This document shows positions 1 through 49,157 of a DNA stretch of 49,157 bases, piece after piece. The notes beneath the pieces were generated by a model. It had not been told where the DNA came from and did no database searches. It worked only from the letters and a program-made list of their open reading frames with translations. The first letter of the stretch is position 1. Every line of letters begins with the position of its first letter. This stretch comes from Tissierellia bacterium (lineage in GTDB: Bacteria; Bacillota; Clostridia; Tissierellales; Peptoniphilaceae), in NCBI GenBank assembly GCA_030528125.1, contig JAUMZM010000004.1:11163-60319 (forward strand), written 5' to 3'. The translations under genes and the position numbers were made by a program.

Positions 1-590
1 CTATAGTGAAATAGTATTTATTTCTATTTAATTCTACAATCCCTTTTAGTATTACACCTCTATCATCTACATAGTACGTTTTATTATCATAAACTTTAAA
101 TCCATTTCTTAAGATCTTTCCTGTTTCGAAATCAAATATATAATAATTTCCGCCTACATTGCGTCTTCCTCTTATTAATTTATTATTTTGATCAAAAAAG
201 TATGCATCTTCTTTTGTTGTCATCCAGCCAGGTCTTGCTCTTTGTATTAAAAAAGCTCTTCCTTTACTATCTGTTTGATACTTTCCTGAATCTGCTACTA
301 TTTCTTTGTTTTTTACCATTCCATCATCTATAGTGAAATAGTATTTATTTCTATTTAATTCTACAATCCCTTTTAGTATTACGCCTCTATAATCTAGATA
401 ATAGATTTTATTTTCATATTCTTTGAAACCATTTCTGAGTATACTTCCTGTGGCTGAATCAAATATATAATAATTTCCGCCTACATTGCGTCTTCCTCTT
501 ATTAGTCTATTATTTTGATCAAAGTAGTATGCATCTTCTTTTGTTGTTACCCAACCAGGTCTTGCCTTATATACTAATGTTGCTTTTCCG
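1..590 (-). repeat. 327-bp in-frame direct repeat in the surface-protein gene
   Basis: The block beginning ctatagtgaaatag at position 1 recurs at 328, and cgcctacatt at 151 recurs at 478, giving a period of exactly 327 bp (109 codons). Long stretches are identical or nearly so. One copy and most of a second are visible; further copies may lie outside the window. Such repeats allow copy number to change by homologous recombination (inference). Confidence 0.85.
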
Positions 591-1264
591 CTACTATCTA
601 TTTTATATTTTCCATATTTATCCAAAACAATATATTTATCTACTACTAGTCCATTTTTATCAAAATAATAAGTATTTCCTTTTATTTCATAAAGTCCTTG
701 TACTTTTTTTCCGTCTTCTCCTAGATAATATTTTTTACCATTTTCTATTATCCATTTGTTTTTCAATTCTTGTTTATTTAAATTTTGTTTTTTTATTGAT
801 AAAAGATTTATTTCTTTTCCGAATGTTAAATCTTTTTTGTCTATATTTATTGATTCTTTTTCTTCTAAATATTTATTGATATTTGAGGTTTGTGAAGAAA
901 CTTCAGTATGTATACTGTTATCATAATTCTCTTCTTCCGCTTCTTCAGCATTTTCTTCTAATATCTCTCCTGATGTTTTATCTTCTATCATTTCTTTAGA
1001 TGTATCTGTATCTAAATCTTCTTTTTCTGTTATTTCGTTAGATTCTTCTGATTCTTCGCTACCCTTTTTTTCATTTAAAGAATCATCTTTTAATTCTAAA
1101 TCATCACTAGTTTCTTCCGATTTTATACTTTTATCTTCTTCTATGTTTTTATCATATTCTTCTAGCTTTTGATCATAGATTTGATCTTTTGCATAACTAT
1201 CATTTATATTGAAAGAGAAAGCAAAAAACAAAGTAGATAGAAATATAAATTTTTTCTTATTCAT
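1..1264 (-). CDS. Secreted cell-wall-binding repeat protein (C-terminus outside window)
   Basis: The frame opens at an ATG with a strong SD (AGGAGG) and stays open for 421 codons to the window edge, so the C-terminus is missing. Residues 1-26 form a signal peptide: a lysine-rich start, a hydrophobic core, and cleavage likely after SYA. Residues about 30-150 are a low-complexity stretch rich in Glu, Asp and Ser, probably an extended spacer. From about residue 180 there are aromatic Gly/Tyr/Trp units such as GNTYYFDKNG, the pattern of choline-/glucan-binding (CW_binding) repeats. These pack into a 109-residue unit that is seen once in full and is starting again at the edge. The family binds wall polymers non-covalently. 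The catalytic or adhesive domain, if any, lies outside the window. The decayed paralogue just upstream carries a peptidase domain, so an enzyme is possible here too. Confidence 0.8.
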   Translation of the reverse strand, partial: MNKKKFIFLSTLFFAFSFNINDSYAKDQIYDQKLEEYDKNIEEDKSIKSEETSDDLELKDDSLNEKKGSEESEESNEITEKEDLDTDTSKEMIEDKTSGEILEENAEEAEEENYDNSIHTEVSSQTSNINKYLEEKESINIDKKDLTFGKEINLLSIKKQNLNKQELKNKWIIENGKKYYLGEDGKKVQGLYEIKGNTYYFDKNGLVVDKYIVLDKYGKYKIDSSGKATLVYKARPGWVTTKEDAYYFDQNNRLIRGRRNVGGNYYIFDSATGSILRNGFKEYENKIYYLDYRGVILKGIVELNRNKYYFTIDDGMVKNKEIVADSGKYQTDSKGRAFLIQRARPGWMTTKEDAYFFDQNNKLIRGRRNVGGNYYIFDFETGKILRNGFKVYDNKTYYVDDRGVILKGIVELNRNKYYFTI

Positions 1265-1306
1265 AATTCCTCCTATAAAATAAATATTAGACTAATTCTA
1301 ATTCCT

Positions 1307-1335
1307 ATTATATACTATATTCATAAAATTTGTAA
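1307..1335 (-). promoter_or_regulatory. Probable promoter of the surface-protein gene
   Basis: On the minus strand TTACAA (1335-1330) and TATAAT (1312-1307) are 17 bp apart. The start codon lies about 42 nt below the -10 box, with AGGAGG just before it. The -35 box is weak. The site overlaps the 3' end of the decayed paralogue, and a very similar -10 region (AGTATATAAT) precedes that paralogue too. Confidence 0.5.
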
Positions 1336-2446
1336 CCTCTTTGTAATTTTTTTATCACCCAGGCTATGATTACTTCTGATCTTATTCTTGAAAATGGATG
1401 TCGCTCTAGAGTATTCTATATATAATAAGGATTGTTTATTATAAATATCCCGTTTTATATGAGTCTATTACAATAAAATTTCTTCCATTTATGAAATAAC
1501 CTGCTCTAATCCTAACTACTACTGGACTTTCTTTAAAAGCTTGAACTAGGGCTTGTTTATTTACAAAAACTTCATAAGCATAAAATCTATATCTTTGGGC
1601 TTAGGAAGTAACAAATTCTTATTCTGTACCTGTAAAATTTGTATAGTATAATGATTCTTTTTCCACTGTTCTAGGATAATATTATAGTTTCTTGTAACTC
1701 TTGCTATTGCCATAGCAATCGCTGTTTCCCTACATCCAGTTTGTACAAAATTTTCGCTTACTCCTCTTACCATTCTATTTGTCGATCTATAGTCTCTTGG
1801 TTATAATATGGGGTTTTTCTTCCAAGATATCTGCTTTGATCAGATGAAAATCCATCTGTGCAGATTTAGATTGATTTCTACTTGTATTTTTTTAATCTTC
1901 CTACACCATTTGATACAAAATAATATCTTTTAAAATTATATATTCCATAAAATTTTTTTCTTTATAGAAGTAAATATCGTTGAAGTAGTAAAAATTTCCA
2001 TTTATCCAATGATAAACTCTAGCTCTATGTCCATCGCTAAAATAATAATTGCCATACCAACCTCTCCTAAAGTTACCATTGTTCGTCTTCCTTATCCCAA
2101 AAAAATCAAAATACTACCATTGATTTCCAATTTTTGGTTTGTATCGAGCATAATACTTGCCTAAATTATCTATTTAATATTGAAAAAAGTCCTTTTATTA
2201 AATTGCCATTATTTTTACATAAGAATACTTTCCGTTGAAATAATCTCATCCAATTCTTCTTGCAACATCTCTATTATCAGTTATATATTTTTCTTCTAAA
2301 TTATTATTTTCTTCTGATTTTATACTTTTATCTTCTTCTATGACTTCTTCTAGCTTTTGATCATAAATTTGATCTTTTACATAACTATTATTTATATATA
2401 GTTAATACCAATGTCAAAGAAGACAAAAATATTAAACTTTTTCCAT
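1308..2446 (-). pseudogene. Decayed cell-wall-binding protein with C39-like peptidase domain
   Basis: The 5' part (2446 to about 2290) matches the start of the intact neighbour almost word for word, including KDQIYDQKLEE and EEDKSIKSEE. Its signal-peptide codons, however, contain TAA and TGA stops and a shift. Further on come aromatic wall-binding units (for example GNYYFSDGHRARVY), broken by several stops. The 3' part resembles a C39-like/papain-type peptidase: FVQTGCRETAIAMAIARVT carries the expected catalytic Cys, followed by VVVRIRAGYF, IVIDSY and NNPYY segments. These sit in different frames, with an in-frame TAG after NNPYYI. The last recognisable part ends at the TAA at 1308. At least three stops and several shifts mean no product can be made. 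An isolated 70-codon open stretch at 1561-1773 is a fragment of this gene, not a gene of its own. Confidence 0.8.
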
Positions 2447-2497
2447 AATTGCTCCTTATTTTACAATATTTATTATATACTATTTATATAAACTTAT

Positions 2498-2534
2498 AAA
2501 ATAAAAATAAGCTTATGTCAAAAGACATCAGCCT
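2498..2534 (-). terminator. Terminator after the GlgB-like gene
   Basis: On the minus strand the arms at 2534-2524 and 2519-2509 pair over about 10 of 11 positions around a TTTT loop, followed by a T-rich run (ATTTTTATTTT). The stop codon of the GlgB-like gene lies inside the first arm. Confidence 0.75.
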
Positions 2535-4216
2535 ATTTCTTTAAATATTGCAGAAGAAAACTGAGAAATTTTAATTTTCTCGCCTTTATTTATTTTTCCG
2601 TTTATATTTCCAAAACCGCCATATTCTATCGAATCAGAATTTATAATTTCCTCTAAGTTCATGTCTATATCAATATTATAATTTATATCTGTTAAATTTA
2701 ATACTATAAGATAAGTTTTATCTTTTATGATCTTTTTAAAGATATAAACGCTATATCCTTCACTATCCATAAGTTTAATTTTTGATTTTAGATTTTTAGA
2801 AGTCATTTCAATATAAATTTTTGATAAGTCCTTGTAAAATTTATTGAATTCTTTATTATTTTTATTTTCTAATGCACTATTATCAAAGCTTTCAAATGGA
2901 GAGAATGTTTTAAAACTAGATATCTCATTTCCTAAAAACATAATCTTTGATCCATTTATCATATATAAAAGTGTAAGATAAGTCTTTAATTGTCGAAATT
3001 TTTTATCAAAATCTCCCCACATTTTCATAGGAAGTGAACATTCTTCGATTTCATTTAATATATAGTCAAATCCTTGTATTGTAAAATCTTTGCTATTATT
3101 TATAAACTCTTCTAACGTATTTCTTTGTTCATCTCTTAGAAATGGGTTTTCTTGAAAAATTTTTGTTATTGCTCTTGTATCTTTTAAATTTATAAAATCA
3201 AATCCAATATCATAGATTACATTATCATTATAATTAAAGTCTGTAATACTTATTGCATTTTTTGAAGATATAATATTTATTAATTCTTTTATTAAATCAA
3301 ACCATTTTTGATTTATTCCTCTATTTATATCTCCTTGCCAATATATTATGTTTTCAATTGCGTTAAATCTTATTCCATCAACTCTAAATTCTTCAAGGTA
3401 AAAATTTATAATTGATTTTACAAAACTTTTTGTGCTATTTTTCGATATATCTAAATTCACAGCTCCATAATAATTGTATTTTATGTCATCATAAGGATAA
3501 TTATATAAATTATCTCCATCAAAATTTATTAGTCCTCTATAATGATCATCGAATTCAGAAAGATTTAAATCAATTATTACTCCAATTTTGTTCTTATGGC
3601 AATTGTCTATAAAATATTTAAAGTCATCACTTGTTCCATATCTACTAGAAATGGCAAAAAACGATATAGCCTTATATCCTAATGATTTATAATCAATGTA
3701 TTCATTAATTGGCAATAATTGTATATGAGTATAATTATTTTGTTTTACATAGCTTATAAAATTATTAGAAACATCTCTTATACTCTTGTAATTACCGTTT
3801 TTATCTTTACAAATATTTCCAAGATATACCTGTAAAATATTCATATTATTGTTTTTTTTTATTTTTGTTTTTGATTTAAATTTATATGAATCATCGTATA
3901 CGACAGAGCTTAATTCATAATCAATATTTAAAAGTCTAGAATAAGGATCTAGCTTTTTAAACTCACCATCGTTAGTCTTTACAATATACAAATAATTATC
4001 ATTAGGCTTTGCTTTTTTATTTGACAAAGAAAACAGAGAACTACTATAAGATCTCATCTTTTCTTTTTGCCAGTCATTAAAATCTCCTACTAAATATACT
4101 TCACTAGCGTTTGGAGCAAATACTCTAAATATATAGTCATTATTGCTCTTCTTATGGCAACCTAAGAACTCATATGCCTGTATTTCTTTTCCACTTAAAT
4201 AAACTTTAGTACTCAT
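2528..4216 (-). CDS. GlgB-like GH13 protein, catalytic residues replaced (probable pseudoenzyme)
   Basis: The 562 residues align along their length with 1,4-alpha-glucan branching enzyme. The GlgB N-terminal motif YEFLG is at 16-20, a CBM48-like domain (RVFAPNASEVYLVGDFNDW) at 31-49, then a GH13 barrel from about 125 to 440 and a beta-rich C-terminal domain. The active site is altered at every key point. The nucleophile of region II is Asn285 (RFN for RVD), the region III acid/base is Asp326 (ITDF for AEES), and the region IV Asp is Asn388 (LNE for HDE). The His of region I is Glu221. The frame is intact, the SD is AGAGGTG, and the fold core is conserved, which argues for a selected non-catalytic role such as glycan binding or regulation (inference). 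It is the last gene of a cadC-cadA-like unit, 49 nt after the ATPase. No other glycogen gene lies in the window. Confidence 0.8.
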   Translation of the reverse strand: MSTKVYLSGKEIQAYEFLGCHKKSNNDYIFRVFAPNASEVYLVGDFNDWQKEKMRSYSSSLFSLSNKKAKPNDNYLYIVKTNDGEFKKLDPYSRLLNIDYELSSVVYDDSYKFKSKTKIKKNNNMNILQVYLGNICKDKNGNYKSIRDVSNNFISYVKQNNYTHIQLLPINEYIDYKSLGYKAISFFAISSRYGTSDDFKYFIDNCHKNKIGVIIDLNLSEFDDHYRGLINFDGDNLYNYPYDDIKYNYYGAVNLDISKNSTKSFVKSIINFYLEEFRVDGIRFNAIENIIYWQGDINRGINQKWFDLIKELINIISSKNAISITDFNYNDNVIYDIGFDFINLKDTRAITKIFQENPFLRDEQRNTLEEFINNSKDFTIQGFDYILNEIEECSLPMKMWGDFDKKFRQLKTYLTLLYMINGSKIMFLGNEISSFKTFSPFESFDNSALENKNNKEFNKFYKDLSKIYIEMTSKNLKSKIKLMDSEGYSVYIFKKIIKDKTYLIVLNLTDINYNIDIDMNLEEIINSDSIEYGGFGNINGKINKGEKIKISQFSSAIFKEIG

Positions 4217-4265
4217 AATATCACCTCTATGTTATATAAATCATAACATTTTTTAGATATTATAA

Positions 4266-6104
4266 CTAGTCTTTCATAAGCCTAATTGCATTTAATACAC
4301 ATAAAAGTGCTACCCCTGCGTCTGCAAATACAGCAGCCCACATACTTGAATATCCTATTAAATTTAATGTCAATACTAATAATTTAACTGATAGTGCAAA
4401 TACAAAATTTTGAGTTACTATTTTCTTCAATTTCTTAGTTATTTTTATAAGATCTAATACATTTTTCATATCATCATTTAAAAAGACGATATCACTTGAT
4501 TCAATTGCTGCATCTTCTCCCGCAGCACCCATAGAAATACCTACATCTGCTATTTTTAAGCTTGGAGCATCATTTACCCCATCACCAAAAAATACAACTG
4601 TATCATTAGACTTTTTAAAATCCTCTATAAATTTTATTTTATCTTGTGGTAATAAAGAATACCTATAGTCAGAAATTCCTATTTGATTTGCAATAGATTC
4701 ACTAGCACTCTTGTTATCACCTGTAAGCATTGTTATCTTTTTATTTTGGGATTTTAGTATTTCTATTAAATATTTAGAGCTCTCTTTTGGAGTATCTCCA
4801 AGAACTATCTTTCCTATAGCTTTGCCATCAACTACAACAAACATATCAGTTGCATCTTCGCTATAATCATAAGAAATATTATATTCATCTAATAGTTTAT
4901 GATTACCAACAAGAATATTTTCATTATCATATTTTAGAGAAATTCCCTTTCCTCTTATATCTTTGTAATCAGTAATTTTGTCGTTGTCAAAATTATAATG
5001 GAAATTATTTGTTATTGCCTTGGCTATTGGATGATTTGATCTATTTTCTGCTATATAAGCATATTTTTTAGTATTTTCTAAATCATCAGATATTATATCT
5101 ATAATTTCAAACTCTCCTTTTGTAAGAGTTCCTGTCTTGTCAAAAACAAAATGGTTGGCAAATCTGAAATTATCTAAATAATTTCCTCCCTTTACTAGAA
5201 TACCTTCTTTAGAAGCCTTAGAAATAGATGCATAATAACATAAAGGAACAGAAAGAACTATTGCACAAGGACAAGATGCTACAAGAAATACAAGAGCCTT
5301 ATATATCCAATCCTTAAATTCTCCTCCAAATACAAAAGGCATTACAAATGCTACCACAACAGATGTCAATGTTACAACAGGAGTATAAATTTTTGCAAAT
5401 CTTTTTACTAATTTTTCTGTTTTTGATTTTCCTGTATCAGAATTTTCTACAAGTTCTATTATCTTTGAGTAAGTAGAATCTTCATATTTTTTTGTTACCT
5501 TAACTACAATGGATCCATCAAGATTAATACTTCCAGACATCAACAAATCTCCAACGTTTTTTTCTATTGGAATAGATTCTCCTGTTAAATTTTTCTGGTC
5601 AACTGTGGTATCACCTTTTACTATTTTTCCATCTAATGCTATTTTTTCTCCAGGATTTATCAAGATTTTATCACCTATATTAACTTGTCCAGGTAGCTTT
5701 TTCTCATAAGATCCATTTGCATAAACATTTACATAATCAATCTTTAAATCAAGTAAATCTTTTATAGAATCTCTTGAAGAATCTACAGCTTTATCTTCCA
5801 TATATTCTCCAAAAGAATAAAAAACCATAACAGATACAGCTTCTTCAAATTGTCCTATTGTCATAGCTCCAAGACTTGCTATAATCATTAGAAAATTCTC
5901 ATCAAAAAAGTCTTTATTTTTTATACCTTCAAAAGCTTCTTTATATACTTCTAAGCCTGCAAAAACATAAGCTGCTATAAAAACAAAAACTCTTATCTTA
6001 TCGCTTGCTACAAAATGAGCAATAATTAGCAATATAACCGAAAAAATGATTTTTAATAAATCATTCTCTATATTTAAATCTAAACCTTTTACACTCTTTT
6101 CCAT
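4266..6104 (-). CDS. cadA: Zn/Cd/Pb-type P1B heavy-metal ATPase
   Basis: This integral membrane pump would export Zn2+, Cd2+ or Pb2+ at the cost of ATP. It carries TGES (174-177), the transmembrane metal site CPC (278-280), the phosphorylation site DKTGTLT (Asp322), the P1B-specific His-Pro (358-359), GDGVNDAP, and an Asp in the last membrane segment (ADAGVALLCVLNAIRL) typical of the Zn/Cd/Pb group. At 612 residues it is short for CadA because the usual N-terminal metal-binding domain with CxxC is absent; the protein starts almost directly with membrane segments. The ATG follows GGAG. It starts 2 nt after the cadC-type repressor, so it is almost certainly co-transcribed and metal-induced. Substrate range cannot be read from sequence alone; zntA would be an equally fair name. 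Confidence 0.93.
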   Translation of the reverse strand: MEKSVKGLDLNIENDLLKIIFSVILLIIAHFVASDKIRVFVFIAAYVFAGLEVYKEAFEGIKNKDFFDENFLMIIASLGAMTIGQFEEAVSVMVFYSFGEYMEDKAVDSSRDSIKDLLDLKIDYVNVYANGSYEKKLPGQVNIGDKILINPGEKIALDGKIVKGDTTVDQKNLTGESIPIEKNVGDLLMSGSINLDGSIVVKVTKKYEDSTYSKIIELVENSDTGKSKTEKLVKRFAKIYTPVVTLTSVVVAFVMPFVFGGEFKDWIYKALVFLVASCPCAIVLSVPLCYYASISKASKEGILVKGGNYLDNFRFANHFVFDKTGTLTKGEFEIIDIISDDLENTKKYAYIAENRSNHPIAKAITNNFHYNFDNDKITDYKDIRGKGISLKYDNENILVGNHKLLDEYNISYDYSEDATDMFVVVDGKAIGKIVLGDTPKESSKYLIEILKSQNKKITMLTGDNKSASESIANQIGISDYRYSLLPQDKIKFIEDFKKSNDTVVFFGDGVNDAPSLKIADVGISMGAAGEDAAIESSDIVFLNDDMKNVLDLIKITKKLKKIVTQNFVFALSVKLLVLTLNLIGYSSMWAAVFADAGVALLCVLNAIRLMKD

Positions 6105-6106
6105 AA

Positions 6107-6448
6107 CTACTCCAGAATATGTTCTTCCCCTACTTCAATTATTTTTTGAATGTGTTCATCATCCAAGCTATAATACACAACTTTTCCATCTCTTCTTGAT
6201 TTAACTATTCTTTGATCTTTCAAAGTCTTTAGCTGGTGGCTTACAGCTGATTGACTTATATTTAAAATATAAGAAAGATCATATACACATAGCTCACTTA
6301 TACTTAGCGATTTTAGAATCTTTATTCTCGTAGAATCACCAAAATTTTTTAAAAAATATGCAATATTTGAAATAGTATCATCATCTGTTAATTTATCTAG
6401 AACCAAATTTACTTTATCTTCATTTATTAAATTAACTTCTTCTGGCAT
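6107..6448 (-). CDS. cadC: ArsR/SmtB-family metal-sensing repressor (CadC/CzrA type)
   Basis: This 113-residue winged-helix repressor would release its operator when Zn2+ or a similar ion binds. The recognition helix region SQSAVSHQLKTLKDQRIVKSR is typical. The C-terminal helix holds the full alpha-5 zinc site Asp-x-His-(10)-His-x-x-Glu, seen in DEHIQKIIEVGEEHILE. The alpha-3 site found in CadC (ELCVCDL) is reduced to ELCVYDL, with one Cys replaced by Tyr, so sensing probably depends on the alpha-5 site, as in SmtB/CzrA. The start ATG has SD GGAGG 5 nt upstream. It leads the unit with the P1B ATPase and is likely autoregulated through the operator between promoter and start. Confidence 0.92.
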   Translation of the reverse strand: MPEEVNLINEDKVNLVLDKLTDDDTISNIAYFLKNFGDSTRIKILKSLSISELCVYDLSYILNISQSAVSHQLKTLKDQRIVKSRRDGKVVYYSLDDEHIQKIIEVGEEHILE

Positions 6449-6464
6449 ATTTCCTCCTTTATAT

Positions 6465-6480
6465 ATGAATATATGTTCAT
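6465..6480 (-). promoter_or_regulatory. ArsR/SmtB-type operator
   Basis: The minus strand reads ATGAACATATATTCAT, an imperfect dyad of the kind bound by CzrA/CadC/SmtB repressors (TGAACA-n-TTCA). It sits at the predicted transcription start, between the -10 box and the SD, so bound repressor would block initiation. Confidence 0.75.
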
Positions 6481-6488
6481 TTGTTTAT

Positions 6489-6517
6489 ATGATAATATGT
6501 TTTTGGATTTTTGTCAA
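6489..6517 (-). promoter_or_regulatory. Promoter of the cadC-cadA-GlgB-like unit
   Basis: The minus strand has a perfect -35 TTGACA (6517-6512), a 17-bp spacer and -10 TATCAT (6494-6489). The start of cadC is about 40 nt below. Confidence 0.75.
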
Positions 6518-6518
6518 T

Positions 6519-6547
6519 AAAAAAAGACTGCACTAAGGCAATCTTTT
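6519..6547 (-). terminator. Terminator of the radC-mre-thiD operon
   Basis: On the minus strand AAAGATTGC and GCAGTCTTT form a 9-bp stem (one G-T pair) with loop CTTAGT, followed by a run of T. It lies just after the stop of the ThiD-like gene and just before the cadC promoter. Confidence 0.85.
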
Positions 6548-6555
6548 ACTTATTT

Positions 6556-7341
6556 CTATTTATAAATCTCATGGAAGAAATTTAATATTCCAAATCCTTC
6601 ACCAATTCCTGGTGCTGTTTCTATTGCTGTTGTAACGTATTTTTTAGCATTTGAAATTGAGTCTGATATATTTAGAGCATGTGCAAGATTTGAAGCTATA
6701 ATTGCAGCTAGAACATCTCCTGTTCCTTGAGTATTTTTAGAATCAATTCTTTTTATCGAAAATCTTTCAAAATTTACTCCATTATATAAAATATCAACAG
6801 AACTATCTATATGGCTTCCACCTTTGACTAATACATTCTTTACTCCCATATCATAGATTATTTTACATGCTTCTTCCATATCTTTTTCATCTTTAATTTC
6901 TAATCCTGTTATTGTCTTTGCCTCAGGAATATTTGGGCATATCAAATCTACCATAGGGAAAATATATTCTTTCAATAATCTTATTGAATCATCTTCTACA
7001 AGTTCATCTTCTGATTTTGTTACCATACAAGGATCAAAAACTACATTTTTAATATTTTTATCTTTTAAAGCCTCATAAATTGCCTTTATAATATCTGCTG
7101 ATGGTAGCATTCCTAATTTTATTGCATCAGTTCCCATATCATCAAATATTACTTCTATTTGATCATAAACTAATTTACTATCTACATAATTTAAAGATCT
7201 AACACCTTTTGTGTTTTCTGCTACAACTGCTGTAACTACAGAACTTATGAAATCTCCTCTTGAGGATACAGCTTTTATATCCGCTTGTATACCTGCTCCT
7301 CCACTACAATCTGATCCAGATATAGTTAATATTTTTTTCAT
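6556..7341 (-). CDS. thiD: Hydroxymethylpyrimidine(-phosphate)/pyridoxine kinase, ThiD/PdxK family
   Basis: A cytoplasmic ribokinase-fold kinase for thiamine pyrimidine precursors or vitamin B6. The N-terminal motif ISGSDCSGGAGIQADIKA is that of the ThiD family, as are AENTKGV and the substrate-loop Met in IKLGMLP. The anion-hole motif reads TQGTGDVLAA: it has Asp where ThiD proteins normally have Cys (GTGCT), as in classical ribokinase-type and many pyridoxal kinases. The preferred substrate is therefore uncertain. An ATG 12 nt upstream (7353) overlaps the previous stop, but its own codons ATGGAGGAA contain the SD; the ATG at 7341 sits 5-6 nt after GGAGGA and is the better start (261 aa). 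Last gene of the mre operon; no thiamine genes nearby. Confidence 0.82.
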   Translation of the reverse strand: MKKILTISGSDCSGGAGIQADIKAVSSRGDFISSVVTAVVAENTKGVRSLNYVDSKLVYDQIEVIFDDMGTDAIKLGMLPSADIIKAIYEALKDKNIKNVVFDPCMVTKSEDELVEDDSIRLLKEYIFPMVDLICPNIPEAKTITGLEIKDEKDMEEACKIIYDMGVKNVLVKGGSHIDSSVDILYNGVNFERFSIKRIDSKNTQGTGDVLAAIIASNLAHALNISDSISNAKKYVTTAIETAPGIGEGFGILNFFHEIYK

Positions 7342-7352
7342 TATTTCCTCCA

Positions 7353-8285
7353 TTATTTTGTTTTATTAAGCCTTTTTTGAAATTCTCTTTTTAAGCTTTC
7401 TCCATGTCTTTCAATAGTCATTTCAAAAAGACCCATATTTGAAAAGCCAAATATATTAGCTTTTATCCCAATATTATTTATTTTTTCTGAAAATATTTCT
7501 TTTAGACTTTCGTTCTTATCACTTCTTAAAAAATCTATTACAATCATACCAGAAATATTTCGAAATTTTAATATATATAATATAAAATCTACTAATTCTT
7601 CATTTATTTTATAAAATAAATAATTTTTGTCTCCCTTTGATGTATAACTTTCTGTATTTACATCAATTACTGTTAAAGTCTCTAGCTCATCTATTATAAT
7701 TGAGTAATCTTTATAATAAATTTTACCATCATTTAATAATTTAAGAGAATCATTTATTATTTTATTTTTGTAAATATCTACATAAATCAATTCAAGTTCT
7801 TTATTATTTGATATGTATTTTTTAATCGGATTATTTTCTATGAGCAATTTAGGACTTGGAGAAAAATTCTCTTGTCTAAGAAGCATTTTGTATTGGCTCT
7901 TTAGATATTCTATCTGACTTTTATCATTTTTTCTATTTTTTCTATAGATGTGGTCTTTGTTTTTTGAATATCGCTTTAAATAATAATCTTTCGTTTCTAG
8001 CTTATAATTTAAGCTAACAAGAGCCTTCTTATCATTCGAACTATCTCTTACAACTTGTACAATTACAGATTCCCCTATTGAAAATTTCTCTTTAGTTTTC
8101 AAAAATCCAATTTCATATTTAGATAATTCTACAAAATAAGCATCCATAAAGGAAAGCTCATTTATAATTTTACCTCTATAGATATTTCCCACTAAACTAT
8201 CAGATATAAATTTAATTTCTATTACCTTATTAGAATTTACTTTTCCTATTATTCCTCTTTTTTCATCTATAAAAATAAAATTCAT
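7353..8285 (-). CDS. rng: Short ribonuclease E/G family protein
   Basis: This 310-residue protein matches the catalytic half of RNase G, an endonuclease that trims rRNA and mRNA 5' regions. An S1-like N-terminal part (GNIYRGKI at 33-40, with MDAYFVEL) precedes a DNase-I-like domain holding both metal-binding aspartates: Asp208 in VIDVNTE and Asp251 in VIDFLRS. GLFEMT at 285-290 is also a family signature. It is much shorter than the usual roughly 490 residues. The section between S1 and the catalytic domain is reduced, and the C-terminal Cys-containing zinc-link and small domain are absent. The start overlaps the stop of the MinD-like gene as ATGA. In many clostridia rng stands in the same mre/min neighbourhood. 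Confidence 0.82.
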   Translation of the reverse strand: MNFIFIDEKRGIIGKVNSNKVIEIKFISDSLVGNIYRGKIINELSFMDAYFVELSKYEIGFLKTKEKFSIGESVIVQVVRDSSNDKKALVSLNYKLETKDYYLKRYSKNKDHIYRKNRKNDKSQIEYLKSQYKMLLRQENFSPSPKLLIENNPIKKYISNNKELELIYVDIYKNKIINDSLKLLNDGKIYYKDYSIIIDELETLTVIDVNTESYTSKGDKNYLFYKINEELVDFILYILKFRNISGMIVIDFLRSDKNESLKEIFSEKINNIGIKANIFGFSNMGLFEMTIERHGESLKREFQKRLNKTK

Positions 8286-8902
8286 TTTCTAAACTTTTTC
8301 TTAATTTTTTCGAATATGGAAAGTTTGTCTACTTTCTTTGTATCTTCATTTAATAAATTATCAATTATAATTTTAAAATCATAATCATTTTTTAGACTTT
8401 CATATCCCAGATATTTATCTTTGTTATTTATTATAAAGTCATAATATCTATCATCAAAGCTAGAATCGACTTTATTAACAAAGAAATAATCTTCATTTAT
8501 TTCTTTATCGTATCCACTATCTGTAATTAATATTGATATATAATCACTAAATAAATTAGAATCTCCATCATCTACAATTAGATAATCATATTCTATTTTA
8601 TCTAATAATTTATCTATATCTTCCTTTTCTATTTTATATTTATCTTCAACAAAGGGACTTAGTATAATATCTAAATCACAAACACTTGTAATTACTTTGT
8701 CTAATTTTGCATATTTTAGAAAATAGTCTGTTATATCATAAGTTATCATATCATCTATATCAAGATAATCTTCTATATTATTTTTTTGTCTTCTTAGACT
8801 AATTAATAAAACTTTATTTGATTGTGCTAATCTTTGTGCTAATTTTACAGAAAATATAGTTTTTCCTATATTTTCTGCTCCATTAATTAAAATTGTCTTC
8901 AT
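8282..8902 (-). CDS. Degenerate MinD-like P-loop ATPase
   Basis: The P-loop is GAENIGKT (8-15), a plain GxxxxGKT in which the signature lysine of the ParA/MinD deviant Walker A (KGGxGKT) is Ala. Downstream, segments track MinD: a helix ending VLLISL, then YLDIDDMITYDITDYF, then a basic/acidic stretch to the Walker-B-like YDYLIVDD. The last residues, LSIFEKIKKKFRK, make an amphipathic basic helix like the C-terminal membrane-targeting tail of MinD. The protein is short (206 aa against about 265). It sits between PBP2 and RNase G, the place minCDE occupies in related clostridia, but no minC or minE is present. I infer a relic or repurposed MinD that may still bind nucleotide and membrane. SD AGAGG precedes the ATG. 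Confidence 0.62.
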   Translation of the reverse strand: MKTILINGAENIGKTIFSVKLAQRLAQSNKVLLISLRRQKNNIEDYLDIDDMITYDITDYFLKYAKLDKVITSVCDLDIILSPFVEDKYKIEKEDIDKLLDKIEYDYLIVDDGDSNLFSDYISILITDSGYDKEINEDYFFVNKVDSSFDDRYYDFIINNKDKYLGYESLKNDYDFKIIIDNLLNEDTKKVDKLSIFEKIKKKFRK

Positions 8903-8910
8903 ACTATCCT

Positions 8911-11900
8911 CTAATTATCATTATTTGGCTCTGAGTTTTTAAGATCCATGTAAGCTGCAACAACATCTCTCATTACAGGTGAGCAGTTGTAACTTGAACC
9001 TCCCTGAGTTATAAGTACCGAAACTGCAATTTGTGGATCATCATATGGAGCATATCCTACCATCCATGAATATGAGTCATAGTCGCTTCCATCTTCATTT
9101 TTTCCTTCAACTTCTGCTGTTCCAGTCTTAACACCTATATCAATTGGTAATTTATTTAATATTCCATTACTTTCTGCTACTTGTAGAGTTCCATATTTTA
9201 TATCTTCTAGATAAGTTTCATCTTCTAAATCTATCTTTTCAGATTTAGGCTGATTTTCGAATAATAATTCTCCACTATTATGATCTTTTATTTTGCTAAC
9301 CAAAGTATATTTATTTAAGTTCCCACCATTTGCTATTGTAGAAATCATTCTATTCATTTGCAATGGAGTATATGAGTTTTGTCCTTGTCCTATTACTATA
9401 TTTAGCATATCGGTAATATCCCAATTAGCTTGATTCAAATATGAATATTTTATTGTATCTGCAAGACCTGAAACTTGATCTTCTATTGGATTTAATGGAT
9501 CATAACCCATCTCATCTAATTGATCTATTATATCATTTCTAGGAATTTCTTCTTCGCTATCTGCCCAAGAAACTATCTTATCTATATCTTTTTCAAGTTC
9601 GCTATCAGTTTTTTCAATACCTTCTTTTAGATAATCTCTTAAATATTCTCTAAGAAATGATGCCAAAAGTGACTTGGTTGTTTCAAGCTTCTTGCTTATA
9701 CTTGGAATATTTCCTTTTACTTCTTGAGGTACATTTATTTCTATTCCTGTAGTTCTATCAAGTCCTAATTCTTTAGCAGCTTGTCTTACATCATCTAGTT
9801 CAAGCTTTATATCAAGTCCTGTGCTTGACTTAGGGTTCTTACCTAATGCCAAAGTATAAAAATAGTAGTTACATGAATCTCTTATTGCATCATATAAATT
9901 CTCTTCTCCATGAGTTTTTCCTTCAGTAGACCAAATTAGACAACTAAATCTTTTATTTCCTATATCGAAAAATCCTTCACAAAGATTTGTTTTATGAGGA
10001 TCAAGTCCTTTTTGTAAAGCTGCATAACTTGATACAAGCTTAAATGTAGAACCTGGTTGAACTGCTGTTTGACTTGCTATATTTAGCATAGGTCTTGGAG
10101 CTAAAGGTCCACTTTCATCATTTGCTTGAAGACTGGTCCAATCAGTTTCTGATATTCCTGTAGAAAAGAGATTTGGATCATAATCAGGAAGAGATACCAT
10201 AGATAATACTTCTCCTGTTTTTACATCTGTTACAACAACAGCTCCACTTTCTGCATTAGGAGTATAATCTAATGGCGAAAAGCTTCCGTATTTAGATTCA
10301 TAAGCTGCTCCTGTTTGCAAAGTATTAAGCAATTTTGAAAGAGATTCTTCTGCTGCTTGCTGAAGATTTGAATCTATTGATAAATATAAATCTTCTCCTG
10401 CTACAGCATCTTTTTCAGAAATAGTTTCTTTTCTATTTCCTCTTGAATCTACAGAAACTAGAGTTTTTCCATTTGTACCTTTTAATACATTTTCATAACT
10501 TTCTTCTATTCCAGTTTTTCCTATAAATTCATCTGGAAGGTAGTTCCCTTCTTCTATATATTCTTTAACTTCTCTATCTGTTGCAATTTTTCCCATATAT
10601 CCTAATATATGACTTGAAGAATTCCTTTTTGGATAATATCTTACAGGAACAGTATCGACCATAATTCCAAGATTAGGATCTATGTTTTCTTCAACTTTAG
10701 CTATTGTGGTATCATTTAAATTATATACTAAGCTTACTGGTCTATATCCATAGTTTCCCTGAGAATTTAATTTATTAATTATAGATATTACTCCATTTGA
10801 TATATATTTATTAGAATTTTTTATTTCATTATCTTCTTTTATTGCATTGAAAATTTCTTCTGGAGATACATCTTTTAATAAATTAAGCTTTGATGATTCA
10901 CTTTCTTCATCTTCTGTTGGTTTTTGATCTTTTAATAAATCATGTTTTTCATAAAGATCAATTTTTTCTTTTTGATCTGTATATAACCATTCAGATACAT
11001 CTATTGATGGATATATATTTTCCATTGTATTAGCTTTTTGAGAAAGATATTTTACATTTTCATCAGTAACAATATCATATAAAACATCATTTTTTATTGC
11101 TAAATTTACTAATGATTCTACAGGATCTCCAGTATCTGGAGATTTATATTCTATATCTACTGTATAACTGTTTTCATTATTGTTATTTTCTGTATTTATT
11201 TCTGTCGTAAAATTAGCATATACGCCCTTTTCTTCTAAAGCCTCTATTATCATATCAGCTGGTACTAAATATGATCCATCTTCATTTAGACTTGCTATTT
11301 GTAATAATGTCTTAACCGAAGATTCTTTTACTATATTGTAGAAATCGTCTTTAGCTGTTGAATCTTTGGTTATTTCTGGATAAATTTTTGCAAGATCTGA
11401 TTTTGTTTCTATATAATTTTTATCGTTTTTTAGCTCATAATCTTTCAAAACTATATTATCTGTTAATCCATTATCTTCTAATATTTTATATAGAGCTTTT
11501 CTTGCAAGAGGATTATCTAAGATATTTTTTATTACCGATTTATCTTTATTTATAACTTTAACTATAGCATTTAATGGACTAGTATTAGAACCTATTGAAA
11601 GATCATTCAAAGTCTCTTCCAAGTTCTTTTCATCTTTAAATTCTAAAACAGAATTTCCTTGTTCATCAATGCTTGCAGTTATAGGAAGATCAATTCCTTT
11701 TTTTCTTAAAGCATATATTGCTGTATTTGCCACGCTATAATTTATGTCATCTGTTTTAACAGATGAATTTATAAAATCATATAACAAATTATTATTTAAC
11801 AGTATATCTATAACTTTTTCATCAGGATTCTTTTTTTCTTTAAAATAATCATCATCGTTTTTGTACGAAAAAGAATCTAGAGAAATTGCAAAATCTTGAG

Positions 11901-12228
11901 TATAATTCACTCCATCATTTTCAAGAATTAAAGATAACTTTTCTAATACTTGATTTCTTTTTTGAGTATCCATATTCGCAATATCATCTTTATAAAGCTG
12001 TATTGTAAATGAAGGAGTTGATGTAGCTAGTATCTCGCCATTTCTATCATAAATATTTCCTCTTGGTGCTATTTTATCAATTTCTTTAATTTTTTTATTG
12101 TCGGAAAGATCTCTATAATAATCTCCCTTAATTATTGTTAAACCAAATAGTTTAATTACTATAGCAAGTATAGCAGCCACTACCACAACAATAATAATTG
12201 CTATTCTATTTGATTTTTTTCCCTTCAA
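8911..12228 (-). CDS. mrdA: Elongation-type class B penicillin-binding protein 2, very long
   Basis: A transpeptidase that cross-links peptidoglycan, anchored by one membrane helix at 9-33. The pedestal begins with PRGNIYDRNGEILAT (55-69) and resumes with the family motif RYYPKRNSSSHILGYMG (530-546). The catalytic domain has Ser727 in STFK (727-730), SCN (785-787) and KTG (1034-1036). At 1105 residues it is about 450 longer than usual PBP2. Most of the excess is residues about 110-510, where pedestal-like modules repeat, for example endings IYALRKKGI, IEALEEKGV and INKLNSQGN. About 100 residues are inserted around 840-935, between the SxN and KTG boxes. Translation starts at TTG with SD GGAG about 9 nt before. 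It lies downstream of mreBCD, as expected for the elongasome. Confidence 0.92.
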   Translation of the reverse strand: MKGKKSNRIAIIIVVVVAAILAIVIKLFGLTIIKGDYYRDLSDNKKIKEIDKIAPRGNIYDRNGEILATSTPSFTIQLYKDDIANMDTQKRNQVLEKLSLILENDGVNYTQDFAISLDSFSYKNDDDYFKEKKNPDEKVIDILLNNNLLYDFINSSVKTDDINYSVANTAIYALRKKGIDLPITASIDEQGNSVLEFKDEKNLEETLNDLSIGSNTSPLNAIVKVINKDKSVIKNILDNPLARKALYKILEDNGLTDNIVLKDYELKNDKNYIETKSDLAKIYPEITKDSTAKDDFYNIVKESSVKTLLQIASLNEDGSYLVPADMIIEALEEKGVYANFTTEINTENNNNENSYTVDIEYKSPDTGDPVESLVNLAIKNDVLYDIVTDENVKYLSQKANTMENIYPSIDVSEWLYTDQKEKIDLYEKHDLLKDQKPTEDEESESSKLNLLKDVSPEEIFNAIKEDNEIKNSNKYISNGVISIINKLNSQGNYGYRPVSLVYNLNDTTIAKVEENIDPNLGIMVDTVPVRYYPKRNSSSHILGYMGKIATDREVKEYIEEGNYLPDEFIGKTGIEESYENVLKGTNGKTLVSVDSRGNRKETISEKDAVAGEDLYLSIDSNLQQAAEESLSKLLNTLQTGAAYESKYGSFSPLDYTPNAESGAVVVTDVKTGEVLSMVSLPDYDPNLFSTGISETDWTSLQANDESGPLAPRPMLNIASQTAVQPGSTFKLVSSYAALQKGLDPHKTNLCEGFFDIGNKRFSCLIWSTEGKTHGEENLYDAIRDSCNYYFYTLALGKNPKSSTGLDIKLELDDVRQAAKELGLDRTTGIEINVPQEVKGNIPSISKKLETTKSLLASFLREYLRDYLKEGIEKTDSELEKDIDKIVSWADSEEEIPRNDIIDQLDEMGYDPLNPIEDQVSGLADTIKYSYLNQANWDITDMLNIVIGQGQNSYTPLQMNRMISTIANGGNLNKYTLVSKIKDHNSGELLFENQPKSEKIDLEDETYLEDIKYGTLQVAESNGILNKLPIDIGVKTGTAEVEGKNEDGSDYDSYSWMVGYAPYDDPQIAVSVLITQGGSSYNCSPVMRDVVAAYMDLKNSEPNNDN

Positions 12229-12241
12229 AATATCAACTCCT

Positions 12242-12727
12242 TTATATTCTATAAGTTGGAATATACATTATCTTTTTTATAAATTTATAATATAAAAGAT
12301 ATATTAAACTATTTAAAAATGCTTCAATTATAATACTATAACTTAACATACTTAGAATAGATTCTTTCATAAAAATATAATATAAAACTCCAACTATTAA
12401 AATATTAATAAATGTAGCTATAAATGTTGTAATTGCTCCATTTCTTTTTCCGTTAAATATATGGAATTTCTTATCAGCTACTATATATCCTATTAGAAAA
12501 TAACTTAAAGCATGAACACCTAATATATTACTAAATAATAAGTCTTCGATAAATCCTGCAAACAATCCATTATATGCGCCAATATTTTGGCCAAGGATTT
12601 GAGAAAGTACAATTATCAAAGGTAGAATTATATCTATATTTGCTCCCATTATATTAATATTAGAAAACAAAGTATTTTGTAATATTGCTGCAATCAACAC
12701 TATAATAAAGGATTTAAACTTATTCAT
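12242..12727 (-). CDS. mreD: Rod-shape-determining membrane protein MreD
   Basis: A 161-residue hydrophobic protein with about five membrane segments. The motif LGVHALSYFLIGYIV and the acidic FIEDLLFS before it are typical of MreD, which sits with MreC, RodA and PBP2 in the elongasome. The ATG overlaps the mreC stop by 8 nt, and the SD GGAGAAG lies inside the end of mreC, so the two are translationally coupled. Confidence 0.88.
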   Translation of the reverse strand: MNKFKSFIIVLIAAILQNTLFSNINIMGANIDIILPLIIVLSQILGQNIGAYNGLFAGFIEDLLFSNILGVHALSYFLIGYIVADKKFHIFNGKRNGAITTFIATFINILIVGVLYYIFMKESILSMLSYSIIIEAFLNSLIYLLYYKFIKKIMYIPTYRI

Positions 12728-13568
12728 TTTCTTCTCCTTGTGTTTTTAATACAAGAACTCTATAAAGATGTGTAAAATCTATGTCTGTATTTACTGTAAC
12801 TTGTTTTTTTAGTCCATCTTGTGATATATCTACACCACTTACTTTTCCTATATAATAATTTCTAGGATAGACTCCTCCTATACCTCCAGTTACAATAACA
12901 TCACCTTTATTTACTTCACCTTCAATTTCTAACATATATCCTTCAAATTTACCATCAAAAAATGAATTTATTATTCCATAATCTCCACTTTCTGAATTTA
13001 CAAAAGAAACATTATTTGATGAACTTATTAGTGTTTCTACAGTTGATGTACTATGACCTACACTTACTATTTTGCCTATAATTCCAGTATAATAATCCTC
13101 ATTATCAATAGCTTGTAGAACTATATCTCCCTTTTCAATTCCATCTTTTTCTCCCTTATCTATATTGAACCTATCAGTATAAGGAGTTTTGTTTTTATTA
13201 ATAACAAAGGATTTTATATACTTACTATCAGAATTATTTATTGCTTCATATTCATCTTTTAAAAATTGTTCTTTATTTATTGTAGATTTGAGATTCGCAT
13301 TTTCTTCAGTAAGTTCTTTATTTTCTTTTTCTAATCTATTTACATCTTGTCTTGTCTTTCTAGAACCAAATACATCTTCAAATGAATTTTTAATTGACGC
13401 ATTAAACTGATATAAGACTTTATTTAAAGGTTCTAAAACTGTATTTGCTATATTACTACTCGTCTCATTTATATTGCTGTTAAGACTAGATACAAATATT
13501 ATTAGAAACAAAATTATTACAGTTATAAAAAATTTTTTATTACTTTTTCTTTTTCTATGATATAACAT
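12720..13568 (-). CDS. mreC: Rod-shape-determining protein MreC
   Basis: A 282-residue protein with a basic N-terminus, one membrane anchor (about 12-28), a coiled coil (about 70-110, with RLEKENKELTEENANLK) and an extracytoplasmic beta-barrel part with the conserved VTGGIGGVYPRNYYIGKV. It links MreB to the wall synthases RodA and PBP2. Size and domain order are normal for the family. It follows mreB after 2 nt and overlaps mreD. Confidence 0.9.
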   Translation of the reverse strand: MLYHRKRKSNKKFFITVIILFLIIFVSSLNSNINETSSNIANTVLEPLNKVLYQFNASIKNSFEDVFGSRKTRQDVNRLEKENKELTEENANLKSTINKEQFLKDEYEAINNSDSKYIKSFVINKNKTPYTDRFNIDKGEKDGIEKGDIVLQAIDNEDYYTGIIGKIVSVGHSTSTVETLISSSNNVSFVNSESGDYGIINSFFDGKFEGYMLEIEGEVNKGDVIVTGGIGGVYPRNYYIGKVSGVDISQDGLKKQVTVNTDIDFTHLYRVLVLKTQGEENE

Positions 13569-13570
13569 AA

Positions 13571-14584
13571 TTACCTACTTTGTTTCAAAAAATCATCTAA
13601 ATTTTCAAGAATAATTCCGGCACCATCAATAGTTGCTGTTAGAGGATTATCTGCTCTTTTTATATCTAATATAAGATTAACTTGCAAATATTCTTTTAGT
13701 CCATCTATTAGGCTATTTCCCCCAGTTAAAAATATCCCATTTCTCTTGATATCTGCTGCAAGCTCTGGAGGAGTATTTTCTAATACTATATTAATAGTGT
13801 CTATTAAATCATCCATAAATGGAATTACACAAGATATCAATTCCTTTGACTTTAGCTTAACAGTTGTAGGAGTACCTTTTACAATATGTCTTCCATCAAC
13901 CTCAATTTCATCGTCTCCACGATCTACTTTAAGGCTTAGAAGATTCTTTTTGATATATTCTGCAGTATTCTTACCTATCTCTAATTTTTTAGAATTTTTA
14001 AGATAGTTAATAATATTATTTTCTATGTAATCTCCACCTTTTCTTATAGATTTTGAAGTTACAATTCCATTAAGTGAAATAACTGCTACTTCACTGGTTC
14101 CAGCACCAGTATTTACTATCATCATGCTTTTTTTATCATCATTTTCTTTCCTTAAGCTAAATGAAGCAGCAAGTGATTCTTCAACTAAAATAACATCTCT
14201 GCATCCTGCATGAAGAGCTGCATCTTCTACTGCTCTCCTTTGAACATCTGTAACTCCACTTGGTACACATATTACAACTCTTGGTTGGAATAAGGAAAAT
14301 CCAGGATTGACTTTACTAAAAAAGTAATTTAGCATTGCTTCGGTTAAATCAAAATCAGAAATCATTCCCCCTTCTAAAGGAAGAAGTATAAATAATTTTT
14401 CTGGAGCCTTACCAAGCATATCTTTTGCTTCATTACCTATAGATACAATCTGATCTGTATCTGCATCAAGTGCAACTACAGATGATTCATCTACTACAAT
14501 TCCTTCACCTTTTTTATAAACTAATATATTTGCAGTTCCCAAATCAATTGCAAGATCTGTAGAAAAAAATCTAAATTTACTCAT
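13571..14584 (-). CDS. mreB: Actin-like cell-shape protein MreB, altered nucleotide site
   Basis: An actin-fold protein of 337 residues that forms membrane filaments organising lateral wall synthesis. Phosphate-1 (DLGTANILVY, 14-23), the VICVPSGVTDVQRRAVEDAA block and the adenosine motif (FLTGGNSLIDGL, 285-296) are preserved. Phosphate-2, normally VVDIGGGTTEVAVIS, reads IVNTGAGTSEVAVIS: Asp158 is Asn and Gly161 is Ala. IGERTAEEIK is IGKNTAEYIKK. The catalytic Glu pair (VEESLAAS) is kept. ATP hydrolysis may be weakened; that is inference. The start overlaps the end of radC by 8 nt, SD GGGG. Confidence 0.92.
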   Translation of the reverse strand: MSKFRFFSTDLAIDLGTANILVYKKGEGIVVDESSVVALDADTDQIVSIGNEAKDMLGKAPEKLFILLPLEGGMISDFDLTEAMLNYFFSKVNPGFSLFQPRVVICVPSGVTDVQRRAVEDAALHAGCRDVILVEESLAASFSLRKENDDKKSMMIVNTGAGTSEVAVISLNGIVTSKSIRKGGDYIENNIINYLKNSKKLEIGKNTAEYIKKNLLSLKVDRGDDEIEVDGRHIVKGTPTTVKLKSKELISCVIPFMDDLIDTINIVLENTPPELAADIKRNGIFLTGGNSLIDGLKEYLQVNLILDIKRADNPLTATIDGAGIILENLDDFLKQSR

Positions 14585-15296
14585 TATTTTCCCCTAAAAA
14601 CATTCTATTTTCTATAATACTAAAATATTTATTTTGCCCGATTATTATATGGTCGAGCACTTGTATTCCAAGAATTTCACCAGCTTCGGTAAGCCTTTTT
14701 GTAAGCATTTTATCATTTAAAGAAGGCGTTGGATCTCCACTTGGATGATTATGACAAAGGATTATACTATTAGCACTCTTTTTAACAGCGGGCTTAAAAA
14801 TCTCTCTTGGATTAGCAATCGTAGAATTTAAATCTCCTACTGACACTAACTCTCTACTTATTATATCATTTTTACTGTTTAACAAAATGACAATAAAATG
14901 TTCTTTGTCACTAATCGAAAATTCATCCTTCATTAAATTATAAACATCTAATGAAGATTTTATCACAGTTATTTGTTTATTTAAAATATTATTTGTAATT
15001 CTTTTTCCAAGCTGTAAGGCAGCAACTATAACAGAAGCTTTTGATAATCCAATGCCTTTAACACGCATTAATTCTTCAACCGTAGCTTCTTGTAATTCAA
15101 TATCAGAAAAAGTGTTTAAAATATCTTCAGAAAGCTCAATAGCATTCTTATTCTTATAGCCATTTCCAATCAAAATTGCCAAGAGTTCCTGATTACTTAA
15201 TGAATTACTGCCTAATTTTTGTAATTTTTCTCTAGGTCTTTTTTCAATGCTTAAATCGTGAATTCTTTTATAACAATTATTATTTTTATTATCCAT
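14577..15296 (-). CDS. radC: RadC family JAMM/MPN protein
   Basis: A 239-residue protein with an N-terminal helix-hairpin-helix-like region (ELMRVKGIGLSKASVIVAAL) and a C-terminal MPN domain whose metal motif HNHPSGDPTPSLND is complete. The family was once tied to DNA repair, but its biochemical role is unsettled. In Firmicutes it commonly stands directly before mreB, as here. The ATG follows SD TTGGAG formed by the end of the previous gene. Confidence 0.92.
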   Translation of the reverse strand: MDNKNNNCYKRIHDLSIEKRPREKLQKLGSNSLSNQELLAILIGNGYKNKNAIELSEDILNTFSDIELQEATVEELMRVKGIGLSKASVIVAALQLGKRITNNILNKQITVIKSSLDVYNLMKDEFSISDKEHFIVILLNSKNDIISRELVSVGDLNSTIANPREIFKPAVKKSANSIILCHNHPSGDPTPSLNDKMLTKRLTEAGEILGIQVLDHIIIGQNKYFSIIENRMFLGENNE

Positions 15297-15809
15297 TTAT
15301 AACTCCAAATTTATTTTTTTTAGCCTTGATATTATCATATTTGAAGAAATTCCAACAAAAAATCCAGTGAAAATTCCTATTATAACAAGAATAGGAAGAT
15401 AATAAAAGATTTTTATATTATTAAGCATAAAGCTTGCAACAATTATTTGTCCCAAATTATGCAAAAAAGCACCAATTTCACTAACACCTACAAGAGAAAG
15501 AAATTTATTTAGATATTTTATACTAATATACATCCCAATTGTAGATAGTATCGCTCCTATTAAAGAATACAAAAAACTTGAAACAGAACCTGTTACAAGC
15601 ATTAATAAAAAAGATTTTAAAATACCTACTGCTAATGAAGACTTAAAATCATAAAAATATATAGTTGTAAGAATTACTATATTTGATAGTCCAAGCTTAG
15701 CACCAGGTATTGCAAATGGAAGTGGAATCATACTTTCAAGAAGAGATATAGCCAAGGAAAGAGAAACCATAAGAGCAAGATATATATTTTTTCTTAAATT
15801 AGATTTCAT
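15297..15809 (-). CDS. Gx transporter / heptaprenyl diphosphate synthase component I family membrane protein
   Basis: A 170-residue protein with about five membrane segments. IPLPFAIPGAKLGLSNIVIL is the hallmark of the Hpre_diP_synt_I (Gx) family, which resembles small-molecule uptake components of ECF transporters. In clostridia it typically pairs with a NusG-II domain protein next to rnf genes, as here, and is therefore often linked to flavin or redox biology. The substrate is not known. Its ATG overlaps the preceding gene (ATGA). Confidence 0.8.
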   Translation of the reverse strand: MKSNLRKNIYLALMVSLSLAISLLESMIPLPFAIPGAKLGLSNIVILTTIYFYDFKSSLAVGILKSFLLMLVTGSVSSFLYSLIGAILSTIGMYISIKYLNKFLSLVGVSEIGAFLHNLGQIIVASFMLNNIKIFYYLPILVIIGIFTGFFVGISSNMIISRLKKINLEL

Positions 15810-16183
15810 TGAACCACCTGATCAATTTCATCTTTACCCTCTCCATCTATACGCAAATATAATTTATGAGGAAGACAAACTATTGATTGGCCTTTATCCT
15901 TTATAGCTTGCATCCTCATGCATACTTTATCATTGCAATTTGCAGAAATAACTTTAGCAGCTCCATCCTTTATCTCAACGACATTTATGCCACCATTATC
16001 AGATTTTATCTCTATTTTTCTATCTTCATCTAAAGGATAACTGTTATATATTTCTCCATTTAATTCAACAACAAGCCTATCTCCTCTAATGGAATCTCCA
16101 AAATCATTGCTTCTAATTGCTAAAAAAATGCTAAAAAATACAAGAAATATAGTAACAATATAATCGCCCTTTTTTAATTTCAT
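15806..16183 (-). CDS. NusG domain II-containing small exported/membrane-anchored protein
   Basis: A 125-residue protein with one N-terminal membrane helix (about 9-24) and then a NusG_II-type beta domain. It has the conserved Cys pattern CNDKVCM and, further on, IVCLPHKL. The family occurs beside Rnf clusters and Gx proteins; no function is established. First gene of the mre operon, about 18 nt below the -10 box of its promoter. Confidence 0.8.
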   Translation of the reverse strand: MKLKKGDYIVTIFLVFFSIFLAIRSNDFGDSIRGDRLVVELNGEIYNSYPLDEDRKIEIKSDNGGINVVEIKDGAAKVISANCNDKVCMRMQAIKDKGQSIVCLPHKLYLRIDGEGKDEIDQVVQ

Positions 16184-16200
16184 AATTAACCTCTTTACAA

Positions 16201-16229
16201 AGTTTAATATATAAGAAAAGAATTGTCAA
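16201..16229 (-). promoter_or_regulatory. Promoter of the NusG-II/Gx/radC/mre operon
   Basis: On the minus strand a perfect TTGACA (16229-16224) is followed after 17 bp by TAAACT (16206-16201); a TATATT lies close by and could serve instead. It lies between the rnf terminator and the first gene of the operon. Confidence 0.6.
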
Positions 16230-16349
16230 AATAAGATAAAGGAAATAAGAATCAAAATTTAATTACTTTTATAATTAGTTATGATAATAATTTTACATAA
16301 TTTAATATATAAAATTAATAAAGTTTTATTTTATTAAAATTTTTACACA

Positions 16350-16388
16350 TAAAAAGACTTTTGAAAGTAATTCTTTCAAAAGTCTTTA
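16350..16388 (-). terminator. Terminator of the rnf operon
   Basis: A perfect 15-bp stem (16353-16367 with 16373-16387) and 5-nt loop is followed on the minus strand by a short T run. It begins 5 nt after the rnfB stop. A short T stretch on the other strand could give weak bidirectional activity. Confidence 0.92.
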
Positions 16389-16392
16389 GTGT

Positions 16393-17187
16393 TTATTCGT
16401 AAACGTGAATGCATCCATTAGGACATTTTTCTGCAGCTTGCTTTAACATCTCAAGATCTAAATTCTCATCGATCTTTTCTGAAGCAAGGAACTTGTTAAT
16501 TTCAAATCCTTCAGGATAAGTTTTTTGGCAAAGTGTACATCCAATACATCCTACTTTACATTTACCTCTTACATCTTTTCCTTTATCATGACTCATACAT
16601 TTTACAACAGCCTTTTGATCATAAGGAACTAAGGTAATTATATTTTTAGGACAAATTTCAACGCATTTTCCACAAGCAACACATTTTTCTCTATCTACAT
16701 GTGCTATGCCATCTTTCATATACATCGCATTAAAAGGACAATGGTTAACGCAAGTTCCACATCCTAAGCATCCATAACTACAAGATTTCTTTCCATCAAA
16801 AAGTGCTATTTGCACTCTACAATCATCAATACCAGAATAATTGTAGCTTTCTTGAGCTTTTTCACAATCTCCATTGCATTTTACAACTGCAACTTGTTTT
16901 GTTGAAGATCCAGCAACTTGTCCCATAATTTCAGCAATTTGGTCTGCTACCTTTTTTCCACCAACAACACAAGCTTCAACTGGGGCTTCACCTTGAGCTA
17001 TTGCATGTGCACAACCTGCACAACCTGGATAACCACAAGCTCCACAGTTTGCTCCTGGAAGTGCAAGGCTTACCTTTTGTTCTTTCTCGTCAACTTCAAC
17101 TCTAAATTTATTACTTACAACTCCTAGAATAATAGCAAATAGAAATCCCATTATTCCAAGAACTAATATAGGTATAACTAAATTCAT
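16393..17187 (-). CDS. rnfB: Rnf complex iron-sulfur subunit RnfB
   Basis: Electron-entry subunit of the Rnf complex, which oxidises ferredoxin, reduces NAD+ and pumps Na+ or H+. It has an N-terminal membrane helix (5-26) and then the 4Fe-4S motif CGACGYPGCAGC. Next come two clusters in CSYGCLGCGTCVNHCPF and CVACGKCVEICPK, and a C-terminal single-cluster ferredoxin-like unit starting CKVGCIGCTLC, whose last ligand is supplied by KCPNGCI at the end. At 264 residues it has a normal length for clostridial RnfB. Last gene of the operon, directly before a strong terminator. Confidence 0.95.
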   Translation of the reverse strand: MNLVIPILVLGIMGFLFAIILGVVSNKFRVEVDEKEQKVSLALPGANCGACGYPGCAGCAHAIAQGEAPVEACVVGGKKVADQIAEIMGQVAGSSTKQVAVVKCNGDCEKAQESYNYSGIDDCRVQIALFDGKKSCSYGCLGCGTCVNHCPFNAMYMKDGIAHVDREKCVACGKCVEICPKNIITLVPYDQKAVVKCMSHDKGKDVRGKCKVGCIGCTLCQKTYPEGFEINKFLASEKIDENLDLEMLKQAAEKCPNGCIHVYE

Positions 17188-17196
17188 TTAAAACTC

Positions 17197-17772
17197 CTAA
17201 GCCAGTCCATTAAATCCCATAAATGCTATAGCCATAAGACCCAATGTTACCATTGCTATAGGAACTCCTTTAAATGCCTTTGGCGTATCAGAAAGTTCTA
17301 ACTTTTCTCTTAAAGCAGCAAGCATTACCAAAGCTATAAAGAAACCTATTGATGCAGATACAGAATTTACTATTGTTTCTAAAAGTGTATATCCATTATC
17401 AATATTTTTGATTGCTACACCTAGTACCATACAGTTAGTTGTTATAAGTGGTAGATAAACACCCAATGAATCATAAAGATTTGGTGAAATCTTCTTTATT
17501 ACAATTTCTACTGATTGTACAAGTGATGCTATTACTAGAATAAACGCTATTGTTTGTAAATATTCTATTCCAAATTTTACTAATATGTAATTTTGTATAA
17601 ACCATGTGATAATAGATGCAAGGGTTACTACAAATATAACAGCAATTCCCATTCCTGAAGCTGTTTCTGTCTTTTTAGTAACACCTATTGTAGGGCAAAT
17701 TCCTAAGAACTGTCCTAGTACATAGTTATTTACAAAAATGGAACCAATTATTATTGAAAACATTGCTTGCAT
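17197..17772 (-). CDS. rnfA: Rnf complex membrane subunit RnfA
   Basis: An integral membrane subunit with six segments, paralogous to RnfE. NNYVLGQFLGICPTIGVTKK near the start and LITTNCMVLGVA in the middle are RnfA signatures, including the Cys residues proposed to hold an Fe-S centre between RnfA and RnfE. The frame extends 6 codons further up, but those codons contain the SD AGGAGG; the ATG at 17772, right after the rnfE stop, is the likely start (191 aa). Confidence 0.95.
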   Translation of the reverse strand: MQAMFSIIIGSIFVNNYVLGQFLGICPTIGVTKKTETASGMGIAVIFVVTLASIITWFIQNYILVKFGIEYLQTIAFILVIASLVQSVEIVIKKISPNLYDSLGVYLPLITTNCMVLGVAIKNIDNGYTLLETIVNSVSASIGFFIALVMLAALREKLELSDTPKAFKGVPIAMVTLGLMAIAFMGFNGLA

Positions 17773-17773
17773 T

Positions 17774-18394
17774 CTACTCCTCCTTATCACTTGCTATTGC
17801 TTTTTGGCTTTTCTTATTTTGAGAATAAGCAACTACAGCCATCATAACACCTAGAAGGATAAATGAGGATGCGGGTTGTTGCATAAAACCAATAACATAG
17901 TCTTCGCTTATAATTCTTTGATCAAGAATTGTACCATTTCCTAGTAATTCTCTTACAACTCCTAGTATTGTTATTGCAAGAGTATAACCTAATCCATTTC
18001 CCAAAGCATCTATTATTGATGGAATAACTTTATTCTTTGAAGAAAATGCTTCAGCTCTAGCTAATATGATACAGTTTACAACTATCAAAGGAATGAAAAT
18101 TCCTAAAGAATCATATAAAGCTGGTACAAATGCTTCAAGAACCATTTGAACTATTGTTACAAAGCTTGCTATTACAACAATAAATGCAGGAATTCTTATT
18201 TCATTTGGAATGAAATTTCTAAGAAGAGAAATTACAATATTTGAACAAACCAAAACAAATGTTACAGAAAGTCCCATACCCAAAGAATTTAATACAGATG
18301 AAGAAATAGCTAATACAGAGCAAAGTCCTACCATCTGAATTAAAACAGGGTTGTTTGAAAAAAGACCTTCTTTAAATATTTTTCCTAATTTCAT
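17774..18394 (-). CDS. rnfE: Rnf complex membrane subunit RnfE
   Basis: A 206-residue membrane protein paralogous to RnfA. It keeps NPVLIQMVGLCSVLAISSSV near the start and LIVVNCIILARAEAF in the middle, with the matching Cys residues. The C-terminal tail is polar and cytoplasmic. The start has SD GGAG, 9 nt after rnfG. Confidence 0.95.
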   Translation of the reverse strand: MKLGKIFKEGLFSNNPVLIQMVGLCSVLAISSSVLNSLGMGLSVTFVLVCSNIVISLLRNFIPNEIRIPAFIVVIASFVTIVQMVLEAFVPALYDSLGIFIPLIVVNCIILARAEAFSSKNKVIPSIIDALGNGLGYTLAITILGVVRELLGNGTILDQRIISEDYVIGFMQQPASSFILLGVMMAVVAYSQNKKSQKAIASDKEE

Positions 18395-18403
18395 ATAAAA
18401 CTC

Positions 18404-18967
18404 CTATTTTAAACTTTCCATTGCTTCTCTGATTGTGTTGATTCCACCTAGAATAGCATTGGTAGAATATGTTGCACCACTTATAGCAGCGATTTCATTA
18501 TCACCAGCTCCATCTTCAGTAGCACTAACTTCTTCTGACATGCTTGCTCCTTTTACACCATCCATAAAAGGTTGCTCATCCATTTTTGAACCAAATCCTG
18601 CTGATTCTTGGTGTGAAATAGATTTAAATCCTTGAATCTCCATGTCATTATTTACACCTAGTGTAAATACTATATCTCCACCATAACCACCTGGTGCTGA
18701 TATTTCAAAGACATAGCCATCAGCATTTCCACCTTTCATAACTTGATAACAACTTATGATGTTTTCAGGTAGACTATCTGCTACACTTTTATCTATTTCT
18801 TTAAATTCTTCAGCATCAGCATATACTTCTTTAAAAGCTTCTGCTAATTCTTCTTGTCTTTTTTCTTCAATTATAGGCTCTGTAAAAGAGTTAGTTAACG
18901 ATAAACACAAAGCAGCAACTGCTGTTATCAATAGTAATTTTATTCCTAAAACAAAAGATTTATTCAT
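18404..18967 (-). CDS. rnfG: Rnf complex FMN-binding subunit RnfG
   Basis: An N-terminal membrane anchor (about 6-26) is followed by an extracytoplasmic FMN-binding domain. Flavin is attached covalently to the Thr of SGATYST near the C-terminus, a reaction done by ApbE, whose gene is not in the window. GGYGGDIVFTLGV and HQESAGFGSKM are also typical. An upstream in-frame start lies within rnfD; the ATG at 18967, 1 nt after the rnfD stop and with SD GGAAAGAAGG, is preferred (187 aa). Confidence 0.93.
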   Translation of the reverse strand: MNKSFVLGIKLLLITAVAALCLSLTNSFTEPIIEEKRQEELAEAFKEVYADAEEFKEIDKSVADSLPENIISCYQVMKGGNADGYVFEISAPGGYGGDIVFTLGVNNDMEIQGFKSISHQESAGFGSKMDEQPFMDGVKGASMSEEVSATEDGAGDNEIAAISGATYSTNAILGGINTIREAMESLK

Positions 18968-18968
18968 A

Positions 18969-19919
18969 TTATGCCTTCTTTCCTTTTTCAGCCACACCAA
19001 ATACTTTTGGTCTAGTAACTTTTTCAATTAATGGCACACATAAATTCATAAGTAATATAGAATAACTTACACCTTCTGGATATCCACCAAAATGTCTAAT
19101 TATCGCAGTTAATATTCCACATCCTACACCAAATATTATCTCTCCTTTAGGTGTTACAGGTGTTGTTACATAATCTGTTGCCATAAAGAAAGCACCTAGC
19201 ATAAGACCGCCTGCAAATAATTGAGGCAATAATTGATCAAAAGAGCCTTTAAATATAACTAATAAAACTCCTGCTGTTATTATGTATGCTGCAGGTATTC
19301 TTATATTTATTACTCCTCTTATAAGTAAGTAAGCTGCACCTATTAAAATTGCAAGTGCGGAAACCTCTCCCATTGATCCTCCAACATTACCAATAAATAG
19401 ATCAAAAGTGCTAGCTTCTCCACCACTTAAAAATGTTGAAGATGTTGTAGCTGAAGCTTCTATATCAAATGCTCCTGCTTTAGGTACTACGAAATTACTC
19501 ATTGATGCAGGCCATGAAGCTAATAGGAAAGCTCTTGCACCGAGTGCAGGGTTTACTATATTTTGTCCTAATCCTCCAAAAAGCTGCTTACATACTACTA
19601 TTGCAAAAAATGCTCCAAGTACTAATTGCCATATAGGTAATGTTACTGGAATATTAAATGCTAATAAAATACCTGTTACTATTGCTGATAAATCACCTAT
19701 AGTGCTCTTTCTTTTCATTATCTTTGTAGATATAAATTCAAAAACAACACAAGATAAAACCGATACTGCTGTAAGTATCAAAGCTCTAAGACCAAAGAAA
19801 TAAACACTAGCAAATAATGACGGCATTAAAGCTATTATTACATCACGCATTTCAGTATTTACTGTCTTTTTAGATCTTATATGAGGTGATGATGTAACTA
19901 ATAATTTGTCATTTTCCAT
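18969..19919 (-). CDS. rnfD: Rnf complex membrane subunit RnfD
   Basis: A 316-residue membrane subunit that binds FMN covalently. It opens with LLVTSSPHIRSKKTVNTEMRDVIIAL, typical of the family, and has GGLGQNIVNPALGARAFLLASWP in the middle. The expected flavinylation site near residue 155 reads SATTSS, a variant of the usual SGAT motif that keeps the Thr. MATDYVTTPVTPKGEIIFG near the end is also conserved. SD GAGGAG precedes the ATG. Confidence 0.93.
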   Translation of the reverse strand: MENDKLLVTSSPHIRSKKTVNTEMRDVIIALMPSLFASVYFFGLRALILTAVSVLSCVVFEFISTKIMKRKSTIGDLSAIVTGILLAFNIPVTLPIWQLVLGAFFAIVVCKQLFGGLGQNIVNPALGARAFLLASWPASMSNFVVPKAGAFDIEASATTSSTFLSGGEASTFDLFIGNVGGSMGEVSALAILIGAAYLLIRGVINIRIPAAYIITAGVLLVIFKGSFDQLLPQLFAGGLMLGAFFMATDYVTTPVTPKGEIIFGVGCGILTAIIRHFGGYPEGVSYSILLMNLCVPLIEKVTRPKVFGVAEKGKKA

Positions 19920-19930
19920 TGTTTTCTCCT

Positions 19931-21247
19931 CTATTTCGCTTTCTTCAATTCTCTTTTTCCAAATCTAATAGACTCAACCAAAGGTCTCTTAGCTGGACAT
20001 ATATAAGAACAAGAACCACATTCAATACAATCTTTTATATTAAATTGTTCACAAACATCAAATCTTTCTGCAGTCGCATTTTTTGCAAGATATAAAGGTA
20101 ATAATCCTACAGGACATACAGATACGCATTTTCCACATCTAATACAAGGATTGATTTCTGGTGGTTTAGCTTCCTCTTCTGTTAAAACCAAAACACAGTT
20201 TGTACCTTTTTCAACAGGTGTATCTATTGATTGTTGTGTAATTCCCATCATAGGGCCTCCACTAATAATCTTTCCTGGTTTTGTAGAGAATCCTCCACAT
20301 TGGTCAATCAACTCTCTCATAGAAGTTCCTATTCTGACAAGAAGATTATGTGGTTCTTTTACAGCATTTCCTGTAATTGTTATGTATCTTTCAAAAAGTG
20401 GTTTATTTAAGTAACATGCTTCATATATTGCATTTACTGTAGAAACATTTGAAACATTTACTCCAACATCCATTGGAAGACCACCTGATGGAACTTGTCT
20501 ATTTAAAGTTGCATCGATTATTCTCTTCTCATCACCTTGTGGATATTTTGTTTTTAATACATTTACTTCAATATCCTTTATTCCGCTTTCTTTAAGCTTT
20601 TGTGTAACTATGTCAATTGCGTTTTGCTTATTATCTTCAATTGCTATAATTCCCTTTTTTGCATCTACTGCTTTCATACACAATTGGAGACCTTTTATAA
20701 TGTTTAAAGGTTTTAACCTTAATAAATTATCGTCACAAGTAACATAAGGTTCACATTCTGCACCATTTACTATTACTGTATCTATAGGTTTTGCAGGTGA
20801 ATATTTTATATGTACAGGAAATGTTGCTCCTCCCATACCAACCAAACCTGCTTGTTGCATTTTTTCTACAATTTCTTCTTTGCTTAAACTTAAAGCATCT
20901 ACTGTTTCTTTGCCATAGATTTTTTCATCAAGTCCATCTGTTTCAATTACAACGGCTTGAGTATTTCTTCCGGATGCTGTTTGAATATTTCTAATTTCTT
21001 TTACAACACCAGATACTGATGAATGTACATTAGCGGAAAATTGTCCACTAGCTTGGCCTATCAATTGTCCAACTTTTACTTCATCATTTTTCTTAACTAC
21101 GGCTTTGCTTGGTGCTCCTATATGTTGTGAAAGAGGAATTACCACTTCCTTAGGCATATTTGCATTAAATAAGGAACTGTTTTCTGATAATTCTTTGTAT
21201 TCTCTTACATGAACACCACGGCTAAATGTTAATTTATCAGCAGCCAT
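19931..21247 (-). CDS. rnfC: Rnf complex NADH-binding iron-sulfur subunit RnfC
   Basis: A peripheral subunit of 438 residues that carries the NAD(H) and FMN site and two 4Fe-4S clusters. The lipoyl-like N-terminal domain (PLSQHIGAPSKAVVKKNDEVKVGQ) is followed by the NuoF-like glycine-rich GMGGATFPVHIK and NGAECEPYVTCDD. The clusters are CIRCGKCVSVCP and CIECGSCSYICP. First gene of the operon C-D-G-E-A-B; the promoter lies about 40 nt upstream and the SD is AAAGGAG. Confidence 0.95.
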   Translation of the reverse strand: MAADKLTFSRGVHVREYKELSENSSLFNANMPKEVVIPLSQHIGAPSKAVVKKNDEVKVGQLIGQASGQFSANVHSSVSGVVKEIRNIQTASGRNTQAVVIETDGLDEKIYGKETVDALSLSKEEIVEKMQQAGLVGMGGATFPVHIKYSPAKPIDTVIVNGAECEPYVTCDDNLLRLKPLNIIKGLQLCMKAVDAKKGIIAIEDNKQNAIDIVTQKLKESGIKDIEVNVLKTKYPQGDEKRIIDATLNRQVPSGGLPMDVGVNVSNVSTVNAIYEACYLNKPLFERYITITGNAVKEPHNLLVRIGTSMRELIDQCGGFSTKPGKIISGGPMMGITQQSIDTPVEKGTNCVLVLTEEEAKPPEINPCIRCGKCVSVCPVGLLPLYLAKNATAERFDVCEQFNIKDCIECGSCSYICPAKRPLVESIRFGKRELKKAK

Positions 21248-21288
21248 ACTTTCTCCTTTCCTTTAAATTTAATATTTCTGCAATTGTT

Positions 21289-21317
21289 ATTATAAATGTT
21301 TCAATTAAAATAATCAA
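21289..21317 (-). promoter_or_regulatory. Promoter of the rnf operon
   Basis: The minus strand has TTGATT (21317-21312), a 17-bp spacer and a perfect TATAAT (21294-21289). The 5' leader is only about 35 nt, too short for a riboswitch. Confidence 0.75.
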
Positions 21318-21324
21318 GAAATTA

Positions 21325-21978
21325 TCAAGCATTAAACAAGATTACTTTTAAAAAAGATTTATAATTATTAATTGCTCTAGTTATCGTTTTTTGATTTTCT
21401 GTATCTTTCGGTAACTTGTCCTTATAAAAAGTTCTCATAACATTATAATTGGCATTTACCTTTTTTACATATTGTCTTGTTTCTTCTATAGGAATATTAT
21501 CTACATTAGGATTATTCCTTTGTATTGTTCCATCTTTAATCCAATCATCTACATTTCCTATTCCCCCATTATATGCAGCTAATGCTAAGTCTATATTTCC
21601 ATAATAGTCGTATAGATATCTAATATATGAAGTTCCAAGCATTAGATTATAATCTGGGTCTTCTAATTTCTCTGGAATATAATCTATTCCTTCAAGATCA
21701 CTTATATGTTGAGCTGTTTCATTCATTAATTGCATAAGGCCTTTGGCATCTTTTTGACTTTGTGCTTCATTATTGAAACCACTTTCAACTTTTACTATTG
21801 CTGATATTAGCATAGGATCCATATTATATTCATTTGCATACTTTTCAATCTCTTCTTGATATTTAAAGTTTTCTCTTGAAGTCTGATAATAAATTACAGA
21901 AAAACTTAGAGCAATCGAAACTGCTATTGCTATAATTATATAGATAATTATTCTTAGTATTTGTTTTATAACTTTCAT
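21325..21978 (-). CDS. Membrane-anchored lytic transglycosylase, SLT domain
   Basis: Cleaves peptidoglycan glycan strands to anhydromuropeptides. An N-terminal membrane anchor (about 8-28) is followed by an SLT domain with the catalytic Glu in SAIVKVESGFNNEAQS, then GLMQLMNETAQ, and LALAAYNGGIGNVDDW. Size (217 aa) and motifs resemble the small SLT proteins that stand next to coaE/polA in Firmicutes. The start at 21978 overlaps the coaE stop as ATGA with GGAG upstream; an ATG 12 nt earlier is less likely. Confidence 0.88.
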   Translation of the reverse strand: MKVIKQILRIIIYIIIAIAVSIALSFSVIYYQTSRENFKYQEEIEKYANEYNMDPMLISAIVKVESGFNNEAQSQKDAKGLMQLMNETAQHISDLEGIDYIPEKLEDPDYNLMLGTSYIRYLYDYYGNIDLALAAYNGGIGNVDDWIKDGTIQRNNPNVDNIPIEETRQYVKKVNANYNVMRTFYKDKLPKDTENQKTITRAINNYKSFLKVILFNA

Positions 21979-22568
21979 TTTAGGCTCCATTTATCAAGTG
22001 CTATATCAAGCTGAGTTTTAAGATTATCTATATCGTCTGAATTATCAAATATTTCGTCTGAATTATCTTGCATATACTTAGCAAAACTTGTACTTTCAAG
22101 TTTCTTTTGTGCATATTCTAAATCTATATTATCTCTTTCGATAAGCCTTTTTATTTGAACATCTCTTTTTGCTTTTACAAGCCATACATAATCGTATTTA
22201 ATTTCTAAATCCAACTGAAAAAACAAAGGAATTTCTATAAATATAACCTTATCATCTGATTCACTGATTATTTCATCTATCTTATCTATTATATTTTTGT
22301 GAGTTATATTATTTAAAATCCTTCTTTTTTCTTCATCATTAAAAATTATACTTGCTAATTTTTTCTTATTGATTTCACCATTTTCAAAGACATCATTAAA
22401 TTCTTTGCTTTTTAAGATATCATTGTAATTTTTCTCACCTTTTTTTAAAAGATCGCTATTAACTTTATCACTATCTATTACAAAATATCCATAATTTCTT
22501 AAAAGCTTTGACAAGGTAGATTTTCCAGATGCTATAGTTCCTGTTATTACAATTCTACTTTGACTCAT
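21975..22568 (-). CDS. coaE: Dephospho-CoA kinase
   Basis: Last step of coenzyme A synthesis: phosphorylates the ribose of dephospho-CoA. The P-loop is GTIASGKST (10-18); DSDKVN follows at 33-38, and the lid region contains RDVQIKRLIERD. At 197 residues it has normal length. It starts within the 3' end of polA, an arrangement common in Firmicutes. Confidence 0.92.
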   Translation of the reverse strand: MSQSRIVITGTIASGKSTLSKLLRNYGYFVIDSDKVNSDLLKKGEKNYNDILKSKEFNDVFENGEINKKKLASIIFNDEEKRRILNNITHKNIIDKIDEIISESDDKVIFIEIPLFFQLDLEIKYDYVWLVKAKRDVQIKRLIERDNIDLEYAQKKLESTSFAKYMQDNSDEIFDNSDDIDNLKTQLDIALDKWSLK

Positions 22569-25191
22569 AAAGGCTATTTCCTTCTTCTATGTCTACTTCC
22601 AATGGAATATCTAGCTTTACAGCTTCTTTCATTGTTTTTTCTAGGATCTCTTTTGCTTTATTGTGATCTTTAATGCTTGATTCTATGATTATTTCATCAT
22701 GAATCTGTAGAATGATTCTTGCGTTAAGCTTTTCTTTTTTTAAATTTTCATCTACTTTTACCATTGCAATTTTTATTATATCGGCGGCTGTTCCTTGGAT
22801 TGGAGTGTTAAGTGCAACTCTTTCCCCAAAACTTCTTGTGTTGAAGTTTTTAGATGTAAGCTCTGGTATATATCTTCTTCTATGGAATAGTGTTTCTGTA
22901 TATCCCTTTTTCTTGGCATCTTTTACTATATTTTCCATATATTTTTTTACTTCAGGATAAGTGTCCTTATAGTTTTCTATATAATCTCTAGCCTCTTTTC
23001 TAGGAATAGATAAATTCTGTGAAAGACCATAATCACTTATTCCATATATAATCCCAAAATTTACAGCTTTTGCTCTGCTTCTTTGAAGTTTTGTTACATC
23101 TTTTTCATCTACATGAAAGACCTCACTTGCCGTTTTTGTATGAATATCTATATTATCTAAAAAAGCTTGCTGCATATTTTTATCTTTTGTCAAATGAGCA
23201 AGAACTCTTAACTCTATTTGTGAATAGTCAGCATCTATTAAGATATTTCCTTCATCTGCTACAAATGATTTTCTAATTTTTCTTCCTTCTTCTGTTCTTA
23301 TTGGAAGATTTTGAAGATTTGGTTCTGTAGATGAAATTCTTCCAGTAGCCGTAACATTTTGCTTAAAAGTAGATCTAATTCTTGAATCTTTATCAATAGA
23401 ATTCATAAGCCCTACTATATAGGTGTTCAAAAGCTTAGTTAATTCTCTGTATTCTTCGATTTTCCCTATTATTGGATGTTTGTCCTTTAATTTATCTAGT
23501 ACTTTTTGATTAGTAGAATACCCCGTCTTTGTTTTGCTTATAACTGGTAATTTTAAATCTTCAAACAAAACTGTTGATAATTGTTTTGGAGAATTGATGT
23601 TAAACTCTTTTCCAGAAAGTTCATATATTTCTGATTCTACTTTTCCTATTATTTCTTTTATCTCATCTCCAAGGACTTCTAAAGACTTTATATCTGTCTT
23701 AAAACCATTAATTTCCATTTCGCTTAGAACATATAATAATTTTAATTCGATATCATAATATAAACTTTCCATATTAATTTCTTTTAATTTAGAAATCAAT
23801 ATATCTTCTAGATCTTCTATTACATTTAAAACAGATGAGAAAAATTCTCCAAGTTCTTCTTTAGTTAAATCTTCGTATTTTTTCTTAGATCTTCCTTTAC
23901 CAAGAACCTCTTGTTTGCTTTTTGCAGTATAGCTTAGATAATTTTGTGATGAAGTTCTAAGATCATAATTACTTCTTGAAGGATCTAATAGATATTGCAT
24001 AAGCATTACATCATCATAAGGACTTGTAAGTTTTATTCCAAGCTTACTAAAAAGAACAATATCTTCTTTTATATCAAAAGAAACTTTATTTATATCCTCA
24101 TTTTCAAAAATCTCTTTTGCACAATCTATAAAATGATCATCAACTTTATAAACTTTTGTAATGTCATTTATAGATTTTATTGCAACATACTGTGCATTTG
24201 AATGAATATAATTTGATCCATCATAAAAGCTTTTAAAAAATATACAATCTTGATTTAAAAATTCATTTAAATTATCATATTTATCTACATATTCATATCC
24301 AAATTTATTATAATCTGTATGTATATTAGAACTTGAAATCCTATCTATAAATGAATTAAAATTATATCTTTCAAATTTTGCTATAAGACTTTCATAGTCA
24401 GGCTCTTTTACTAAAAGTTCATTAAAATCTAAATCAACAGGAGCATCAGTTACTATAGTTCCTATCTTTTTACTTAGATAGGCCATTGCTTCTCCATCAA
24501 TTATCCTCTGCTTGATTTTCTTTCCTGTTATCTTATCAATATTTTTATAAAGTCCATCAATTGAACCATATTCTTTTATATATTTAAGAGCAGTTTTTTC
24601 TCCAATTCCATCAATACCTGGTATATTATCACTTTTATCTCCCATAAGCCCTTTTACATCAATTAATTGCTTGGGATCTATACCATATTCTTCATTAATA
24701 AGATCTTTATCATATTTTTTGGTATTAGTTACACCTTTAATTGTATAATATACAACTGTATTATCATCTACCAACTGAAGATAATCTCTATCGCCTGTTA
24801 CTATTATGGATTTTACATTTTCTTCTTTGGCTCTTTTTGAATAAGTTCCTACTATATCGTCGGCTTCAAATCCATCTATATCCATATATTTAATATTCAA
24901 AGAATCTAATATATCCTTTAAAATTCCAAATTGGTGATTTATATCATCTGGAATTTTATCTCTAGTTCCTTTGTAATCTTTAAATTCTTTATGTCTAAAA
25001 GTTTTAGTTTTTCTATCAAATGCTACTAATGCGTAATCAGGCTTAAACTCTTCAGTAGCATTAAAATACATAGTTAAAAATCCATAGACCCCATTAGTCA
25101 TAACTCCATCGCTTGTCTTTAGGTCTGGAATTGCATAGAAAGCTCTAAACAACAAACTAGATCCATCGATTAATAAAATTGTCTTTGACAT
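22555..25191 (-). CDS. polA: DNA polymerase I
   Basis: Fills gaps and removes RNA primers. The N-terminal 5'-3' exonuclease starts LLIDGSSLLFRAFYAIP and has GVMTNGVYGF and VKGLMGDKSDNIPGIDGIGEKTA. The polymerase domain carries TATGRISSTEPNLQNLPIR, DADYSQIELRVLAHL, RRRYIPEL and QIHDEIIIE. The middle 3'-5' exonuclease is degenerate: the first motif reads SFDIKED instead of carrying Asp-x-Glu, and the last motif is unrecognisable, so proofreading is probably absent, as in Bacillus-type enzymes. The ATG at 25191 has SD GAGGTG; a frame extension of 10 codons has none (878 aa). Confidence 0.95.
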   Translation of the reverse strand: MSKTILLIDGSSLLFRAFYAIPDLKTSDGVMTNGVYGFLTMYFNATEEFKPDYALVAFDRKTKTFRHKEFKDYKGTRDKIPDDINHQFGILKDILDSLNIKYMDIDGFEADDIVGTYSKRAKEENVKSIIVTGDRDYLQLVDDNTVVYYTIKGVTNTKKYDKDLINEEYGIDPKQLIDVKGLMGDKSDNIPGIDGIGEKTALKYIKEYGSIDGLYKNIDKITGKKIKQRIIDGEAMAYLSKKIGTIVTDAPVDLDFNELLVKEPDYESLIAKFERYNFNSFIDRISSSNIHTDYNKFGYEYVDKYDNLNEFLNQDCIFFKSFYDGSNYIHSNAQYVAIKSINDITKVYKVDDHFIDCAKEIFENEDINKVSFDIKEDIVLFSKLGIKLTSPYDDVMLMQYLLDPSRSNYDLRTSSQNYLSYTAKSKQEVLGKGRSKKKYEDLTKEELGEFFSSVLNVIEDLEDILISKLKEINMESLYYDIELKLLYVLSEMEINGFKTDIKSLEVLGDEIKEIIGKVESEIYELSGKEFNINSPKQLSTVLFEDLKLPVISKTKTGYSTNQKVLDKLKDKHPIIGKIEEYRELTKLLNTYIVGLMNSIDKDSRIRSTFKQNVTATGRISSTEPNLQNLPIRTEEGRKIRKSFVADEGNILIDADYSQIELRVLAHLTKDKNMQQAFLDNIDIHTKTASEVFHVDEKDVTKLQRSRAKAVNFGIIYGISDYGLSQNLSIPRKEARDYIENYKDTYPEVKKYMENIVKDAKKKGYTETLFHRRRYIPELTSKNFNTRSFGERVALNTPIQGTAADIIKIAMVKVDENLKKEKLNARIILQIHDEIIIESSIKDHNKAKEILEKTMKEAVKLDIPLEVDIEEGNSLYESK

Positions 25192-25209
25192 ATAACACCT
25201 CTTTGTTAA

Positions 25210-25238
25210 AGTATAACCCAAAACAAAAATTGAGTAAA
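25210..25238 (-). promoter_or_regulatory. Promoter of polA-coaE-SLT
   Basis: The minus strand has TTTACT (25238-25233), a 17-bp spacer and TATACT (25215-25210), about 20 nt above the polA start. Confidence 0.6.
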
Positions 25239-25293
25239 GCTATAAGATTTATTATATAGCTATAATTAATAAGGGTTTGTTGTGATTTATAAT

Positions 25294-25336
25294 AAAAAAT
25301 CCTATAAATATAGGTATCTATATAATAGGATTTTTT
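25294..25336 (-). terminator. Terminator after ynbB, at the end of the long array
   Basis: The arms at 25294-25305 and 25325-25336 are perfectly complementary over 12 bp (core AATCCTAT), with a T run at the 3' side on both strands. It stands between ynbB and polA. Confidence 0.88.
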
Positions 25337-25345
25337 ATAAAATAA

Positions 25346-26629
25346 TTAATCTATATAATTTTTATTTTTGAATTTTTGGAGAACATTCATAAGAGCAAGT
25401 TTTCCTTGGAAATAATTAAGTCCTCCTTGAAGATATATAGTAAATGGTTCTCTTATTGGTCCATCTGCTGATAATTCAGAAGTTGCTCCGTCTATAAAAC
25501 CACCAGCTGACATTATAACATCATCTTGATATCCTGGCATTGGATATGGAATTGGTGTAATTGAAGCATCAAGGCTACAAGCCTCTTGTATTCCTTTACA
25601 GAAATCTATCATTTTTTCTCTGCTGCCTAAAATTATTGATTGAACTATATCGCTTCTTTTGTCGTCTAATTTAGGTGTTACATCAAATCCATAATCACTA
25701 AATGTCTTTGCAAATAATAATGCAATCTTTACTGATTCCATTGAAGTATGAGAAGCAAAGTATAAACCTTGAAGTATATTTCTTGTCGAACCAAAGCTTA
25801 ATCCTTCTTCTTTTCCTATTCCTGGAGCTGTAAGATAATTTGCACAGTATTCTATAAGATCTTTTCTACCTGCTATATATCCACCTGTTAGAGCAATTCC
25901 GCCACCTAAATTCTTTATCAGAGAACCTGCAATTATATCTGCACCTATTTCTATAGGTTCTCTTGTTTCGGTAAATTCCCCATAGCAGTTATCTACAAAT
26001 ATTATAGCTCTACTATTGTATTGCCTACACTTATCAATTGCCTTTTTTAATTCATCTATAGTAAATGCTTTTCTATTAGTATAACCTGTAGATCTTTGTA
26101 GCATTATTAACTTTGCATCTTTTAAAAGATCATAGTCTATCTTATCATACTGAATCTTTTTGCCATCTAGTAAGTCTAATTTATCGTATTTTATTCCTTT
26201 TGATAAAAGATTACCTTTTTGATCTCCTTTTATTCCTATAACCTCTTGCAAAGTATCATAAGGATCGTCTGTTACAGAAACTATCTTATCGTTATAATTT
26301 AAAAGAGAAAAAAGCACTATTGATATGGCATGAGTTCCAGATACTATATTGCTTCTTACTAGACTATCTTCAGCTTTAAATACTTGACTAAAAATTTTCT
26401 CTGTAACTTCTCTACCAGTATCCCCATAACCATATCCTGTTGACCAATTAAAAGCCGTATTGGATAATTCATTATCTCTAAAAGCTTTTAAAACTTTAAT
26501 TTGATTATATTCTTCTATTGGAGTAAGCAAATCAAACTTATCTTTTAAAGATTTGCTATTATTTTCAACTCTTTCAATTATATCTGTATCAATTTTATAA
26601 TCGATATTATATAAATCTCTAATTTCCAT
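25346..26629 (-). CDS. ynbB: PLP-dependent methionine gamma-lyase family / 'aluminium resistance' protein
   Basis: A fold-type I pyridoxal-phosphate enzyme of 427 residues. The PLP lysine lies in AGSLIKNLGGGIALTGGYIAG, and WSTGYGYGDTGRE, VSGTHAISIVLFSLL and FVDNCYGEFTE are all typical of the YnbB family. Relatives are annotated as cystathionine beta-lyase/aluminium-resistance proteins; the true substrate is not established. In Bacillus the order is miaA-hfq-ynbB. Here hfq is missing, and the start overlaps the miaA stop by about 11 nt. Confidence 0.88.
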   Translation of the reverse strand: MEIRDLYNIDYKIDTDIIERVENNSKSLKDKFDLLTPIEEYNQIKVLKAFRDNELSNTAFNWSTGYGYGDTGREVTEKIFSQVFKAEDSLVRSNIVSGTHAISIVLFSLLNYNDKIVSVTDDPYDTLQEVIGIKGDQKGNLLSKGIKYDKLDLLDGKKIQYDKIDYDLLKDAKLIMLQRSTGYTNRKAFTIDELKKAIDKCRQYNSRAIIFVDNCYGEFTETREPIEIGADIIAGSLIKNLGGGIALTGGYIAGRKDLIEYCANYLTAPGIGKEEGLSFGSTRNILQGLYFASHTSMESVKIALLFAKTFSDYGFDVTPKLDDKRSDIVQSIILGSREKMIDFCKGIQEACSLDASITPIPYPMPGYQDDVIMSAGGFIDGATSELSADGPIREPFTIYLQGGLNYFQGKLALMNVLQKFKNKNYID

Positions 26630-27575
26630 TATTCACCCACAGTTTATTTATCTTTTCTATTAATTCTTCTTTGCTCTTATAGTCTTCTCTATATAATAAA
26701 TAACTTTTGTCATTATAATCTATATATTTTTTCATCCATGTTATCTGTCTTTTAGCATAGTGCCTTGTATTTATTCTAATATTATATTCTAGCTCATCTA
26801 GGCTGATTTTCCCTTTTATATAATCATAAGTCTCTTTATATCCAATAGCTAAAAGAGATCTGCTGTTTTCATCCAAATCATATTTATCTATAAGATTTCT
26901 TGTTTCTGATATAAGTCCATCATCAATCATCATAGAAACTCTTTTGTTAATCTTTTCATAAAGTAAATTTCTATCTTTATAATTTATAAAAAAGACAAAA
27001 GGATCTATTTCATCATTTAATTCTCTTTTACCTGTTTTTGCTTTAGATGGAATAACTCCTGTTTTCTCATAAATCTCAAGAGATCTTATAATTCTCTTCT
27101 TTTCATTAGGATGATATTTTAAAGCAGTTGTTGGATCTATTTTTTTTAAGATATCATATATATAATAATTTCCATACTTATCTGCGAGATTTTCATATTT
27201 ATCTCTTATGCTATTATCTTTCTTAACTGCACCATAATTTAGATTATATAGTATAGAGTCAATATAAAACCCAGTCCCTCCTACAATTATAGGAGATTTG
27301 TTTCTATTAGATATGTCTTTTATTAAATTTCTACAGTCATTTGAAAAATTTTGAACAGAATACTCCTCATTAGGATTTATTATATCTATTAAATGATGTT
27401 TTATTCCAAGAGATTCTTCTTTGGTGACTTTATTTGTACCTATATTCATATCTCTATAAATTTGCTGGGAATCAGATGAAATAATTTCACCATCTATAAG
27501 CTTTGCTAACTTTATAGCTATATCACTTTTCCCACTTGCAGTTGGTCCTGTTATAATTATTACTTTATCTTTCAA
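26619..27575 (-). CDS. miaA: tRNA dimethylallyltransferase MiaA
   Basis: Adds a dimethylallyl group to A37 of tRNAs reading U-starting codons; the product is the substrate of MiaB, also encoded here. It has P-loop GPTASGKS, then DSQQIYRDMNIGTNK, HHLIDI, GGTGFYIDSIL and the C-terminal RHYAKRQITWMKK. I place the start at TTG 27575, which has GGAGAAA 6-7 nt upstream and gives the usual N-terminus (318 aa). A longer frame from another TTG at 27602 lies within mutL and lacks an SD. It overlaps mutL by 11 nt. Confidence 0.92.
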   Translation of the reverse strand: MKDKVIIITGPTASGKSDIAIKLAKLIDGEIISSDSQQIYRDMNIGTNKVTKEESLGIKHHLIDIINPNEEYSVQNFSNDCRNLIKDISNRNKSPIIVGGTGFYIDSILYNLNYGAVKKDNSIRDKYENLADKYGNYYIYDILKKIDPTTALKYHPNEKKRIIRSLEIYEKTGVIPSKAKTGKRELNDEIDPFVFFINYKDRNLLYEKINKRVSMMIDDGLISETRNLIDKYDLDENSRSLLAIGYKETYDYIKGKISLDELEYNIRINTRHYAKRQITWMKKYIDYNDKSYLLYREDYKSKEELIEKINKLWVNNGN

Positions 27576-29391
27576 AATATTTCTCCATTTCGTAAATATC
27601 AAGATATACTACGCAACTTTTCCCATCATAAGTTCTAAAAGGATTATCAAATTTATTTAACTTATCTATAATATGAGTAGCCTCTTTCTCATTTATAGTA
27701 TCTCCTCTTCTAAAAGACTTTGATTTTATTATGGAATTTATTTTTTCATAGAAATATTCATCTGTACTATTAACAGCATCTAGAATTTGATAGAAAAACT
27801 TATCATCTTCAGGATTTTCAAATACTTGTGGAACTTCTCTTATTATTATGGAAGTTGAATCAAATAAATCAACATCAAATCCTATATTTCTAATAATGTC
27901 TTTCTTATCATTAAATATTTCCATTTCATCATTTTTTAACTTTATTATAATTGGACTTAGAAGTATTTGAGATACTGGTTCTTTTTTTGAAAAATTATAT
28001 TTAAATTCTTCAAATCTTATTTTTTGATCTGCAAGTCTATGATCTAGTAATAATAATTTATCAGATGCTTCAAATACTGAATATCTTCTAAAAAATGATG
28101 TCTTATAATTATAATCTTTTATATTTATCTTGTTTTCCGATTCCTTAATGGATTCATCTTCTTTTTTACGATCCAAATCATATATACTATCTTCTTCTTT
28201 TACCAAAAAATTATCGTTATATACTTCATCATTATAATTATCTTTATCTAAAGATTTATTAAAAGATTCATCTTTTTTTTCTATATAAAAATCATTTATA
28301 TAATTATCTTCTACTTTAGGACTTGCTTTTTCTAGAAGGCTTGAATAGTCATCATAGAATATTAGTTCTTTGTCCTTTTTTTCCTCAATAGATATATTTT
28401 TTTCTTTATTTGATTTATTTAAAGCTTCATAAATTATCTGATCCAAAAAGTCTAACAAATCACTTTCATAAATAAATTTTATCTTTCTTTTATTTGGATG
28501 GATGTTTATGTCTATGGCATTTGCATCTAAGTCTATAAATAATTGATAAGCTGGAAATCTTAGATTAGGAATCAGTGTTTTGTATTTATTTTCTATGATA
28601 TTTCTAATCTCTTCATTTTCTACATATCTATTGTTTACATAAAGATATTGCAAAGATCTATTTCCCCTATAATAATTAGGTGTAGAGATATAGCCTTTAA
28701 TTTTAAACTTATCATTCTTTGAATCTATCTCTATAAGATTATCAGCCAAATTATCATCTAATAGTTCTGAAATATTATCTTTTATCGTAAAGTTTTTAAA
28801 TGTTCTAAATATTTCTCTATTATCCTTTATGTATTTAAAGCTTATCTTGGGATTTCCTATAGCCATTATATACATTAGTTTAGAAATTTTATTAGATTCT
28901 GAAATATCAGATGCTAGAAATTTTCTTCTTACAGGGATTTTATGGAAAAGATTAGTTGCTATTATAGTTGTTCCAGTATTTGTAGCTATGTCTTCTTTAG
29001 ATTTCACTTTAGAATCTGTTAAGACTTCCTTTATTCCGATAGAATCAGATTCTGTTTTTGTGATTATTTCTACATCACAACATGCAAGAATTGATGCTAG
29101 AGCTTCTCCTCTAAATCCAAGTGAATATGATATATATAAATCATCGAAATTATTAATCTTAGATGTTGCATGTCTTTCAAAGGCTAGTGGCAAATCTTCT
29201 CTTGAAATTCCATCACCATCATCTGTTACTCTTATATATTCTTTTCCACCAGATTTGATTTCAACTGTGATGTTTTTAGCATTTGCATCTATTGAATTTT
29301 CAACAAGTTCTTTTACAATTGATACTGGAGCCTCTATTATTTCTCCTGCAGCAATTTTTTCAATGGTTTTTAAGTCTAATTTCTTAATCAT
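27565..29391 (-). CDS. mutL: DNA mismatch repair protein MutL, endonuclease motifs lost
   Basis: The N-terminal GHKL ATPase is complete: VKELVENSIDANAKNI with the catalytic Glu, DDGDGI (57-62) and GFRGEALAS (92-100). The linker (about 330-430) is long and acidic. The C-terminal dimerisation domain is present, but the endonuclease motif of Gram-positive MutL, DQHAxxE, reads DHRLADQ at 450-456, and the C-terminal CPHGRP box is TYDGKS (587-592). MutL should therefore lack its own nicking activity. The gene starts at the last base of mutS, and mutS-mutL-miaA form one block. Confidence 0.93.
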   Translation of the reverse strand: MIKKLDLKTIEKIAAGEIIEAPVSIVKELVENSIDANAKNITVEIKSGGKEYIRVTDDGDGISREDLPLAFERHATSKINNFDDLYISYSLGFRGEALASILACCDVEIITKTESDSIGIKEVLTDSKVKSKEDIATNTGTTIIATNLFHKIPVRRKFLASDISESNKISKLMYIMAIGNPKISFKYIKDNREIFRTFKNFTIKDNISELLDDNLADNLIEIDSKNDKFKIKGYISTPNYYRGNRSLQYLYVNNRYVENEEIRNIIENKYKTLIPNLRFPAYQLFIDLDANAIDINIHPNKRKIKFIYESDLLDFLDQIIYEALNKSNKEKNISIEEKKDKELIFYDDYSSLLEKASPKVEDNYINDFYIEKKDESFNKSLDKDNYNDEVYNDNFLVKEEDSIYDLDRKKEDESIKESENKINIKDYNYKTSFFRRYSVFEASDKLLLLDHRLADQKIRFEEFKYNFSKKEPVSQILLSPIIIKLKNDEMEIFNDKKDIIRNIGFDVDLFDSTSIIIREVPQVFENPEDDKFFYQILDAVNSTDEYFYEKINSIIKSKSFRRGDTINEKEATHIIDKLNKFDNPFRTYDGKSCVVYLDIYEMEKYFER

Positions 29392-32006
29392 TATAATTGA
29401 TCAACCCTTTCAATTAGATCATTTAATATACTCATAGATTCTAATGGTGTTATAGAATTTACATCTAGTTTTTTGATTTCATCTTTTAGAAAATTAAGTT
29501 TATTGTTTTTAATCTGAGATGTTGTAGAATCTATTTTTTCTTTTTTATTTAAATTAGTTCCAAGAGTATTATCATAATCTAATTTTTCCATAAATAGTTT
29601 TGCATTATTTATAAGCATATCAGGTAATCCTGCCATCTGTGCAACTTCTATTCCATAGCTTTGATCTGATTTTCCTCTACTTATTTTTCTTAAAAATATA
29701 AGCTTTCCATCTTTTTCTTCTATGTTGATTTTAAGATTAACCACATTTGGATATCTTTTTTCAAGAACTGTAAGCTCATGAAAATGAGTAGCAAAGACTG
29801 TTTTTACCTTGGTAATCTTACTTAAATAATCTACAAGACTCATAGCAATTGATAATCCATCATCGGTACTTGTTCCTCTTCCAACTTCATCTAATACTAC
29901 AAAAGAATCCTTTGTGGCATTTTTTAATATATTACTTACTTCTTTCATTTCAAGCATAAATGTAGACTCACCCTTTGAAATATTATCTGATGCTCCAATT
30001 CTTGTAAAAACTTTATCGCATATTGATATGCTTGCACTATCACATGGAACAAAAGATCCCATTTGTGCAAGTATTATAATAATTGCAGTCTGTCTCATAT
30101 AAGTAGACTTGCCTGCCATATTAGGTCCTGTTATTATTTGAATTAGATTATTATCTTCTCCAATATCAGTGTCATTTGAGATAAACTCATTTTCCTTTAA
30201 TTTATTTTCTATTATTGGATGTCTTCCATTTTTGATTTTTATGATATTATCATTTGTTATTTTAGGACGTGTATAATTGTACTTTAATGCAACTTTGCTA
30301 AGAGAATTCATAGCATCTATATTTGCTATAATTCTTGCGACATTTTGTATAACTCTTACTTCTTTTAAAATTTTTGATCTTATATCCTCAAATATTTCCA
30401 ATTCAAATTCATTAATCTTATCGGTTCCTTCAAGTATAAGCTCAGAAATTTCTTCAAGTCTTTCGGTAGTATATCTCTCTTGATTTTTTAAAGTTTGCTT
30501 TCTTATATAATTATCAGGTACTTTATCAAGATTGCTCTTTGTAATTTCAATAGAATATCCGTTATTTTTGTTATATTTTATCTTGTAATTTTTTATTCCT
30601 GTTAATTCTTTCTGATCGTTTTCGTATTCTATTAGATCTTTTTTTGCTTTTGAAGTTTCTGTTTTTAAATTATCTAGCTTATTATTATAGCCCTTTTTTA
30701 TTATGGAACCTTCGCTTATAGTTATTGGTGGGTCATCTACTATTGAATTACTAAGAAGTTCATATATCTCCTTTAGATCAAAAAGATTTTTTCCAATTAA
30801 ATTTATTTGTTTATTATTAAGACTTGTAAGATAATTTTTTAATGATGGTATATTCCTTATTGAATTTTTTAAAGATATAAAATCTCTAGCATTGCATCTA
30901 TTATATGAAATCTTTCCTATCAATCTTTCTAGATCATATATATCATCTAAATAATTAGAGATTGTTTTAGACACATTGAAATTATTCACAAGAAATTCAA
31001 CTAGATCTAGCCTAAATTCTATCTTTTTCTTATCAAGTAATGGTCTTTCTAGCCATTGATTTATAAGTCTTGACCCCATTGCAGTATCTGTTTTATCTAT
31101 TATATTTATAACTGAATCCACTTTTGTGTTATTATTTAGATTCTTGTGTAATTCCAGATTTTTTCTTGTATTTCTATCTAATTGCAAATAATTATTTACT
31201 TCAAGAATTTCAATGTCATTAATATGTGTAAGATTTTCATTTTGAAAATTATATATATAGTCCAAAAGATTGTTTACAGATAGGATTTTTAGATTACTTG
31301 ATATGATTTTTTTAAGATTTTCTTTTCCTATATGTTCGTTTATCTTGTCTTTTATATTATCAAAATCATAATCTAGTCTATCAATGTAGTTTATAAATAT
31401 GCTGTTATTTTCTATATATTTTCTAAGCTCATCATTTGTATAGTCTGCATTTAAAATTATTTCTGACGGATTTATTTTTGCAATTTGATCGATTAAGGAT
31501 TTTCCTATATATGTTTTTTCTCCTCTAAGTTCAAAAGTAGTAATTTTTCCTGTAGTAACATCACAAAAAGATGCGGCAATTCCATATATACTATCAAATA
31601 TTGACATTAAAAAGTTATTTTCTGATTTATCAATAGATTCAACATCTGTAATAGTTCCGGGAGTAACTATCCTCGTAATAGCCCTTTTAACAAGTCCTTT
31701 TGCAAGCTTAGGATCTTCTATTTGATCACATATAGCAACCTTATGACCTTTTTTTACAAGCTTATTTACATAAGTATCAATTACATGATGTGGAACTCCA
31801 CACATAGGAGCTCTTTTGTCATGACCACAGTCTTTACCTGTTAAAGCAAGCTGCAATTCTTTGCTTATAATTATTGCATCTTCAAAAAATGATTCATAAA
31901 AATCTCCAACTCTATATAAGAGAAGAGCATCTTTAAAATCATTTTTTGTTTCTACATAATGCTTTAACATAGGAGTTAATTTCTTAAATTCAAAATCATC
32001 TAGCAT
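29391..32006 (-). CDS. mutS: DNA mismatch repair protein MutS
   Basis: Recognises mismatches and hands over to MutL. The mismatch-binding Phe-x-Glu lies in VGDFYESFFEDA near the start. The ATPase has GPNMAGKSTYMRQTA, the Walker B LDEVGRGTSTDDGLSIA and FATHFHELTVLE. Size (871 aa) is normal for MutS1. The ATG at 32006 has SD GAGG; a 9-codon extension from TTG is not supported. Confidence 0.95.
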   Translation of the reverse strand: MLDDFEFKKLTPMLKHYVETKNDFKDALLLYRVGDFYESFFEDAIIISKELQLALTGKDCGHDKRAPMCGVPHHVIDTYVNKLVKKGHKVAICDQIEDPKLAKGLVKRAITRIVTPGTITDVESIDKSENNFLMSIFDSIYGIAASFCDVTTGKITTFELRGEKTYIGKSLIDQIAKINPSEIILNADYTNDELRKYIENNSIFINYIDRLDYDFDNIKDKINEHIGKENLKKIISSNLKILSVNNLLDYIYNFQNENLTHINDIEILEVNNYLQLDRNTRKNLELHKNLNNNTKVDSVINIIDKTDTAMGSRLINQWLERPLLDKKKIEFRLDLVEFLVNNFNVSKTISNYLDDIYDLERLIGKISYNRCNARDFISLKNSIRNIPSLKNYLTSLNNKQINLIGKNLFDLKEIYELLSNSIVDDPPITISEGSIIKKGYNNKLDNLKTETSKAKKDLIEYENDQKELTGIKNYKIKYNKNNGYSIEITKSNLDKVPDNYIRKQTLKNQERYTTERLEEISELILEGTDKINEFELEIFEDIRSKILKEVRVIQNVARIIANIDAMNSLSKVALKYNYTRPKITNDNIIKIKNGRHPIIENKLKENEFISNDTDIGEDNNLIQIITGPNMAGKSTYMRQTAIIIILAQMGSFVPCDSASISICDKVFTRIGASDNISKGESTFMLEMKEVSNILKNATKDSFVVLDEVGRGTSTDDGLSIAMSLVDYLSKITKVKTVFATHFHELTVLEKRYPNVVNLKINIEEKDGKLIFLRKISRGKSDQSYGIEVAQMAGLPDMLINNAKLFMEKLDYDNTLGTNLNKKEKIDSTTSQIKNNKLNFLKDEIKKLDVNSITPLESMSILNDLIERVDQL

Positions 32007-32054
32007 AATAAACCTCACTATACAAAAAAACAATCTTTAATCTTCTAGTAGAAT

Positions 32055-33392
32055 TTATACTAATTCTCCTTCTAAAGTAAAAGATGTATTTCCTGTAATC
32101 TTTACATCTACAATTTTCCCAATCAAACTTTCGTCAGCCTTAGCATGAACTAGTTTAAATGTATCAGTTCTTCCAGATAAGAATTCATCATTATTTTTAC
32201 TAACTGATTCAAAAAGAACTTTTACAGTCTTTCCTACATATTCTTTGTTTTTTTCAAAAAATACAGGATATAAATGATCTAATAATCTATCAAATCTATC
32301 TTGGATTATATCCTTATCAATAGTTTCTAGTTTAGCGGCCTTAGTTCCTGGTCTTTTTGAATAGATAAAAGTATAAGCAGAATCAAATTTCACTTTATCA
32401 CATAGATCAAGAGTTTCTTTGAAATCTTCTTCTGTTTCTGTAGGATATCCTACAATTATATCTGTTGAAATAGCAATATTTGGTATAGCCTTTCTTAATT
32501 TAGCTACTTTTTCCATATACTTTTGTCTATCATAATGTCTATTCATATCTTTTAAGACTTTATCACTTCCTGATTGGAGAGGTAAATGAAAATAATTGCA
32601 AATATTATCGTTATTTTTCATAACCTCAATTAATTCATCAGATAGATCTTTTGGATGACTTGTTGTAAATCTTAGTCTAGAAAGTCCATCTATCTTTGCA
32701 ATTCTATCAAGAAGTTGTGGGAAAGTAGCTGAAAAATCAGTGGTGTTTCCATATGAGTTTACATTTTGACCCAATAATGTGATTTCCTTATATCCATTAT
32801 TAACAAGATTTTCAACTTCTTCAATAATAGCATAAGGTCTTCTTGATTCTTCTCTTCCTCTAGAATAAGGAACTATACAATAGCTACAAAAGTTATTACA
32901 TCCTCGCATTATATTAACATAAGCTTGAAAATTATTTGAATTATTGTATTCTACAAAATCTTCTTTAGGATACATTGTAGATATATCTATAACTCTCTCA
33001 TTTTTTTCTAAGTGCCTTCTAATTAACTCTGGTAAAAGATCTATATTTTTTGTTCCAAATACAATATCAACTTCAGGATATTTTTCTTCTATTATATGTC
33101 TTGCCTTTGTTGTTTGCATCATACATCCTGATACAGATAATATTTTATCAGGATGTTTTCTTTTAAGTTGTTTAAGACTACCCACTTGTCCAAATAATCT
33201 TAACTCTGCATTTTCTCTAACTAAACAAGTATTAAATAATATGAAATCTGCAGAATCTCTATCAGAAGTCTTAGTGTATCCCATTTCTTCCAATAAATAT
33301 GAAATTCTTTCAGAATCATGTTCATTCATTTGGCAACCAAATGTAGTTATATTATATGTCTTTCCTTTAAAATATTCTTTGTTATACTCCAT
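32055..33392 (-). CDS. miaB: tRNA-2-methylthio-N6-dimethylallyladenosine synthase MiaB
   Basis: A radical-SAM methylthiotransferase that adds a methylthio group to i6A37, acting after MiaA. The UPF0004 domain has Cys in TTFGCQMNEHDSE, FNTCLVRENAE and VSGCMMQT. The radical-SAM cluster is CNNFCSYC, followed by IVPYSRGREESRR; a C-terminal TRAM domain ends the protein (445 aa). SD GGAGG precedes the ATG. The only sequence between it and the upstream gene is a terminator-like hairpin. Confidence 0.95.
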   Translation of the reverse strand: MEYNKEYFKGKTYNITTFGCQMNEHDSERISYLLEEMGYTKTSDRDSADFILFNTCLVRENAELRLFGQVGSLKQLKRKHPDKILSVSGCMMQTTKARHIIEEKYPEVDIVFGTKNIDLLPELIRRHLEKNERVIDISTMYPKEDFVEYNNSNNFQAYVNIMRGCNNFCSYCIVPYSRGREESRRPYAIIEEVENLVNNGYKEITLLGQNVNSYGNTTDFSATFPQLLDRIAKIDGLSRLRFTTSHPKDLSDELIEVMKNNDNICNYFHLPLQSGSDKVLKDMNRHYDRQKYMEKVAKLRKAIPNIAISTDIIVGYPTETEEDFKETLDLCDKVKFDSAYTFIYSKRPGTKAAKLETIDKDIIQDRFDRLLDHLYPVFFEKNKEYVGKTVKVLFESVSKNNDEFLSGRTDTFKLVHAKADESLIGKIVDVKITGNTSFTLEGELV

Positions 33393-33404
33393 TTATCCTC
33401 CATA

Positions 33405-33438
33405 TCAAAAATAAAAAGAGATGAAAACTCATCTCTTA
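33405..33438 (-). terminator. Terminator-like hairpin between ispH-rpsA and miaB
   Basis: The minus strand AAGAGATGA and TCATCTCTT form a perfect 9-bp stem with a 4-nt loop, followed by TTTATTTTT. It fills most of the 62-nt gap. No promoter fits between it and the miaB SD, so it probably attenuates rather than ends transcription (inference). Confidence 0.8.
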
Positions 33439-33454
33439 TCATTAAGATATCTTC

Positions 33455-35485
33455 TTATTCTTCTTCTTTGTTAGCCTCAAGTTGTTGTTCAATGAAAAGT
33501 CCAAGATTGTTTTGAAGATCATCATCACCAAAAGAATCATTATCTGCTTTATCAAATTGTTTCTTTACTTTATTAACTTTCTTTTTAGGCTTTCTAGCTG
33601 GTCTTTCTGGTTCTGGTTGAAGAGCTTTCATGCTTAATCCAATTCTTTCAGCATCTTTATCTATTGAAAGGATTTTAACTTCAACTTCATCACCAATGTT
33701 TAATTCATCTGATGGTTTTTCAACATGTAACCAAGAAATCTCTGAAACATGAATTAATCCTTCAACTCCTTCAGCTAATTCAACAAAAGCTCCAAAGTCT
33801 AATAAATTAACTACTTTTCCTTTTACAACTTCGCCAACTTCGTGTTCATTGCAATATTTTTCAAATGGTTTTTCTTGTAATTGTTTAAGTCCAAGAGAAA
33901 TTCTATCTCTTTCTTTATTAAGTTTTAAGATTTTAACTTCAATCTCATCACCTATATTTAAAACGTCAGCAGGATTTGTTACTCTATTCCATGATATATC
34001 TGATACATGAAGTAATCCATCAAGATCTCCAATTTCAACAAATGCACCAAAGTCTGTTAATCTTGCAACTTTGCCTTTTACAACTTGTCCTTCTTCAAGA
34101 TTAGACCATTGATCATCAAGTTTTTCTTGAATTACATTCTTTCTTGAAAGAACAAGTCTTCTTTTTCTTTCGTCAACGCTTAGAATTTCTACTTCCCAAA
34201 CTTCGCCAACAAATTTCTTAAAGTTTTTTACAAAATATGTTGCAATATGACTTGCTGGAATAAAACCATTTATTCCATATACTTGACAAGTTAATCCGCC
34301 TTTATTAGCTCCTATTACCTTAACTTCTACAGTTTCTTGTTTTTCAAACTTATCTGTAAGTTTCTTCCAATTTTTCATTCCTTCAACTCTTCTTGTTGAA
34401 AGTGAAACATTGCCTTCTCCGTCATCAAGTTTGATAATATAAACATCAACTTCATCACCAACATTGAAATGATCTTTTGGATTTTCCCTTTGTTCATCAG
34501 TCATCTCATCTAATTTCACAATTCCATCAGCACGATATTGAATATCAACGAAAATCTCGTCATCTTTTACATTGATAACTGATCCTTTCACGATATCTCT
34601 TGGATAGATTTTTTTCATGCTATCCTCAATGCTGTTCATAAATTCTTCGTTTGTTAAATTATCCATTCTACTAGCTACCCCCTCGACAATCTTATCCGGT
34701 GTGGACGCACCAGCGATTATCCCTATTGTATTAAATTTTGAGAGATTTTGCAAAGGTAAATCTTTAACAGTTTCAATTCTATACACATTCTTACAGTATG
34801 TATTAGATATTTGATAAAGTTTGTTTGTATTAGAACTATTAAATCCACCGACCACAATCATACAATCAACTCTTTTGGATAGATTCTCACATGATTTCTG
34901 CCTATCTCTTGTTGCGTTGCATATTGTATTTCTAACCACTACATTCTCATTATTTTCTATAATAATGTTAGATATTTTCTCAAAAAATTCATGTCTATTT
35001 GTTGTCTGAGAAATTACAAATAAACCTGAATCATCCCTAATATTTTTTGCTTGTATCTCATCTTTTATTATTATACTATTTTTTGCAAAAGATGCCATAG
35101 CTATTATCTCTGGATGCTCATTATTTCCTACTATTATTATTTTATATCCTTCTTTTTCATATTTTTGTATTAATTTATATATTCCTAATAAGACAGGACA
35201 TGTAGCATCTACTAAAATATTTTCATTTGCTTTTATTTTTTGTTTAATTTCATCTTTTACACCATGTGCTCTTGTTACGATAACACTATTATTAATATCA
35301 TCAATACAAGAATCATCAATTACTTTAAGTCCTTTATTTTCAAGTTCTTCTACCTGTTGAGGATTATGAACCAATGGTCCTAATGAATAGGCTTCTTTCC
35401 CATAATCTAAAGCTTCATAAGCTTTTTTTACAGATAACTTTACACCATTACAAAATCCTGAATTTTCAGCTATTATTATATTCAT
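33455..35485 (-). CDS. ispH: IspH (HMB-PP reductase) fused to ribosomal protein S1
   Basis: Two functions in one chain of 676 residues. Residues 1-285 are IspH, the Fe-S enzyme making IPP and DMAPP in the last step of the MEP pathway. The cluster cysteines are Cys12, Cys96 and Cys189, with His40 and His74 in the substrate pocket. Residues about 297-365, 385-450, 467-535 and 552-620 are four S1 RNA-binding domains, the last two with the typical DFGAFVE and GLLHVSDISW/GLIHVSEISW. The tail (625-676) is lysine-rich and then acidic. The same fusion is known from clostridia and relatives. It follows plsC after 1 nt, SD AAGGA. Confidence 0.94.
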   Translation of the reverse strand: MNIIIAENSGFCNGVKLSVKKAYEALDYGKEAYSLGPLVHNPQQVEELENKGLKVIDDSCIDDINNSVIVTRAHGVKDEIKQKIKANENILVDATCPVLLGIYKLIQKYEKEGYKIIIVGNNEHPEIIAMASFAKNSIIIKDEIQAKNIRDDSGLFVISQTTNRHEFFEKISNIIIENNENVVVRNTICNATRDRQKSCENLSKRVDCMIVVGGFNSSNTNKLYQISNTYCKNVYRIETVKDLPLQNLSKFNTIGIIAGASTPDKIVEGVASRMDNLTNEEFMNSIEDSMKKIYPRDIVKGSVINVKDDEIFVDIQYRADGIVKLDEMTDEQRENPKDHFNVGDEVDVYIIKLDDGEGNVSLSTRRVEGMKNWKKLTDKFEKQETVEVKVIGANKGGLTCQVYGINGFIPASHIATYFVKNFKKFVGEVWEVEILSVDERKRRLVLSRKNVIQEKLDDQWSNLEEGQVVKGKVARLTDFGAFVEIGDLDGLLHVSDISWNRVTNPADVLNIGDEIEVKILKLNKERDRISLGLKQLQEKPFEKYCNEHEVGEVVKGKVVNLLDFGAFVELAEGVEGLIHVSEISWLHVEKPSDELNIGDEVEVKILSIDKDAERIGLSMKALQPEPERPARKPKKKVNKVKKQFDKADNDSFGDDDLQNNLGLFIEQQLEANKEEE

Positions 35486-35486
35486 T

Positions 35487-36071
35487 CTATCCTTCTAATT
35501 CCTTTTTTCTATAGATTGACTCAAATATATCATTAGCTAGAACATCTATTGCTTCTTTTTTAGGATATTTCTTGTAATTTTCAATTTGAATCAGATCTTT
35601 TATTTCTACTTTTACTTTTCTAAAAATTTTATAATTACCTATAACCTCTGCAGTAATTATATTAGAATTTCCCTTTATACCAATATATCCTATGCCTTTT
35701 TTCAAATTAGCTCTATCTTTTGTCTTTACTCTAGTTCCTTCAGGAAAAATTCCTAGGCATTTTTCTTCATTTAAAATTGTGATAGATTTCTTTAAAGCTT
35801 TTATATCAGTTGATTGTCTGTCAATTGGAAATGCTCCAAGACTTCTTATAAATTTTCCAAGTATTTTATTTTCAAATAATTCTTTTTTGGCCATGAAGTT
35901 TATTTGCCTAGGTGTAGCTAAAGCTAAAGTCACTGGGTCGAAATTACTCTTATGATTTGCACAAATTATAAGTTTTCCTTTTTTGGGAATCTTTTCTTTG
36001 CCAACTACTTCAAATCTAAAAAATATTTTGTAAAGAAAGATTCCTATAGCTCTTAAGATTTTATATAACAT
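35487..36071 (-). CDS. plsC: 1-acyl-sn-glycerol-3-phosphate acyltransferase
   Basis: Makes phosphatidic acid from lysophosphatidic acid at the membrane. The catalytic His-x4-Asp is in CANHKSNFDPVTLA and the substrate motif is IFPEGTR; GAFPIDR lies between them. One N-terminal hydrophobic segment. 194 residues, normal for short PlsC. It follows cmk after 4 nt, the cmk-plsC-ispH/rpsA order common in Firmicutes. Confidence 0.92.
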   Translation of the reverse strand: MLYKILRAIGIFLYKIFFRFEVVGKEKIPKKGKLIICANHKSNFDPVTLALATPRQINFMAKKELFENKILGKFIRSLGAFPIDRQSTDIKALKKSITILNEEKCLGIFPEGTRVKTKDRANLKKGIGYIGIKGNSNIITAEVIGNYKIFRKVKVEIKDLIQIENYKKYPKKEAIDVLANDIFESIYRKKELEG

Positions 36072-36075
36072 ATTA

Positions 36076-36705
36076 CTACCTAATGTATGATATTATTTTA
36101 TCTACAGTTTCTTCTATAGTTAAATTACTAGTATCTATTTCTATGGCATCATCTGCCTTCTTTAGTGGAGAGATCTCTCTATTTGAGTCATATTCATCTC
36201 TTTTTCTGATACTTTCTTTTATCTGTTTTAATGTTTCATTGCTAAGATTTTGATCAAATCTTCTTTTTGCTCTAACCTCTATACTTGCATATAAGTAGAA
36301 TTTATAGTCTGCATTGGGAAATACAACTGTTCCTATATCTCTTCCATCTAATATAGTTGATTTTGAACTTGAAATATCTCTTTGGTTTTTTACAAGAAAT
36401 TCTCTAACTTCTAAAATAGAAGAAACCTCTGATACATTTTCATTTATTAATTTTGACCTTATAGCTTTCTCAACATTTTCTCCATTTAGATATATACAGG
36501 AGTCTTTAAAGTCTAAATGTACATTATTTAGAGCTTTTTTTAACTTATCCTTATCATATATATCAATTTGATTATCCAACACATATTTTGTTACAGCTCT
36601 ATACATTGCTCCTGTATCCAAATATTCTATTTTTAATTTTTCTGCTAAAATCTTTGCTATAGTGCTTTTACCAGCTCCGCTAGGTCCATCTATTGCAATT
36701 ATCAT
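36076..36705 (-). CDS. cmk: Cytidylate kinase
   Basis: Phosphorylates CMP/dCMP. P-loop GPSGAGKST (6-14), then EYLDTGAMYRAVT, the CMP-binding LDGRDIGTVVFPNADYKFYL and RAKRR lid. 209 residues, a little shorter than the usual 220. The ATG overlaps the flavoprotein stop (ATGA) with SD AGGAGG. Confidence 0.94.
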   Translation of the reverse strand: MIIAIDGPSGAGKSTIAKILAEKLKIEYLDTGAMYRAVTKYVLDNQIDIYDKDKLKKALNNVHLDFKDSCIYLNGENVEKAIRSKLINENVSEVSSILEVREFLVKNQRDISSSKSTILDGRDIGTVVFPNADYKFYLYASIEVRAKRRFDQNLSNETLKQIKESIRKRDEYDSNREISPLKKADDAIEIDTSNLTIEETVDKIISYIR

Positions 36706-37901
36706 CCATTCCTCCTAATATCACAACTTGCAGAGTATGCACTGCTAAATGCTATTTGCAAATTAAATCCGCCTGTAAGTCCTTCCAAATCCAGAACTTC
36801 TCCTATAAAATATATTCCTTTTACAAGTTTGCTTTCCATTGTACTTGGATTTATTTCTTTTACATCAACTCCACCACTTGTAATTATTGCTTTATCTGTA
36901 TCATTTAATCTATTAAAACTTAGCTTAAATTCTTTTAATGTAGTTATTATACTATGCCTATCTTCTGCTTTTAATTGATTTGCTTTTATAGATTTTTTTA
37001 TTCCAGATCTTTTTAAGATCTCATTTATTATACCCATTGGTAACAGACTTTGAAATGCGTTGTTTATATTTAAGTTACTATTTTTATTTAATATAGATAT
37101 AAGAATATTATCCAAATCTTTAAAATCATATTTATAAAAAAAATCAACCGATAAATCTATTTTATCCAATCTATTAATTTTAGATGATAAATTTAATACA
37201 CAAGGACCTGTTATAAACCTATCTGAGATTAATATATCTCCTATTTCTTCAAAAATTTTATTATTACTTTCTGCTTTAATCATGACATCTTTAAGTGATA
37301 TTGCTTTAAAGTTAAATCTATCATTTATAATAATCGAAGTTAAGGATGGTTTTTGATCTATTATTGTATGGCCAAATTTTTTAGCTATTTTATATCCAAA
37401 TCCTGTAGATCCAGTATATTTAAAGCTCAATCCTCCAGTTGCTACTATAACTTTATCACAAGTATATATGCCCTTATCAGTTTCTACTACAAATCTATCA
37501 TCTAGTCTTACATCAAGGACTTTTTCATTTAGATGTAATTTTATATTATCTTTTGAAATTTCTTTTCTAAATACATTTATTACATCTTTAGAAGAATTTG
37601 TAATAGGGTATACTTTTAGATTTTCTTCTGTTAGTAAATCTAGATTTCTATTTACAAAAAAGTCCATCGTATCAAAATTGCTGAAATTATTAAATGATGA
37701 ATAAAAAAACTTCTTATTTCTAATTATATTTTCCAAGAAATCATCATAGACTCTTGCATTTGTAATATTAGCTCTTGAATTTCCTGTTATTTTTAACTTT
37801 TTGCCAATTTCGTTATTTTTATCAAATAAAAGAGTCTCACAGTTCAAATTAGAAGCTGCCATAAGGCCACTTGCTCCTGCTCCAATAATTGCAACTTTCA
37901 T
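36702..37901 (-). CDS. HI0933/BaiN-family FAD-dependent oxidoreductase
   Basis: A flavoprotein of 399 residues with an N-terminal dinucleotide fold (VAIIGAGASGLMAASNL), then GKKLKITGNSRANITN, VIVATGGLSF with TGSTGFGYKIAKKFGH, and a C-terminal GEVLDLEGLTGGFNLQIAFSSAY. All are hallmarks of the family, in which the physiological substrate is mostly unknown. The gene is often beside cmk and rluB in Firmicutes. It overlaps rluB by 4 nt. Confidence 0.9.
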   Translation of the reverse strand: MKVAIIGAGASGLMAASNLNCETLLFDKNNEIGKKLKITGNSRANITNARVYDDFLENIIRNKKFFYSSFNNFSNFDTMDFFVNRNLDLLTEENLKVYPITNSSKDVINVFRKEISKDNIKLHLNEKVLDVRLDDRFVVETDKGIYTCDKVIVATGGLSFKYTGSTGFGYKIAKKFGHTIIDQKPSLTSIIINDRFNFKAISLKDVMIKAESNNKIFEEIGDILISDRFITGPCVLNLSSKINRLDKIDLSVDFFYKYDFKDLDNILISILNKNSNLNINNAFQSLLPMGIINEILKRSGIKKSIKANQLKAEDRHSIITTLKEFKLSFNRLNDTDKAIITSGGVDVKEINPSTMESKLVKGIYFIGEVLDLEGLTGGFNLQIAFSSAYSASCDIRRNG

Positions 37902-38593
37902 TTTAGACTCCTTAAATATTCAAGTTCTTTTGAATTTAATTTTCTATACTTACCTTCTTGTAGATTGTCTAAACTAATTTCGCCAATTTTTACTCTTTTG
38001 AGCACTTTAACTTTTACATTAAAGTACTCGAACATCCTTCTTATCTGTCTATTTAATCCTTCATGAATTATAACTTTATATATAAATTTTTTTGAATTTA
38101 AAAGTGTAATACTACATTTCTCAGTTGTCTTTTCCTCTAGTTTTATCCCATTTTTAAATTCAAAAATCTCATCTTCTGTTAGTCTTCTATCTACTCTTAC
38201 AATATATTCTTTATCAATTTTATTTGCAGGGTGAGTTATAAGATTGGTTATTTCACCATCGTTTGTCAAAAAAATAAGACCTTTAGAATCTTTATCTAGC
38301 CTACCTACAGGATATATTCTCTTTTTAGTATTTATTAAGTCAATAACTCTTTTTTTATTGTGTGGATCATAATTTGAAGATATATAGCCTACCGGCTTAT
38401 TTAGCATATAATAGACTTTCTCTTCATCTGAAATTCTCTTATCATCTACCAATACAATGTCTGAAGAATTTACATCCAATGAGAAATCTTCTACTATCTT
38501 TCCATTTACTTTTACTCTTTTTTCTTTTATAAGCTCATCTGCCTTTCTCCTTGACGAAAATCCACTGTGAGCTATAAATTTATTAATCCTCAT
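37898..38593 (-). CDS. rluB: 23S rRNA pseudouridine synthase RluB
   Basis: An S4 domain at the start (MRINKFIAHSGFSSRRKADELI) precedes the RsuA/RluB catalytic domain, with the catalytic Asp in YPVGRLDKDSKGLIFLTNDG and the YMLNKPVGYISS motif. The place after scpAB is that of rluB (ypuL) in Firmicutes, so 23S U2605 is the likely target. The start ATG at 38593 overlaps scpB and has GGTGG upstream; a 4-codon extension would start with TTG (231 aa). Confidence 0.92.
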   Translation of the reverse strand: MRINKFIAHSGFSSRRKADELIKEKRVKVNGKIVEDFSLDVNSSDIVLVDDKRISDEEKVYYMLNKPVGYISSNYDPHNKKRVIDLINTKKRIYPVGRLDKDSKGLIFLTNDGEITNLITHPANKIDKEYIVRVDRRLTEDEIFEFKNGIKLEEKTTEKCSITLLNSKKFIYKVIIHEGLNRQIRRMFEYFNVKVKVLKRVKIGEISLDNLQEGKYRKLNSKELEYLRSLK

Positions 38594-39110
38594 ATTCACC
38601 ACCAAGTTCTGGTAAATCTGGTAGATTATCCAAGCTTTCTATATCAAAATATTTTAAAAAGTCATTTGTCGTTTTATATAATATTGGTTTTCCTATTTTA
38701 TCCAATCTACCAGCTTTTTCTATTAGATTTTTCTCTAATAATGAATCTATTGAAGCTTGAGAATTTACACCTCTTATATTATCAATTTCTGCTCTTGTTA
38801 TTGGTTGCCTATAAGCTATTATTGACAATGTTTCAAGTGCAGAATTTCCTAATTTCTTACTATTATTTGAAAGAATTTTTTGAATGTATTTATCATGCTC
38901 TTTTCTTGTTGTAAGTTGATAGCTATCATCATATCGCTTTAATATAAGTCCACTTTTTTTATTATTTCTATCATCATACATATATTGAAGATTTTCTTTC
39001 AAGGATTTTTTATCAGTTTCAAGTATTTTAGCTAACTGATCTATAGAAATCATATCTCCCCAAATATATAAAATCTCTTCAATTAAGCCTATAAGATAAT
39101 TATCTCGCAT
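38583..39110 (-). CDS. scpB: Segregation and condensation protein B
   Basis: Tandem winged-helix protein (175 aa) that dimerises and binds ScpA and SMC. GLIEEILYIWGDMISIDQLAKIL at the start is matched by ALETLSIIAYRQPITRAEIDNIRGVNS in the second domain, the strongest family block. One base overlap with scpA. Confidence 0.93.
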   Translation of the reverse strand: MRDNYLIGLIEEILYIWGDMISIDQLAKILETDKKSLKENLQYMYDDRNNKKSGLILKRYDDSYQLTTRKEHDKYIQKILSNNSKKLGNSALETLSIIAYRQPITRAEIDNIRGVNSQASIDSLLEKNLIEKAGRLDKIGKPILYKTTNDFLKYFDIESLDNLPDLPELGGEYED

Positions 39111-39820
39111 TATCTTCTTATTACCTCCAAATTATTCCTATCATTTTCTAATAAATAAATTTCTTGTATTCTAGTTAATTCCAAAAGAGCCAAAAACACA
39201 ACTATACATTCTTTTTTTGTCTTTATTTCATTTGTTATATCATTTAATATAATTTTCCCATTATCAAGCTTTCCAAGTATTTTTATCATGTATTCATTCA
39301 CATCTAAATCTTTTTGAGTTATGATTACATCTATTTCATCTTCTTTGGTTTTGTTTAACTTAGCCAATAATTTTACAAATTCATTTTTTAGCAAATCTAT
39401 GTCTTTATCGATTTGTATTTCAGGTTCTTTTTTAAAAGCAGTCAAATCCTCTTTTATTTTTGAATGGTATTTTAGAGCATTTTCTTCCATTAACTCAAGC
39501 TCATCTTTTACACTTTTTATTCTTTTGTATTCTATAAGAGTTGTAATCAAATCTTCTTTTGATACTTCCAAATCGTCGTCTTTTGGAAGAAGACTTTTCG
39601 ATTTTATTGCAAGCAGTATAGAAGAAATATATATAAATTTACTAAATTGTGAAATATCAATATCCATTTCTCTTACAGTACTAATATAATCATTAGTAAT
39701 TTGCGAAATCTCTATATCATAGATATCTATTTTAGACTTTTCAATTAGATTTAACAATAAATCAAGAGGTCCTTGATATTTTTCAACATCTATATTTAAG
39801 CTTTCCAAAATCCACCTCAT
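39110..39820 (-). CDS. scpA: Segregation and condensation protein A (kleisin)
   Basis: Kleisin bridging SMC heads. The N-terminal motif YQGPLDLLLNLIEKSKIDIYDI is diagnostic, and the C-terminal winged helix ends in VVFLALLELTRIQEIYL. 236 residues. The ATG at 39820 lacks a good SD; a TTG 12 nt below (39808) has GAGGTGG just before it and is a real alternative start. The 24-bp palindrome upstream separates it from nudF. Confidence 0.92.
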   Translation of the reverse strand: MRWILESLNIDVEKYQGPLDLLLNLIEKSKIDIYDIEISQITNDYISTVREMDIDISQFSKFIYISSILLAIKSKSLLPKDDDLEVSKEDLITTLIEYKRIKSVKDELELMEENALKYHSKIKEDLTAFKKEPEIQIDKDIDLLKNEFVKLLAKLNKTKEDEIDVIITQKDLDVNEYMIKILGKLDNGKIILNDITNEIKTKKECIVVFLALLELTRIQEIYLLENDRNNLEVIRR

Positions 39821-39827
39821 AATAAAT

Positions 39828-39851
39828 AATTCTGTGAAATTTCACAGAATT
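39828..39851. repeat. Perfect 24-bp palindrome before scpA
   Basis: AATTCTGTGAAA is followed directly by its own reverse complement. As RNA it would fold to a hairpin of up to about 10 bp; the minus strand continues ATTATTTATT, a poor T run. It occupies the gap between the nudF stop and scpA, so it may be a weak attenuator, an RNA processing site or a protein-binding site. I cannot tell which. Confidence 0.7.
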
Positions 39852-39856
39852 AAATT

Positions 39857-40402
39857 TTATTCTTTTCCTTCTAAGACTCTTTTTGCAATTAAAATTGCAA
39901 TTACGCTTTTAGCATCTGTCAACTCACAATTAAACACCATATCATATAGATCATCTATAGATATACTTACTCTTTCTACAAATTCATCTTCATCTTGATC
40001 TAATTTACTAGGTATAAGATCTTTTGCCAAAAATAAACTCAGCTTTTCATTTGTAAATCCAGGAGATGAATAAGTATCAAAAAGATATTCTATATTATCT
40101 GAATCAAATCCTATCTCCTCTTGCAATTCCCTTTTTGCTGCTTCTTTAGGAAGTTCACTTGGTTCTATTAGGCCTGCTGGAATCTCAAGAGTTACTTTAT
40201 CAATAGGCTTTCTGTATTGATTTACCATCCAAAGTCTATCTTTGCCGTCAAATGCTATAATTCCAACAGCTTTTTGATGCTCAATTATTTCTCTTTTTGA
40301 ATATTTCTTATCTGGTAGTTCTACTGTATCTACTCTTAAATTAAGTATTTTACCTTCATAGATTCTATCAGATTTTATAGTCTTTTCCTCATGATCACTC
40401 AT
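39857..40402 (-). CDS. nudF: NUDIX hydrolase, ADP-ribose pyrophosphatase type
   Basis: Hydrolyses ADP-ribose-like sugar nucleotides. The Nudix box lies in GLIEPSELPKEAAKRELQEE followed by IGF; YSSPGFTNEKLSLFLA after it and QYRKPIDKVTLEIPAG before it are typical of the ADP-ribose group. 181 residues. Between recN and scpA, with a short overlap onto recN. Confidence 0.9.
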   Translation of the reverse strand: MSDHEEKTIKSDRIYEGKILNLRVDTVELPDKKYSKREIIEHQKAVGIIAFDGKDRLWMVNQYRKPIDKVTLEIPAGLIEPSELPKEAAKRELQEEIGFDSDNIEYLFDTYSSPGFTNEKLSLFLAKDLIPSKLDQDEDEFVERVSISIDDLYDMVFNCELTDAKSVIAILIAKRVLEGKE

Positions 40403-42095
40403 TTTTGTTCTCCTTTTTTAGATTACTTGCCATATCTAACATTTCTTTTGCTGAAGAATAAGTCTTATCTGTAATATCAACTCCACCTATAAGCCTTGCA
40501 AGCTCATGGATTCTATCTTCTCCATTAATCATATCTATACTTGTTATTGTGCTATCATTTGTATCTTTCTTACTAACAAGTATATGATTATCTGCAAAAG
40601 ATGCAATCTGTGGAAGGTGACTTACCGAGATAATCTGTCTTGCCTTTGAAATATTAGAGATTTTTTCAGCAACTATCTGAGCTGTTCTTCCGCTTATTCC
40701 TTGATCTATCTCATCGAAAATGAGAGTATCTATTTTATCAAAATCAGAATAAATCTCTTTAAAAGCAAGCATTATTCTAGATAATTCTCCTCCAGAGGCA
40801 GTCTTTTCTAAAGATTTTAAGCTTTCACCTTTATTGGTTCTTATAAGAAATAAAACATTATCTATTCCTTTATTGCTTAGAGTTTTTTCCTTTAATTTTA
40901 TGCTAAATAAGCCGTTTTTTATATTAAGTCTATGTATAGACTCATTTATTTTATCTTCTAATTCTATTGACTTATTAATTCTTATATCATGGAGCTTTTT
41001 TGAAATATCTAACATTTCATCGTTGATATTTTCTATATCTTTAAATATATCTTTTTTTAATTTGGTTGAATTTTCAAGTTCTTCTAATCTCTTTTTCGAA
41101 GTATTATAGTAATCTATTACCTCATCTAAAGAAGATCCGTATTTTCTTTTTAGGTCAAATACGGTATGAATTTTATCTTCCAATTGGTTTAATTCATTTT
41201 CATCAAAATATAAATTATCAGAATAATAATCTATTGCTGAATATATTTCGCTCAACTGATCTTCTACTTGAATTATTCCTTGATAAAAATCATTTACTTC
41301 ATTATCAATATCTGAAAATTCTTCAAGCTTGGAAGAAATTTTTGAAATTATATCAATTATTCCAGGATTATTATAATCATATCCAGAAATCTTTTCTTTG
41401 CTAAATTCTAATGCTTCTTTAAGTTCTGTTATCGAATTTAATCTCTTATAATCACTATCTAATTTGTCTTCATCTAGATTTTCTATATCTGCTTTTTCAA
41501 TTTCATCTATCTGAAATCTTAAAAGTTCAACTTCTCTTATCAATTCTTTATCATCTAGATCAATTAAGCTTAATTTATTATTTAGATTGTTTTTTTTGTC
41601 ATCTAATTTTTTTAGATTGGATAATAATTTAATTGTATCATCATCATTTTTGTAAGTATCCAATAAATTTATATAATTACTTTTGTTTATAAATTCTGTA
41701 TTATCATTTTGATTATATATATCAACTAATATCGATGAAATTTCTTTTAAAGTTTCAAGCGTTGATATTCTTCCATTAATTCTTATGGTTGAAGATGACT
41801 TTCTTATTATTCTTGTTATTATAAGTTTGTTTTCATCCAAGCTTATATCTTTTGATTCGAAGAAATCTTCTTTTTCTTTATCTTTTATTATAAAAACCGC
41901 TTCTACTATTGTCTTATCAGAGAAATTTCCTATATATTCTTTCTTTGCTCTATCTCCTAAGATAAGATTAATTGCATCTAGAATTAAGGACTTTCCGCTT
42001 CCTGTTTCTCCTGTTATAACATTAAAGCCGTCTTCAAATCTGATATATTGTTTTTTTATAATTACAAAATTATCAATAAATAGTTCAAAAAGCAT
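40395..42095 (-). CDS. recN: DNA repair protein RecN
   Basis: An SMC-like ATPase used in double-strand-break repair. Walker A is VITGETGSGKSLILDAINLILG; two long coiled-coil arms fill the middle; the signature TASGGELSRIMLAFKEIY and Walker B TLIFDEIDQGISGRTAQIV follow. 566 residues, normal. It begins with one base shared with the argR stop, the argR-recN pair typical of Firmicutes. Confidence 0.95.
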   Translation of the reverse strand: MLFELFIDNFVIIKKQYIRFEDGFNVITGETGSGKSLILDAINLILGDRAKKEYIGNFSDKTIVEAVFIIKDKEKEDFFESKDISLDENKLIITRIIRKSSSTIRINGRISTLETLKEISSILVDIYNQNDNTEFINKSNYINLLDTYKNDDDTIKLLSNLKKLDDKKNNLNNKLSLIDLDDKELIREVELLRFQIDEIEKADIENLDEDKLDSDYKRLNSITELKEALEFSKEKISGYDYNNPGIIDIISKISSKLEEFSDIDNEVNDFYQGIIQVEDQLSEIYSAIDYYSDNLYFDENELNQLEDKIHTVFDLKRKYGSSLDEVIDYYNTSKKRLEELENSTKLKKDIFKDIENINDEMLDISKKLHDIRINKSIELEDKINESIHRLNIKNGLFSIKLKEKTLSNKGIDNVLFLIRTNKGESLKSLEKTASGGELSRIMLAFKEIYSDFDKIDTLIFDEIDQGISGRTAQIVAEKISNISKARQIISVSHLPQIASFADNHILVSKKDTNDSTITSIDMINGEDRIHELARLIGGVDITDKTYSSAKEMLDMASNLKKENKNE

Positions 42096-42550
42096 TATTT
42101 ATTTACTAAACTCCTGATCTTTTCTATTAATTGATGCTTCTTACTCAAGTCCTTAGGACTTACAAATATAGTATCATGTCCTGTTATAATACCAGCTATA
42201 TTATCTAGCTTTACATTTGTTATGTACAATCCACATACAGTTGCAGTATAAGAAATAGTCTTTATGATTATTAGATCATGATTTTCTTCTACAGATAATA
42301 CAGATGCCTTGAAAATTTTTTCAAGCCTTTTGTTCATAGAATCATGGACTGTATCTATAACAGTATATTTATATTCATAATCATCTGCTTGAACCTTAGA
42401 TATCCTAAGTTCTTTTATATCTCTAGAGATTGTAGCTTGAGTAGCCTCAACTCCATGTTCTTTTAAAAGCTCTGATAATTGACTTTGGGTTTTTACTTCG
42501 TTATTTTTTATAATATCCAAAATCAACCTTTGTCTAGTGTACTTTTTCAT
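42095..42550 (-). CDS. argR: ArgR/AhrC-family arginine repressor, effector site altered
   Basis: The N-terminal winged helix is standard (TRQRLILDIIKNNEVKTQ, ATQATISRDIKEL). The C-terminal hexamerisation domain is there, but the arginine-binding signature GTIAGDDT reads GIITGHDT (His125 for the first Asp), and the PGNA motif is replaced by YTAT around 101-104. Arginine sensing may be changed or lost. Paired with recN as usual; no arginine genes lie in the window. 151 residues, SD AGAGG. Confidence 0.88.
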   Translation of the reverse strand: MKKYTRQRLILDIIKNNEVKTQSQLSELLKEHGVEATQATISRDIKELRISKVQADDYEYKYTVIDTVHDSMNKRLEKIFKASVLSVEENHDLIIIKTISYTATVCGLYITNVKLDNIAGIITGHDTIFVSPKDLSKKHQLIEKIRSLVNK

Positions 42551-42559
42551 TTTTACCTC

Positions 42560-43387
42560 TTAAAATTTACGTGTGACTAAATAATCTATCAATTGAATGT
42601 GAAATTCATTGTTTTTAAATCCCTGTATGCTCTTTTTTGCATTATCACTATATTCATATAGTAATTTTATAGCTTGATCTTTAGGCATTATATTCAATAT
42701 ATTTATATCTTCATCTTCAAACTCATCTAATAAATCATCTTGAATTTGAAAGCTTATACCCATATTGTAGGCATAATTATATAAGTTATTTAACTTTTCA
42801 TCTTCTAAATTACTTAAATACCCACTAGACATTACAGCCGCTATAAATAAATCCGCTGTTTTTTTCTCATAGATTTTTAAAAGATCATCTAGATTTTCTA
42901 ACTTGTGTTCAATATCCAAAAGCTGACCTTCAATCATGCCATTAATTCCACAAAGATTTGATATTACTTTAGACGCTTTTATTACATTTATATCATTATT
43001 TTCTTCTAATAAGCTAAAAATATTTTCATAAGCATAATTTAAAAGACAATCTCCACATAAAACAGCTATATCACTGCCATACTTTTTATGCACAGTATAT
43101 TCTCCGCGCCTGTAATCATCATTATCCATCTCAGGAAGATCATCATGAACTAAAGAATAATTATGTATAAACTCTAGACTTAAAGCAAGCCTTAATACAT
43201 TCTCATCAATTTCATTATTTAGCATTTTATATGTTTCGAGCATTAGAATAGGTCTTATTCTCTTTCCGCTTCTTATAGCGTAATTCATAGAATTTTCTAA
43301 AACATTTTTTCCACTAAAAAAATCAATTATTTTATTATCAATTATTTTTTTATCTTCTTCTAGTCTTTTAGAAAATACATTATCCAT
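42560..43387 (-). CDS. ispA: Polyprenyl (geranyl/farnesyl) diphosphate synthase
   Basis: Condenses IPP with allylic diphosphates. The first Asp-rich motif is DDLPEMD within SLVHDDLPEMDNDDYRRGE, the second is QIQDDLLDEFED; SGKRIRPILMLETY binds the pyrophosphate. At 275 residues it is slightly short for IspA. It follows xseB directly, as in many Firmicutes; dxs, tlyA and nadK, often next in that order, are missing here. Confidence 0.92.
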   Translation of the reverse strand: MDNVFSKRLEEDKKIIDNKIIDFFSGKNVLENSMNYAIRSGKRIRPILMLETYKMLNNEIDENVLRLALSLEFIHNYSLVHDDLPEMDNDDYRRGEYTVHKKYGSDIAVLCGDCLLNYAYENIFSLLEENNDINVIKASKVISNLCGINGMIEGQLLDIEHKLENLDDLLKIYEKKTADLFIAAVMSSGYLSNLEDEKLNNLYNYAYNMGISFQIQDDLLDEFEDEDINILNIMPKDQAIKLLYEYSDNAKKSIQGFKNNEFHIQLIDYLVTRKF

Positions 43388-43580
43388 CTATTTCCTCTTT
43401 ATCTTCTACTAACTTGATTTCACTCTTGTAGTCATCCAACCTTTTATGCAAACTTTTATATATCTCTGTTGCTCTTTTATAAAGTTTAATATCAAAATCA
43501 AGATCTTGATTGTCATTATTTATTTTTTCTAATATTTCTTCTAGCTCTTTAAACTCTTTTTCTATATTGTTGTCACTCAT
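43380..43580 (-). CDS. xseB: Exodeoxyribonuclease VII small subunit
   Basis: A 66-residue, mostly helical, acidic protein. EFKELEEILEKINNDNQDLD is the family's conserved helix, followed by the second helix with YKRATEIYKSLHKRLDD. It lies between xseA and ispA and overlaps both by 8 nt. Confidence 0.9.
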   Translation of the reverse strand: MSDNNIEKEFKELEEILEKINNDNQDLDFDIKLYKRATEIYKSLHKRLDDYKSEIKLVEDKEEIDG

Positions 43581-44757
43581 CTTCTATCACTTTTGCAAAA
43601 ACTTCCCCATCACTAAAAACAATTTTAAATTTATCATTGATTTGTAAATTGTTTTTTGAAAAAATAGCCTTGTCATCTATAGATTTTATAGTTATTTGTT
43701 TCTTTCTAAGCTCAATAATTCTATTTTTAGAATCTAAATTGGTTTTTAAAATTGCTAATTTGTTAGAATATGAGCTAATCTTATAATCTATTGAATTTTT
43801 TATGGATTTTAACAAATTTTCTAATTCTATATCTTTTCTTTCAATATTTATATAAGGATTTCTAAGATCCAAAGCATACTTATCCATACTTAGTCTATTG
43901 TAATATTTATCTAATTTTAGATTAATTATCTCATCAATCTTGTTGTAAATATCGTCAATCTTCTCACTTATATTATAAAAATTTCTAATTACAACATTTG
44001 CAGCATCTGTTGGAGTAGAAGCTCTAAAATCACTTACAAAATCTGCTAAAGTATAATCTATCTGATGACCTATTGCAGATACTATAGGAGTCTTTATTCT
44101 AAAGATACACTCTACTAAATCTTTCTCATTAAATACCGATAAATCTTCATAGCTTCCCCCACCTCTTGTAAGTATAAGTAAATCAAGGTTTTTCTTGTCG
44201 AGAAATTTAAGTCCTTTGATTATTTCATCTTTTGCACTTAATCCTTGTACTTTTACAGGGTATAGAAAAACTTCAAATTTATTATAAGAAGAGTTAATAA
44301 CTTTTAGAAAATCTTTTATAGCAGCTCCTTTATCAGATGTCACTATTCCTAATTTAGTTGGAAATTCAGGTATTTTTTTCTTTTTATCATCATCAAAATA
44401 TCCTTTTTTCAAAAATTCATTTTTTAAAACTTCAAATTCAAGAAATCTATCTGATTTTCCTAATTGCTTGATATCTCTTACACTTATAAAAATATTTGAA
44501 CTATAAGAATAGAATATTAAATTTCCATTTACTTCAATATCATCTCCGTTTTTAAAATCAAAATCATAGTCTTCATAATAATGAACAACACAATTTATAA
44601 TCTCTTCATCCTCTTTTAGGGCAAAATATATATGAGAATGAGATAATTTATAATTTATTACCTCACCTCTAATACTTACATTATTTAAAAACGGATCATG
44701 CTTTAAAGCCATTTTAAAATATTGGTTAAATTGCTTTACAGTTAATGTTTTATTCAT
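43573..44757 (-). CDS. xseA: Exodeoxyribonuclease VII large subunit
   Basis: Degrades single-stranded DNA from both ends. It has an N-terminal OB fold ([22 protein letters not shown]) and a catalytic domain with [32 protein letters not shown], then [20 protein letters not shown] continuing into TPTDAA. A coiled coil follows. 394 residues, about 50 shorter than usual, the loss being in the C-terminal coiled coil. Confidence 0.94.
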
Positions 44758-45145
44758 TTTCTCTATAAATAGATCCTAAAACACCATTTATAAACTTATA
44801 TGAATCTTTTGTGGAATACTTCTTAGATAATTCAATAGCCTCATTAATAGAAACTCCTGACGGAATATCAAGAAAATACATCTCATTTATAGATAAAAAC
44901 AAAATAGATTTATCAATAAGAGCCAGTCTTTTTATTGTAAATTCATCTAATTGATCCTCTAATTTAGAATTAATATCATCAAAGTTTTCTAGAAAACTTT
45001 GAATAGAAGATTTTATAAATTTAGATTTTTTAATATCTAATTCATGATCTTCTATTATCGCATCAACACTTGAGTATTCCAAATTATTTGCTAAAAGCTC
45101 ATATATGATTTTTAAAACCCATTCTCTCTGCTGCGTTCTATTCAT
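44750..45145 (-). CDS. nusB: Transcription antitermination factor NusB
   Basis: A helical RNA-binding protein that joins the rRNA antitermination complex with NusE/S10. It begins with [15 protein letters not shown] and ends with the signature [20 protein letters not shown] and [10 protein letters not shown]. 131 residues. It lies between the Asp23-like gene and xseA with 8-nt overlaps on both sides. Confidence 0.93.
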
Positions 45146-45467
45146 AATCTACTATAAGTTTAGAAACTTTGACATTTACCTTATCTACACATAATCCTGT
45201 CATAGTTTCTAATTGTCTTTTTACACTTTTTTGAATTTCTTCTACAGTTTCAAGCACATTAATATCTGACTTCAAAACAACTATTAAATTAACATATATT
45301 TTATTGTTAACTATTTGTGTCAAAACTTGTGTGTTCTTCTTTCTATAGTTGTTCTTTTCATCTTCAACATAATAAACTCCATCCACTTCATTTGCAGCAG
45401 ATTTTGCTATATCGTCAAATATTTCATTTGCAATTTTTACTGTACCATATTTAAAAGATTCACTCAT
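45138..45467 (-). CDS. Asp23/Gls24 family envelope-stress protein
   Basis: A 109-residue Asp23/Gls24 domain protein: [25 protein letters not shown] at the start and [18 protein letters not shown] near the end are typical (YqhY type). In Firmicutes YqhY stands between acc/efp genes and nusB, as here, and has been linked to lipid synthesis control and envelope stress. The exact role is not known. Confidence 0.88.
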
Positions 45468-45479
45468 TTATTAACTCCA

Positions 45480-46037
45480 TTAAACTCTTGATAAATATTC
45501 GCCGTTTCTTGTATCTATCTTAATAATATCATCAACATTTACAAATATAGGAACTTGAACAACTGCTCCAGTTTCAACAGTTGCAGGCTTTGTAACATTA
45601 CTTGCAGTATCGCCTTTTATTCCAGGTTCTGTATCTACTACTTTAAGCTCTACAAAATTTGGTGCAGAAACTGAAAAAGGACTTCCTGAATAAAATCTTA
45701 CAGTAGCCATATCATTTTCTTTTATAAATTTCATAGCATCTTCTACAACATCTTTTTCCAATGGAATTTGTTCAAAACTTTCTGTATCCATGAAATAATA
45801 TAATTGTCCATCATTATATAAATATTGCATTTCTTTTGTATCAATTCTTGCTTCTTGGAATTTGTCATTAGGGTTAAAAGTTGTATCTTTTACAGCCCCA
45901 CTCATTACTGATCTTATCTTAACTCTTACGAAAGCAGCTCCCTTTCCAGGTTTTACGTGTTGGAAATCAACTATTTGATATACATCTCCATCATATTCAA
46001 AAGTTGTTCCTTTTCTTAAATCATTTGCTGAAATCAT
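45480..46037 (-). CDS. efp: Elongation factor P
   Basis: Relieves ribosome stalling at proline runs. The KOW-like N-terminal domain ([21 protein letters not shown]) carries the tip loop [10 protein letters not shown] with the Lys that is modified in many bacteria; two OB domains follow, with the signature [24 protein letters not shown]. The ATG at 46037 has a perfect AGGAGG 6 nt upstream; the longer frame to 46091 runs through the promoter (185 aa). First gene of the long array. Confidence 0.95.
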
Positions 46038-46062
46038 AAATCCTCCTAGTGTGTTTTTAATT

Positions 46063-46091
46063 ATTATACCATTAACCTGTATTATTGTCAT
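46063..46091 (-). promoter_or_regulatory. Promoter of efp and the downstream array
   Basis: The minus strand has ATGACA (46091-46086), a 17-bp spacer and a perfect TATAAT (46068-46063), about 26 nt above the efp start. Confidence 0.8.
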
Positions 46092-46145
46092 TTATGAATA
46101 TAAAATATAAAGAAATATATTTAATATTTTATACCTTTGATTTTA

Positions 46146-46160
46146 TGATATAATCAGCTT
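46146..46160 (+). promoter_or_regulatory. Extended -10 promoter of tmcAL, apparently leaderless
   Basis: The plus strand reads TGATATAATCAGCTT immediately before the ATG. This is a TGn-TATAAT extended -10 box; the -35 region is poor. Only 6 nt lie between the box and the start codon, so the expected transcription start falls on or next to the A of ATG. There is no SD. Confidence 0.65.
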
Positions 46161-47339
46161 ATGAAGACTTTAGCTATAATTTCAGAATTTAATCCATTTC
46201 ATAATGGACATAAATATTTATTAAATAAATCAAAATATTTAACGAAATCAGATGTTTCAATAAGCTTTATGAGCGGAGATTTTGTTCAAAGAGGAGAGCC
46301 TGCTATTCTTGAAAAATACGAAAGAGCTGATATAAGCTTAAATGAAGGCTTTGATATTGTTTTTGAGATGCCTTGTTTTATAAGTTTACAAAGTGCATAT
46401 TTTTTTGCATATAATAGTATAAAAATATTAAACAAATTGAATGTTAATTATCTTGCTTTTGGTATAGAAAATCTATCAGAAAAAGAATTTTTAGAAATTG
46501 CAAATTACATAATTATTAATGATAGTAAGATAAATAAGAGTATTTCAGAATTTATAAAACTTGGATATTCATACTCAAAAAGTAGCATGATGGCTATAAA
46601 TAAAATATCGGGAAGAGACGATTTTATAACCTCAAATAATATTCTAGCATTAGAATATATGAGATCTATTAGAAAAACAAAATCAAATATTATACCAATT
46701 CCAATAAAAAGAAAGTCTACAAATAACAAAGACAACTTCTTAAGAGAAGATGGATTTGCAAGCTCAACTGCAATTAGAAATAATCTAAATGATTCTAATT
46801 TAGAATCTTATTTACCTAAGTATTCATTTTCCAAAATAAAAAAATCCATAGAAAATAATAGCATAATAACTTTTGAAGATTTCTTTGATATATTCTATTA
46901 TAAAATATATACAGAAAACAAAAAAATGAATGATGTTTTTGGGTATGAAGATGGAATGTATAATCTTTTTTTCAAAAATTTAAAAAATTATAGTAGCTTT
47001 GAAGATTTTTTTAAAGACAATCTATCTACAAGATACACAAAATCTAGAATGAAAAGATTAATAATAAATTACCTTTTGGATAATAAAACTTATCTTAATT
47101 CCATAGATATAAATTTTGTAAATCTTCTTTCTTTTAATAAAACGTCTACAAAATATATTTTGAAAATAAAAGATAATATAAATATAATAAACTCAAAAAA
47201 AGACTATGATAGATTAGATAAAATAAATAAGATTGCTTATAATCGAATACTAAAATCCTCTAATTTATATCATCAGTTTGATAATAAAATAATAAATAAA
47301 GACTTTATAATTAAAAGACAAATTAAGGATTACCATTAA
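46161..47339 (+). CDS. tmcAL: tRNA(Met) cytidine acetate ligase TmcAL
   Basis: Forms N4-acetylcytidine at the wobble base of elongator tRNA-Met from acetate and ATP. The N-terminal nucleotidyltransferase motif AIISEFNPFHNGHKYLL carries HNGH; SGDFVQRGEPAILEKYERA and FEMP follow, as in the YlbM/TmcAL family. 392 residues, normal. The only plus-strand gene of the window, divergent from efp. The start is fixed by the conserved N-terminus, yet there is no SD and the -10 box is 6 nt away, which suggests a leaderless mRNA. Confidence 0.92.
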   Translation: MKTLAIISEFNPFHNGHKYLLNKSKYLTKSDVSISFMSGDFVQRGEPAILEKYERADISLNEGFDIVFEMPCFISLQSAYFFAYNSIKILNKLNVNYLAFGIENLSEKEFLEIANYIIINDSKINKSISEFIKLGYSYSKSSMMAINKISGRDDFITSNNILALEYMRSIRKTKSNIIPIPIKRKSTNNKDNFLREDGFASSTAIRNNLNDSNLESYLPKYSFSKIKKSIENNSIITFEDFFDIFYYKIYTENKKMNDVFGYEDGMYNLFFKNLKNYSSFEDFFKDNLSTRYTKSRMKRLIINYLLDNKTYLNSIDINFVNLLSFNKTSTKYILKIKDNINIINSKKDYDRLDKINKIAYNRILKSSNLYHQFDNKIINKDFIIKRQIKDYH

Positions 47340-47357
47340 TTTTTGGTAATCCTTAAT
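47322..47357. terminator. Bidirectional terminator between tmcAL and the MerR-type gene
   Basis: Two 14-nt arms (47322-47335 and 47344-47357) are perfectly complementary around an 8-nt loop. The tmcAL stop TAA lies in the loop. The flanks are T-rich on either strand, though without a pure run. It separates two convergent genes. Confidence 0.8.
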
Positions 47358-47364
47358 ATTTGTT

Positions 47365-48217
47365 CTAATCATCTTTTAAGCTTATAAATTTTTCATTTGC
47401 TGCTAATAATTTATTATAATAATTATCGTATTTTGGGCTAAATTTTCTTATAAGAGGAATTGCAATTTCATAATATTTGTTTTCTAGCATAAAGTTTTTG
47501 ATTTTATCTTTAATATTTTTTATTGGACTTTTTTGATATTCATCACTTTTTATAAATCTATCATATTCTTTTATAATGTCTTCATTTTCATTAAACCAAT
47601 CTTCCAAATTATCTATAGCTTCTACTTTATCGCTATTAATCTTATCTAATAGATTCATATCAATAGATGAGCTTGTGCTTTCGATGTATTCTTTTTCTTT
47701 ATTTGTTAATTCTAGTTCTGGCAAGTTATCTAGATATTCTATGTAAATATCAAAGTATTTTTTGTTCTTATCTTCTAGCTCATCATCTAAAAATGGTTTA
47801 TATGATGAAAACATAACTTGACCAAAATATCCTGGGAACGCTCTTTCTAATCTGGGATAAATGCTTTCTTTTCTATCAATTATTTTTAATTTAGTATCGA
47901 TTATGTCTTTATCTTTTCCATCAATTATCATTTGTAGTATGTCCTTTCTTTCATTTTCAATTTCTAATTTATATTCTCTTTTTCTAAGAATTGACGGAAG
48001 TGCATTTTTTTCCATTTAATAAAATTTCTTTTATCTGATCTAAACTTAATCCAAGCTTTTTATATAAAACTATTTTATTTAGACAATCTAGATCATTATT
48101 ACTATAATCTCTATAACCATTTTCTAATTTATTAGGTTTGATTAATCCTTTGTATTCATAATATTCTATTGCTTTTCTAGTTAGTCCTGTTTTTTGTTGT
48201 ATATCACTTCTAAGCAT
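47365..48217 (-). pseudogene. MerR-family transcriptional regulator split by a single-base frameshift
   Basis: From the ATG at 48217 (SD GGAGG) the frame gives a standard MerR DNA-binding domain: TGLTRKAIEYYEYKGLIKP, NGYRDYSNNDLDCLNKI, KKLGLSLDQIKEILLNGK. It then stops after 77 codons. The next frame, open from 48015 to 47365, continues as a helical effector domain (SILRKREYKLEIENERKDIL and on). The break is at a run of seven A (minus strand, 48011-48005); with six A the reading becomes LLNGKNALPSILRKREYKL without interruption, a protein of about 283 residues. Causes may be a real mutation, slippage-based expression or a sequencing error. No ligand can be named; metal-binding Cys are not evident. 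Confidence 0.8.
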
Positions 48218-48235
48218 TACTACCTCCTTAAACTA

Positions 48236-48266
48236 AAGATAGCATAGCCCCCAAGGCTCATGTCAA
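48236..48266 (-). promoter_or_regulatory. MerR-type promoter with 19-bp spacer
   Basis: The minus strand has a perfect TTGACA (48266-48261), 19 bp, then TATCTT (48241-48236). The spacer holds the dyad AGCC-n5-GGCT. A 19-20 bp spacer with a dyad inside is the classical layout of promoters twisted open by MerR regulators, so the gene is probably self-regulated. Confidence 0.65.
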
Positions 48267-48277
48267 TATATTGATCT

Positions 48278-49054
48278 CTATAATACTTTAAAGTTGACAT
48301 GATCTCTTGGGACAATCCTTTGATATTTTACATCAGGATAGCCTATTACCATAACAGAATAAATCTTATGACCTTTGGGAAGATTTATCATTCTTTTTAA
48401 TCTAGGATTAAGTCTAATGCAAGTTTCTGTAAATCCGCTTACTAATACTCCTAATCCCAAGCTTTCTGCCATAAGTTCCATATAAGAAGTTGCAAGTCCT
48501 TTATTCATATTTCCTCTACCAGATACTATAATTACTGTAGGAGCTTTTTTAAAAAAGAAATTATCGTCAATATTATAATTTTTTAATGATTTTGAAAAAA
48601 TCTTTCCCACAGAAATAGCTCTTCTAAACATCTTTACACATATAGATTCTATAAGTTCTTTTTTTGAATCCAGTATTGTAAAATTTATCCCTTGGACATT
48701 TTTTGCAGTCTGACAATATCTTCCAGCTTCAAGTATCATTCTGATTTTTTCTTTTTCTATAGGAGCTGTTTTAAATTGGCGAATGGTTCTTCTGCTTTTA
48801 AAAGCACTTAGAAGATTTTCACTATCGAAATTTTCCATAGTATAATATTTATCCAAATTATTAGTATCATATTGTGGCATATCAATTGCAGATTTTGGAC
48901 ATATTGCAAAGCAATGCCCGCACTTTATACATAAATCGCTATTATATGTAGCTTTGCCATTTTCTAATGATATACATTTGGATGGACAATCTTTAACACA
49001 AAGCCCACATCCAATACATTTTTCCTTATCTATATCAATAATATTACTTTTCAT
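48278..49054 (-). CDS. Nitroreductase with N-terminal 2[4Fe-4S] ferredoxin domain
   Basis: Residues 1-60 are a bacterial ferredoxin with CIGCGLCVKDCP and CIKCGHCFAICP. Residues about 85-258 are an FMN-dependent nitroreductase domain starting SRRTIRQFKTAPIEKEKI, with LEAGRYCQTAKNVQG and ELMAESLGLGVLVSGF. This fusion is frequent in anaerobes, where ferredoxin could feed electrons to the flavin directly. The substrate is unknown. SD AGAGGAAAT precedes the ATG. It lies upstream of the MerR-type gene, which has its own promoter in the gap. Confidence 0.9.
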   Translation of the reverse strand: MKSNIIDIDKEKCIGCGLCVKDCPSKCISLENGKATYNSDLCIKCGHCFAICPKSAIDMPQYDTNNLDKYYTMENFDSENLLSAFKSRRTIRQFKTAPIEKEKIRMILEAGRYCQTAKNVQGINFTILDSKKELIESICVKMFRRAISVGKIFSKSLKNYNIDDNFFFKKAPTVIIVSGRGNMNKGLATSYMELMAESLGLGVLVSGFTETCIRLNPRLKRMINLPKGHKIYSVMVIGYPDVKYQRIVPRDHVNFKVL

Positions 49055-49085
49055 ATTTCCTCTATTCTTAAATATTTATTATAAA

Positions 49086-49107
49086 AGACAAGGAAGTTTC
49101 CTTGTCT
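49086..49107 (-). terminator. Hairpin upstream of the nitroreductase gene
   Basis: The minus strand AGACAAGGAA and TTCCTTGTCT form a perfect 10-bp stem with a 2-nt centre, followed by TTTATAATAAATATTT. It could end a unit from beyond the right edge or act in the nitroreductase leader. Confidence 0.6.
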
Positions 49108-49117
49108 CAGAACGTAG

Positions 49118-49144
49118 ACAAACCCAGCTTTTTGCTGGGTTTGT
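49118..49144. terminator. Strong hairpin near the right edge
   Basis: ACAAACCCAGC and GCTGGGTTTGT form an 11-bp perfect stem around a five-base T (plus) or A (minus) loop. The high G+C stem is typical of intrinsic terminators. The T tract after it is short on both strands. Its gene lies outside the window. Confidence 0.6.
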
Positions 49145-49157
49145 TTCTACTATCTAA

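Follow-up and report, generated by a model that had tools for sequence, protein, structure and literature searches.

One minus-strand gene in the DNA that we analysed (the window, a stretch of 49,157 nucleotides from a Tissierellia bacterium of the family Peptoniphilaceae) encodes a paralogue of the glycogen branching enzyme GlgB that has lost the catalytic residues of its family and is retained by purifying selection. The catalytic loss is old and extends over the whole clade to which this protein, here called pseudo-GlgB, belongs. Our analysis suggests that pseudo-GlgB is probably an accessory or regulatory glucan-associated protein, binding glycogen or a glycogen enzyme. The gene comprises 562 codons without interruption, and its features within the window are as follows:

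2528..4216, minus strand: pseudo-GlgB coding sequence, non-catalytic GlgB paralogue of 562 aa (open reading frame, NCBIfam and profile matches, alignment).
3938..4165, minus strand: CBM48, residues 18-93 (Pfam PF02922, E 1.2e-12); constraint about that in intact GlgB in matched species.
2807..3847, minus strand: GH13 TIM-barrel region, residues about 124-470 (AlphaFold model), diverging at 2-3 times the rate of the intact GlgB barrel.
2531..2806, minus strand: C-terminal beta domain, residues 471-562 (AlphaFold model, domain comparison).
3554..3556, minus strand: Glu221, in place of the region I His (E. coli H340; alignment).
3362..3364, minus strand: Asn285, in place of the region II nucleophile Asp (E. 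coli D405; alignment).
3239..3241, minus strand: Asp326, in place of the region III acid/base Glu (E. coli E458; alignment).
3059..3064, minus strand: Tyr385-Ile386, in place of the region IV His-Asp (E. coli H525-D526; alignment).
4221..4228, minus strand: Shine-Dalgarno sequence AGAGGTGA, 4 nt 5' of the pseudo-GlgB ATG (sequence).
2496..2535, minus strand: terminator-like hairpin with U-tract over the pseudo-GlgB stop codon (-12 kcal/mol, z -4.0), not among the terminators from the consensus scan.

The order of CBM48, TIM barrel and C-domain corresponds to the full GlgB architecture. The NCBIfam GlgB profile matches pseudo-GlgB from end to end (E 1.8e-84, residues 3-552) with a score of 284.3 bits, far under the curated cut-off of 577 that the other GlgB of the same genome (at C63) exceeds with 624 bits. 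Pfam detects the CBM48 and a weak alpha-amylase barrel match, and a branching enzyme in the PDB matches with an E-value of 3e-47. The AlphaFold model shows a confident GlgB fold (pLDDT 88, pTM 0.90) and aligns with a branching enzyme structure at a Z of 45.9 over 553 residues. No signal peptide is apparent in the sequence.

Alignment with E. coli K-12 GlgB places N285 at D405, D326 at E458, E221 at H340, Y385 at H525 and I386 at D526; retained are the region I Asp (D335, here D216) and R403 (here R283). The change from Glu to Asp at position 326 is conservative in the window protein, and most orthologues carry Ser or Gly there. None of the 31 aligned clade proteins (30 intact Anaerococcus orthologues and the window protein) keeps the nucleophile Asp, the acid/base Glu or the region IV His-Asp: position 285 is occupied by P, S, T, A, V, I, N or E and never by D, position 326 by S, G, F, N or D and never by E, and positions 385-386 are never H-D. 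The other GlgB-type branching enzymes aligned have D, E and D at the catalytic columns without exception. GlgB also keeps a Trp at column 179 and a Lys-Trp pair at columns 342-343, and pseudo-GlgB has lost these too. The joint loss of nucleophile, acid/base and stabiliser is incompatible with the known GH13 mechanism. Column 76 in the CBM48, always Lys in GlgB, has lost this residue in nearly all pseudo-GlgB members as well, and glucan binding by the CBM48 is thus not assured. Chance and misalignment as sources of the missing catalytic residues were excluded by the constancy of the catalytic columns in the other branching enzymes and their loss throughout the clade, and by the unchanged passage of E. 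coli GlgB and of the intact GlgB from these genomes through the same columns; a wrong frame or an assembly error in the window was excluded since the frame is open and the residues are absent in 30 independent orthologues too.

Most of what the initial annotation had read from the letters of this gene is confirmed by these comparisons, namely GlgB fold markers from end to end, an uninterrupted gene with a good Shine-Dalgarno sequence, and Asn285, Asp326 and Glu221 at the region II nucleophile, the region III acid/base and the region I His. Its assignment of the region IV Asp to Asn388 was off by two columns, the residue at E. coli D526 being Ile386, and its statement that all catalytic carboxylates are replaced applies to the three catalytic ones, with D216 remaining as a conserved active-site carboxylate.

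Among 130 genomes searched from the family, orthologues were present in all 31 genomes of the neighbouring genus Anaerococcus (31/31; genus g25, whose members include A. degeneri and A. lactolyticus, G068 and G073), in addition to the window genome. They share 39-49% identity with the window protein, and 30 of the 31 are open, the remaining one being frameshifted. A clade profile run against 249 genomes of the order gave 712-870 bits for complete members and 373 or less for the next sequences, which are intact GlgB; no pseudo-GlgB was found in these genomes outside Anaerococcus and the window genome. The sole broken orthologue lies on contig C23 of genome G069 (L116 / L148), is split into frames of about 154 and 405 codons and reaches 550 bits over the larger piece. 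A GlgP copy of G069 is fragmented as well (contig C22), so the break may be an error of the draft assembly. No pseudo-GlgB copy was found in G001, a second species of the window's genus whose genome is 81% complete. At this locus in G001 (L184:9717-11473), an ldh-like gene comes directly after thiD, and arsR, the P-type ATPase gene and pseudo-GlgB are absent between them, so that G001 and the window differ by insertion or loss of this block.

In a maximum-likelihood tree with SH-aLRT as the only support measure, the pseudo-GlgB clade is monophyletic (SH-aLRT 100), and its sister group is the intact GlgB from these genomes (SH-aLRT 98). Its stem measures 1.42 changes per site, and its inner branches are longer than those of intact GlgB. 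The dN/dS values of pseudo-GlgB, calculated according to Nei-Gojobori with Jukes-Cantor correction, are 0.056-0.26 compared to 0.035-0.11 for intact GlgB; as many pairs are synonymously saturated, these values are quoted for species pairs with dS below about 1.2, and they exclude the window gene (genome G000), which is without a close orthologue. The constraint is unevenly distributed over the protein. For matched species, the ratio of pseudo-GlgB to intact GlgB divergence is 1.02-1.10 in the N-terminal/CBM48 part, 1.23 in the C-domain and 2.05 in the barrel; these ratios derive from p-distances and are affected by saturation, and the corresponding values for close pairs are 1.38, 1.69 and 3.05. 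The barrel is more divergent than that of intact GlgB in 435 of 435 species pairs, drawn from the 30 genomes with both proteins, and of the 138 barrel columns that never vary in intact GlgB, 13 hold the same residue in every pseudo-GlgB. Constraint is relaxed far more in the catalytic barrel than in the CBM48.

The conserved non-catalytic role proposed in the initial annotation is supported by these data, and the glycan-binding or regulatory function that it put forward is probable. The two checks it suggested gave the expected outcome, the substitutions being shared by the orthologues and dN/dS lying well below 1 in close species pairs, and neither orthologues with intact residues nor relaxed selection on the gene, which it had named as signs of a decaying enzyme, were seen. 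As to the latter, the barrel nonetheless evolves under clearly weaker constraint than that of intact GlgB, and the G069 copy is broken.

Two same-strand genes lie upstream of pseudo-GlgB in the window, encoding an ArsR-type regulator and a cation P-type ATPase; the ATPase gene is 49 bases away. Positions 1-2450 of the window are occupied by a minus-strand gene for a repeat-bearing protein whose repeat recurs about every 330 bases (e.g. at 1 and 331), beside which there is an apparent decayed second copy with no long open reading frame. In Anaerococcus, the steady neighbours are dnaX, recR and the gene for a CbpB-like CBS protein. The gene for this c-di-AMP-binding type of protein (L129:7173-7802) is convergent to pseudo-GlgB in 20 of 20 neighbourhoods. 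An operonic partner was rejected, as none of the 20 Anaerococcus neighbourhoods contains a conserved co-directional glg gene adjoining pseudo-GlgB. All 32 genomes (31 Anaerococcus and the window genome) also carry glgA and a GlgB of intact length (~600 aa), whose catalytic set was checked and found complete in 30 of them. The distance from pseudo-GlgB to glgA in the 31 Anaerococcus genomes is within about 16 kb in 13, about 50 kb in 5 and about 210 kb in 8, and the two genes are on different contigs in 5; proximity to glgA may reflect inherited gene order and not function. The window genome also encodes a third, divergent branching-enzyme homologue (L109:3021-5009, contig C1; 662 aa from ATG) that keeps the whole catalytic set where aligned and has relatives in Anaerococcus genomes.

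These neighbourhoods bear on a role outside glycogen, in which the fold would have been kept for a structural or cell-envelope-associated binding protein or for a factor linked to c-di-AMP. The constancy of the CbpB-like gene in Anaerococcus fits this idea, as does a secreted-looking glucosaminidase-domain protein adjoining pseudo-GlgB in 16 of the 20 neighbourhoods. We nevertheless consider such a role rather unlikely, because pseudo-GlgB has no apparent signal peptide, the CbpB-like gene is convergent and not co-transcribed with it, and neither of these neighbours is adjacent in the window.

Still less likely is that new residues have created another enzymatic activity at the old pocket, for example through the acidic cluster E/D216, D218, E221 and D223 common to most members. 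E or D is present at position 216 in 31/31 proteins, D218 (Val in GlgB) in 28/31 and D223 (mostly Ala in GlgB) in 27/31; moreover, a GH13 amylase with an aberrant triad lacking one residue is active (PMC5347038). However, no new acid apart from position 216 is universal, the window protein having N218 and D223 giving way to Y, A or S in part of the clade, and the former catalytic columns 283, 285 and 386 hold 7-11 residue types, unlike a pocket under catalytic constraint. The active aberrant amylase, in turn, lost one residue only and kept nucleophile and acid/base. A search for clade-specific invariant acids that could form a new catalytic site yielded no convincing universal set.

That pseudo-GlgB is an enzyme decaying under relaxed selection after duplication and heading for loss, as its long stem branch, the 2-3 times weaker constraint on its barrel and the broken or missing copies in G069 and G001 might suggest, is very improbable, given a gene that is open in 30 of 31 Anaerococcus genomes and the window, dN/dS values of 0.06-0.26 that are not near 1 and largely refute decay genus-wide, 42 invariant columns in the clade, and a confidently predicted fold.

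We thus favour a selected, non-catalytic glycogen accessory protein. As alignment, tree and structural model show, glgB was duplicated before the split of the window's genus and Anaerococcus, with one copy staying an intact branching enzyme. From the other copy, the nucleophile, acid/base and transition-state residues of GH13 disappeared, and the CBM48, a folded barrel and the C-domain were kept. Through CBM48 and C-domain, pseudo-GlgB may bind glycogen or pair with intact GlgB or another glycogen enzyme, and might thereby tune branching, chain length or particle structure, comparable to ISA2 with ISA1 or GlgD with GlgC. The lack of a conserved glg operon, the loss of the column-76 lysine, the missing copy in G001 and the broken one in G069 speak against this reading.

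Compared to known systems, pseudo-GlgB is closest to GlgB (GH13_9) itself, with which it shares domain order, fold (Z 45.9) and end-to-end homology as a sister clade; it differs from it by the absent nucleophile, acid/base and region IV His-Asp and by its fast-evolving barrel. The nearest parallel is ISA2 of plants and green algae, in which at least four of the five catalytic residues are changed in every protein, the evolutionary rate is elevated and a complex with ISA1 is formed (PMC12510319). Pseudo-GlgB resembles ISA2 (PMC12510319) as a lineage-wide GH13 paralogue with most catalytic positions changed, including the nucleophile, and an elevated rate; as in ISA2-type proteins, the nucleophile is gone from all members (0/31 keep it) and the gene is retained under selection. 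Unlike ISA2 (GH13_11), it stems from another subfamily and kingdom and has no extra N-terminal beta-sandwich. As its best matches are GlgB/branching enzymes and not GH13_11 proteins, it is an analogue of ISA2 and not a member of that group. GlgD, the inactive subunit of the Firmicute ADP-glucose pyrophosphorylase that forms a heterotetramer with GlgC (PMC5268466, PMC9093745), is likewise a non-catalytic paralogue beside a catalytic partner in the same pathway and genome (glgC-glgD in L169). Its fold and its step are unrelated, however, and the heterotetramer with GlgC belongs to GlgD and is not known for pseudo-GlgB. The alpha-amylases of the BmaN1 type also have an altered GH13 triad, but there only the third Asp is changed, to His, nucleophile and acid/base are kept and the enzymes are active (PMC5347038), whereas all three residues are gone in pseudo-GlgB. 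No description of a non-catalytic partner of a bacterial glycogen branching enzyme was found in the open-access literature searched.

A second degenerate paralogue is found in the glg operon of the window genome (L169), which has the order glgC-glgD-glgA-phosphorylase-pullulanase-like-pgm. According to PMC4282360, the order in L. acidophilus is glgBCDAP-amy-pgm, and the L169 operon corresponds to that order minus glgB. The operonic phosphorylase (753 aa; L169:6504-8765, minus strand, contig C39 of G000) directly follows glgA and has lost its PLP lysine: the motif NMK reads NMS or NFS in the window genome, in G011 and in the aligned Anaerococcus genomes. Across other genera of the family, this operonic phosphorylase is degenerate to a variable extent. 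An intact phosphorylase of ~800 aa (GlgP) is encoded elsewhere in the window genome. The operonic phosphorylases form a separate old clade, in a tree with long-branch warnings, and their dN/dS is near 0.06 in close pairs. Two enzymes of the pathway, GlgB and GlgP, thus have a selected, apparently dead paralogue, beside the inactive subunit GlgD. It is conceivable, if somewhat doubtful, that this lineage pairs catalytic with non-catalytic proteins at several glycogen steps, namely GlgC/GlgD (known), GlgB/dead GlgB and GlgP/dead operonic phosphorylase.

For the pseudo-GlgB clade, an annotation as branching enzyme based on homology would be incorrect. Non-catalytic GH13 partners are already established in starch metabolism by ISA2. 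If catalytic and non-catalytic proteins are indeed paired at several glycogen steps, this would be a bacterial counterpart of plant ISA1/ISA2, and pseudoenzyme partners would constitute a general control layer on glycogen. A pseudo-GlgB selected throughout a genus, together with an intact GlgB in the same genome, offers a simple two-gene system for testing a non-catalytic control of glycogen structure.
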